A stretch of DNA of 39,902 nt from an uncultured Acidimicrobiales bacterium (GTDB lineage: Bacteria > Actinomycetota > Acidimicrobiia > Acidimicrobiales > SHLQ01). Shown here one piece after another: positions 1 to 39,902 of this stretch. The position numbers and the translations under genes were made by a program. Under the pieces are notes generated by a model. The model had not been told where the DNA came from, made no database searches, and worked only from the letters and a program-made list of their open reading frames with translations. Position 1 is the stretch's first letter; each line of letters begins with the position of its first letter. Location: NCBI GenBank assembly GCA_938040365.1, contig CALHXU010000213.1:1-39902 (forward strand), read 5' to 3'.

Positions 1-447
1 CACACCCTCAGCAGTCACGGTGTAGAAGCCGACCGGTGCGCTGGCCGGAATCAGTACCGCTCCCGGCGTTGGATCCCACCCGTCGTCATCGCCGCCCAAC
101 ACCTCGTTGGTAACAACAGAGGTTGGCTCGTCGTTGAAGACGCCGTTCGCTTGCCATGCGATTAGCGGATCTTGACCGTCCCAGCAATCGACAATCCACT
201 CATCGCCGACGACGACCTCAATACCTTCGTCAATCTCCCAGTCGAAGGTAGCGAAGTCGCCTGCGCTGTAGACCGTCGAATCAAAGATCAGATTGACCCC
301 GTTCACGGGCTCTTCAATCCAGTCGACGCTTGCGGCGTATTCACAAGCCGCCAGCTCGCTAGAACTCACCGCTCCGTCTGACCCAGAACCACCGCACGAG
401 GCAGCGAGCGTGGCTATGGCGAGGGTGACGAGCAGGAGCCGTTTCAT
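1..447 (-). CDS. Secreted lipoprotein, C-terminus cut by window edge
   Basis: The reading frame is open from an ATG at 447 to base 1, giving 149 visible residues. It starts MKRLLLVTLAIATLAASCGG, a lipoprotein signal peptide with lipobox LAAS-C, so the mature protein should be anchored to the outer face of the membrane. A Ser/Gly/Asp linker follows the Cys. The rest is acidic, with many Trp, Val and Asp residues and scattered Cys, and has a beta-rich look. I do not recognise the family. An AGAAGAG ribosome site precedes the ATG. It begins 41 bases after the stop of the PLP enzyme on the same strand, so it could be the last gene of the purine operon or have its own promoter. The C-terminus is outside the window. 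Confidence 0.75.
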   Translation of the reverse strand, partial: MKRLLLVTLAIATLAASCGGSGSDGAVSSSELAACEYAASVDWIEEPVNGVNLIFDSTVYSAGDFATFDWEIDEGIEVVVGDEWIVDCWDGQDPLIAWQANGVFNDEPTSVVTNEVLGGDDDGWDPTPGAVLIPASAPVGFYTVTAEGV

Positions 448-488
448 ATCTCTTCTACGGTTACTGCGTCCGTCTGGTTCCCGACGAG

Positions 489-2030
<1,542 letters not shown>

Positions 2031-2048
2031 GTCATCTCAATTCAGAAA

Positions 2049-2093
2049 TCTGTGGTTGCTGTGCAGCGCTATGCGCTGCACAGCAACCACAGA
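2049..2093. repeat. 45-bp perfect inverted repeat between ssnA-like and PLP genes
   Basis: Two 21-base arms (2049-2069 and 2073-2093) are perfectly complementary around the 3-base centre TAT. The hairpin sits between the stop of the ssnA-like gene (2096) and the start of the PLP gene (2030), both on the minus strand. No strong U-run follows on the minus strand (next bases ATTTCTGAATT), so it may be an attenuator, processing site or mRNA-stability element rather than a simple terminator. Confidence 0.85.
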
Positions 2094-2095
2094 AC

Positions 2096-3151
2096 TTATA
2101 GGTCGGCGAGCTTACGGAAGAGTTTGGTGGCGGCTTCGGCTGCTTTGGCTTTTATTTCTTGTGCGTCGACTTTGGTGGGTGCACCATCTTCGAGAAGCAC
2201 TTCGCCGTCGACCTCGACTCGTTTCGGTGCCACAGCGGTCGTGTACGCGAGCCTCCACGGATCCATCACCTCGTAGTTCCAGGTCACCACGTCGTTTTGT
2301 GCTTGCGGGAAGAGGCCCCATCCGGCCTCCAACCAGTCCCACATGGTGTCGGGGGTTGCGGTCACATCCACTTCACGGGCCTTCACAAAGGCAACCCGAA
2401 ACTCGTCGAGCATGTCGGCGCCGATTCCGTCGGTGCCGAGCGCGACCGGGTTCGAGAACCGTCGAGGGTTGGCATATCCAACCGAGTTGTTCATGTTCGA
2501 CCGGGGGTTGTGCACCATCGTTCCCGAGAGGCCGTGGTCGTCGGGAAGGTGCACGCCGTGGATCAACAACCAGTCGTCGTTGGTGTGTCCGTCGAGCATC
2601 TGCCACGTGTCAGCTGGGCCTTCGGCCACGTGCACGTGCACCCCAACGCCGTGTTTACGACCCATCTCGGCCGCAGCGGCGATCGTGTCGGGCTCGCAGG
2701 TGAATGCAGCGTGCAGGCCGACCATGCCCACTCCCCCAGCCGAGAGAAAGCGGTCGTTCTCGGCCAGGCCAGCAGAAGCACCTTCAGGGCCGTGCCGGTC
2801 GGTGACGCCATAGGCGCAGTTGACTCGCACGCCAACCTCGGCACACGCGTCGGCGATGACCGACAGCGATCCTTCGATCGCGTTTGGCGATTCGTGGTGA
2901 TCGATGACCGCAGTACATCCAGCTTCGAGTGCGGTGAGCGCGCCGAGCTTCGCCGAGTGGTAGATAATGTCGAGATCGAGCGCCATATCGAGGCGCCACC
3001 ACACCAGCTCGAGAATTTCGCCGAACTCGGTGGGCGTGCGAGGCGGCGCAGGCATGCCACGCGCGAGGAACGAATAGAAGTGGTTGTGCGCGCAGACAAG
3101 ACCAGGGGTTTGGTTCGCCGCGAGGCTCGGAGAGGTCTGCTCAGTACTCAA
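2096..3151 (-). CDS. ssnA: SsnA-like metal-dependent amidohydrolase (short form)
   Basis: This 351-residue amidohydrolase-superfamily protein resembles SsnA, the aminohydrolase of purine/urate clusters. The metal-binding H-x-H is at 22-24 (VCAHNHFYSFLARG), further metal-ligand regions are HVHVAEG and IHGVH, and the late Asp is in VALGTDGIGADM. SsnA proteins are usually ~440 residues and carry about 60 residues before the HxH that form half of the small beta-domain. Here only 21 residues precede it and the C-terminal beta segment is also shortened (VEVDGEVLLEDG remains). The start is 4 bases after the xdh stop, so translation is coupled. There is no missing N-terminus hidden upstream, because that DNA encodes the end of xdh. 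Expected role is hydrolytic deamination or ring opening in purine breakdown. Function is inferred from family and context. Confidence 0.8.
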   Translation of the reverse strand: MSTEQTSPSLAANQTPGLVCAHNHFYSFLARGMPAPPRTPTEFGEILELVWWRLDMALDLDIIYHSAKLGALTALEAGCTAVIDHHESPNAIEGSLSVIADACAEVGVRVNCAYGVTDRHGPEGASAGLAENDRFLSAGGVGMVGLHAAFTCEPDTIAAAAEMGRKHGVGVHVHVAEGPADTWQMLDGHTNDDWLLIHGVHLPDDHGLSGTMVHNPRSNMNNSVGYANPRRFSNPVALGTDGIGADMLDEFRVAFVKAREVDVTATPDTMWDWLEAGWGLFPQAQNDVVTWNYEVMDPWRLAYTTAVAPKRVEVDGEVLLEDGAPTKVDAQEIKAKAAEAATKLFRKLADL

Positions 3152-3154
3152 CGG

Positions 3155-5818
3155 TTAGCTCCACGCCGAGGCTCGTTCGCGGTTCTTTTCGTTGACCAGC
3201 GGCAACTCGTTGCGCCACTCGCCGTCGTGAGACTGCATCGCTGCGGCTACAGCCCCTGCGGTTGGGACCAAACCAATCTCGCCGACACCCTTGATGCCGT
3301 ACGGACTGTTTGGCTCGGCCGACTCTACGAGGATCACATCGACAGGCGGCATGTCCTTCGGACGGATGATCGCGAGCGAACGCAACGTCTCGTTGAGCGG
3401 CTTGCCGTTCTCATCACATGGAAACCCTTCGCTCATCGCGTAGCCGAGGCCCATGTGCACCGCACCTTCGACCTGGCCTTCGCACAACAGCGGGTTGACC
3501 GCTTTGCCAACGTCGTGCGCCGCAACGACGTTCTCGATGTCGCCAGTTTCCGGATCGAGCACGACCATCTGCGCCGCATACCCAAAGGTCGAGTGGATGA
3601 TTGGATTCTCGAGCCCTTCGTTGAGCGAGTTCGTCCAATCGACTCGGTATTCACCTTCGTAGTCGACGCCGGGTTTGCAGCCATCGGCCACTGCCTTCTC
3701 ACACGCATCCTTCACCGAACCGGCTCCCATGAGCGTTCCGCGACTGCCGGTGGTCTGACCTGCGCCAAGCTCTCGGGTCGAGTCGACGATCACCCGAATG
3801 CGTTCGGCTGGAATATTCAACTCTTCGACGGCGACCTGGAGTGCAACGGTGTGCACGCCCTGGCCCATCTCGGTCCAACAGTGGCGAACCTCGACGATGT
3901 CGGAGTCCTCACGGAAGTGGATGACAGCCTTGGCAATCTCCTTAAAGCCATTGCCGAGGCCCGAGTTCTTGAGCCCGAGGCCAAGCCCGACCGGCTTTCC
4001 GGCCGCGACCGCTTCGTCATAGGCGGGCTTGACTGCGTCGAGGCACTCGCGCGCACCGAGGCACCCGTCGTCCATCTTCTGACCAGGCCCCCACACCACG
4101 CCGGGCGTGATCACGTTGCGGCTGCGAATCTCCCAGCCGCTAATGCCAGCCTTCTCGGCCAATCGGTCGAGCACGCCCTCCATGGCGAACTGGGCTTGGT
4201 TGGCGCCGAACCCACGGAACGCGCCACATACCGAATTGTTGGTGCGGGCAGCGACGGCTTCGACGTCGATGTTCTCGCACACATACGGACCAGACGCATG
4301 GCCTGCCGCACGTTCGAGGACCTTCATGCCGACCGACGCGTACGGGCCGGAATCGCCGAGCATCCGAACTCGAAGCCCAACGAGCTTGCCGTCGGCGTCA
4401 CATCCTGCCTCGTACTCCATCTTGATGGCGTGGCGCTTGGTGTGGACGAGGAACGACTCCTCACGCGAGAACGTCGTCTTCACCGGACGATCGAGCAACC
4501 ATGCGGCGAGCGCCGTCTGGCCTTGATTCGACATGTCGTCCTTGCCGCCGAACGCGCCTCCGTTGCTGACGAGTTCGGTAAACACGAGCGAGACATCGAT
4601 GTCGAGCATGCGGGCAATGTCGTTGCGATCATCCCAAATGCCCTGACCTCCCGAGTACACATAAAGCCGGCGCTCGTCGGAGGTTTCGGCCGAGTCGCCC
4701 ATGGTTCCGGTCGCTGGCAAAGGCTCGCCAGGAGCGATCGGAACGGCCAACGTGCTTTCGGGTTCGACAAAGGCATGGTCGATGCGCTGGGTTTGGAACG
4801 TCTCTCGAACCACGTGAGTCGCACCGGCCAAGCCAGCTTCGACATCGCCACGCGAATACGTCGAAGTCGACAGCACGTTGCCATCGAGGGTCCACACTGC
4901 GTCTTCATCCGACGCGACCGCTTCGGCCGGGTTGGTCATCGGCGTGAGCACGTCGTAGCTCACGTTGACGAGTTCGGCCGCCTTGCGCGCAATCGCCCGG
5001 GTTTCCGCGACGACGAGGGCCAGCACGTCACCCATGTAGCTCGTTCGCCCGCCAACCGGAATGAACGTTGGCCAATCCTTGTGGATGAGTCCACTGCGCA
5101 ACTCGCCGGGAACATCGGCGCCGGTCAGCACCCGCACCACACCGTCGACCGCTTCGGCAGCCGCCGTGTCGATGGCCGTAATGTTCGCCCGAGCATGTTC
5201 GGTGAGGTGCACCGCTCCGTGTAACAGCCCTGCGGGGACCATGTCATCGATGAACGGTCGGTCGCCCATTGCGAACTCGTGGGCTTCGTACTTGATGCCC
5301 CGGCTACCAACGCCACCGGGTTGGATGGCCACCGGCACTTCGCCGGCGGCGATGTCTTCGATCGCGTCGAGGATCTTGATGTAGCCCGTGCATCGGCACA
5401 GGTGCGCTCCGAGCAGGGCCGCAGCGTTCTCTCGGGTGAGATCGGCACCCTTCTTGTCGACCATTGCCTTGGTTCGCATCACGATGCCCGGCGTACAGAA
5501 TCCGCACTGCAGCGCGCCGTGCGCCGCGAACGCCGCCGACATTGCATCTCGCTCGGATGGGTCGACACCCTCGAGCGTGAGCACCTCGCTACCGGCGGTT
5601 TTCTCGAGCGACGTTTGGCAGGCGACGCGCGCCTTGCCATCGACCATCACCGTGCAACAACCACACTGTCCGCTCGGCGAGCACCCGTCCTTTGGCGACA
5701 TCACACCGAGCTCATCGCGCAGCGCAGTGAGGAGGTGCTCGTGGTGATCGCCGACACTGACCGGCGTGCCATTCAGGATGAAATTGACTGGCGTGCCATT
5801 CAAGATGAAGTCGGTCAT
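3155..5818 (-). CDS. Selenium-dependent-type xanthine dehydrogenase (2Fe-2S + Mo domains)
   Basis: The 887-residue molybdenum hydroxylase combines two N-terminal [2Fe-2S] domains with the molybdopterin domains in one chain. The first cluster region has C46, C52 and C54/C55 (CSPSGQCGCC) and C67; the second has CGFC (105-108) and CRC (141-143). The Mo part shows NGGAFGGKDD, a CGAFRGFGANQAQ segment and KGVGEIGLVP, which holds the catalytic Glu of xanthine-oxidase-family enzymes. The arrangement matches the Se-dependent xanthine dehydrogenase family and relates to XdhD. It should hydroxylate purines at the cytoplasmic Mo site. No FAD subunit is in the operon, so the electron acceptor is open; the YgfK-like protein is a candidate. 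The start overlaps the nitrilase stop (ATGA). The N-terminus contains a tandem repeat of a 9-residue segment. Confidence 0.87.
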   Translation of the reverse strand: MTDFILNGTPVNFILNGTPVSVGDHHEHLLTALRDELGVMSPKDGCSPSGQCGCCTVMVDGKARVACQTSLEKTAGSEVLTLEGVDPSERDAMSAAFAAHGALQCGFCTPGIVMRTKAMVDKKGADLTRENAAALLGAHLCRCTGYIKILDAIEDIAAGEVPVAIQPGGVGSRGIKYEAHEFAMGDRPFIDDMVPAGLLHGAVHLTEHARANITAIDTAAAEAVDGVVRVLTGADVPGELRSGLIHKDWPTFIPVGGRTSYMGDVLALVVAETRAIARKAAELVNVSYDVLTPMTNPAEAVASDEDAVWTLDGNVLSTSTYSRGDVEAGLAGATHVVRETFQTQRIDHAFVEPESTLAVPIAPGEPLPATGTMGDSAETSDERRLYVYSGGQGIWDDRNDIARMLDIDVSLVFTELVSNGGAFGGKDDMSNQGQTALAAWLLDRPVKTTFSREESFLVHTKRHAIKMEYEAGCDADGKLVGLRVRMLGDSGPYASVGMKVLERAAGHASGPYVCENIDVEAVAARTNNSVCGAFRGFGANQAQFAMEGVLDRLAEKAGISGWEIRSRNVITPGVVWGPGQKMDDGCLGARECLDAVKPAYDEAVAAGKPVGLGLGLKNSGLGNGFKEIAKAVIHFREDSDIVEVRHCWTEMGQGVHTVALQVAVEELNIPAERIRVIVDSTRELGAGQTTGSRGTLMGAGSVKDACEKAVADGCKPGVDYEGEYRVDWTNSLNEGLENPIIHSTFGYAAQMVVLDPETGDIENVVAAHDVGKAVNPLLCEGQVEGAVHMGLGYAMSEGFPCDENGKPLNETLRSLAIIRPKDMPPVDVILVESAEPNSPYGIKGVGEIGLVPTAGAVAAAMQSHDGEWRNELPLVNEKNRERASAWS
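5765..5818 (-). repeat. 27-bp tandem duplication at the start of the xanthine dehydrogenase gene
   Basis: The first 20 codons encode DFILNGTPV followed by NFILNGTPV. The two 27-base units are nearly identical; for example, GGCGTGCCATTCA occurs in both on the plus strand. The repeat is in frame and lengthens the first beta-hairpin of the 2Fe-2S domain by nine residues. An alternative reading is that the second copy is the ancestral N-terminus, but only the first copy has an ATG, and that ATG overlaps the upstream stop. Confidence 0.8.
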
Positions 5819-6744
5819 GGCTCGATGACCCCTTTCTGGTTGGTGATTCGCTGGTACAGCTCGGGGCGGCGGTAGGTCGCGAAGTTAAAGAGTGTGTCTT
5901 TGTATTTTGCGCAGTGATCGAGGTCGCAGTCGGCAACGATGACCTCGTCGCCCGTTGTGATGGCTTGAGCCACGATCTGGCCCGATGGCGCAATGATCGC
6001 CGATTGTGCGAGCGATTCGACACCCTCTTCGGTGCCGCCCTTCGCCACGCCAACCACCCAGGTGCCGTTTTGGTAGGCACCCGCTTGCATGCAGAGGTGG
6101 TTGTGAAAGCCCTGGAGCGCGTTCTGTCCTGGATCGGGGGCGTAGTGGATCGGCGTGTTGTAGCCAATCATGATCAGCTCGACGCCTTGGAGGCCCATCT
6201 CTCGGTAGGTCTCAGGCCAGCGACGATCGTTGCAGGTAGCGAGACCGACGAGCCCGTCGAATGCTCGATGCACGGGGAAGCCAGCGTCTGACTCTTGAAA
6301 GTATCGGCGTTCGAGGTGTTGAAACTCTCGCCACGGCTCGTCGCCCTCGTGTCCGGGTATGTGCACCTTGCGGAACTTGGTGACGATGCTTCCATCGCGC
6401 TCGACCAGCACGGTCGTGTTAAAGCGTTCGCCATCGGGGGTCAGTTCGGCATACCCCAAGGCGAAACCGACGCCCAACGCCTTCGCGTCGTCGAACAGCG
6501 GCTGGGTCTCGGGCCCGGGCATCTCGGTCTCGTAATAGTGGTCGTGGCCGGAGATGTCCTCGGTAAACCACCGCGGGAAGAACGTCGTGAGCGCGAGCTC
6601 GGGGAAGACCACCAACTCGGCACCGTCGTTGGCGGCCTTGGCCAGCAGTGAACGAAGCCGCGCCACCACGTCGGCTCGCGGCTCATCTTTTGCGATGGGT
6701 CCGAGCTGAGCTGCAGCGACCCGCAGCACTCGTGAGTCAGCCAT
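5815..6744 (-). CDS. N-carbamoyl-D-amino-acid hydrolase-like nitrilase
   Basis: The 309-residue carbon-nitrogen hydrolase has the catalytic triad E49 (VVFPELALTTFFPRW), K126 (KFRKVHIPGH) and C171 (CNDRRWPE). Spacing, length and flanking motifs (YETEMPGP, FQHLERRYF, GYNTP, SMQAG-like CMQAGAYQNG) closely follow bacterial N-carbamoyl-D-amino-acid amidohydrolase (D-carbamoylase, ~304 residues). That enzyme hydrolyses a ureido group to a free amine, CO2 and ammonia in the cytoplasm. In this operon the substrate is more likely a carbamoylated intermediate from an opened purine ring than a hydantoin-derived D-amino acid; that is inference. It overlaps ygfK by 8 bases and xdh by 4 bases, so the three are translationally coupled. 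A beta-ureidopropionase activity is the main alternative. Confidence 0.87.
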   Translation of the reverse strand: MADSRVLRVAAAQLGPIAKDEPRADVVARLRSLLAKAANDGAELVVFPELALTTFFPRWFTEDISGHDHYYETEMPGPETQPLFDDAKALGVGFALGYAELTPDGERFNTTVLVERDGSIVTKFRKVHIPGHEGDEPWREFQHLERRYFQESDAGFPVHRAFDGLVGLATCNDRRWPETYREMGLQGVELIMIGYNTPIHYAPDPGQNALQGFHNHLCMQAGAYQNGTWVVGVAKGGTEEGVESLAQSAIIAPSGQIVAQAITTGDEVIVADCDLDHCAKYKDTLFNFATYRRPELYQRITNQKGVIEP

Positions 6745-8563
6745 TGTTTACTCCAACGCCTGTCCCAAGAGGGTTGCCCTTTTGGCTTTCGAGCAACCGT
6801 TCGATGAGGTTGAACGACTCGTCATCGATGCCCTTTGCGCTCAGCCCGTCGCCCGAGACGAGAACGCCGGGCGTCTCGCGATCGTGAAACACCGAAGCGT
6901 CGGTGTAGAGGCGAGGCTTCACCATGGCGGGGTCGCCGTTCTCAGGGCAGAAGGTCATGCAGTTGCCGCACTCGTTGCACAATTCGCTCAGTACGAAGTA
7001 CTGCTGGCGGCTGTCCTCCATGCTCGAAAGCCCGGTGTCGACAAGGCTCGGGATCGAGAAGAACGCATCGTTCGGACACACGGTGATGCAGAAGTTACAC
7101 GATACGCAACCGAACATTTCGAGATCGTTCTCGACCTCACGAGGCATTTTCTCGTTGGCCGCAAAGTGATAGGCCTCGCGTCCATCGCCGCGCAGGTTGG
7201 CCACATACCGCGCGCTCACACTTTCGTGGCCTGCGTCGACCGACTCGGCCTGACGAAGTGCTCGCCACGAGGCGAGATCGGTTGCTTCGGTTGCGGCAAT
7301 CTCTTTGGTGAGCGCCTTAAGCATCGGAGCGAGCCGGCCATAACCGCCAGGCTTGAGCAGGTCCGAACACACCGTTGCCGGGTTAACACCCATGGCAAGT
7401 GAATCGGCGAGGTTCGCCTTGGTGATGCCCGCCGAGAAGCTCACCATGATGTTGCCATCGTGACCGGGAATGTTGAGCTGACCCGGAAGGGCTGTTGCGA
7501 GCTTGTCGAGCAAAGTCGACGCCAAGACGTGGAGCGGCGGGCCGCTGAGATACATCGTGTCCTCGGGCATCCATTGCTTTTCGTTGCTCACGACGAGCGT
7601 GTTGGTGAGCTTGATCCCAAAGAGCCGATCGCGCTCGTGGGCATAGTCGCGCAGCTCGCCGATCAATTCGATGCCACGATCGAACTGCAGGTCTTCGGCG
7701 AAGGCTTCTTCTTTAACGTTGACATCGAGATAGCCGAGCTCGTCGTTGACGATTGCCGCAACGGTTTCGTAGCCGAGCAAGGTTGGATTGAGCTTGACGA
7801 TGACGTCGAGGCCATGTTCGTCGATCAGGTGCTTGGTGATCGACTCGATCTCGTCGGGCGGGCAGCCATGAAACGTCGAGAGCGTGAGTGTGCTCGAAAG
7901 CGCCGTAGTGAAATCGAAGTCTCGGAATTCGGCGAACGCATCGGGAATCTCGGCTCGCAGCGCTTCGACCTCGGCGGTTGCGTCTTTCATACCTTCGATG
8001 AACGCGTGGATCTGGGGCGAGGAGATGCCCGCAAGGTCATACCCAACCGACATGTCGAACACGTACTGGCCCGGGTTCGGGCCAATGTGCTCGGCGAGCG
8101 GCTCCCAATTCTGCAGGATGTCGATGAGCATCGACGCCTTGACGTACTCGGTGAGGCTGTCAGCGATCTTCAGCTCTTGGCTCCACTCGATGTTGTAGCC
8201 AATCGTGGCCATGTCGATGCACGGCCGCTGGATCTCGAGCTCGTCGAGAATCTGGACGGTCTTGAGTTCAAACAGGCGCGACCCGCCGAGCCAGCTGAGC
8301 ACGATGTTTTGCGCCAACTGGCTGTGTGGGCCAGCAGCAGGACCCACGGGCGAGGCACAAGGCCGACCGAGGAACTCGAAACCCAAGTCGATGGTCTCGT
8401 CGGGCGACCAGATGCGAGCGGTCGGCAGATCAAAAATCTTCTTGCGCGTCTCCCACTCGTGAGCAATTCGCTCGAGCAACTGACCGAGCCCCATCGGCGT
8501 GAGCGGCGGGGTTGAACCGTGCGGCGTATGTCCCGGGTGCGTGTCGAGGGAATTTTGAGTCAA
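6737..8563 (-). CDS. YgfK-like iron-sulfur protein lacking the GltD module
   Basis: The 608-residue protein starts with a dihydroorotate-dehydrogenase-like barrel typical of YgfK ('putative selenate reductase subunit'): SPVGPAAGPHSQLAQNI (71-87), FELKTVQIL, TLSTFHGCPPDEIE (228-240), KLNPTLLGY (257-265) and DLLKPGGYGRL (401-411). A ferredoxin-type tail has two CxxCxxCxxxC motifs at C486/489/492/496 and C529/532/535/539. YgfK is normally ~1,000 residues, with a GltD-like FAD/NAD(P)H module between these parts. That module is absent here, and the barrel runs into the ferredoxin domain after ~50 residues. The start is TTG at 8563 with a good AAGGAG site 8 bases upstream. It is the first gene of the leftward purine operon and probably supplies or accepts electrons for purine ring chemistry. 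Confidence 0.85.
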   Translation of the reverse strand: MTQNSLDTHPGHTPHGSTPPLTPMGLGQLLERIAHEWETRKKIFDLPTARIWSPDETIDLGFEFLGRPCASPVGPAAGPHSQLAQNIVLSWLGGSRLFELKTVQILDELEIQRPCIDMATIGYNIEWSQELKIADSLTEYVKASMLIDILQNWEPLAEHIGPNPGQYVFDMSVGYDLAGISSPQIHAFIEGMKDATAEVEALRAEIPDAFAEFRDFDFTTALSSTLTLSTFHGCPPDEIESITKHLIDEHGLDVIVKLNPTLLGYETVAAIVNDELGYLDVNVKEEAFAEDLQFDRGIELIGELRDYAHERDRLFGIKLTNTLVVSNEKQWMPEDTMYLSGPPLHVLASTLLDKLATALPGQLNIPGHDGNIMVSFSAGITKANLADSLAMGVNPATVCSDLLKPGGYGRLAPMLKALTKEIAATEATDLASWRALRQAESVDAGHESVSARYVANLRGDGREAYHFAANEKMPREVENDLEMFGCVSCNFCITVCPNDAFFSIPSLVDTGLSSMEDSRQQYFVLSELCNECGNCMTFCPENGDPAMVKPRLYTDASVFHDRETPGVLVSGDGLSAKGIDDESFNLIERLLESQKGNPLGTGVGVNNG

Positions 8564-8830
8564 CGTCGCTTCTCCTTACGAGTGGGCTGGTCCGGCCGGT
8601 CACTCATTTGCATTCGTTGGTCGTCCGACCATTGGTTGAAATCGGTGCTGGTTGGACATGGCGAGCGATTGGACCTTAGGTTACCCATAGATACGCGCAG
8701 CTTAACAGTTTGTAAAACCCAAAGTTAACGCTTTGTAAAGCGTTTGTTTCGAGTGAACCAAACGTGAAGCGGCGCGATTTGAATTGCAGTCGGGGGACGC
8801 GTACGTGACTGGGCAGTCGGAGGGGAAACA
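8564..8830. promoter_or_regulatory. Divergent promoter region of the purine operons
   Basis: This 267-base gene-free stretch separates the leftward catabolic operon from the rightward regulator/transporter operon. It is more AT-rich than its surroundings near 8690-8760 and carries repeated TTTGTAAA boxes. No confident -35/-10 pair was assigned by eye. Confidence 0.7.
8709..8744. promoter_or_regulatory. Candidate operator: TTTGTAAA boxes and 18-bp palindrome
   Basis: TTTGTAAA occurs at 8709-8716 and again at 8732-8739, 23 bases apart. The second copy is the core of a perfect palindrome, AACGCTTTGTAAAGCGTT (8727-8744, 8-base arms around GT). The first copy is an imperfect version (AGTTTGTAAAAC). 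Position in the divergent promoter, 87 bases before the regulator start, fits binding by the adjacent YkoF/HTH_22 regulator. This is inferred from placement and symmetry only. Confidence 0.55.
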
Positions 8831-9340
8831 TTGGCTCGAGTTGATGCCAAACAACGAGTAGCGGTCGAGTTCCTCGTTGAACCCTTCGTCGAAGGAGCAC
8901 CCGGCAACCACGTGATGGCGGCGATCGAAGCCTTTTCGTCGCGCCAGCTCGAGGTCGAACTCGGTCCGTTCGCGTCGATCGCGACCGGACCGATCGATTC
9001 GATTGGCGAGGCCGTATCGGCCATGGTCGTCGACGCGATGAACGCTGGAGCGACGACGATCAACCTCTCCGTAGCGAGCGACGCCCGCGAGCTCGGCTCC
9101 TCGTCGCTGCACGATGCACTCGACGCAATGTTGCGCGCCGCCGAACGAGAGGTTGGTTCAAACCCCAAGGACTGGACCCGCGAAGACAAACAACGGGTGA
9201 TTCGAATGCTCGACGAGCGCGGCGCCTTTCTCTTGCGAGGCGCGGTGCACGACGTTGCCGATGCCATGGGCGTGAGTCGCATCACGGTCTACAACTACCT
9301 CAACGCGATCGAAGACCGCTCCGAAGGACGGGCCACGTGA
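8831..9340 (+). CDS. Transcriptional regulator: YkoF-like ligand domain + HTH_22
   Basis: The 169-residue protein has two parts. Residues 10-83 resemble the YkoF/thiamine-binding ferredoxin-like fold: VEFLVEPFVEG, then ELGPFASIATG and ATTINLSVA. That family binds thiamine or hydroxymethylpyrimidine. Residues 117-160 match the C-terminal helix-turn-helix of the YheO/HTH_22 family: LDERGAFLLRGAVHDVADAM, then GVSRITVYNYLNAI. A small-molecule sensor for a pyrimidine- or purine-like ring joined to a DNA-binding domain fits local control of purine uptake and breakdown. The start is TTG at 8831 with GGAGGGG upstream. Its stop overlaps the GTG of the first permease, so it is co-transcribed with the importer. 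Ligand and sign of regulation are unknown. Confidence 0.75.
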   Translation: MARVDAKQRVAVEFLVEPFVEGAPGNHVMAAIEAFSSRQLEVELGPFASIATGPIDSIGEAVSAMVVDAMNAGATTINLSVASDARELGSSSLHDALDAMLRAAEREVGSNPKDWTREDKQRVIRMLDERGAFLLRGAVHDVADAMGVSRITVYNYLNAIEDRSEGRAT

Positions 9341-10419
9341 AACGACTCGCTGGCGGCGTCGTCCCTCTCGGCGCAGCATTTCTCGCCTTCCTCCTCGGCG
9401 CGCTCATGATCATCGCGTTGGGAGCATCGCCAGCCGATGGCCTCGCCGCAATGTTCGACGGCGCCTTCGGAACGACCGATCGAATCGCCGCCACTGCAGT
9501 CCGCGCAACCCCGCTGCTTCTGGTCGGCGCGGGAATCACGATCGCGTTCCGCGCGAGCGTTATCAACATCGGCGGCGAAGGACAGATCATCGCCGGGGCG
9601 CTGCTTTCCACATCGGTCGCCCTCGCAATTCCCGACACCCCACGGATTGCACTCATCCCAATCGTCGTGCTTGCAGGCCTGATCGGAGGCGGGATCTGGG
9701 GCGCGATTCCCGGTGTGCTGAAGGCATATGCGTCAGTCAACGAGATCCTGAGCACGGTGATGTTGAACATCGTCGCGATCCAGCTCATGAACTTCCTGCT
9801 GCGCGGGCCACTCATCGACCCGATCGAAGTCGGCACGAGCCGCATCCCACAAACCCAACGACTGACCGACAACGCCGCACTGCCAACCCTGGTCGAAGGC
9901 AGCCGACTTCACCTCGGCGTTCCCATCGCCATCGTCGCCGCGATCATCGTCTATCTGATCTTGTTTCGAACACCGTTCGGCTTTCGACTTCGAGCGGTCG
10001 GCCACAACCCCGATGCCGCACGAGCTGCGGGAATCTCGGTGGAGAAGAACATCGTGAGCGCCCTGTCGCTGAGCGGCGCACTCTCCGGGCTCGCCGGCGT
10101 GATCTTGGTCTTTGGCAGCGAGAGCCTCCGTCTCGTAACCGATGGTGGTTCTGCCGGATTCACCGGATCGGCAGGCTTTAACGGCATCGTGACCGCGCTG
10201 TTCGGCGGACTTCACCCGCTCTGGACAATCCCCAGCTCATTCCTGTTCGGATCGCTCCTCACGGGCGCGACCGAACTTCAACGAGAACTCCAGATTCCGA
10301 ACGCGCTCGCAATTGCACTCAACGGCCTCATCGTGCTGTTCGTCGTGAGCAGCGACCGCGTACGCGGCTGGCTCGACACCCGACTCGACCGCTCGATGAA
10401 AGCGAGGGTCGAAGAGTGA
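9337..10419 (+). CDS. ABC importer permease, nucleoside/BMP type (NupP-like)
   Basis: The 360-residue, strongly hydrophobic protein with about ten membrane spans belongs to the branched-chain/ribose-type permease family (BPD_transp_2). Characteristic stretches are FRASVINIGGEGQIIAGALL, NEILSTVMLNIVAIQL and FRLRAVGHNPDAARAAGIS, the last being the cytoplasmic coupling loop. It is one of the two membrane subunits of the importer encoded with the BMP lipoprotein and the double ATPase. This permease class serves guanosine/purine nucleosides in characterised systems, which suits the neighbouring purine enzymes. It starts with GTG overlapping the regulator stop, and its end overlaps the second permease (GTGA). 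Confidence 0.88.
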   Translation: MKRLAGGVVPLGAAFLAFLLGALMIIALGASPADGLAAMFDGAFGTTDRIAATAVRATPLLLVGAGITIAFRASVINIGGEGQIIAGALLSTSVALAIPDTPRIALIPIVVLAGLIGGGIWGAIPGVLKAYASVNEILSTVMLNIVAIQLMNFLLRGPLIDPIEVGTSRIPQTQRLTDNAALPTLVEGSRLHLGVPIAIVAAIIVYLILFRTPFGFRLRAVGHNPDAARAAGISVEKNIVSALSLSGALSGLAGVILVFGSESLRLVTDGGSAGFTGSAGFNGIVTALFGGLHPLWTIPSSFLFGSLLTGATELQRELQIPNALAIALNGLIVLFVVSSDRVRGWLDTRLDRSMKARVEE

Positions 10420-11369
10420 GCGAATTCTTTACCGTCAGCGTCATCTTTGCCACGCTCTCGACCTCGATCCGTTTCGCCGTTCCCTACCTCTTCGCCGCCC
10501 TCGGCGAAACGGTCGGCCAACGCAGCGGGGTGCTCAACCTGGGCGTCGACGGCATCATGTTGCTCGGTGGGTTCGGCGCCTACTACGCGGTGCTCGAAAC
10601 CGACAGCCACATCCTCGGTGTCATCGCCGGTCTCGCCGTTGGACTCCTCATGGGCCTCGTCTACGGGGTCGTCACAGTGTTCCTCCACGCCAAACAAGGC
10701 ATCAGCGGCATCGGCATCTTCCTGTTCGGCCTGGGCTTTAGCGACCTGCTGTTCCAAGAACTGGTCGGAACACCACTACCCATTCGACCCCTCCCCCGAC
10801 TCGATCAGCTCCCGGCGGTCGGAGGAATCTTTGAACCGCTCGTCGAACTCCCGGTCGTCGGCCCGTTGATCTTCGACCACGACCTCCTCACCTTCTTGGC
10901 GTTCCTTCTCGTTCCAGCGGTCACGTGGTTGCTCCGCAAGACCACCTTTGGCATGAACGTTCGGGCCGTCGGCGAAAACCCACAAGCCGCAGACAGCCTT
11001 GGCGTATCGGTTGCGAGAACACGCTTCATCTCGATCCTCATCGGCAGCACGCTCGCCGGGCTCGCTGGCGCCACGCTGTCGATGCAGCTCGCGATCTTCC
11101 AGCAAAACCTGACCAACGGCATTGGCTTCATCGCCGTCGCGCTCGTCTACTTCGGCGCATGGCAACCACGCTGGGTCATGGCCGGGGCACTCCTCTATGG
11201 CATCGTCACCGCCACCCGAATCCGCTGGCAATCACTCGACATCATCCCGCAAGGCGCAAGCGATGTCGCAGCAATGGCGCCGGCGGTCATCACCATCCTG
11301 GCGCTCGTCCTGCTCGCCAGCCGAGTGCGCGGGCCAGCAGCACTCACCCGGCCATTTAGCCGGCACTAA
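10416..11369 (+). CDS. ABC importer permease, nucleoside/BMP type (NupQ-like)
   Basis: The 317-residue polytopic membrane protein is the second permease of the importer. Family features are RFAVPYLFAALGETVGQRSG, LNLGVDGIMLLGGF near the start and the coupling segment FGMNVRAVGENPQAADSLGV. About eight to nine membrane spans are visible. It overlaps the preceding permease by 4 bases, so the two subunits are made together to form the heterodimeric channel. It is followed 40 bases later by the substrate-binding lipoprotein gene. Confidence 0.88.
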   Translation: MSEFFTVSVIFATLSTSIRFAVPYLFAALGETVGQRSGVLNLGVDGIMLLGGFGAYYAVLETDSHILGVIAGLAVGLLMGLVYGVVTVFLHAKQGISGIGIFLFGLGFSDLLFQELVGTPLPIRPLPRLDQLPAVGGIFEPLVELPVVGPLIFDHDLLTFLAFLLVPAVTWLLRKTTFGMNVRAVGENPQAADSLGVSVARTRFISILIGSTLAGLAGATLSMQLAIFQQNLTNGIGFIAVALVYFGAWQPRWVMAGALLYGIVTATRIRWQSLDIIPQGASDVAAMAPAVITILALVLLASRVRGPAALTRPFSRH

Positions 11370-11409
11370 CACCACACCAAACAGCTAGAAAAACTCCTGG
11401 GAGGGAACC

Positions 11410-12417
11410 ATGAAAAACAAAAAAATACTGAAGCTACTCGGAGCGCTCTTTGCGTTCACACTGCTCGCCACTGCATGTGGCAGCTCATCGACCGATAGCG
11501 CCGGCGAATCAGATGGCGGATCAGACGGCGGATCAGCAGAAGCATCGACCGGCCTCTCGGTCGCTGTCGTTGCACCGAGCGCATCTGATGACGTCGCGTT
11601 CACCCAATCGATGATCGACTCACTTGGACGCCTCGGCGTTTCACCTCAGGTCACCGACGGCACCTTCGTCGTCGAAGAAGCCGCAGCGGCAATTCGCGGG
11701 TTCGCCGAAGACGGAACCGACGTCGTGGTCGCACACGGCACCCAATACGGCGGCTCGCTCGAAGAGATCGCACCCGACTTCCCCGAGACATCGTTCATTT
11801 GGGGAACCGCAACCGACAACCGCGGGCTCGACAACGTCTTTGCCTACAACCCAGCAGCAGACCAAGGCGGATACGTCATGGGCCTCATCGCTGGCAACAT
11901 CGTCGGCGGAGAAGACATCGGTGTCGTTGGCCCCGTCGAAGCAGGCGATGCCGTTGCGTACATCAACGGCTTTGCCCTGGGTGCCGAGGCAGCAGGCTCC
12001 TCGACGTCGATCGTCTACACCGGCTCATTCAGCGATGTTGCGCTCGCAACGACCACCGCTCAAGCACACGTCGACAACGGCGTCTCCGCCCTCACCGGCA
12101 CCAGCCAATCAGCGGTCGGCGCAGTGAACATTGCATCGGCGAACGAACTCCCATGGTTCGGCACCCAATCGAACACCGAACCATGGTCAGAAGACTTCAC
12201 CGTCGTCTCGCAGGTGTACCACTGGGACGTCGTGCTCGCCGAAATGTTCGCCCTCATCGAAGACGGCACCCTCGGCGGCCAAGCCTTTGAGCTCACGCTC
12301 GAAAACGAAGGCCTCGTCCTCGAATACAACGACGCATTCGAACTCGACGCAGACGTACGCGCCGCAGCCGACGAAGCAGTCGCAGGAATTATCTCCGGCG
12401 ACATCGCAACGCAGTGA
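11410..12417 (+). CDS. BMP-family substrate-binding lipoprotein
   Basis: The 335-residue protein has a lipoprotein signal ending LLATAC (lipid-anchored C23), a short Ser/Gly/Asp-rich linker, and then a PnrA/BMP-type binding domain. Family features include VVAHGTQYGGSLEEIAPDFP, FAYNPAADQGGYVMGLIAG, TGTSQSAVGAVNIA and VYHWDVVLAEMFALIEDGTL. Members bind purine nucleosides or related ligands outside the membrane and deliver them to paired permeases. The start follows a GGGAGGG site. It is separated from the ATPase gene by 178 bases of structured repeats, unlike the overlapping genes before it. That suggests the binding protein is made in excess over the ATPase. Confidence 0.88.
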   Translation: MKNKKILKLLGALFAFTLLATACGSSSTDSAGESDGGSDGGSAEASTGLSVAVVAPSASDDVAFTQSMIDSLGRLGVSPQVTDGTFVVEEAAAAIRGFAEDGTDVVVAHGTQYGGSLEEIAPDFPETSFIWGTATDNRGLDNVFAYNPAADQGGYVMGLIAGNIVGGEDIGVVGPVEAGDAVAYINGFALGAEAAGSSTSIVYTGSFSDVALATTTAQAHVDNGVSALTGTSQSAVGAVNIASANELPWFGTQSNTEPWSEDFTVVSQVYHWDVVLAEMFALIEDGTLGGQAFELTLENEGLVLEYNDAFELDADVRAAADEAVAGIISGDIATQ

Positions 12418-12420
12418 CAT

Positions 12421-12582
12421 CTGACGGCTTTGCCGTCAGCGGACAGTTACACCTGACAGCTTCGCCGTCAGCGGGCCTACCCTCAGCTCACTGACAAGCG
12501 AAGCCGTCAGCGGACGATTACACCTGACAGCTTTGCCGTCAGCGGGCTTACCCTCAGCTCACTGACACGCAAAGCCGTCAGC
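12421..12582 (+). repeat. Tandem hairpin array between binding-protein and ATPase genes
   Basis: A stem-loop (12421-12439, CTGACGGCTTTGCCGTCAG) is followed by two ~71-base direct repeats (12441-12511 and 12512-12582). Each repeat contains a left arm (12453-12471; 12524-12542) and a right arm (12491-12510; 12562-12581) that pair with each other. TTCGC pairs with GCGAA in repeat 1; TTTGC pairs with GCAAA in repeat 2, a compensatory change. The array is likely an RNA structure that stabilises the upstream mRNA or partly terminates transcription before the ATPase. Confidence 0.85.
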
Positions 12583-12595
12583 GGAGAGGATCTTC

Positions 12596-14104
12596 ATGGA
12601 GCGCACTCCGCTGCTCTCAATGCACAACATCACCAAGACCTTCCCAGGAGTGCTCGCGAACGACGACGTGTCGTTCGACGTGCACAGCGGCGAGGTGCAC
12701 ACACTGTTGGGCGAAAACGGTGCGGGCAAGAGCACGCTCATGAAGATCCTCTTTGGGCTTTACCAACCAGACTCCGGAGAGATTCGGCTTCGCGGCGAGA
12801 TCGCTGCGATCGATTCGCCCACCAGCGCAATCGAACATCGCGTTGGCATGGTCCACCAGCACTTCATGTTGGTCCCGACCCTGACCGTCGCCGAGAACGT
12901 CGCGCTCGGACTCCCCTCAGCGCGGGGCTTTCGCACCGACCTTGACGCCGTTAGCGAACGCATCCTCGAGATCAGCAATCAGTACGGGTTGGCCGTCGAC
13001 CCCGGAATCGAAATCTGGAAACTGTCGGTCGGCGAGCGCCAGCGCGTCGAGATCATCAAGGCGCTGTACCGCGACGCAGAGCTCCTCGTACTCGACGAAC
13101 CAACCGCGGTGCTCACCCCCCAAGAAGTCGACGACCTGTTCGTGATCCTCCGGCAGATGACCAACGACGGAACCGGCATCATCTTCATCTCGCACAAGCT
13201 CCATGAAGTCCTCGAACTCAGCGACCGGATCACCGTGCTTCGCAACGGCGCGGTCACCGGCAGCACAACCCCGGCCGAATCAGACCGCCAGCAACTCGCC
13301 GAGATGATGGTCGGACGCGAAGTAAAGCTCGCACCCGACAAACCCGCGGTCGACCGAGGGCCAGCGCGGCTTCAGCTTCGCAACGTGTCGGTGAAGGGCG
13401 ACCGAGGAACCGTCGCCGTCGACGACGTGAGCCTCGACGTTCACGCCGGCGAGATCGTCGGCATCGCCGGCGTATCGGGCAATGGCCAGCGAGAACTCGC
13501 CGAAACAATCGCAGGGTTACGAAACGCACAAGGCGGATCGGTCAGAATCGATAGCACCGACCTCACCAACGCCAGCCCCGCCGAAGTTCGAGCCGCCGGC
13601 TTTGCCTACGTCCCCGAAGAGCGGATGAAAGACGGCGCCGTCGGCGAGTTCGAGGTGAGCGAAAATCTCTTGCTCATCAATCACGGTGACCCACAATTTC
13701 GCAAGGGGCCTCTGTTCGACTTTGCAAAGATCAGAGCGCACTCGCAACGGCTCGTCGATCAGTTCTCGGTAAAGACGCCAACGCTCGACACACCGACCAG
13801 CACGCTGTCTGGCGGCAATATTCAAAAGCTGATCATGGCGCGCGAACTCGACTCCTCGCCAACGGTCATCCTCGCCGCGCAACCCACCCGAGGCGTCGAC
13901 ATCGGCGCCGCCGAGTACATCCACTCGCAGTTGGTTCAGCAGCGAAGTGACGGCGTTGCGATCTTGATGGTGAGCGAAGACCTCGACGAGATCCTCGGTC
14001 TCGCAGACCGAATCGCTGTCATGTTCGACGGCAAGATCGTCACGGTCATCGAACGCGAGTCGGCCACCCGCGAAGCGCTCGGTCTCGCAATGGCCGGCGG
14101 CTAA
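12596..14104 (+). CDS. ABC importer ATPase with two nucleotide-binding domains (NupO/RbsA-like)
   Basis: The 502-residue protein holds two ABC domains in tandem. Domain 1 has Walker A GENGAGKST (39-47), signature LSVGERQRVEI and Walker B LLVLDEPTAVLTP. Domain 2 has the degenerate P-loop GVSGNGQRE usual for this family, signature LSGGNIQKLIMARE and AAQPTRGVDIGA. A single double-domain ATPase energises both permeases, as in other BMP-type nucleoside importers. An ATG at 12596 follows GGAGAGGA. It is the last gene of the rightward uptake operon. Confidence 0.9.
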   Translation: MERTPLLSMHNITKTFPGVLANDDVSFDVHSGEVHTLLGENGAGKSTLMKILFGLYQPDSGEIRLRGEIAAIDSPTSAIEHRVGMVHQHFMLVPTLTVAENVALGLPSARGFRTDLDAVSERILEISNQYGLAVDPGIEIWKLSVGERQRVEIIKALYRDAELLVLDEPTAVLTPQEVDDLFVILRQMTNDGTGIIFISHKLHEVLELSDRITVLRNGAVTGSTTPAESDRQQLAEMMVGREVKLAPDKPAVDRGPARLQLRNVSVKGDRGTVAVDDVSLDVHAGEIVGIAGVSGNGQRELAETIAGLRNAQGGSVRIDSTDLTNASPAEVRAAGFAYVPEERMKDGAVGEFEVSENLLLINHGDPQFRKGPLFDFAKIRAHSQRLVDQFSVKTPTLDTPTSTLSGGNIQKLIMARELDSSPTVILAAQPTRGVDIGAAEYIHSQLVQQRSDGVAILMVSEDLDEILGLADRIAVMFDGKIVTVIERESATREALGLAMAGG

Positions 14105-14168
14105 CGATCTCGCACAAGCGCCAGCGCTAGCGTTATTATCGTCTTTTTGAATCAGATAAAGGTCTGCC

Positions 14169-14191
14169 ATCTTCCTTTACGATAGGAAGAT
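14169..14191 (+). promoter_or_regulatory. Hairpin covering the gap ribosome-binding site
   Basis: ATCTTCCT (14169-14176) and AGGAAGAT (14184-14191) form a perfect 8-base stem with a 7-base loop, ending exactly at the ATG at 14192. The right arm contains the only Shine-Dalgarno-like sequence (AGGA), so folding would hide the ribosome site. It could instead be a DNA operator. Confidence 0.6.
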
Positions 14192-15631
14192 ATGACCGCA
14201 GCAATAGAGCAAGACAACCTCGATAACTGGCGTTCGCACGAAGCGCTCGCCGAAAAGATGATTCCCCTCATCGGCGGCCTGTACCGAGACCGTGACGTCA
14301 TCTTGTATAGCTTCGGCCGCAAACTCACCCGCGAATCGGCCGTCGGCATCTTGCGAGCGCATCGCTTCGCCCGACAAATCACCGGCGCCGAACTACTCGT
14401 CACCGACACCATGCCCATCCTGGCAGCACTGAGCGAGATCGACCTCGACTCGGCCAAGATCGACATCGGTGAACTCGCCCACGAGTTCAAATCGTCAAAG
14501 GGCACGAGCGTCGAAGAGTTCCTCGCCGAACGCACCAGCGACATCACCACCGGACATGGGCGAATCCTCGCCGAACCCACCGATGTCGTGCTGTACGGAT
14601 TTGGCCGAATTGGGCGATTGCTGGCCCGAATCCTGATCGACCGGACCGGAAGTGGCGAGAAGCTTCGCCTTCGAGCGATCGTGCTACGTCCCGGCGGCGA
14701 CGGCGACCTCGCAAAACGGGCAAGCCTTTTGCGCCGCGACTCGATCCACGGACGGTTCGATGGCACGGTCACCGTCGACCACACCAATTCGAGCATCATC
14801 GCCAACGGCAACGTCATCAAGGTGATCTACGCGTCGTCGCCCGAAGACATCGACTACACCGAGTACGGCATCGATGACGCAATCGTCGTCGACAACACCG
14901 GCAGGTGGCGAGACGAGGCTGGCCTCAGCCACCACCTGCAGGCAACGGGGGTGTCGAAGGTCTTGCTCACCGCACCGGGCAAGGGCGACATCAAGAACGT
15001 CATCTACGGCATCAACCATGACGTCATCACCGAATCAGACACCATCCTTTCGGCAGCGAGCTGCACGACCAACGCAATCGTTCCGACACTAAAGGTCATC
15101 GACGACACGTTCGGGATCGAATCCGGGCACGTCGAAACGGTGCACTCCTACACCAACGACCAGAACCTCACCGACAACTTCCACGACAAGGAACGTCGCG
15201 GACGGAGCGCCCCGCTCAATATGGTGATCACCGAGACGGGCGCAGCGCGAGCGGTCGTGAAGGTTCTTCCCCAACTCGCCGGCAAGCTCACAGGAAATGC
15301 AATCCGCGTGCCGACACCGAACGTTTCGCTCGCAATCCTCAACCTCAACCTCGGCGAAGAAACCACCACCGATGAGTTGAACGCCCAACTTCGAGAAGCT
15401 TCGCTGAGCGTTGAGCTTCGCGAACAGATCGACTACACGACCTCGGTCGAGCTGGTGTCGAGCGATCTCGTCGGCGCCGAGCGCGCAAGCATCGTCGATT
15501 CATCGGCGACCATCGTGAATGGCAATCGTGCCGTTCTCTACGTCTGGTACGACAACGAAGCTGGCTACAGCTTCCAGGTCGTCCGCGTGATCCAACACCT
15601 CGCTGGGTTGCGCTACCCGGTGGTCGGCTAG
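14192..15631 (+). CDS. gapB: Glyceraldehyde-3-phosphate dehydrogenase, long GapB type
   Basis: The 479-residue protein has a GAPDH core at about 130-479: NAD-binding GFGRIGR (136-142), active site SCTTN with catalytic C291, and C-terminal WYDNEAGYS. About 125 extra residues precede the core. This length matches the ~480-residue GapB class of actinobacteria such as Corynebacterium, linked to gluconeogenesis, rather than the ~335-residue glycolytic form. It oxidises glyceraldehyde-3-phosphate to 1,3-bisphosphoglycerate or runs in reverse. The start was chosen because the N-terminal extension is in frame and the ATG directly follows a structured leader. It is flanked by a purine transporter and a convergent amidohydrolase and is probably its own transcription unit. 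Confidence 0.88.
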   Translation: MTAAIEQDNLDNWRSHEALAEKMIPLIGGLYRDRDVILYSFGRKLTRESAVGILRAHRFARQITGAELLVTDTMPILAALSEIDLDSAKIDIGELAHEFKSSKGTSVEEFLAERTSDITTGHGRILAEPTDVVLYGFGRIGRLLARILIDRTGSGEKLRLRAIVLRPGGDGDLAKRASLLRRDSIHGRFDGTVTVDHTNSSIIANGNVIKVIYASSPEDIDYTEYGIDDAIVVDNTGRWRDEAGLSHHLQATGVSKVLLTAPGKGDIKNVIYGINHDVITESDTILSAASCTTNAIVPTLKVIDDTFGIESGHVETVHSYTNDQNLTDNFHDKERRGRSAPLNMVITETGAARAVVKVLPQLAGKLTGNAIRVPTPNVSLAILNLNLGEETTTDELNAQLREASLSVELREQIDYTTSVELVSSDLVGAERASIVDSSATIVNGNRAVLYVWYDNEAGYSFQVVRVIQHLAGLRYPVVG

Positions 15632-15679
15632 CTCCAACCTGCCACGAGCGAGTTGCCAGCGCCGACCTCAGGGTCATCG

Positions 15680-16918
15680 TCAGGTGGTCTCGAGGTTCGC
15701 GAGCGCGAGCATCGTGTGCAACAGCACATTTGCTCCCGCTTCGAGATCTTCAGGCGAGGTGTACTCGGCCGGATTGTGGCTAATGCCGTTCACGCTCGGC
15801 GTAAAGACCATCGCCGTTGGACAGACCCGGGCAAACATCTGGGCATCGTGACCAGCACCCGACGGCATCCGCTTCACGCTGTAGCCGAGGTTGGACGATG
15901 CAGACTCGACAATGTCGACGACAGCGGGGTCGAAAATGACCGGTTCGAACCGCGCGAGGGTTCGGGTCTCGACCGTGCAGCCCTCGGCGGACGCCGTTTT
16001 TTCGAGGAACTCAGCAAACCGTTGCTCACTCTCCTGCAGCGTTGCCTCGTCGGTATTGCGAAGATCGACAGTGAACGTTGCCGTTGCGGCGACGACGTTG
16101 ACGAGGTTGGGATGCAGATCGATGCGGCCCACCGTCGCCACCTGCGGATCGCCGAGTTCGAGCGCGAGCTCTCGGGCGAAGTTCGCGCACGCAGCTGCGA
16201 CGAAACCCGGATCCTTGCGAAGACCCATCGGCGTCGTCCCTGCGTGATTCGACTGTCCAACGACCTCGACCTCGGTCCAACTAATGCCCTGCACGCCATC
16301 TACCGCGCCAATGGTGACGTCTTCGATTTCGAGCACCGGACCCTGTTCGATGTGTAACTCAACAAAGCTGTGCGGGGACGGACCGGGTAGCGGCGCCGAG
16401 CCGGCATATCCAATTCGCTCGAGTTCTTCGCCCACGATCGCGCCGTCGATACCGGAAATATCGAGTGCTTCTTCGAGCGGCATCCCGCCGACGTACACCA
16501 AGCTGCCCAACATGTCGGGAGCAAAGCGAGAGCCCTCTTCGTCGGTGAAGAAGCCGACTGCGAACCGGCGAGCGGGAGTGATTCCGGCCGCTTGAATCGT
16601 CTCGATGACCTCGAGGCCTGCGAGCACTCCGAGGTTTCCGTCGTAGCGTCCTCCGGTTCGAACCGTATCGATGTGCGAACCGGTCATGACCGGTGGCCCC
16701 TCACCGGGCATCGTCGCAATGACATTCCCAATGCCATCGACGGAGACCTCGAGACCAAGATCGGTCATCCACGTAACCACCAGATCGCGGCCCGCTTTGT
16801 CCTCGTCGGTGAGCGCTAACCGAGCACAGCCCTCAGTGCCTTCGATCGCGCCGATCTCGGCGAGTTCGGCGAGACGTCCGAGAAGGCGGTCGATATTGAT
16901 CGAGAGGTCGTGTTCCAT
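15680..16918 (-). CDS. Allantoate / N-carbamoyl-L-amino-acid amidohydrolase family enzyme
   Basis: The 412-residue M20-type metallo-amidohydrolase carries the family's metal ligands: GSHIDTV (H82), YDGNLGV (D93), FTDEEGSRF (E127/E128), HIEQGP (H189) and a late His in SHNPAEY. The length and the short dimerisation insertion fit the HyuC/AllC group, which removes ureido or ureide groups from allantoate, N-carbamoyl-L-amino acids or beta-ureidopropionate. These cannot be told apart by eye. It lies a few kilobases from the purine operon and could act on a purine-derived ureide. GTG at 16921 and ATG at 16918 are adjacent starts; the ATG is used here. It faces the gap gene, with 48 bases between stops. 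Confidence 0.85.
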   Translation of the reverse strand: MEHDLSINIDRLLGRLAELAEIGAIEGTEGCARLALTDEDKAGRDLVVTWMTDLGLEVSVDGIGNVIATMPGEGPPVMTGSHIDTVRTGGRYDGNLGVLAGLEVIETIQAAGITPARRFAVGFFTDEEGSRFAPDMLGSLVYVGGMPLEEALDISGIDGAIVGEELERIGYAGSAPLPGPSPHSFVELHIEQGPVLEIEDVTIGAVDGVQGISWTEVEVVGQSNHAGTTPMGLRKDPGFVAAACANFARELALELGDPQVATVGRIDLHPNLVNVVAATATFTVDLRNTDEATLQESEQRFAEFLEKTASAEGCTVETRTLARFEPVIFDPAVVDIVESASSNLGYSVKRMPSGAGHDAQMFARVCPTAMVFTPSVNGISHNPAEYTSPEDLEAGANVLLHTMLALANLETT

Positions 16919-17054
16919 CACGCCAAACTACCAACACACCCCGGCGGAGAACGACTGCGGAACCTGCTCGACGTCGCGAATAGAAAGATCGCTCCCGCGG
17001 TTGTGGTTAATAGAACTGTTGTCCGAAACGTCACTGCGGGTTGAGAGGATCGAA

Positions 17055-17510
17055 ATGCTGCCATTCGCCGGGTTTCTTGGATTGTTGCTCTTCGCCTTTT
17101 CCATCTGGGCGTTCATCGACCTGAGCCTCACGAACAAAGACGACGTGCGCGTGCTATGGAAACCGGTGTGGTGGGTTGCACTCATCCTCGCAGGACCGGC
17201 CGGATCGATTGCATGGACGATATTTGGCCGGCCCAAGAATGGCGGTCTCACGCCCGGAGGCCGCCGGTCGAAACCAACCTCGGCTGATGGATCAGAACCA
17301 ACAGATGAGAACGCTTCGGTCGCCGAGGGCTACACGCCTGCTCCTCGGGGCCCCGAGGACTCCCCCGAGTGGGCTGACTTCATCGCGAACAACTCGCCGA
17401 CCGATTCGACCGACGTACTCACCGCCAAACACGATCCCGAGACCAGTGCCGACTTCTCCGACTGGGAAGCCGAATTCGACGACCCTTCTGCTGAAGACAG
17501 CACCGAGTAG
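17055..17510 (+). CDS. Small membrane protein with PLDc_N-like domain
   Basis: The 151-residue protein starts at an ATG preceded by GAGAGGA. Residues 1-62 contain two hydrophobic spans around an F-x-L-x-D-L loop (LLLFAFSIWAFIDLSLTN, then KPVWWVALILAGPAGSIAWTIFGRP), the pattern of the phospholipase-D-nuclease N-terminal (PLDc_N) domain. The remaining ~85 residues are a polar, Asp/Glu/Ser/Pro-rich cytoplasmic tail with no catalytic motif. Such proteins are common small membrane proteins in actinobacteria with no settled role. The frame is open further upstream, but that part lies over the start of the amidohydrolase and its codons look like shadow sequence. Confidence 0.75.
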   Translation: MLPFAGFLGLLLFAFSIWAFIDLSLTNKDDVRVLWKPVWWVALILAGPAGSIAWTIFGRPKNGGLTPGGRRSKPTSADGSEPTDENASVAEGYTPAPRGPEDSPEWADFIANNSPTDSTDVLTAKHDPETSADFSDWEAEFDDPSAEDSTE

Positions 17511-17550
17511 CAACCGACGATCAGCACCGAACAACCAACCCAGCACGCGA

Positions 17551-17585
17551 CTCGGTCCCCGTGCGAACAACGCACGGGGACCGAG
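17551..17585. terminator. Bidirectional terminator hairpin between convergent genes
   Basis: The perfect 14-base arms CTCGGTCCCCGTGC (17551-17564) and its complement (17572-17585) flank a 7-base loop. The hairpin sits between the stops of the small membrane protein (17510) and the protease (17610), which converge. There is no long T-run on either side. Confidence 0.75.
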
Positions 17586-17609
17586 CAGGGGAACCAGTTC
17601 CGAGATTAG

Positions 17610-18773
17610 TTATTGAACGAGGAGGTGATCTTCGATCAGGAACCAGTCGGTGTCGTCCCAGTCAGCGGTATCGACTTCGTACCATTCGCCGTCGATCCAG
17701 ACTTCGATGGCCCAGTCGTCGTCGGCAAAGTCTCCGGATCCGAAATCATCATCCAAGTCGGAGTATTCAACGTCCTCACCGGCAACGTCCTCACCGGCAA
17801 AGTCCTCATCGGCAAAGTCGAAGAAGTCATCAGCCTCGGCGACCTCGGCAGTATCAACATCGCCAGTGTCGGGGGCGGCTACTGCCTCGGCGGCATCTAC
17901 TGCCTCAGCGAGACTGTCCGCCTCATCGGCGGCGTCGGGAGCCGGCGCGATCGGCGCATCGGTGCGGTTCTTTGCGATGAAGTTCAGGTAATTCGGAATC
18001 TCGGCGTAGACACCAGGGGTGTCACCACCACACTCGTCACCCCAACTGGTGACCCCGGCAAGTCGCACGCCGCCAGCGGTATCGATCACGAGTGGGCCAC
18101 CGCTATCGCCGTAGCACGTGTCGGTGCCGGTGCCGCCAGCGCAAACCTCGTGGTTCGCATTAATTCCAAGGTCGACGGCGCACGCACGGTCGGCGACCAT
18201 TGGAACGCTGACCGATCGAAGTTGAGTACTTCCGTCCCCACCGCTTTCGCTGAGGTCTCCCCAGCCAGACACCGTTGCCGTCGTCGCTGCCGTAACCTCG
18301 GAACGAGTCGCGAGTTCAATGGGTTGTACGTCGTTGTTGAACGTGACCGGTTCGGCGAGGTTCAGCACTGCAATATCGCCAAGTTCGTTTTGGGCGTACG
18401 CCGGGTGCGCGGTGAACGAGTCGACGTCGATGTCCTGCCCGCTTCCATCTCGAGAGTCGGTGACCCCGGCTCGGACGAAGATCCCGGCCGCAGTCTCACC
18501 CTCGAGACAATGCGCAGCCGATACCACCGTCGTTGCGTCGATGAGCGAACCGCCGCAGAAGTGTCCGTCGGTTGTCTGGAGCGATACCTGCCACGGAGCG
18601 GTATCGATCGAGACCGGCTCACCGTTGACGATCGCCCCGGCCGAACCGGGACCGACGAGCACTGCTCCGCTCAACGCAGTGAGGCCGAGCACCGCACCCG
18701 AAAGCGTGCGGCGAAGTTTGGAATGCTTCGTGGCGGGGTTTGTGTGGTTTGCGGGGGTTGATTGGGTGTCCAT
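17610..18773 (-). CDS. Secreted trypsin-like serine protease with acidic C-terminal tail
   Basis: The 387-residue protein begins with a signal peptide (hydrophobic core about 24-43), then the S1 domain: mature IVNGEPV (I48), AAHC (H88), DIAVL (D133) and GDSGGP (S224). The S1-pocket residue six before the Ser is D218, predicting cleavage after Arg/Lys. Disulfide cysteines are present. Residues ~283-387 are an unusual tail very rich in Asp, Glu and Ala, with a final Trp/Asp segment (IEVWIDGEWYEVDTADWDD). The signal sequence ends in AGA directly before IVNG, so signal peptidase itself could create the active N-terminus. The start has AAGGAG upstream. It lies downstream of, and in the same direction as, the two-component genes. 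Confidence 0.88.
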   Translation of the reverse strand: MDTQSTPANHTNPATKHSKLRRTLSGAVLGLTALSGAVLVGPGSAGAIVNGEPVSIDTAPWQVSLQTTDGHFCGGSLIDATTVVSAAHCLEGETAAGIFVRAGVTDSRDGSGQDIDVDSFTAHPAYAQNELGDIAVLNLAEPVTFNNDVQPIELATRSEVTAATTATVSGWGDLSESGGDGSTQLRSVSVPMVADRACAVDLGINANHEVCAGGTGTDTCYGDSGGPLVIDTAGGVRLAGVTSWGDECGGDTPGVYAEIPNYLNFIAKNRTDAPIAPAPDAADEADSLAEAVDAAEAVAAPDTGDVDTAEVAEADDFFDFADEDFAGEDVAGEDVEYSDLDDDFGSGDFADDDWAIEVWIDGEWYEVDTADWDDTDWFLIEDHLLVQ

Positions 18774-18809
18774 GACATCTCCTTGGTTGAGTTGATGTTG
18801 AACACTCTG

Positions 18810-18860
18810 GGACTGGCGCCTGACGCCAACCTGAAGGAACCTGAACGCTACGTTCAGGTT
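18810..18860 (-). promoter_or_regulatory. Repeated TTCAGGTT boxes upstream of the protease; also hairpin after the kinase gene
   Basis: On the plus strand AACCTGAAGG (18828-18837) and AACCTGAACG (18838-18847) are tandem 10-base direct repeats. The second also forms a perfect 10-base inverted repeat with CGTTCAGGTT (18851-18860) around CTA. Tandem ~10-base repeats are typical of OmpR/PhoB-type response-regulator sites, and this is the protease promoter region. The inverted repeat could equally end the kinase transcript, whose stop is at 18867. Confidence 0.5.
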
Positions 18861-18866
18861 TTGGAT

Positions 18867-20279
18867 TTACCCCGTAGAACCTGGGCCCGCAACGGGGAGG
18901 CGCAACACGAAACGTGCACCTCCGAGGCTCGACGTCTCGATGATGAGATCACCCTCGTGCAACGCAGCGATCTCTCTCGACAGCGCCAGTCCAAGGCCCG
19001 ACCCGCCGCTATCACGGTTGCGTGCCTCGTCGAGTCGAACAAAACGTTCAAACACCCGATCCCGATCGGCCTCGGGTATCCCAGAACCATCGTCGTCGAC
19101 CCGAACGAACGAATGACCACCCTCTTCGTACACCGAAACCACGACCTGCTCTCGGGCGTGGCGAGTTGCATTGGTGAGCAGATTCGTGACGACTCGACGG
19201 AGGTCATCGAGGTTGCCACGCACCGACGCCGCGCTCACCGCCGACGTATCGATTCGAACGGCGACGCGCGGGGCGAGCACCGAAATCTCGGCGAGCACAA
19301 CATCGTCGAGATCGACCAGCCCAACCCGGGCTGGATCGAGCGAGCCATTCTCGGCGCGGGCCATGCCGAGCAGATCGTCGACCAAACGCTGCATCCGGTC
19401 CACTTCGGCAGACATGCGCTTCGAGGTTGCCTTGTAGTCGGCGGTCGCTTCGTGTGCGAGGTCGACATCGAGTTGCGCGCGCATCGACGCCAACGGAGTC
19501 CGAAGCTCGTGGGCGGCATCGGAGGTGAATCTGCGCTGCATCTCCTGGGACTCTTCGAGTCGCCCGAGCATCGAGTTCATCGTGATCGCTAAACGGTCGA
19601 TCTCGTTCTGCGACGATTCGGACGTTCCAACATCGTCGTTGCGGAGCGGAAGTCGCCGGCCGAGATCTCCACCGGAGATGCTCTCCACTTCGGACCGCAT
19701 TCGCTCGACCGGCTGCAACGCCCGTCCGGCGAGCAGATACACCAAACCACCAACGAACAACGTGAGCAGCGAAACACTCACCACGGCAAAACGCCTAGCC
19801 TCTGCGATGGTCCGGTCGACGCCATCGAGGGTCCGAGCCGCAACGACGAGCTCGTCGCCGAGCTCCACCGGCATAAATACCACTCGGAGGTTGTCCGAGC
19901 CCTCGGTCAGCGTGATCGACTCGACCGAACCGTTCGTTGGCTCGTCGAACGCTTCATCGATCGAGTCGAAAATAGCGAGCAGCGCTTCGACACTGGGCTC
20001 GTCATCGTTATGGACATCGAGGATCGGTAGCCCAAAGGGATCTTCGATTATGCCGACGAAGGTCTCGGGGTCGTTCGGGAAGCTCGACGGGTCGAGGGAG
20101 TTGGTGATGTCGACCTCGACGCTGACATCGAACGCACGGTTACGAATCGACTGGTCAACCTCGCGAACGAGACTTCGTTCGAGCAGGGCCAGCAACACAA
20201 CCGCGCCGATCGTCAGCGACAGGAGCGTCGCGATGAGGGCAACCCCGGTCAGGCGCCCTTGCACCGTCCGAAACATCAA
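18867..20279 (-). CDS. Two-component sensor histidine kinase
   Basis: The 470-residue membrane kinase has a first transmembrane helix at about 11-33, an extracellular sensor region ~40-160 rich in Asp/Glu, a second helix ~165-184, and a HAMP segment with the family pattern LAGRALQPVERMRSEVESIS. The HisKA box FTSDAAHELRTPLASMRAQL contains phospho-acceptor H257. The C-terminal ATPase has an N-box region (VTNLLTNATRHA), DDGSGIPEADRDRVFERFVR and GGSGLGLAL. It overlaps the response regulator by 4 bases, so the pair is co-translated. The acidic sensor domain could detect a cation or cell-envelope state; that is speculation. The secreted protease gene directly downstream is a plausible target. Confidence 0.9.
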   Translation of the reverse strand: MMFRTVQGRLTGVALIATLLSLTIGAVVLLALLERSLVREVDQSIRNRAFDVSVEVDITNSLDPSSFPNDPETFVGIIEDPFGLPILDVHNDDEPSVEALLAIFDSIDEAFDEPTNGSVESITLTEGSDNLRVVFMPVELGDELVVAARTLDGVDRTIAEARRFAVVSVSLLTLFVGGLVYLLAGRALQPVERMRSEVESISGGDLGRRLPLRNDDVGTSESSQNEIDRLAITMNSMLGRLEESQEMQRRFTSDAAHELRTPLASMRAQLDVDLAHEATADYKATSKRMSAEVDRMQRLVDDLLGMARAENGSLDPARVGLVDLDDVVLAEISVLAPRVAVRIDTSAVSAASVRGNLDDLRRVVTNLLTNATRHAREQVVVSVYEEGGHSFVRVDDDGSGIPEADRDRVFERFVRLDEARNRDSGGSGLGLALSREIAALHEGDLIIETSSLGGARFVLRLPVAGPGSTG

Positions 20280-20962
20280 CGGGAATCGTCCACGATTCGA
20301 TACCCAACGCCTCGTACCGTCTCGAGGCTCTTTCGTTGAAACGGCGTATCGATCGCCGCTCGGATCCGAGAGATGTAGACCTCGACGATGTTTGGATCGC
20401 CGTCAAAGTCATAGTCCCAAACGTTGTCGAGAATCTGTTCCTTCGACAGGACGAGCCCTTGTTGATACATCAAGAATTCGAGGACGCCGAAGGCCTTTGG
20501 CGAGAGCTCGACGTCGTGATCGCCTCGACGAACTCGCCTCGATTTCGGGTCGAGGTAGAGGTCTCCGCAGCGCTGGCCGTCGGTAGACCCGCCCTCGCCA
20601 GCTGCGGCGCGTCGGATCAACGCTCGCACTCGACTGAGCAACACCTGATAGTTGAAGGGCTTGGTCACATAGTCATCTGCTCCGGTGTCGAGCCCCTCCA
20701 TTTCGTCGTAGTCGCCATCTTTGGCGGTGAGCATCAAGATCGGAACGGCGTTGCCGTCATCGCGCAACGCTTTGCACACCCGGTAGCCATTCATTCCCGG
20801 AACCATGATGTCGAGAAGGATTGCGTTGTAGGGATGTGACCGTGCCAGTGCGAGACCATCGTTGCCGTTGTCTGCAACATCGACCGCAAACCCGTCGGCG
20901 GCAAAGCCGCGGGCGAGTGCTTCGGCAATGCCAGGTTCGTCTTCGATCACGAGCAGGCGCAT
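20276..20962 (-). CDS. OmpR-family response regulator
   Basis: The 228-residue regulator has a receiver domain (acidic pocket EDE at 7-9, phospho-acceptor D51 in LLDIMVPG, Thr in MLTAKDG, Lys in VTKPFN) and a C-terminal winged helix ending RKSLETVRGVGYRIVD. It partners the kinase encoded immediately downstream and acts as a DNA-binding regulator. Just upstream on the minus strand are spaced TTCAG boxes (TTCAGCGTTCGTTCAGGAA, 20982-21000) resembling the boxes before the protease gene, which hints at autoregulation. Confidence 0.92.
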   Translation of the reverse strand: MRLLVIEDEPGIAEALARGFAADGFAVDVADNGNDGLALARSHPYNAILLDIMVPGMNGYRVCKALRDDGNAVPILMLTAKDGDYDEMEGLDTGADDYVTKPFNYQVLLSRVRALIRRAAAGEGGSTDGQRCGDLYLDPKSRRVRRGDHDVELSPKAFGVLEFLMYQQGLVLSKEQILDNVWDYDFDGDPNIVEVYISRIRAAIDTPFQRKSLETVRGVGYRIVDDSR

Positions 20963-20981
20963 GCCCTCAGTATCTCGCCTA

Positions 20982-21000
20982 TTCCTGAACGAACGCTGAA
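20982..21000 (-). promoter_or_regulatory. Candidate response-regulator boxes upstream of the regulator gene
   Basis: The minus strand reads TTCAGCGTTCGTTCAGGAA about 20 bases before the regulator ATG: two TTCAG units 11 bases apart. A further TCAGGTTGA lies upstream near 21020-21030. The spacing suits OmpR-family binding. Assignment rests on similarity to the boxes at 18828-18860. Confidence 0.4.
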
Positions 21001-21100
21001 TGCTCGTCGGCTTTGCTGATCAACCTGACCTGCTTCGCTCGTCGGCGGGCCGTTTCTCATTGCGTCCGACACAGATCGAATCGACGACCGAGACTTTGCC

Positions 21101-21532
21101 ATGGCCCAATTCGTTGCGACGGTACGCACAGAGTCTCCAATCGACGAGGTCTTTGCGTACATAGCAGATCTCGAAAACTTTGTTCGGTGGGATCCCGGGG
21201 TTGAGTCGTCGACCCAAGTCAATGGTGATGGTCCTGGTCTTGGCGCCAGCTACACCGTCCGAGCCAGTGGCGCCGACCTCGTCTATGAGATCATCGAGTT
21301 CGACGCCCCGAACCGTGTCGTCGCCGAGGCGAAGACCAAGTTGTTGTATAGCTACGACGTCATCACCCTCGAAACTCGCCAAGGAAGCACCTACGTCACC
21401 TACGACGCCACACTCACCCTCAACGGTCCGCTCGCCATGGGAGATGCTGCCTTCGGCGTGGTCTTCAACAAGATCGGCGAGAAGGCCATCGTTGGACTCG
21501 TCGAAGCACTCGACGGTACCCGCACCCAGTAA
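21101..21532 (+). CDS. SRPBCC-family protein (polyketide cyclase/START-like)
   Basis: The 143-residue single-domain protein has the SRPBCC pattern: an initial strand VATVRTESPIDEVFAYIADLENFVRWDPGV, a central PGLGASYTV strand and a long C-terminal helix. Such proteins bind hydrophobic ligands in the cytoplasm or act as coenzyme Q-binding/cyclase-like proteins. No catalytic residue set is obvious, so the ligand is unknown. It is divergent from the response regulator, with 138 bases between them, and converges on the membrane protein at 21599. It is probably monocistronic. Confidence 0.8.
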   Translation: MAQFVATVRTESPIDEVFAYIADLENFVRWDPGVESSTQVNGDGPGLGASYTVRASGADLVYEIIEFDAPNRVVAEAKTKLLYSYDVITLETRQGSTYVTYDATLTLNGPLAMGDAAFGVVFNKIGEKAIVGLVEALDGTRTQ

Positions 21533-21558
21533 CTCACGGCAGCTCCGCGCCCAACCGA

Positions 21559-21609
21559 TTTCGTAAGGGTGTCAGGCACCTTTACGAAACGGGCACCTTT
21601 ACGAAACGG
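21559..21609. terminator. Inverted repeat with extra half copy between convergent genes
   Basis: TTTCGTAAGGGTGTC and GGCACCTTTACGAAA (21559-21589) pair with two mismatches around a single A. A second copy of the right arm follows at once (GGCACCTTTACGAAACGG to 21609). The core GGTGTCAGGCACC is a 13-base near-palindrome. The stop codon of the membrane protein (21599-21601, minus strand) lies inside the extra arm. It probably acts as a terminator for both converging genes. Confidence 0.65.
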
Positions 21610-22450
21610 CGTCGTGCTCGGGTCGTTCTGCGATGAGCAGCAGCGGCAGGAATGCAGCGCCGAGGAGCGGCCAGTGAAAGATGACGAACATCGTTGCCGC
21701 GATACCCACGTGCATAACCCAGGCCGCTAGCGCCCACACCCTGGCGATTCGACGATTGACCAAGGCCAACGGCGCTCCAAGTTCGATTGCGATGACGCTG
21801 ATGCCCAGGGGGACCGAGAGAAATCCGAGATCGGCGAACAGTGTCGCGAATGGCGACGGAGTCCCTCCCAACACCTCGAACCGTGTTGCCGAGAACGAAA
21901 TGTTCCGCTCAAGCGCTCCATCGCTAACCCAGTCCAGACCACCAAGGCGGAGCTTTGCGATTCCTGCCAGCACATAGGTGATGACGGTCATCAGCGATGC
22001 GAGTCGCAGCGCCCAACCCGAGCGAACTGCGTCGAATCGGCCACCTGCTGCGAGGAGCGCTCCAACGTGGAGCGCGGGCAAAATGTCGAACCAGAGAATC
22101 TGCCCACCCGACGACCGGTGTCCGAACAAGACGAGGATCGCAAGCCCGCCGACGACCGGAAGCCATCGGACAGACTCGACCGGCCGCACCCAAACGAGCG
22201 AACCAAATAACGCAACGACCCACAGCCCCCACAACACGACGACCGGTAACGGGGCATCGAGCCATCGCAAGTACACGACGGGTTCCCACCGAGTGGGGGC
22301 TTGGGTGAGCGCCACGACCCTGACCAGCAGGTACCCACAAAGGACGACACCGGCCCACACGCGCCATCGCGCCAGAACCCGCTCGGAGATCGACGGCGTC
22401 AACCACGTCACTGGTGTCGCTGTTATCGCTGTGCGACGCACCGGTGTCAT
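21599..22450 (-). CDS. Polytopic membrane protein, HTTM-like
   Basis: The 283-residue protein, starting at ATG 22450 (MTPVRRTAITA), has about seven to eight hydrophobic spans, including WAGVVLCGYLLVRVVALT and LASLMTVITYVLAGIAKLRL. The pattern and the segment GLDWVSDGALERNISF resemble HTTM (vitamin-K-dependent carboxylase-like) membrane proteins and DoxX-like relatives. I cannot see catalytic Lys/His residues that would prove carboxylase activity. The frame is open upstream to 22717, but that stretch overlaps the previous gene and has low-complexity Arg/Ser shadow sequence. It is co-oriented with, and 16 bases after, the small anchored protein gene, the pairing usual for HTTM proteins. Confidence 0.65.
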   Translation of the reverse strand: MTPVRRTAITATPVTWLTPSISERVLARWRVWAGVVLCGYLLVRVVALTQAPTRWEPVVYLRWLDAPLPVVVLWGLWVVALFGSLVWVRPVESVRWLPVVGGLAILVLFGHRSSGGQILWFDILPALHVGALLAAGGRFDAVRSGWALRLASLMTVITYVLAGIAKLRLGGLDWVSDGALERNISFSATRFEVLGGTPSPFATLFADLGFLSVPLGISVIAIELGAPLALVNRRIARVWALAAWVMHVGIAATMFVIFHWPLLGAAFLPLLLIAERPEHDAVS

Positions 22451-22466
22451 AGCGCGACGCGCAGTT

Positions 22467-22898
22467 TCATCGGGCGACGCACCGGTGAAGAACATCGAGC
22501 GCCGCCGGCGGCTCGTCTCGGGCAACGTCAAGATCATGGGTGACCGAAACGACCTCAACCGCCGCGAGGTTGCGGTCCGAGCGCGCCAAGATCCGGTCGC
22601 ACACACGGTCGAGAGTCCCCGAGCTTCTCGCGGCACGAAGGAGCGCTTCGGCAATGAGTGGGTCATCGGTGCCACCGATTTCGGCGAGCGAAAGGTCGAC
22701 CACCTCACCTTCGTCATCGAACCCTCGTGCCGTCACGAACTCGGCGAATTGTCCGCGGGGCACGGCGAACATTGGCTGGGTCGATACAGGAAAGTCATCA
22801 GTCCCAGTCACGAGCGGCGAAACCAACACGAGGCATACCGCGATCGACACGGTTGCGAGGAGCAGCCGTCTGCCCATTCCCATCGCTGGCTCATCCAT
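22467..22898 (-). CDS. Small single-span anchored protein, partner of the HTTM-like gene
   Basis: The 143-residue protein, if ATG 22898 (MDEPAMGMGRR) is used, has one N-terminal hydrophobic helix (LLLATVSIAVCLVLVSPLVTG) followed by an external polar domain. The motif FPVSTQPMFAVPRG resembles the 'PMF' motif often seen in proteins encoded beside HTTM genes. A GTG at 22934 would add 12 residues, but it would sit in the ribosome site of the divergent deaminase gene. Function is unknown. It is divergent from the 8-oxoguanine deaminase, with only ~40 bases between starts, so the promoters overlap. Confidence 0.6.
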   Translation of the reverse strand: MDEPAMGMGRRLLLATVSIAVCLVLVSPLVTGTDDFPVSTQPMFAVPRGQFAEFVTARGFDDEGEVVDLSLAEIGGTDDPLIAEALLRAARSSGTLDRVCDRILARSDRNLAAVEVVSVTHDLDVARDEPPAALDVLHRCVAR

Positions 22899-22939
22899 CG
22901 AACAACAGTAATCTTCTTGCCCGTGGGAGGACACTGCAC

Positions 22940-24316
22940 ATGACGGTCAAGGCTGATCTACTCATCTACAACGCTGGCCTAGTCGCCACGGTCGACGAGC
23001 AGCGGCGCGAACTCGCCAACGGCTGGGTTGCCTGCACCGACGGGCTGATCAGTGGCGTGGGCGCAAGCAACGAGACACCGCCCGATGCGACCGTGCGGAT
23101 CGACGCGACCGACCAACTCGTCACGCCCGGGCTGATCAACGCCCACCACCATCTGTTCCAGAACCTGACTCGTGCATGGACGCCAATGACGAACAAGCCA
23201 CTGTTTGGCTGGTTGCAGGCGTTGTATCCAACATGGACGGCGAACATCGACGAGGAGTCCGAGTATCTCGCTGCGTGGGTTGGGCTTGCCGAACTGGCGC
23301 TCTCGGGCTGCACCACATCGACCGACCACCACTACCTGCATCCTCGCCGAGCTGGCGATCTACTCGCCGCCGAGATCAAGGCAGCCCTGGACCTCGGCAT
23401 GCGGTTCCACCCCACGTATGGATCGATGAGTTTGTCGGAGAAGGACGGTGGCCTTCCGCCCGACGACGCGGTACTTCCCGAAGACGAGATCTTGGCGAAC
23501 TCGAAGAGCCACGTCGAACGCTGGCACGACCCGCGCCACGGGTCGATGATTCAGATAGCACTCGCACCTTGTAGCCCATTCACGGTCACCCCCGACCTGA
23601 TGGCCCGCACTGCTGAACTCGCAGAGCAGCTCGACGTTCGCCTGCACACCCACTTGGCCGAGAACTCCGAAGATGACGAGTTCGCGCTCGCAACATTTGG
23701 CATGCGTCCGGTCGACCTTCTCGAAGACGTTGGTTGGATGACGGAGCGAACGTGGGGCGCGCATGTCGTCATGCCGAACCCGGACGAAGTCGTGCGTCTC
23801 GGCGCAGCCGGCGTCGGCGTTGCCCACTGCCCCAGCTCAAACATGATCCTCAGCTCGGGAATTGCGCCTGTGGTCGACCTCCGCCATGCCGGATGCCACG
23901 TTGGCCTCGGCTGCGATGGCTCGTCATCGGCCGATAGTGCATCACTCTGGCAAGAGGCCCGCCTCGCCATGCTGTCGGGCAAGCTGAAATCGGGCGCCGA
24001 CGCAATGACCGCCCGCACCGCGTTGGAAGTTGCCACCCGCGGCGGCGCTGGTTGTCTCGGTCGGATAGGCGAACTCGGCGAGATTTCGGTCGGCGCGGTT
24101 GCCGACCTTGCGGTATGGAAGCTCGACGGGCCGGTCTTTGCCGGTGTCGTCGACGACTTGGTCGAAGGGTGGCTGAGGACTGGCCCACATCAGGCGTGGC
24201 ACACGATCGTCAATGGCGTACTCGTCGTCGAAGATGGCGAGCTCCAGACCCGAGAGCTCGAGTCGAACCTCGCTGCTCACGCGCTTGCGTCGCGCCGGTT
24301 CCAGACAGCCGACTAA
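22940..24316 (+). CDS. 8-oxoguanine deaminase-like amidohydrolase
   Basis: The 458-residue amidohydrolase starts at an ATG with GGGAGG ten bases upstream. The metal site begins with H69-x-H71 in NAHHHLFQNLTRAW, with later ligands in HTHLAEN and HCPSSN and Asp in LGCDGSSSADS. The HHHxFQ signature and length match the 8-oxoguanine deaminase group of cytosine/guanine-type deaminases, which convert 8-oxoguanine to urate plus ammonia in the cytoplasm. Isocytosine or related triazine-type substrates are alternatives. Urate would feed the catabolic operon at the left of the window. The stop overlaps the stop of the convergent phosphomutase by 4 bases. Confidence 0.85.
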   Translation: MTVKADLLIYNAGLVATVDEQRRELANGWVACTDGLISGVGASNETPPDATVRIDATDQLVTPGLINAHHHLFQNLTRAWTPMTNKPLFGWLQALYPTWTANIDEESEYLAAWVGLAELALSGCTTSTDHHYLHPRRAGDLLAAEIKAALDLGMRFHPTYGSMSLSEKDGGLPPDDAVLPEDEILANSKSHVERWHDPRHGSMIQIALAPCSPFTVTPDLMARTAELAEQLDVRLHTHLAENSEDDEFALATFGMRPVDLLEDVGWMTERTWGAHVVMPNPDEVVRLGAAGVGVAHCPSSNMILSSGIAPVVDLRHAGCHVGLGCDGSSSADSASLWQEARLAMLSGKLKSGADAMTARTALEVATRGGAGCLGRIGELGEISVGAVADLAVWKLDGPVFAGVVDDLVEGWLRTGPHQAWHTIVNGVLVVEDGELQTRELESNLAAHALASRRFQTAD

Positions 24317-25824
24317 GCGAGCAGTTCGCGGACGATCGTCTCGAGTTCGGTCAACCGCTGTGTGGCGACGGCCGAATCACGATCGACGGCTTCGAGGTAG
24401 GCCTTCAGTTTGGGCTCGGTGCCGCTCGGGCGCAAGATCACCCTCCCGCCATCGACGTGGTAGATCAACATGTCGGTCGGTGCGTGCACTTCGCTGCCCG
24501 CAATGAGATCTTCGAAACCGTTGGAGGCGAGCGCTTCGGGAGGGTTTGATCGCAGACTTTCCATCACTGCCGACATCTGTGTCATCGAGTCTTCGCCGTC
24601 GAATCGCTTCGAGTACTGGCCGTTGACGTGGACCCCGTGCGTGGCATGAATGCCAGCGAGCGCCGAATCAACGGTGACGCCCTCTGCGAAACCGCTGACC
24701 ATTTCGGCGAACATCAGGCCAGCCGAGATGCCGTCCTTGTCTCGAATTGTGGGGACGACGGCGTATCCGAGCGCTTCTTCGTAGGCGAAGAGCAGCGTTT
24801 CGTCAGTGCCCGACGTCGCTCGAGCGAGCCACTTGAATCCGGTAAGTGTGGTGTGGCACGGCACGCCGCCAGCGGCTGCGAGCTTTGCGAGAAGTGATGA
24901 CGAGACCACCGTGGTGGCAACCGCAATTTCGCTACCTCGATCGGCGGTTTGTAGGACGCGGTCTGCAAGCAGGACACCGATCTCGTCGCCGGTGAGGCGT
25001 TCCCAGCCCGCTGCACGCCGCACAGCTACGGCGAGGCGATCGGCGTCGGGGTCATTCGCCAAGATCAGGTCGGCGTCTTCAGCTTCGGCGAGCGCTATCG
25101 CAAGGTCGAGCGTGCCCGGTTCTTCGGGGTTGGGGAACGCCGCAGTCGGAAAGGCCGGGTCGGGGTCGTGCTGCTCGGGAACCGAAATGACCCGATGACC
25201 AGCGGACTCGAGCGCCCGCATGAAAAGCTCTGCGCCAACGCCGTGCAGTGCGGTGTACACGATCGTGAGACCATTCCGGGCTTGCCCGTCTTCGACCCGA
25301 ACGCGACGGGTGCCAATCGATTCGGTCACGGTGGCGAGGTAGGCATCGACCTGTTCTGCGCCAAGGCGTTCAACGGCGGACGGAAGCTCGACCGACACAT
25401 CGGCAGGCCATGGAAGCTCAGCCATCAACGCCTCGATCTCGACCGAGTCTGCTGGCAACAGTTGGCCTCCGTCGGCGGAATACACCTTGTACCCGTTGTC
25501 GGTTGCCGGGTTATGACTGGCGGTAACCATCACTCCCCCAGCAGCTGCTGTCGTGGCGACCTCGTGGGCAACAACAGGTGTCGGAACCGGAGCGACGAAG
25601 AGCCGCGGAACATGACCCATCTCGGCGAGGACTCGGGCGGTGACGTTCGCAAAGTCTTCGCTACCGTTGCGAGCATCACGGCCGATCACGACCTCGGACT
25701 TCGCGGGCAGCCACCGTCCAATCGCCGTTGCGACCTGCTCGACGATCTCTACGTTCATGGCGAGCGGCCCCTCGCCGAGTGGGGCCCGAAGTCCAGCGGT
25801 ACCGAACGTCAGCCGATCGGCCAT
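24313..25824 (-). CDS. PGM2-like phosphohexo/phosphopentomutase
   Basis: The 503-residue alpha-D-phosphohexomutase family enzyme has N-terminal FGTAGLRAPLGEGPLAMN, typical of the PGM2/PgcA branch; catalytic S103 in TASHNP; metal loop NDPDADR; and a C-terminal phosphate-binding RPSGTEPKLKAY. It interconverts sugar-1-phosphates and sugar-6(5)-phosphates. Its gene starts 3 bases after the stop of purine nucleoside phosphorylase, which makes ribose-1-phosphate. A phosphopentomutase role (ribose-1-P to ribose-5-P) is therefore a good inference, as known for PGM2. Phosphoglucomutase activity is equally possible. Confidence 0.87.
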   Translation of the reverse strand: MADRLTFGTAGLRAPLGEGPLAMNVEIVEQVATAIGRWLPAKSEVVIGRDARNGSEDFANVTARVLAEMGHVPRLFVAPVPTPVVAHEVATTAAAGGVMVTASHNPATDNGYKVYSADGGQLLPADSVEIEALMAELPWPADVSVELPSAVERLGAEQVDAYLATVTESIGTRRVRVEDGQARNGLTIVYTALHGVGAELFMRALESAGHRVISVPEQHDPDPAFPTAAFPNPEEPGTLDLAIALAEAEDADLILANDPDADRLAVAVRRAAGWERLTGDEIGVLLADRVLQTADRGSEIAVATTVVSSSLLAKLAAAGGVPCHTTLTGFKWLARATSGTDETLLFAYEEALGYAVVPTIRDKDGISAGLMFAEMVSGFAEGVTVDSALAGIHATHGVHVNGQYSKRFDGEDSMTQMSAVMESLRSNPPEALASNGFEDLIAGSEVHAPTDMLIYHVDGGRVILRPSGTEPKLKAYLEAVDRDSAVATQRLTELETIVRELLA

Positions 25825-25827
25825 TCG

Positions 25828-26544
25828 CTAGACCGCCCGATCGGCAGCGATTGCGGTACGAAGCCCGAGTTCGAGCATCTCATCGACGGTCAGCTGGCGC
25901 TCTTCTGAGCTGAGATGCTCACCCGTCACGAGGTGGTCGGTAAGCGTGAACATCGACAACGCCTCAGCACCCTCGATCGCGCACACCGAGTAGAGCGCTG
26001 CCGTTTCCATTTCGACTGCGAGGACGCCGTCGGCGGTGTGGCGATCGCGGGCCGCATCGTTTGGTTCGTAGAAGATGTCGCTCGTGAACACCGTTCCGAG
26101 TTCGAGGCTGACACTGTTGCTCGCCGCAACCTCGGTGACCACGTCGAGCATTCGAGGGGTGGCGACGATCGGGCTTGGCGCGCCGATCAGCTCAGGCATA
26201 TTCGAGTTGGTCACAGCGTTTGTCGCAACGACGATTTGTCGAAGCTGGAGGTCGGGCTGGTAGACCCCAGCGGTTCCGACCCGAATGATCCGTTCGACGC
26301 CGTAGTAGCGAACGAGTTCGGTGATGTAGATCGCGGCCGACGGCATGCCCATTCCCGAGGCCATGACCGAGACCCGCTGGCCTTCGAATTTTCCGGTGAA
26401 GCCGAGCATTGCTCGCACATTGGTGACCTCCTCGGCGTCTTCGAGGAACGTATCAGCGATGTGTTTGGCGCGAAGCGGGTCACCGGGCATCAATACGGTG
26501 GCGGCAAATGCGCCATCTTCTGCGTTTATGTGGGGCGTTGTCAC
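25828..26544 (-). CDS. deoD: Purine nucleoside phosphorylase, DeoD type
   Basis: The 238-residue protein matches hexameric bacterial PNP in length (~239) and motifs: MPGDPLRAKHIADTFL, the TGKFEGQRVSVMASGMGMPS phosphate/base region, RVGTAGVY, VEMETAALY (purine/ribose-binding Glu/Met) and DHLVTGEH with the catalytic Asp. It cleaves purine nucleosides with phosphate to base plus (deoxy)ribose-1-phosphate. The start is GTG at 26544 (MTTPHINAEDG), chosen because upstream frame residues are not family-like. Liberated bases would feed deamination and xanthine dehydrogenase, linking this gene to the nucleoside importer and catabolic operon. It is directly coupled to the phosphomutase. Confidence 0.92.
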   Translation of the reverse strand: MTTPHINAEDGAFAATVLMPGDPLRAKHIADTFLEDAEEVTNVRAMLGFTGKFEGQRVSVMASGMGMPSAAIYITELVRYYGVERIIRVGTAGVYQPDLQLRQIVVATNAVTNSNMPELIGAPSPIVATPRMLDVVTEVAASNSVSLELGTVFTSDIFYEPNDAARDRHTADGVLAVEMETAALYSVCAIEGAEALSMFTLTDHLVTGEHLSSEERQLTVDEMLELGLRTAIAADRAV

Positions 26545-26593
26545 GGCACCGAGTGTTACACAGATCGCTGCAGAGTCGCCCGATCGAAGCGGT

Positions 26594-27517
26594 CTAGGGA
26601 GCCGAGCAATTCGCCACGAAATCGTCGACCACTGGAGTGACGATCTCTTCACCCTCGATACCGAGCATGGTGCTCACTTCGCTGTGATCGTAGGGACTGA
26701 GGTCGGCGACCTGAGCCACGCCTCCGGCAGCGGTAAGCGTCGCACCGAGACGTTCAGCACTTGCGATGCGTGCGTCGCGTCCGCGAGTGATGATCAAATA
26801 GTCGGGGCTCGCTTCGCTGGCGTGGAGCTCGGCTTGCAGCGTCGGCGAGCCATCGACGAGCGCCTCTCGTCCAGGGAACGCTAGGTCGATGATGTCGACT
26901 TCCCACGGCGGAGGGTCGGTGAGGTCGTGGGTGACCGAGTCAAGGCTGATCACACACGCAAGATCGTCGGTCGACGCGCCATGTTCTGCGAGCAGCGCCG
27001 GGTTCGTTCCGACGATGCTGACGAGGTGCGCTCCAGACGAGTGACCGATGAGCGAAATGCGATCGGGGTCAACGCCGATCGTGTCGGCATTGTCTCGAAC
27101 CCACGTGGTCGCTGCAGCGACGTCGCTGCCGAAGTCGGGCCAACGGGTGTCGTTGTCTTCGGCTGCGAGGCGGTAGTTGACCGAAACGAAAACGTGGCCC
27201 GATTCGATGAAGTGATCTGCCTTCACGGTGGTGAGCCGAGTGGATTTATCGCCGGCCTGCCACGAACCGCCGTGAACCCAAACGATCGCGGGGCATCCCT
27301 GCGCTGTTGGCGATGCATGCACATCGAGGCTCACATCGTTCACTTCGCTGCCGAGGTCGAGGTCACTCGTTGCGAGTTCTCGATATTGGTGGGTCACGAT
27401 CTCTTCGCGAGGCGTCGTGCACGAGGGCGGTTCGTCAGATGCGGTGCCTTGACCTTGGTTCGCGCACGCGGTCAAGAAAATGGCGAACGCCAGGAGACCT
27501 GCGGACGTGCGGTTCAT
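26594..27517 (-). CDS. Lipoprotein alpha/beta hydrolase (esterase)
   Basis: The 307-residue protein starts at ATG 27517 with a lipoprotein signal (AGLLAFAIFLTAC). The fold carries an oxyanion HGGSW motif (VWVHGGSWQAGD), nucleophile elbow GHSSGAH, a late Asp in IITRGRDARI and catalytic His in PYDHSEV: a complete Ser-Asp-His set of the BD-FAE/esterase-lipase group. It should act outside the membrane on an ester or amide that is not identifiable here. It lies between the thioredoxin-like gene (17 bases upstream) and deoD (49 bases downstream), all on the minus strand, so a four-gene transcript is possible. Confidence 0.85.
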   Translation of the reverse strand: MNRTSAGLLAFAIFLTACANQGQGTASDEPPSCTTPREEIVTHQYRELATSDLDLGSEVNDVSLDVHASPTAQGCPAIVWVHGGSWQAGDKSTRLTTVKADHFIESGHVFVSVNYRLAAEDNDTRWPDFGSDVAAATTWVRDNADTIGVDPDRISLIGHSSGAHLVSIVGTNPALLAEHGASTDDLACVISLDSVTHDLTDPPPWEVDIIDLAFPGREALVDGSPTLQAELHASEASPDYLIITRGRDARIASAERLGATLTAAGGVAQVADLSPYDHSEVSTMLGIEGEEIVTPVVDDFVANCSAP

Positions 27518-27533
27518 CGTTTCAAGTATGGCC

Positions 27534-28508
27534 CTATCGGCGGGCCAGTAGGTCGCGCTGCGATGGCGGGAGGTAGTGGCCTGCTCGGTCACGATTCCGA
27601 CGCATGAAACTGTTGACCTTGGTGATTTGGGAGATCGAGAGGCTGCCGAGGCCGGTTACGCCGCGGAGCTGCCGTTTCTGATCGCTCTTCGGAGCAACTC
27701 GATGCGAGCCATCGTCGATCGGCCGAGCCGGGACACCGCTTCCGTCGAGTTCGGCAATGCCAGCAGCGTCGGTGAAAACTACCGAAGCGACGTTGCGCTG
27801 CTGGCCTTGCCGGGAGAGGTCGAGGAGCGAGACCTCTCTTGGATCGAACCACACGCTCGTCACCTCGTGGCCGCCCATGAAGGCGGCTTGGGTGGCGACG
27901 ACGCCCTCGACCTGACCTAGCTCCATCTCGCCCACCCAAAAGCAGGGCTGTGCGAAGTGGGCGAGTTGGAGGCGTTCACTGTTTTCTTGTTCGATGATCC
28001 GTAAGTACTCCGGGATTGGCCGCCCGGCCTTTGTGAGGGTCTCGATCATTCGCTCGACGAGCGGACCGGTCTCCCAGACTCGATCCTTTCTCGGAATGAT
28101 GTCGTTGGTGTTGGCATCGAGGAACCGCACGACTTGGAAATTCCATGCCGGCTCCCCAAAGGCCTTGAGCACCTGAGCGTCTCGACCTGGCGTGTTGTTG
28201 TGGATGAGGAGGGGGACGAAGGCTTCTTCGATTCCATCCACAACAACACGATTGGATAACACGTCCTTGCCGAACTGCTTACAGCCAGAGCAGCCAGGCA
28301 CTTCTTGGAACAGCGCAAAGATAGGCTTGCCCGACTCTTTGGACTTCTCGACCGCATCGTCGAGATCGCGAAGCCAGTCGACAACACCAACCTCAACGGG
28401 TTGTTTTGCCAAGGGTCTACTCAGAATCGACTTGAGATTCATGTCAACAACTCCAGCCTCGACAGGTTGTTTGGGAGCTTTCCTACCGAGGATCGTCTTC
28501 AAGTTCAT
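27534..28508 (-). CDS. Thioredoxin-like / MsrA-like fusion (VPGUxxT-family-like, Cys form)
   Basis: The 324-residue protein from ATG 28508 has residues ~45-165 forming a thioredoxin-like domain with FQEVPGCSGCKQFG (C73-S-G-C76). Its surroundings resemble the VPGUxxT family, in which the first Cys is often selenocysteine. Residues ~180-250 look MsrA-like: CFWVGEMELGQVEGV with C189, FMGGHEVTSVWFDP. A reductase or peroxide/methionine-sulfoxide repair role is likely but unproven. The N-terminus is a tandem repeat of 22 codons (MNLKTILGRK... and MNLKSILSRP...). A GGAG site precedes the second Met (28442), but the two copies differ mostly at synonymous sites, favouring translation of both. Confidence 0.72.
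   Translation of the reverse strand: MNLKTILGRKAPKQPVEAGVVDMNLKSILSRPLAKQPVEVGVVDWLRDLDDAVEKSKESGKPIFALFQEVPGCSGCKQFGKDVLSNRVVVDGIEEAFVPLLIHNNTPGRDAQVLKAFGEPAWNFQVVRFLDANTNDIIPRKDRVWETGPLVERMIETLTKAGRPIPEYLRIIEQENSERLQLAHFAQPCFWVGEMELGQVEGVVATQAAFMGGHEVTSVWFDPREVSLLDLSRQGQQRNVASVVFTDAAGIAELDGSGVPARPIDDGSHRVAPKSDQKRQLRGVTGLGSLSISQITKVNSFMRRNRDRAGHYLPPSQRDLLARR
28376..28508 (-). repeat. In-frame 66-bp tandem repeat at the start of the thioredoxin-like gene
   Basis: Two 22-codon units (28443-28508 and 28377-28442) encode MNLK(T/S)IL..., each ending QPVE(A/V)GVVD. The DNA copies differ at many third positions (AAC/AAT, ATC/ATT, CCT/CCC, GTC/GTT), while most of the protein is kept. Confidence 0.8.
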
Positions 28509-28538
28509 ATCAACGTAAACGCAAGCAACCAGCAACAC

Positions 28539-28844
28539 ATTTCAAATTCAATCGTCGTTTAGCAAACAGAAACAAACATCGCATCCGTTGATTGGGCTCG
28601 TTCATGGGGCCTGTCCCCGTATTGACTCAGCCCTGGCGGGCTTCCTCAAACCAGCCTTTTCTCCGCTCCGCTCCGAAAACGCTCACCGACTACCACCGCC
28701 TCGTGTTAATGGGGCCTGTCCCCACCGACTAACACCGGCTCCGCCGTTCGGCCTGCGTGGCCTGAACGCTCCCCCTGAAAGGGACGACACATTAGTTGCA
28801 GCTTCAGCGGATAATCGCGGCGGAGCCGCCCGCTGAAGAAGCAA
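28539..28844. other. Gene-free stretch with palindromic repeats
   Basis: No convincing gene is seen. The near-palindrome GGGGCCTGTCCCC occurs at 28606-28618 and 28711-28723, both preceded by AT, and short CACCGACTA-type direct repeats lie beside the second copy. The right end (28792 on) is a nested inverted repeat that enters the PEP carboxylase stop codon. A small frame on the plus strand (28588-28836) has Pro/Arg-rich, non-coding-like composition. The promoter of the thioredoxin-like gene must lie in this region on the minus strand. Confidence 0.6.
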
Positions 28845-28848
28845 CTAA
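28792..28848. terminator. Nested inverted repeat at the PEP carboxylase 3' end
   Basis: Outer arms 28792-28810 and 28830-28848 (starting TTAGTTGC, ending GCAACTAA) match at 17 of 19 positions. An inner GCGGC-GGA-GCCGC hairpin lies at 28817-28829. The ppc stop (28845-28847, TAG) is within the outer arm. Likely acts as the ppc terminator on the minus strand, though no U-run is evident. Confidence 0.7.
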
Positions 28849-31613
28849 CCCGTATTCCGCAGGCCAGCGGCTACGCCGTTGATGCTGAGGAGGAAGGCGC
28901 GGCGGATGCGTCGGGCTGCGATTCCCTCGGGCGTATCACCGTCGGTATCGAAGGCGTCTGATCGCATCTCCTTGAGGAGGTTCACCTGGAGCACGTTGAG
29001 CGGGTCGAGATAGTTGTCTCGCACCTCGAGCGTGCGCCGAAGCACGGGTAGGTCCTCGAGTAGCTGGCTGCCGGTCACCGTCGAGATGGCATCGATCGTG
29101 CGTTGATGTTCCTCGCTGATCACCTCGAACAGGTGTTGATGTTCGGGCTCGACGAGCGCATCGACATAGGTGCGGGCAATGCCGAGGTCGGTCTTGGACA
29201 GGGTCATCTCGACGTTGGAAAGGAAGGTGCGGAAGAAACGCCACTTCGTGAACATCTCACCCATGGCTTCGCCGTGTCCCTGTTCGAGGGCGGCGTTGAG
29301 CCCGCTACCAACGCCGAACCAGCCGGGGACGATCTGGCGAGACTGGGTCCATCCAAATACCCACGGGATTGCTCGGAGGTCTTCGATGCCGCTCATGGCT
29401 CCCGAGCGTCGAGCGGGACGTGAACCAATGTTGAGCGCACCGAGTTCTTCGACAGGTGTGGACGTGGAGAAGTACGGCACGAGGCTCGGGTCCTCGATAA
29501 ACCTGCGGTACGCGGCAAAGGCGTTGCTCGAGACCATCTCCATGACGGCGCTCCACTGCTCTCGTGCTTCGGCACCGATGCGGCTTTCGGTATGCATGAC
29601 GGTGTGTTCGAGCATTGCCGAGTAGGCGAGGTCGAGGTTTCGGCGGGCGAGGCGCGGCCGGCTGTACTTGTCGGCGATGACCTCGCCTTGTTCGGTCGTC
29701 TTCATCAGGCCGGTGATGACGCCCGAAGGCTGTGCGAGGATCGCGTCGTGGGTTGGGCCACCGCCGCGGCCAACGGTTCCGCCTCGTCCGTGGAAGACCG
29801 GAATGTCGATGCCGTGACGGTCCGAGAGTTCCCGGACCGTGCGCAGCGCTTTGTGAATCTCCCATTGCGAGGTGGCGATTCCGCCGTCTTTGTTCGAGTC
29901 GGAGTAGCCAACCATGACCTCTTGGATGTTGCCGCGCAGTTCGACGATGCGGCGGTAGCTCGGGTCGGCGAGGAGCGCGTCCATCACTGGACCCATAGCG
30001 CGAAGGTCGCCGATCGTTTCGAACAGCGGCACGAATCCAATGCGTGCAATGTCTCGGCTGAGATCGATGAGACCGACCTCGCGGGCCAGCACTGCCGGTG
30101 CGAGGATGTCTTCGGGGCCTTGGGTCATCGAGACGATGTAGCTCTCCAGAATCGCATCGCCGAATCGGTCCATTTGTTGGCGCAGCGTGGTGACGAGTCC
30201 GAGTGCGTCGCCGAGGTCGGGCGTGCCGGCAGGAGCGAACGGTCGGGGATGTGCGAGTTCGGCGCTCAGCAGTTCGAACCGGCCGTCAGCATCTTCTGGG
30301 TATGGCGTGCCGATGCTTTCGAAGAGTTCAGCGAGCGCACCGTGGTGTTTGTCGGTGTGTTGACGAATGTCGAGGGTGGCGAGGTGAAAGCCGATCGTGT
30401 GGGCGAGGCGCCGAAGCGTTCGGAGCTTTCCGTCGGCGACCCGGTGCGCCTCGGAGGCTCGCAGCGACCCATCCATTAAATCGAGGTCTGCAATGAACTG
30501 GTCAGCGTTCTCGTAGGCAGCTTCGACCGTCGAGCCGTCGTTGAGAACCTGCCGTTCAGTGCTTGACAGACGGCCGTCGATGATCGAACAAACCAACCGA
30601 TACGGCTGGTCGGCAATGAGCGGCGAGAGGGAGGTAACCAAGCGGGGGAAGGCCGCTGACATCGTCTCGATCCATTCGCCAAGTTGGTCGTTGACCGGGC
30701 GAATCCGGCCCGACACGCTGAGGTCTGACGACAGCTCCTGCACACTCGAGCGAAGCAGGCGCAACGCCCGCTGGCGCTGCAACGTGAGCACTTCGTTGGT
30801 TACTTCGGCGGTGACGAACGGATTGCCATCACGGTCACCACCAACCCACGACCCAAAGCGGATCGGCGTGATGTCGTCTGGAAGTTCGATCGCTCGCTCT
30901 TCGGCGAGGTGGTCGAGATCGGACCATACGAGCGGAAGCGCGTTTGCGACGAGGCCCTCGACGTAGAAGATGATCGACCGGGCTTCGTCGACCGGCGTTG
31001 GCTTGACCGAACGAAGCTCGTTGCTCAACCAAAGCAAGTCGATGATCTCGCCGGTCCGCGAGTCGATACGCGCCTTCGACGCGGTGGTTGCCGTATCGCG
31101 AGTTCTGAGTAGCTCGGCGATTTCGGAGCGCTTCTCGAGTATTGAACGTCGAGATGCTTCGGTCGGGTGAGCGGTAAAGACGGGGCGATATTCGACGTTG
31201 GCCAGTCGTTCGGTCCAGGTGGCGGCGTCGATCCCCGCTTCGTCGGCCCGGGCGAACGTGTCATAGAGCTCGCCGCTGCCCTCGGTCTTTAGGCGGAGCT
31301 CCTCCACCCGGTGTACTTGCTCGGCGACGTTCGCGAGGTGAAAGTAGATCGTGAAGGCGCGGACGAGCAGAATTTTTTCGACCTCGGTCAGTCCCTCGAC
31401 ACGGGCTTCGAGTGCGGCGCGCGAGTTCGCGTCGCCTTCGCGTGTGTTGCGGGAGAGCGTCCGAATGTCCTCAACCAGATCAAAGAATTCAACGCTGACA
31501 TTTCGCTTTATCGTCTCACCGAGTTGATTCCCGAGACGCCGAATGTCGGCACGTAGTTCTTCGAGGCGCTGACCAGCAGCCGGCACGTTTTGAGGGGGGT
31601 TCGTCGCATCCAC
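28845..31613 (-). CDS. ppc: Phosphoenolpyruvate carboxylase
   Basis: The 922-residue enzyme has all the standard PEPC blocks: catalytic His in VFTAHPTEASRRSIL (about H149), GSWVGGDRDGNPFVT, VMVGYSDSNKDGG, FHGRGGTVGRGGGPTHDAIL with the essential Gly-rich/Arg loop, and a short C-terminus ending NTG. It carboxylates PEP to oxaloacetate in the cytoplasm, replenishing the TCA cycle. The start is GTG at 31613; an ATG at 31609 is out of frame. The length is normal for bacterial PEPC (~880-930). It shares direction with the upstream selenoprotein gene, 141 bases away, and probably has its own promoter. Convergent or operonic partners are not obvious. Confidence 0.95.
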   Translation of the reverse strand: MDATNPPQNVPAAGQRLEELRADIRRLGNQLGETIKRNVSVEFFDLVEDIRTLSRNTREGDANSRAALEARVEGLTEVEKILLVRAFTIYFHLANVAEQVHRVEELRLKTEGSGELYDTFARADEAGIDAATWTERLANVEYRPVFTAHPTEASRRSILEKRSEIAELLRTRDTATTASKARIDSRTGEIIDLLWLSNELRSVKPTPVDEARSIIFYVEGLVANALPLVWSDLDHLAEERAIELPDDITPIRFGSWVGGDRDGNPFVTAEVTNEVLTLQRQRALRLLRSSVQELSSDLSVSGRIRPVNDQLGEWIETMSAAFPRLVTSLSPLIADQPYRLVCSIIDGRLSSTERQVLNDGSTVEAAYENADQFIADLDLMDGSLRASEAHRVADGKLRTLRRLAHTIGFHLATLDIRQHTDKHHGALAELFESIGTPYPEDADGRFELLSAELAHPRPFAPAGTPDLGDALGLVTTLRQQMDRFGDAILESYIVSMTQGPEDILAPAVLAREVGLIDLSRDIARIGFVPLFETIGDLRAMGPVMDALLADPSYRRIVELRGNIQEVMVGYSDSNKDGGIATSQWEIHKALRTVRELSDRHGIDIPVFHGRGGTVGRGGGPTHDAILAQPSGVITGLMKTTEQGEVIADKYSRPRLARRNLDLAYSAMLEHTVMHTESRIGAEAREQWSAVMEMVSSNAFAAYRRFIEDPSLVPYFSTSTPVEELGALNIGSRPARRSGAMSGIEDLRAIPWVFGWTQSRQIVPGWFGVGSGLNAALEQGHGEAMGEMFTKWRFFRTFLSNVEMTLSKTDLGIARTYVDALVEPEHQHLFEVISEEHQRTIDAISTVTGSQLLEDLPVLRRTLEVRDNYLDPLNVLQVNLLKEMRSDAFDTDGDTPEGIAARRIRRAFLLSINGVAAGLRNTG

Positions 31614-31730
31614 CCGCTCAGCCTAAGGACTCGACCAATGCACTCCCTATCCACGCTGGAGATAGCGATGTCGACGCCAATAGCCTGAGCTGTTAGCTGT
31701 CGGGTGCGGTGCGTTTGGCGTGTGCGGCCG

Positions 31731-31777
31731 TCAATCCCACGGGGACTGTGACCTTCAGTCCCACGGGGACTGTCCCC
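31731..31777. repeat. Direct repeat of a 19-bp unit with GGGGACTGTCCCC palindrome
   Basis: TCAATCCCACGGGGACTGT (31731-31749) and TCAGTCCCACGGGGACTGT (31755-31773) are direct repeats with one mismatch, 24 bases apart. The second copy extends into the 13-base near-palindrome GGGGACTGTCCCC (31765-31777). The second copy encodes the last residues and stop of the selenoprotein on the minus strand. Confidence 0.8.
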
Positions 31778-32684
31778 AGCGAGAGCTCGCCTCGCCTGTG
31801 GCAACCTGTTCGCCGTGCCTCGCAATGGCCGCTTCTCGGTCTTTCACCTCTTGATATTGCGGCGTCTCGAACCGTTCGGTTCGGTGATCGACCAACTCGC
31901 GCGCTTCTTCCTTCCACGGCTCGCCCCACTCGTGGCTGAGCGGAAGAATCGTTCCGGGTTCGCTATCTGTTGCGATGAGCGAGAGGGCCTGACGGGCAAT
32001 GTCGAGTTGGACATCGCTTCGATGTGGCGGGCCTGCGGTGTTGCCCAGCGGGAAGTCGGTGAAGACCGCCCGGGGCGGACGAACCGACTCGGTGATCGAC
32101 CACGCAGAGGTCACCGAGGTCGTCACGATCCCTTCGGTCTCGAGTGCTCGTGCGATCAGCCCAACTGACTGATGGCAGACAGGTCAAACCGGCACGAGCA
32201 GCGCAATGTCTGCTTCGAGTTCCTTTACCCGTTCTACGAGTGCGGGAATGAGCGTCTCGCCGAGTCGTCGCTGGCTGTAGATGCCGCCCATGAATGTGAG
32301 CCCGACGGATGCAACGCTGCCGACGACACCCTCTTGTTCGAGCGAGCGCAGCGCTTCGATGGGGAAGACCGCGTTGATGTCGCTTCGGGCCGACGTCTCG
32401 TCGTAGGCAAAGTGAGTAACCCGAAGTTGATTTGTCGGCGTGCTCATCGGCACTTCGCGAAAGGTGAGGTCGTCCTTGTGGGCAAAGCCGACGTCGCCAA
32501 GGGCATAGACACCTCCGGATGCGAGAAGGACGACCTTGCTCTCGGCCAGCGGCTTTGTCGGTTCAGCGAAGGGAACCGGCTCGTTCGAATTATCAGCCCA
32601 TCGATACTCGGCGTATCCCAAGGAGGTGTAGGTGTCGCGGGTTACCGCGATGTAGTCGACCGGATCGTCAGGCATCTGCGTCAT
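31755..32684 (-). CDS. GrdB/PrdB-family selenoprotein with in-frame UGA (Sec167)
   Basis: The 309-residue protein is obtained only if the TGA at 32184-32186 is read as selenocysteine. Upstream codons encode ...VKELEADIALLVPV, and downstream codons continue in the same frame with PVCHQSVGLIARALETEG, giving U167-P-V-C170. The VPVUPVCHQ-GLIARALE pattern is that of the selenoprotein B family (glycine/sarcosine/betaine and D-proline reductases). The protein is shorter than true GrdB (~440), matching short 'selenoprotein B family' proteins of unknown function. The U-x-x-C pair implies redox or reductive chemistry. A stem-loop 7 bases after the UGA fits a bacterial SECIS. The start is ATG 32684. No GrdA/GrdC partners are nearby, so a Stickland reductase role is unlikely. 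The last residues WGQSPWD come from a repeat element. Confidence 0.88.
32152..32176 (-). promoter_or_regulatory. Candidate bacterial SECIS stem-loop
   Basis: On the minus strand, 7 bases after the UGA, GCCATCAG (32176-32169) pairs with CTGATCGC (32159-32152) with one mismatch around a 9-base loop UCAGUUGGG. Position and size suit a bacterial SECIS, which lies within the coding region just after UGA and is bound by SelB. The fold was judged by eye. Confidence 0.55.
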
Positions 32685-32734
32685 GGTCGAACCGTAGTGC
32701 AGAGTGCTGCCAGCGTTCCAAGGCGATGCTCGTG

Positions 32735-33973
32735 TCAGTCAGTCCGAGCCACACCGTCATCGCCGGAGCGTTGGACGGTCTTGGCCGACTTGACCGATCG
32801 ATGCACCACGAACTTTGCGTTGGAGGCCAAGGTGTCGGTTCCACCGAAGATCTTCTTGAGCTTCGCGTGGTAGGCCAGGTGCCGGTTGCCAACGACGATG
32901 AGGGTTCCGCCGATGCGAAGGGCCTTATGGGCGTCGACGAACATCGACCACGCCGTGTCGTCACCGAGCACTCGGTCGTCATGGAAAGGCGGGTTCACGA
33001 CGACGAGATCGACGCTTCTCGGGTCGACGACGTTGGCGAGGCGGTGGGCATGGTGGAATTCAACCGGGGTTGCTGACGACCCCGAAGTTGTCAGGTGGTG
33101 CTCCCACGATTGGCGAGCTGCAGCGATTGCAAGCATCGAGTCATCGACAGCGATAATACGGTTCGTGATTCCGGCCCCGTTCAGCAGGCTCGCGACTCGA
33201 AGTCCGATCACCCCGTTGCCACAGCCAAGATCGACCATAGTGAGCGGATCTTCTGCCGATACCGAAACGTCGATCTGTTCTTCGATGTTGCGGACGGTGT
33301 CGAGGAGCAGGCTTGTGCCTGGGTCGAGTTTGTTCGGCGAGAAGCCGCCGCCGTAATTGGTGAGCAAAAGCCCGTATGCCTTCCACACCTTGGGCCACGG
33401 ATTGAGGCCTGGATCGTATGCAGCGCTGTCAATCGCAACACTGATGAGGCGCGCTTTCTTCTTTGCGAGTGATGTCGTCGCTTCACCGATGGTCTCTTCG
33501 ATTACCTCGATCGTCGAACCCTGAATGTGTTTGGCCATCGCGGCCGCGACGATCTGACTACTCGGGTTCACGTGTGGACGTAGCCAGTGCAAAATCTCAA
33601 CGAGGTGTGCAGTCGACTTTGGAATCTTGATCACGACGAGGTCGAACGTCGACACCTCGGTGTGCGCATCGGTGATTGTTGCGAAGTCGACCCGCGGCTT
33701 CTCGTTTCGTTCGAGGTTCTCAGTTATTGCGTGGCGTTGGGCCGCCGACTCGGCAACGACGGTGGGTGCCCAATCAGCTAGGCCACAACTGAGCGCCCCG
33801 AAGCTATCCCCGATGATCAGCACTGAACGCGGGGCAGAGCTGTTCTCGAACACTTCCGCGAGGTGATCGAGCACATACTCGTCGGCCGCGTCCCACGCGC
33901 GCAGTGGCCGTTTGCCAGCGCGCGGAACCCGGGTGAGTTCGAAGTGGTGGCCAGAAACGGTCAGCGTTTCCAT
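32735..33973 (-). CDS. rlmG: 23S rRNA (guanine-N2) methyltransferase RlmG-like
   Basis: The 412-residue protein has two methyltransferase-like halves. The N-terminal half is a degenerate domain (VLIIGDSFGALSCGLADW). The C-terminal half is the active one: SAM motif I VDLGCGNGVIGLRVA, then catalytic VVNPPFH and a final GGTLIVVGNRHLAYH. The duplicated architecture and NPPF motif are typical of RlmG/RsmC, which modify a guanine N2 in rRNA; RlmG (G1835 of 23S) is the better match by order and length, though RsmC is related. It is 12 bases downstream of the AAA ATPase gene on the same strand and upstream of the selenoprotein gene (50 bases). Confidence 0.82.
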   Translation of the reverse strand: METLTVSGHHFELTRVPRAGKRPLRAWDAADEYVLDHLAEVFENSSAPRSVLIIGDSFGALSCGLADWAPTVVAESAAQRHAITENLERNEKPRVDFATITDAHTEVSTFDLVVIKIPKSTAHLVEILHWLRPHVNPSSQIVAAAMAKHIQGSTIEVIEETIGEATTSLAKKKARLISVAIDSAAYDPGLNPWPKVWKAYGLLLTNYGGGFSPNKLDPGTSLLLDTVRNIEEQIDVSVSAEDPLTMVDLGCGNGVIGLRVASLLNGAGITNRIIAVDDSMLAIAAARQSWEHHLTTSGSSATPVEFHHAHRLANVVDPRSVDLVVVNPPFHDDRVLGDDTAWSMFVDAHKALRIGGTLIVVGNRHLAYHAKLKKIFGGTDTLASNAKFVVHRSVKSAKTVQRSGDDGVARTD

Positions 33974-33985
33974 TGGGCGACGGGC

Positions 33986-34984
33986 CTAGGCCGGAGGAGG
34001 CTCCGTTGCGAGCATGCGGGCGGCCTCCATGAAGTCGATCGCGTGGAGCGTGCTGACGAGCGCCTTGTCGAACCCGTCGACTCCCCCGGCGACGCTCGCG
34101 TCTTGGGAAAGACGGACCGCTTGTCGGTTGATTGCCTGTTCGAAGAGGTTTCGGGCATAGCGGGCGTTGCCGAATTCCTCGCCGCGCGGTGCGCGGCTCA
34201 GGATCAGATTGAGGACCGGTTCGACGTCATGGTCGAGCGAGTAGTCGGCGTCGCGCACGAGCTTGTTGGTGATTGCAACAAGCTCGTCGCCTGAGTAATC
34301 GGGGAAGGAGATCTCTCGGGCGAATCGGGAGCGCAGACCAGGGTTCGATTTGAGAAAGTCATTCATGAGCCGCGGGTAACCAGCGACGATGACGACGAGT
34401 CGGTCGCGGTGGTCTTCCATGCGTTTGATCAACGTCTCGATCGCCTCTCGGCCAAAATCATTGCCGAGTACACCCTGTGGCGAAAGGCTGTACGCCTCGT
34501 CGATGAAGAGCACGCCATCGAGCGCGCGGCGCACCGCTTTGTTGGTCTTGTTTGCGGTATGGCCAACGTATTGGCCAACGAGGCCTGCACGATCGACCTC
34601 GACGAGGTGCCCCTTCTTCAGCAGCCCGAGTGCCCCGTACATCTCGCCGATCAGGCGAGCGACGGTTGTCTTGCCCGTTCCTGGATTGCCGAGAAACACA
34701 AGGTGTTGACTGGTTGGGACTTCGGCAAGGCCGTGATCTTGTCGCCGAGCTTGAACTTGGAGGAACGCCACCTGGGTGCGCACCTGTTCTTTCACCGATT
34801 CGAGGCCGACGAGCGAATCGAGTTCTGCTTGGATCTCTTCGAGCGGGCGAGTCGTTGCGCCCAAGGCTCCAGAGGGCAGACCCATGTTTCCAAGTCGCTG
34901 GTCAATGCCGCGGTCGGCCGCTTGTTTGCGGACGCTGTCGGCGGTTTCTTTCAGACGTTTTCGGAAACGTTCACGATTGGACAC
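33986..34984 (-). CDS. CbxX/SpoVK-type AAA+ ATPase
   Basis: The 332-residue ATPase has a coiled, charged N-terminus (1-50) and one AAA+ module: Walker [15 protein letters not shown] (about 99-107), Walker [12 protein letters not shown], a pore-loop region YVGHTANKT, sensor/arginine-finger region [15 protein letters not shown], and a C-terminal helical lid with [13 protein letters not shown]. This layout is that of CbbX (Rubisco activase-like), SpoVK and the ESX EccA core. With no Rubisco or ESX genes nearby, it is best called a remodelling ATPase of unknown target. The start is GTG 34984. It is divergent from the di-haem oxidoreductase, whose start is only ~37 bases away. Confidence 0.88.
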
Positions 34985-35020
34985 TTCTAAAAGCTAGCCG
35001 TGCATTCTACGATTGGCTGG

Positions 35021-36490
35021 ATGGGCCGCCCGATGCTTTGCTTCGCACTCCTTCTCGCGGTGCTTTTGGCAGCCTGCACCGGGGAAGAATCGGTCGCCGC
35101 TCCCGAAGAATTGACTCCATCGAGTGAGCCTGCCGATAGCTCAGCATCACCCGACGAGTCAGCGTCACCTGACGAATCAGCTACCACGACGACGCCGCTC
35201 GCACTCGATGAACAGTTGCCGATCGTGTTCACCGACCCCGATTCGACCCTCGATGGGGAAACGTTGCAACGGTTCATAACTGGTCAAGAACTCTTCGACC
35301 GCGACTGGACCGCTGCAATACCGGCAAGCACTACGGACGAGGATGTCTCGCTCGACGGGCTCGGCCCGTTGTTCAACGCCCAATCGTGTGCGGCCTGTCA
35401 TCTCAGCACCGGACGTCGGCAGGTACCGCCCGAGGGCGAGCTCACCGACGTTGGTTTGGTCATTCGTTTGTCGGTACCTGGGGTCGATCCAATCACGGGG
35501 GCCCCAATTCCCGAGCCGAACTATGGCGATCAAGTTCAAGATCGGGCGATCGACGGCGCCAACCCCGAGGGCACCGTCTTTACCAACTATGTGACCCAGC
35601 AAGGACTCTTCGCCGACGGGACCTTGTTCGAGATCATCTGGCCAACCGTGAATTTGCGAGATCGACAACACGGTCCACTCACCGAAGGCACCCAGTTCTC
35701 CGCCCGCATTGGCGGTCAGCTGATTGGAATGGGTTTGCTCGAGGCGATTCCTCAGGAAGCGATCCTCGCCAACGCCGACCCGAACGACGCGAACCAAGAT
35801 GGAGTGAGTGGCCGACCAAACGCAGTTTGGAACCCACTTACCCAAGACACTGAACTCGGCCGATTCGGGTGGAAAGCCAACCTCGCTTCACTCGAACATC
35901 AGGTGTTGCAGGCGCTCCACGGTGACATTGGAATCACGTCAGAACTGATCTCGGACGGCAACTGTGCTGTGGGGCAAACGGTTTGTGATGACCTGCCGTC
36001 GGGCGGCGAGTTCGAGATCACCGCCGACGAAGTCGACGCGCTCGTGACCTACTCGCGAGCGATCGATGTGCCTGCGCCTCGTACCGATGAGAGCGAAGAC
36101 GCTCAGGCCGGCGAGGAACTCTTTCGGAGCTTTGGTTGCGCGAGTTGTCATATCGAGTCGTTCACCACCGGCGAGAGCCCGATCGAGAGCTTGTCGAATC
36201 GCGAGATCCAGCCCTACACCGATCTGTTGCTCCATGACCTTGGCTTTGACATGGGCGATGACCGGCCCGACTTCCTCGCGACGGGCAACGAGTGGCGAAC
36301 CGCCCCACTTTGGGGACTTGGACTTATCCCGGTCGAGGGCGATCGCGGCCTGCTCCACGACGGCCGGGCGCGCACGATCGACGAAGCAATTCTCTGGCAC
36401 GGCGGCGAGGGCGCTCGTTCTCGAAACGCCTATCTCCAAGCCGAACTCGAAGACCGCCAACTCCTCATTGCCTTCCTCGAAAGCCTGTAG
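35021..36490 (+). CDS. Di-haem oxidoreductase lipoprotein (DHOR/DUF1111 family)
   Basis: The 489-residue protein from ATG 35021 (MGRPMLCFALLLAVLLAAC) is a lipoprotein with a Ser/Pro/Asp linker that includes a duplicated ASPDES unit. Two c-type haem sites are visible: CAACH in the first third and CASCH in the last. The family pattern includes LGPLFNAQSCAACH, GRFGWKA, LEHQVLQALHGDIG and TAPLWGLGL, followed by HDGRARTIDEAILWHGGEG. These match the putative di-haem peroxidase/oxidoreductase family usually called DHOR. It acts outside the cytoplasmic membrane in electron transfer; substrate is unknown. A GTG at 35000 would add seven residues, but the later Met better fits a lipoprotein signal. A strong terminator follows. 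Confidence 0.88.
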   Translation: MGRPMLCFALLLAVLLAACTGEESVAAPEELTPSSEPADSSASPDESASPDESATTTTPLALDEQLPIVFTDPDSTLDGETLQRFITGQELFDRDWTAAIPASTTDEDVSLDGLGPLFNAQSCAACHLSTGRRQVPPEGELTDVGLVIRLSVPGVDPITGAPIPEPNYGDQVQDRAIDGANPEGTVFTNYVTQQGLFADGTLFEIIWPTVNLRDRQHGPLTEGTQFSARIGGQLIGMGLLEAIPQEAILANADPNDANQDGVSGRPNAVWNPLTQDTELGRFGWKANLASLEHQVLQALHGDIGITSELISDGNCAVGQTVCDDLPSGGEFEITADEVDALVTYSRAIDVPAPRTDESEDAQAGEELFRSFGCASCHIESFTTGESPIESLSNREIQPYTDLLLHDLGFDMGDDRPDFLATGNEWRTAPLWGLGLIPVEGDRGLLHDGRARTIDEAILWHGGEGARSRNAYLQAELEDRQLLIAFLESL

Positions 36491-36498
36491 ACAGCCAC

Positions 36499-36544
36499 AC
36501 TTCGTCAAGGTGCCTGGCACCTTGACGAAGTCAGTGATTTTTTG
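36499..36544 (+). terminator. Rho-independent terminator of the di-haem gene
   Basis: Perfect 15-base arms (36499-36513 and 36517-36531) flank CTG; the core is GGTGCCTGGCACC. A run of T at 36538-36544 follows. It lies 9 bases after the di-haem gene's stop codon. Confidence 0.85.
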
Positions 36545-36630
36545 AATTGGGCAAAATCACCGACGGAGTCTCTCAAGCTACAGAGCAGCCATGACCAGCC
36601 GTGTTCCGCTAGCCGGAACCGAGTAATCAA

Positions 36631-36685
36631 GTAATTTCGTTTCGAGCAAAATCCAGGACGGAGTCCTGGCTCGAAACGAAATTAC
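36631..36685 (-). terminator. Nested inverted repeat at the end of the conservon operon
   Basis: Outer 17-base arms GTAATTTCGTTTCGAGC (36631-36647) and its exact complement (36669-36685) enclose an inner CCAGGAC-GGA-GTCCTGG hairpin (36653-36669) with a small AAAAT bulge on one side. The GTPase stop (36682-36684) lies in the outer arm. On the minus strand it probably terminates the conservon transcript. Confidence 0.75.
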
Positions 36686-37254
36686 GCCGCGGCTTCCGCT
36701 TGGAGGCGGGCGACGATGTAGTCGAAGAGCGAGAGGAGCGTGGCCTTGACCGAGCCCCAGTCTCGGGCGTCACAGTCGACGACGGGGATACCGTTGGGAA
36801 GCTGGAGGGCTCCACGGATGTCGTCGAGAGTGTGTTGTTCGGAGCCTTCGAATCGGTTGACGGCGACGATGAACGGAACCTTGCGCTTCTCGAAGTAGTC
36901 GACGGCATAGAAGCAGTCGGCGAGTCGGCGTGAGTCGACGAGCACGATGGCGCCGAGGGCACCTTGGCTGAGGTCGTCCCACATGAAGCCAAATCGACTC
37001 TGTCCTGGCGTTCCGAAGAGGAACAGAACGAGGTTGTCGTCGATGGTCAGTCGACCGAAGTCCATGGCCACCGTGGTGGTTGTCTTGGTCGCGACCTTCG
37101 AGGTGTCATCGATTCCGACGCTTGCGCCGGTGATGGCTGCTTCGGTGCGCAACGGCTCGATCTCGGAGACCGCACCGACGAAGGTTGTCTTTCCAACGCC
37201 GAAGCCGCCTGCTACGACGAACTTTGCTGAGACTTTCTGATTTTCATTTCCCAT
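36682..37254 (-). CDS. Conservon small GTPase (CvnD-like)
   Basis: The 190-residue Ras-like GTPase has P-loop GGFGVGKTTF (about 16-24), a switch II region FGTPGQSRF (the DTAG-like position reads GTPGQ) and NRFE in place of NKxD. It is the fourth gene of a conservon: kinase-like protein, roadblock protein, DUF742 protein, GTPase. Such modules form membrane-associated heterocomplexes in actinobacteria, in some cases controlling development or secondary metabolism. Here the target is unknown. Two bases separate it from the DUF742 gene. Its stop lies in a hairpin arm. Confidence 0.9.
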   Translation of the reverse strand: MGNENQKVSAKFVVAGGFGVGKTTFVGAVSEIEPLRTEAAITGASVGIDDTSKVATKTTTTVAMDFGRLTIDDNLVLFLFGTPGQSRFGFMWDDLSQGALGAIVLVDSRRLADCFYAVDYFEKRKVPFIVAVNRFEGSEQHTLDDIRGALQLPNGIPVVDCDARDWGSVKATLLSLFDYIVARLQAEAAA

Positions 37255-37256
37255 GT

Positions 37257-37628
37257 CTACAGTTCCCGAACCCGGTTGATGATTCTGGTCATAATGTCGA
37301 TGTTTGACGCGCCCGAGTCTTCCTCGAGGGTCTGGTGGGCACTGAGCATGCCCTCATCGATCATTTCGCTTACAAGTGTCATCGTGGTACCTATCGGCAG
37401 TCCAAGGTGAGATGAAAGCTCAGCTACTGAAATTGATTTCTCGGCCGTCATATCGAGGAGCTTCTTCTTTTCGAAGCGCGCCGATGCGTTGGGCGACGAG
37501 GATTCGACGAGTGTTTCCACTCGCACCGAGGCTTGCGCTTCGGTCTTCCCCTTCGTAATCACAAAGGGACGCATTCGAGGAGCATTGTCCTCGAATAGCA
37601 CGCCGTCGTCCCAGTCGTTTCTTCCCAT
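37257..37628 (-). CDS. DUF742 protein of conservon (CvnC-like)
   Basis: The 123-residue protein ends in a winged-helix-like stretch typical of DUF742: EKSISVAELSSHLGLPIGTT, MTLVSEMIDEGMLSAHQ. The N-terminal half is polar with a proline/charged part (MRPFVITKGKTEA) as usual for the family. It sits between the roadblock gene and the GTPase and is the third conservon subunit, probably an adaptor or DNA-binding-like element. The start (MGRNDWDDG) lies 7 bases after the stop of the roadblock gene. Confidence 0.88.
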   Translation of the reverse strand: MGRNDWDDGVLFEDNAPRMRPFVITKGKTEAQASVRVETLVESSSPNASARFEKKKLLDMTAEKSISVAELSSHLGLPIGTTMTLVSEMIDEGMLSAHQTLEEDSGASNIDIMTRIINRVREL

Positions 37629-37635
37629 GGTTCAC

Positions 37636-38055
37636 TTACGCCATGATCGAGTTCTGAAGCTCAGCGATGAGTGCTGGCGAAAGAACCTTGCCCGCACGGT
37701 CCGAGAACAGGGTCATCTCGTAGGCAACGGCGCCGAGGTCGGCACCCTTTGCGGCGATGACGCCGAGGACTGCGCCGTGACCAATGTTGGCAATGAGCAG
37801 GAAGCTGCGGCCCATCTCGATCATGACTCGCTCTACTTCGGTTTCACCGAAGCAGTTTGCTGCGCCATGGATGAGGCTGGAGAGCCCTGCGGTAATTGCG
37901 GCGAACTGGTCAGCGTTTGCTGCTGGCAGTGCTTCTGAGGTTGCGAGCTTGATGCCATCGGCCGATACGGCAAGTGCGTGGTGCACACCTTCGGTCGATG
38001 CCACAAAGTTGTTCAGCAACCATGCGAATGCTTCACCTGGGTTCTGGTCACTCAT
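37636..38055 (-). CDS. Roadblock/LC7-domain protein of conservon (CvnB-like)
   Basis: The 139-residue single roadblock/LC7 domain protein has NFVASTEGVHHALAVSADGI near the start, then the AAITAGLSSLIHGAANCFG helix and the strands FLLIANIGHGAVLGVIAAKG. The domain usually binds the conservon GTPase and acts as its regulator. It overlaps the upstream kinase-like gene by 4 bases (ATGA). Confidence 0.9.
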   Translation of the reverse strand: MSDQNPGEAFAWLLNNFVASTEGVHHALAVSADGIKLATSEALPAANADQFAAITAGLSSLIHGAANCFGETEVERVMIEMGRSFLLIANIGHGAVLGVIAAKGADLGAVAYEMTLFSDRAGKVLSPALIAELQNSIMA

Positions 38056-39902
38056 GAGTTATTCCCTTCATCTGAGTTCACGTCATCAAGTCCTTGCTCT
38101 ACGCCCTTGGCGAAGTGTCCAAACGAGATACTGCTTGTCGCTTTGTCGTCTGACTCGGCGGTTTCTGATCCTGCGATTTCGAGCGGCAGAACGGCTGGGG
38201 CCGTGTCGACCGTCTCGATCGTTGCCTGTGGCATTCGGGTTGGCAGACCACCGAACGAGCTGGCGCCCGAGTCGGCCATGTCTGGCGAGATTGGGGTTGG
38301 TTCGACGACCGATTCGCTGACCGGAATTTCTTCGACAGCGGCAAGCTCGGCTTGTTCTGCGTCGTCGTCTTGTTCGACGTCGCGCTGGGCAACGTCCATT
38401 GCCGATGCTTCGTGCTCTGGCACCGGATCCATCTTGGTGAGCGGCCACGTGTCGGCTTCAGCATCTGCTGCTGCCGATTCGATTGGGAGCTCGAGGGATT
38501 CGACCGATTCGTCAGCGGACTCTTCTGAGGCTGAATCAACTTCGTCGAGCGCTTCGGTTGGGTCTTCGACTGGAGCCACAACACCGCGTACGGGAAGGTC
38601 GTCAGACTCGTCCGATTCCTCAGACTCGCTGTCGTCTTGCTGGGCGACCTCTTCTTGAGCGACTTGGCGCACAGGAAGCTCGTCGGAGTCTTGATCTTGG
38701 GTGACCCTGACCGGCAGGGCGTCGTCGCTGCCCGAGATGTCGGTGAGGACCGGAGGAGCAACGTCGGAGTTCGAGTTTCCAAAGAAGTCCGAAGCGTTGT
38801 CGCTGTTGATGTCGGTGCTGTCGCCGGACAGGTCGACTGGATTCTCGCCAACTTCGACTGGGAAGTGGGTCTTTGGAATGCTGATCGTGACGGTGGTGCC
38901 TTCGCCGCTTTCGCTGGCGAGCTGCACGTAGACGTCGTGCTCGACGGCGAGACGTCCAACCACGAACAGTCCAAGGAGGCGTGATGGCGCTTCATCGAGT
39001 GCTGGAGGGTTGGTGACACGTTCGTTCAAGACGAGGAGGTCTTGGTGGTTGATACCAAAGCCTTGGTCGGAGATCTGCATTTCGACTGCGGTGTGCGTTT
39101 CGATAGCCGAGATGACCACGCTCGTCGTTGGATCCGAGAACTGGGTTGCGTTGTCCAAGAGCTCGGCGAGCAAGTGGGTGATGTCGGTAACGACCGAGCC
39201 ACTCATCTGCACGTCGGGGAGTTCACCAATCTCGATGCGCTCGAAGTACTCGACCTCAGCAAGCGACGAGCGAACAACGTCGTCGAATGGAACGGGCTGG
39301 CTCCACTGACGAGGCGAACGGTTGCCTGCGAGAACGAGGAGGCTCTCTGCGTTGCGACGCATACGAGTTGCCAAGTGGTCGAGCTGGTAGAGGCCACGAA
39401 GGGTCTCTGGGTCCTGCTCGTCACGTTCGAGATCCGAGATCATCGTGATCATGCGGTGGTTCAGCTGCTGGTTACGGCGGCCGAGGCTCACGAACATCTC
39501 GGCCACGTTTCGGCGTGATCGAGCCTGGTCGGTTGCGACCTTCAGAGCGCTGGCCTGCATGTCGTTGAATGCCTCGACGATCGTTCCGATCTCGTCGTCA
39601 GCTTCTTTTGGAATTGGAGCGAGCTTGACTTCTTCATCGGATGATCCGACGGAACGGAGCTGCGCAACAGCTGCGGGGAGGCGTTCGTGGGTCATGACGT
39701 CGGCGTTCTCCATGAGGCGGCCGAGTGGTCCAACGATCGACCGGCCGATCACGAAGAGGAGCGTGATGAGCAGGAGTCCACCGAGGAGTGCGAGCAAGGT
39801 CGTGAGCGAGCGGGCTTCTTCGAGGTCGGCTGCCGTTGCGGCAACGTCGCTGCGGATAAAGTTTTCAGCAGCTTCGGACGCTGCGCTCCACTCGGCGCGG
39901 CT
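38052..39902 (-). CDS. Conservon sensor kinase-like protein (CvnA-like), N-terminus cut by window edge
   Basis: The frame is open to base 39902, giving 616 visible residues without a start. Visible parts in order: the end of an extracellular sensor region (AEWSAASEAAENFIRSDVAA), a transmembrane helix (LLALLGGLLLITLLFVIG), a HAMP-like linker, a helical dimer region MFVSLGRRNQQLNHRMITMI, and an HATPase domain with LAELLDNATQFSDP, DQGFGI and RLLGLFVVGRLA. About 270 C-terminal residues are low-complexity and very rich in Asp, Glu and Ser. This fits the nitrate/sensor-type kinases heading conservons; many lack the standard phospho-acceptor His. The frame's first in-window TTG (39797) is internal, not a start. 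Confidence 0.9.
   Translation of the reverse strand, partial: SRAEWSAASEAAENFIRSDVAATAADLEEARSLTTLLALLGGLLLITLLFVIGRSIVGPLGRLMENADVMTHERLPAAVAQLRSVGSSDEEVKLAPIPKEADDEIGTIVEAFNDMQASALKVATDQARSRRNVAEMFVSLGRRNQQLNHRMITMISDLERDEQDPETLRGLYQLDHLATRMRRNAESLLVLAGNRSPRQWSQPVPFDDVVRSSLAEVEYFERIEIGELPDVQMSGSVVTDITHLLAELLDNATQFSDPTTSVVISAIETHTAVEMQISDQGFGINHQDLLVLNERVTNPPALDEAPSRLLGLFVVGRLAVEHDVYVQLASESGEGTTVTISIPKTHFPVEVGENPVDLSGDSTDINSDNASDFFGNSNSDVAPPVLTDISGSDDALPVRVTQDQDSDELPVRQVAQEEVAQQDDSESEESDESDDLPVRGVVAPVEDPTEALDEVDSASEESADESVESLELPIESAAADAEADTWPLTKMDPVPEHEASAMDVAQRDVEQDDDAEQAELAAVEEIPVSESVVEPTPISPDMADSGASSFGGLPTRMPQATIETVDTAPAVLPLEIAGSETAESDDKATSSISFGHFAKGVEQGLDDVNSDEGNNS

Follow-up and report, generated by a model that had tools for sequence, protein, structure and literature searches.

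The regulator gene that is the subject of this report occupies positions 8831..9340 of the forward strand of the window, by which we mean the whole 39.9-kb stretch of DNA that was analyzed. As the initial annotation proposed, it is an open reading frame of 169 amino acids that begins with TTG and has its stop codon within this range, and it joins two domains in a single protein, a fusion now supported by Pfam, by an AF2 model, and by fused homologues. The C-terminal domain (residues 97-158; 9119..9304, +) is an HTH_22 DNA-binding domain that matches Pfam PF13309 with 73.3 bits against a cut-off of 29.6, over profile positions 2-63 of 63. The N-terminal domain (residues 13-98; 8867..9124, +) is a sensor-like domain of the Thiamine_BP/DUF77 type, recognized by Pfam, AF2, Foldseek, and a profile search of PDB sequences. 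Its Thiamine_BP score (PF01910) of 22.8 bits is slightly below the cut-off of 24.9; fused relatives score above both Pfam cut-offs, with Thiamine_BP values of 32.9, 34.4, and 41.2 bits at loci L031, L066, and L185, respectively. The closest relative, the fused homologue at L071, is 79% identical to the window protein over residues 1-168, and other fused homologues show lower identity. Because independent MAGs have the same one-frame arrangement, the fusion is not an artefact of assembly.

Divergent from the regulator is a reverse-strand operon whose first gene (6737..8563) encodes a short YgfK-like reductase of 608 amino acids with Fer4 motifs identified by Pfam; TIGR03315 matches it with 430.8 bits (cut-off 835.3), the best stretch being residues 22-435. 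The operon also contains a carbon-nitrogen hydrolase (CNH; 5815..6744, −; PF00795, 166.9 bits) and a xanthine-dehydrogenase-family protein (XDH; 3155..5818, −; TIGR03311, 761.9 bits, cut-off 830.45). On the other side, an importer is encoded by genes for permease A (9337..10419, +; PF02653), permease B (10416..11369, +; PF02653), a Bmp/PnrA-type substrate-binding protein (11410..12417, +; PF02608, 80 bits), and an ATPase (12596..14104, +; PF00005). This gene map bears out the earlier placing of the regulator between a divergent purine operon and an importer. The stop codon of the regulator overlaps the GTG start of permease A in the sequence GTGA at 9337-9340, which is in line with the co-transcription that had been suggested. 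Further along lies a gene of the M20 carbamoylase/allantoate-amidohydrolase type (15680..16921, −; TIGR01879, 398.2 bits, cut-off 204), whose relatives are the first genes of operons in other genomes that carry the site described below. The combination of XDH, CNH, the YgfK-like protein, and the M20 carbamoylase, encoded here at 3155-8563 and 15680-16921, looks like an Acidimicrobiia variant of the reductive uric-acid route of anaerobes; in relatives, SsnA-like and 8-oxoguanine-deaminase genes are added. Near the purine operon, a PLP enzyme of the PALP family is encoded at 489-2030 (−; 39.7 bits, cut-off 35), with no NCBIfam model reaching its cut-off. No sigma-70 promoter or terminator was found in 8550-8850, and no Rfam family in the 39.9-kb window.

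The AF2 model of the window protein (44 sequences, mean pLDDT 86.5, pTM 0.52) has the ferredoxin-like order strand-helix-strand-strand-helix-strand, then a long helix at residues 93-108 and the helices of the HTH domain. In a Foldseek comparison with the PDB, all 12 matches with E ≤ 0.001 were DUF77/MTH1187/TM0486 chains, YkoF (1sbr) appearing at rank 30, and the profile search of PDB sequences found 1yqh of B. cereus with E = 5e-5. The assignment to a family rests on Foldseek and the sequence profiles, because VIA-align scores other ferredoxin-like folds nearly as high (Z of 8-8.7 for unrelated ferredoxin-like folds, compared with a best Z of 9.0 over 81 residues for the DUF77 group). As judged from the model and the profiles, the N-terminal half is a member of the MTH1187/YkoF-like superfamily and belongs to DUF77 (PF01910) rather than to YkoF proper (PF07615). 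The description of this half as a YkoF-like sensor in the initial annotation is therefore correct at the level of the superfamily and incorrect for YkoF itself, given the 12 best Foldseek matches and the lack of any match to PF07615 in the window protein at E ≤ 1. The model also contains one ferredoxin-like domain, compared with the tandem of two in YkoF. The residues invariant in A3 are E13, P18-F19, E21, G25, V28, G45, F47, and G73, and the sensor domain of the subfamily has the pattern EPF-x-E-G-x-P-G-x-H-V ... G-P-F.

Of the 296 genomes surveyed for the class, 96 contain a match to the window protein at E ≤ 1e-3, and in most of the first 30 places inspected the two halves match separately, adjoining each other. 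Classification was extended to 120 loci, comprising 40 fetched stretches and 80 named loci of a genome collection, a few of which are the same place twice; most are from Acidimicrobiia MAGs. At first, 56 loci were classed as fused, 54 as split in the order sensor-HTH, 4 as split in the order HTH-sensor, 1 as split on opposite strands, and 5 as HTH only. Reading the ends of the open reading frames moved three loci over from split, where the alignment had overrun, bringing the fused class to 59 of 120 (L046 and L069 are split loci and stand outside it). The remainder mostly have the same two domains in neighboring genes. Fused proteins are either compact, as in the window, or carry 46-56 extra residues between the domains that are similar, at least in part, to the beginning of the standalone HTH protein. 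In a tree of 119 rows, with four duplicate loci left out beforehand, the three-way label requires 8 changes, and the well-supported branches of this quick tree, whose deep branches are weak, imply a minimum of 2 changes in the split label and 2 in the compact label; fusion or splitting has therefore occurred more than once. Thus, the fused architecture, which had been put forward as unusual and new, is real, and it is one of several recurrent and widespread arrangements rather than a one-off. One locus on the tree, L122, comes from a record titled Bifidobacterium breve and lies near L121, L125, and L126, which are actinobacterial MAGs with other names; it is probably a mislabelled MAG.

The standalone HTH proteins have ~50 extra residues at the N terminus, predicted to form a helix and three strands. 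A remnant of PAS_6 was considered as their source and found no support, hhalign against a PAS_6 regulator aligning the HTH part only. PAS_6 (PF08348) has no match at E ≤ 1 in the window protein, nor in the genome from which the window derives. The AF2 model of a standalone HTH protein (121 residues) has no Foldseek match at E ≤ 0.001. At L042, a standalone HTH protein (9871-10233, −) is modelled with the N-terminal helix and three strands at a mean pLDDT of 92.2 and has no significant match in the PDB.

The neighbors of these genes are often genes of purine breakdown. XDH, CNH, and YgfK-like operons and the Bmp-type importer accompany both fused and split forms in Acidimicrobiia; the neighbors of the fused genes are XDH, CNH, and YgfK-like genes, which are often divergent, and the two permeases, the Bmp protein, and the ATPase, with SsnA-like proteins, the M20 carbamoylase, and 8-oxoguanine deaminase as further neighbors, the last passing its equivalog cut-off at L091 and L103. 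Over the 296 genomes, with presence of CNH defined by E ≤ 1e-60, 74 have both CNH and the regulator, 8 have CNH only, and 22 have the regulator only (p = 4e-40). In a sample of the phylum outside the class, matches occur in 81 of 396 genomes, many of them to one domain only. Ten large genomes (7-10 Mb) of one genus, probably Streptomyces, have adjoining sensor and HTH genes; nine of the ten loci also include an 8-oxoguanine-deaminase-like gene in the same stretch. At one of them, L175, the pair is followed directly by genes for OHCU decarboxylase, HIUase, and uricase, and at L185, which belongs to another family, genes for uricase and a xanthine/uracil permease come after a fused gene. In Streptomyces coelicolor, SCO6209-6211 are OHCU decarboxylase, HIU hydrolase, and urate oxidase (PMC4991794), and SCO6208 is named in PMC3897704 as a putative transposase; from the order of the genes, SCO6208 may be the HTH gene of the pair. 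The gene at 9638-10261 of L175 is probably the Streptomyces version of the HTH partner. In family f2 (L033-L044, L048, L049, and similar loci), the neighbors of the split pair at most loci are genes for a divergent M20 peptidase and for a HAD hydrolase, not purine genes. At L225-L227, the sensor and HTH genes are ~12 kb apart and frame the purine cluster, and at L228 the sensor is outside the stretch; at each of the four loci, a site of 16-18 bits immediately precedes the HTH gene.

The palindrome TTTACA-N3-TGTAAA occurs twice in the divergent promoter of the window, as the operator-like GCTTAACAGTTTGTAAAAC at 8700..8718 (unstranded; 25.4 bits with the motif) and as a second operator-like sequence, AGTTAACGCTTTGTAAAGC, at 8723..8741 (unstranded; 17.4 bits), 23 bp from the first when measured from centre to centre. 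Nowhere else in the 39.9 kb is there a site of at least 10 bits. The stretch 8690-8760, earlier proposed to be regulatory, thus contains two conserved candidate operators. For the motif, near-identical upstream regions were dropped, reducing 114 to 102 (51 fused, 51 split). A palindromic EM search of the 51 distinct fused upstreams gave a log-likelihood of 404 at width 18, compared with 60.7-64.8 for three resampled sets, and odd widths of 15-21 gave 513-546, with the consensus TTTACAAaTTGTAAA. The 1% null score is exceeded by 46 of the 51 fused upstreams, which is an in-sample figure, and by 13 of the 51 held-out upstreams of split type; 11 of these 13 reach at least 12 bits, and all 11 have purine genes nearby. 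Across 115 loci, five having been left out, a site of at least 16 bits is present at 66 of the 72 with purine genes nearby and at 2 of the 43 without, in a count that mixes training and held-out loci. A looser pattern, TTNACNNNNTGTNAA, matches five places in the whole genome of the window, both window sites included, and is neither rarer nor commoner than its reversed control (4 forward and 2 reverse matches versus 3 and 3), so the case for the site rests on conservation and not on rarity.

Where the order of the genes changes, the site follows the purine and regulator genes. At L072, L074, and L075, YgfK and the regulator each have a site upstream; at L095 and L097-L099, the site precedes the permease; and L071 has three sites at 24-bp spacing. 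Self-control by the regulator is not general, because the motif finds no site at the Streptomyces-like loci and no strong site precedes the split pairs of family f2, which have two weak ones (8.0 and 7.4 bits). A search for a separate palindrome in 32 upstreams of f2-type split pairs returned low-information patterns only. In five loci, the position of Ile151 is occupied by Phe (helix SRFT, compared with [SN][RK][IVM][TS]), and all five are without the site, two of them having purine genes nearby; the Streptomyces-like HTH protein also has Phe here. This pattern is a hint that agrees with the palindrome being read by the HTH_22 helix, but it may only follow kinship.

A further comparison is offered by genomes in which the regulator would act in trans. 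Some families, f2 among them, encode the regulator at another place in the genome or at the distant end of the cluster, and the CNH regions of 31 such genomes were compared with those of 8 genomes that have CNH and no regulator (one of the 8 being in two stretches). Of the 31, 23 have a site of at least 16 bits, as does 1 of the 8 (Fisher p = 0.0026, for eight controls from few, related lineages, with completeness of 89-100% and kinship ignored); at 18 bits or more, the counts are 19 of 31 and none of 8 (p = 0.002, kinship again ignored). Eight of the 31 regions have no site at the lower threshold, and the single regulator-less genome with a site, L211, has a weak one of 16.8 bits. Order-3 Markov copies of the CNH regions, amounting to 2.54 Mb, contained no site of at least 14 bits. 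The 8 regulator-less genomes also gave no match to a profile of the standalone HTH protein, which recovers five of five positive genomes. In the family of G007, CNH is present in 18 of 50 genomes, and the regulator is missing from no more of these than the 3 already identified. The motif, the in-trans association, and the link between site and purine genes across the 115 loci together make up strong comparative evidence for the control of purine genes that had been suggested, and a purine-catabolism regulon is, at the level of sequence, well supported.

Our preferred reading, to which we would attach a probability of around 0.7, is that the window protein represses purine catabolism by binding DNA and that its DUF77 domain is a sensor for a purine or one of the products of purine breakdown. 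In the mechanism that we infer, the HTH_22 domain would bind TTTACA-N3-TGTAAA in the form of a dimer or a larger oligomer, and the bound protein would shut the XDH-CNH-YgfK and regulator-importer operons, thereby also controlling itself; one protein could shut both operons because the two sites lie in their common promoter region. The 23-bp spacing of these sites, and that of 24 bp at L071, suggests that dimers would be bound as neighbors. The DUF77/Thiamine_BP domain would be the sensor, a role suggested by its position, its relatives, and the constancy of its partner, with the binding of a purine or early breakdown product causing release of the DNA. Urate or xanthine is our guess at the ligand, because the module accompanies uricase-type and YgfK-type pathways alike. 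Many relatives have the sensor and the DNA-binder as neighboring genes, and so the fused gene would join what is elsewhere a two-protein regulator.

The position of the site bears on the direction of control. Among the 52 fused loci with a site, 11 have its centre at −1 to −12 from the chosen start codon of the regulator, several sites overlapping start codons, and repression is likelier than activation because a protein sitting at the start codon would block the gene; activation of that gene from 1-12 bp would be unworkable. The two window sites are 99-122 bp from the regulator start and 146-169 bp from the YgfK start, so that repression here would be less direct than in relatives. Such distances are activator-like and speak for the protein being an activator rather than a repressor, a reading that we nevertheless regard as unlikely. 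It could also be argued that the DUF77 domain does nothing more than hold subunits together, binding no small molecule and leaving the signal to come from elsewhere. The domain is small, and DUF77 proteins are generally oligomers. The invariant residues of the domain suggest that it does more, the domain is tied to one pathway, and in many lineages a separate sensor gene is kept beside the HTH gene, so that a role confined to assembly seems rather improbable.

More doubtful again is the proposition that the palindrome is the site of another regulator, which travels with the purine operons while the DUF77-HTH_22 protein acts elsewhere. DNA binding by the latter is a prediction, and the f2 pairs lack a strong site of their own; however, the site is associated with the pair in trans, and the Phe-variant loci are all without it, two despite their purine genes. 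Least probable, and a long shot in our estimation, is a thiamine/HMP sensor, in which DUF77 would bind thiamine as in TM0486 or YkoF, the Bmp-type importer would bring in the vitamin, and the purine genes would be passengers: the DUF77 relatives with solved structures are candidate thiamine-binding proteins and the best NCBIfam matches of the importer are putative B6 transporter models, albeit far below their cut-offs, but the window contains no Rfam family, riboswitches included; operons of the XDH, CNH, YgfK-like, and M20 types are preceded by the site, which moves with them around the genome; and genes for uricase, OHCU decarboxylase, HIUase, and 8-oxoguanine deaminase are also found beside the pair.

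Evenly balanced, to our minds, is a wider proposal: that DUF77 proteins include a purine-sensing branch; that throughout Actinomycetota the sensor and the HTH_22 partner on which it docks are a split one-component system of two small proteins, with several fusions, of which the window protein is the minimal form; and that the same module runs uricase operons in Streptomyces, where the HTH gene is apparently listed as a transposase.

Several of these elements have counterparts in known systems. The YheO-type regulators, such as Cj1387c of Campylobacter and DauR of Pseudomonas, share the HTH_22 domain and the plan of a small one-component regulator beside the gene that it controls, and Cj1387c (PAS_6 plus HTH_22) is described as repressing its neighbor (PMC4519771). 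The window protein differs in having DUF77 in place of PAS_6 and in its link to purine catabolism, whereas Cj1387c stands with the L-PSP-domain gene Cj1388 and DauR is associated with D-arginine genes (PMC7789669). With the Thiamine_BP/DUF77 proteins TM0486, MTH1187, MJ1052, and 1yqh of B. cereus, which are its best structural matches, the sensor domain shares the ferredoxin-like fold and a length of ~85 residues; unlike them, it is fused to, or encoded beside, an HTH protein and has the subfamily pattern given above. TM0486, the only DUF77 protein so named in the literature covered, is called thiamin-binding in the title of a reference in PMC6393860. YkoF, the HMP/thiamin-binding protein of B. 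subtilis, is of the same superfamily and consists of two such domains in tandem (PMC3779223). The reductive uric-acid cluster of E. coli and C. difficile (XdhD, YgfK, SsnA, YgeY) has XDH-, YgfK-, SsnA-, and M20-type genes in common with the clusters described here, in which the YgfK-like protein is shorter and the CN-hydrolase is constant. The words "regulator" and "HTH" are absent from the main text of PMC12507026, on the reductive uric-acid pathway. A mention of "DUF77" in PMC3711429 was rejected, being DUF772, and among the matches listed from one open-access library, none described DUF77 and HTH_22 as forming a single regulator or as regulating purine genes.

HTH_22 regulators and DUF77 proteins are each already known; what is new is a one-component HTH_22 regulator with a swapped, and sometimes detached, sensor, together with the TTTACA-N3-TGTAAA palindrome at regulator and purine operons. 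The purine company of its relatives and their common DNA site suggest an undescribed bacterial way of sensing purines. DUF77 proteins occur widely, mostly with no assigned role; one branch of them here gains a pathway, a partner, and a DNA site. Purine breakdown in Actinomycetota, probably also in cultured Streptomyces, would thereby gain a further family of regulators. The repeated fusion or splitting of sensor and DNA-binder amounts to a natural experiment on how one-component regulators originate.

Follow-up and report, generated by a model that had tools for sequence, protein, structure and literature searches.

A gene from an uncultured Acidimicrobiales bacterium is, by comparative evidence, a single gene with an internal UGA, and this codon is very probably decoded as selenocysteine, a reading well supported by sequence. 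Its PrdB-like product most likely acts as a stand-alone selenol/thiol reductase. The gene (frame 32684..31755, reverse strand) lies in a stretch of 39,902 nucleotides, called the window throughout, which belongs to a 3.63 Mb genome assembly of 277 contigs and 90.7% completeness. The coordinates of the gene, its recoded codon, a candidate selenocysteine insertion (SECIS) hairpin and the two adjoining genes are given in Table 1.

Table 1. Position and basis of the features in and around the PrdB-like gene of the window.
Feature	Position	Strand	Description
PrdB-like selenoprotein gene	31755..32684	-	309 aa, Sec at residue 167
In-frame UGA, predicted Sec codon (U167) of the U-P-V-C-H-Q motif	32184..32186	-	TGA/Cys conservation; selC, selA, selB and selD in the genome
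Candidate bacterial SECIS hairpin	32155..32173	-	7-bp stem AUCAGUC/GGCUGAU, loop AGUUG; pairing and covariation
RlmG-like rRNA methyltransferase gene	32735..33973	-	RlmG model 223.8 bits, cut-off 468 not reached
Phosphoenolpyruvate carboxylase-like gene	28845..31613	-	Product named by reading the sequence, not by model search

A simple ORF listing cuts the gene into two, showing how ordinary ORF calling splits and truncates genes of this kind. The original prediction that the two apparent genes are one was borne out, the same frame being open across the UGA and TGA or Cys being conserved at that codon in 51 of 51 relatives. The prediction had counted 19 open codons after the TGA; the open frame is real but its length was underestimated, since it runs for 142 codons, from 32186..32184 to a TGA at 31757..31755. 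The residues UPVCHQSVGLIARALE after the UGA are present as described, with the U-x-x-C motif intact. The start was placed at ATG 32684, with ATG 32675 as the alternative. Because conservation stops near residue 297, the TGA at 31757..31755 was taken as the real stop, and the idea that it and one more TGA further 3′ are also Sec codons was rejected on the same ground. Overlapping or following this stop codon is a near-identical pair of palindromes, CAGTCCCCGTGGGAYTG, at 31732-31748 and 31756-31772 (reverse strand), which are REP-like or terminator-like and occur nowhere else in the window. Rfam gave no match in the window at gathering thresholds. Two window ORFs, at about 5760-5818 and at 28400-28538 (both reverse strand), carry short in-frame N-terminal duplications (FILNGTPVNFILNGTPV; MNLKTILGRKAPKQPVE / MNLKSILSRPLAKQPVE).

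The 51 relatives came from a search across 84,980 species genomes. At the UGA position 43 have TGA and eight have a Cys codon (TGC or TGT), while TAA and TAG do not occur, and the TGA-type relatives span Actinomycetota, Chloroflexota, Gammaproteobacteria, Myxococcota and Binatota. All 51 stay in frame past the Sec codon, the 43 with TGA for at least 100 conserved codons. The alignment has 27 invariant columns, among them U/C167, P168, C170, H171 and Q172, and P-V-U/C-P-V-C-H-Q is almost invariant. In the near relatives TGA or Cys is retained and the sequence beyond it is conserved; an ordinary stop lacking such sequence was not seen among them. NG86 omega values against nine relatives were about 0.14-0.30 before the UGA and 0.08-0.37 after it, indicating that purifying selection acts both upstream and downstream, in agreement with the good coding quality noted earlier on both sides. 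The NCBIfam PrdB model (TIGR04483) scores the joined protein at 147.6 bits, compared with 93.7 for the first half and 16.6 for the second. Conservation of UGA or Cys, conservation of the protein across the codon, the omega values and the joined-model score together exclude a chance open frame, and a conserved in-frame UGA with Cys as the alternative residue is the pattern of a bacterial selenoprotein.

The candidate SECIS hairpin begins 11 nt past the UGA. In the Sec relatives, columns 14-20 pair with columns 26-32, numbered from the U of the UGA, around a loop of 5 nt that reads AGUUG or CGUGG in most of them, which puts G and U at loop positions two and three. Stem pairing was 97.1% across 44 Sec sequences, compared with 69.1% (sd 2.1, maximum 75.0%, 500 trials) in shuffles that swapped codons for synonymous ones drawn from the same genes. 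In the eight Cys relatives pairing falls to 80%, and the pair at offsets 18/26 is broken in six of them. Over 32 aligned sequences the covariation score was 0.224 versus 0.089 in shuffles (0/500); the covarying exchanges are UA/AU and UA/CG, and shifting the partner strand abolishes pairing. The number of double-change pairs in the same 32 sequences did not exceed that in shuffles because five stem pairs are invariant. Taken alone, the post-UGA region of the window folds no better than shuffles (z = 0.02), so the evidence for the element is comparative; on that evidence a candidate SECIS stands directly 3′ of the UGA, where a bacterial selenoprotein gene carries its hairpin.

The genome also encodes the machinery for selenocysteine. 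The prediction of selA, selB, selC and selD was confirmed, each gene scoring above its curated cut-off as expected for the host of a bacterial selenoprotein: tRNA-Sec with anticodon UCA (63.6 bits, cut-off 47), which ARAGORN also calls, selA (386 bits, cut-off 268) adjoining selB (266 bits, cut-off 242) on contig 61, and selD (259 bits, cut-off 125). In a class-wide test of 247 genomes, a family member was present in 73, of which 71 have a TGA-containing form. tRNA-Sec was found in 66 of these 71 genomes and in 100 of the 176 others (Fisher p = 5e-9, kinship ignored); it was not detected at the threshold used in the remaining five. Both class genomes whose family member has no stop lack tRNA-Sec, and in one of them (G158) the Sec position of the protein, L089, is Ala (PVAPMC). 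The host had been described as a probable aerobic actinomycete, and this description fits: the genome encodes a haem-copper oxidase (cytochrome oxidase subunit I), in line with aerobic life, and the closest orthologs of the PrdB-like protein are from uncultured Acidimicrobiales.

Membership in the superfamily is supported by a Pfam GRDB (PF07355) match of 31 bits against a cut-off of 22. The protein had been called GrdB/PrdB-like, which holds at this level, yet it is nearer PrdB: as judged by profile scores it is PrdB-like rather than GrdB-like, with 147.6 bits for PrdB and at most 39 bits for the GrdB, GrdF and GrdH models of glycine, sarcosine and betaine reductase (cut-offs 600-800). Only the C-terminal half of those models is matched, and the first ~200 model positions have no counterpart in the window protein. 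In a maximum-likelihood tree the Bacillota PrdB proteins form one clade (100/99) with the motif UGTCHR (CGTCHR in Paraclostridium), and a 55-row clade (100/94) contains the window-type proteins, a second type represented by L072 and proteobacterial Cys proteins, all with UPVCHQ or CPVCHQ. By tree and motif, the window protein is outside the clade of PrdA-adjacent PrdB.

L072 is a second PrdB-like Sec protein of the window's genome (contig 206, 1126-1962, reverse strand; 278 aa, motif UPVCHQT). Its gene carries the same hairpin with compensating changes (ACCAGAC-CGUGA-GUCUGGU) and adjoins a purK-like gene. The protein is nearer to the proteobacterial Cys forms, its exact position in the tree being unsure because of a long branch. 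The intergenic stretch beside it, at about 900-1140, contains repeated palindromes of the GGGGTCTGACCC type, of which the window has none.

The original prediction that the protein has no GrdA or PrdA partner agrees with the searches. Neither GrdA (PF04723) nor the GrdE/PrdA family (PF09338) was found in the window's genome, and since that genome is 90.7% complete and in 277 contigs a partner could sit in a gap, but the absence does recur across the class: of the 73 genomes that have a family member, 62 contain neither GrdA nor GrdE. The model for PrdA (TIGR04480), the partner that goes with PrdB in D-proline reductase, had no match in the window's genome and passed its cut-off in 0 of 247 class genomes, where it cross-matches the PF09338 genomes below cut-off and no true PrdA serves as positive control. 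The counts of 62 of 73 and 0 of 247 make the standard functional name of the family doubtful. On plasmids of Enterococcus, Ligilactobacillus and Terrisporobacter prdA adjoins prdB, and the prdB of Peptoclostridium is preceded by an unlisted frame that resembles PrdA by eye. The GrdA and PF09338 models match one shared set of 15 of the 247 genomes (for example, L093-L098), with an in-frame TGA in GrdA. As the genomes with GrdA and those with GrdE coincide exactly, Acidimicrobiia probably have a glycine/betaine-type reductase.

The AlphaFold2 model of the PrdB-like protein (pLDDT 92, pTM 0.91) has a Rossmann-like alpha/beta fold, for which a fold search returned only generic Rossmann-like PDB entries (best Z 8.4). 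Among solved structures no sequence relative was found at E values up to 0.1, and profile hits were at chance level. In the model U167 lies between the strand 160-164 and the helix 168-183, whose first turn contains Cys170. A Cys or Sec at a strand-helix junction is a common geometry of redox CxxC and UxxC motifs, and in PrdB and GrdB the Sec is the attacking nucleophile.

With no pyruvoyl partner, D-proline cleavage in its known form is unlikely, and a role as a stand-alone selenol/thiol reductase appears the most likely. In the mechanism that we propose, Sec-tRNA would be made by SelA and SelD, SelB would recognise the candidate hairpin directly 3′ of the UGA, and the ribosome would read the internal UGA as Sec with SelB-carried tRNA-Sec(UCA). 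Sec167, at the helix start after the beta strand, would then attack a small electrophilic substrate as the nucleophile, Cys170 would resolve the Sec adduct as a selenenyl sulfide, and a thioredoxin-like donor would reduce the selenenyl sulfide; both the substrate and the donor are guesses. As a whole, the proposal of a reductase that needs no pyruvoyl (PrdA/GrdE) subunit, uses Sec167, Cys170 and a thioredoxin-like donor in this way and is not a D-proline reductase is a tentative one, held at slightly less than even confidence.

Several other readings were weighed. It is exceedingly improbable that the TGA is an ordinary stop, whether between two separate genes or in a nonsense-mutated pseudogene: the split made by plain ORF listing and the unremarkable single-sequence folding downstream would fit such a stop, but 43 relatives from five groups have TGA at this very codon, Cys is the sole alternative among the 51, purifying selection continues downstream and the full Sec machinery is in the genome. 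The window protein might instead be the PrdB subunit of a reductase of D-proline, or of another amino acid, whose pyruvoyl subunit is encoded elsewhere or is absent from the assembly. PrdB (TIGR04483; Clostridia, Enterococcus) is its best NCBIfam model, and with the PrdB of Bacillota the window protein shares ~29-36% core identity and a UxxC motif that continues with H and then Q or R (C-H-[QR] after Sec). The score, however, is below the equivalog cut-off of 300, the window's genome has no PF09338 or PrdA match even though PF09338 finds 15 class-mates, and PrdA fails its cut-off throughout the class. The PrdB genes of the three plasmid-bearing genera adjoin prdA, whereas the window gene has no PrdA, PrdC or PrdD neighbour, and its product differs from the separate Bacillota clade in having UPVCHQ in place of UGTCHR and longer N- and C-terminal parts. 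We consider a PrdB subunit very unlikely.

The stand-alone reductase could also be of a narrower form, with a part in the metabolism of acyl-CoA or xenobiotic carboxylates; it might, for example, reductively detach a leaving group from a small acid, on the model of the GrdB-like FarB proposed to act on fluoroacetate. Such a role seems improbable, if clearly less so than a PrdB subunit. Genes of CoA thioester metabolism do stand beside family members in several separate clades (MenB at about a dozen loci, thiolase and CoA-transferase family III), the chemistry of the GrdB family is Sec attack on activated carbon, and cleavage of a C-F bond has been linked to a GrdB-like protein (PMC10838667), but FarB comes with a GrdE-like partner and genes of acyl-CoA metabolism are frequent in genomes of this sort. 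The neighbours, moreover, vary by clade. In the window the RlmG-like gene lies just upstream and the carboxylase-like gene downstream, both on the same strand as the PrdB-like gene and both conserved as neighbours in the nearest clade only, where the cluster with the carboxylase-like gene recurs at nine loci. Elsewhere menB, CoA-transferase III, thiolase or an F420-type luciferase-like oxidoreductase takes their place, and Gammaproteobacteria have other genes again. An operon logic of one pathway was therefore rejected, as clade-specific neighbours support no single pathway; the hint that they give, of CoA thioester metabolism, comes from several clades, the window's own not among them.

As a kind, PrdB selenoproteins are already in the literature as abundant marine families. 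In the Sargasso Sea set a UxxC PrdB ranked third in abundance among known selenoprotein families, with 42 genes (PMC1088965); the GOS survey lists 235 PrdB selenoprotein members, assigned to pfam07355, and its main text makes no mention of PrdA (PMC2398784); in a 2016 survey, 110 organisms account for 131 proline reductase selenoproteins (PMC5029168). Like the window protein, the Sargasso Sea and GOS proteins are UxxC selenoproteins; they are very abundant in surface ocean metagenomes. The window type is found in marine gammaproteobacterial genomes, and the marine 'PrdB' may belong to the same subfamily. Cys proteins of Proteobacteria annotated as 'glycine/sarcosine/betaine reductase selenoprotein B family protein' resemble the window protein in being encoded by stand-alone genes, with C-P-[VI]-C-H-Q and 34-41% identity; they differ in having Cys for Sec and a SECIS stem that is incompletely kept. 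A limited literature search found no paper on the PrdB-like family in Acidimicrobiia. Added here are the gene in the window's genome, the evidence for its SECIS, the partner-free status across the class and the split from authentic PrdB. The evidence is evenly poised on a broader view, in which the window type, like the sister subfamilies of Acidimicrobiia, would do without partner subunits: all would be selenoenzymes of aerobes, turning the Sec chemistry of GrdB and PrdB to an undescribed reduction, and the marine 'PrdB' would have been misnamed as D-proline reductase since 2005. The question matters because UxxC 'PrdB', called proline reductase, is among the commonest selenoproteins of ocean metagenomes, and a small stand-alone protein is tractable for expression and assay.

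Three further Acidimicrobiia subfamilies have variant motifs. L083-L086 have UPMCHR and end in W-[LI]-UGA, after which L083 and L084 contain one further in-frame TGA; the terminal UGA is probably a normal stop, a C-terminal Sec being the alternative. L087, L090 and L089 form a UPLCTR subfamily whose long C-terminal extension has no Pfam match, L087 and L090 being 378 aa long. L091 and L092 belong to another, whose UPDCC motif contains an adjacent Cys pair.
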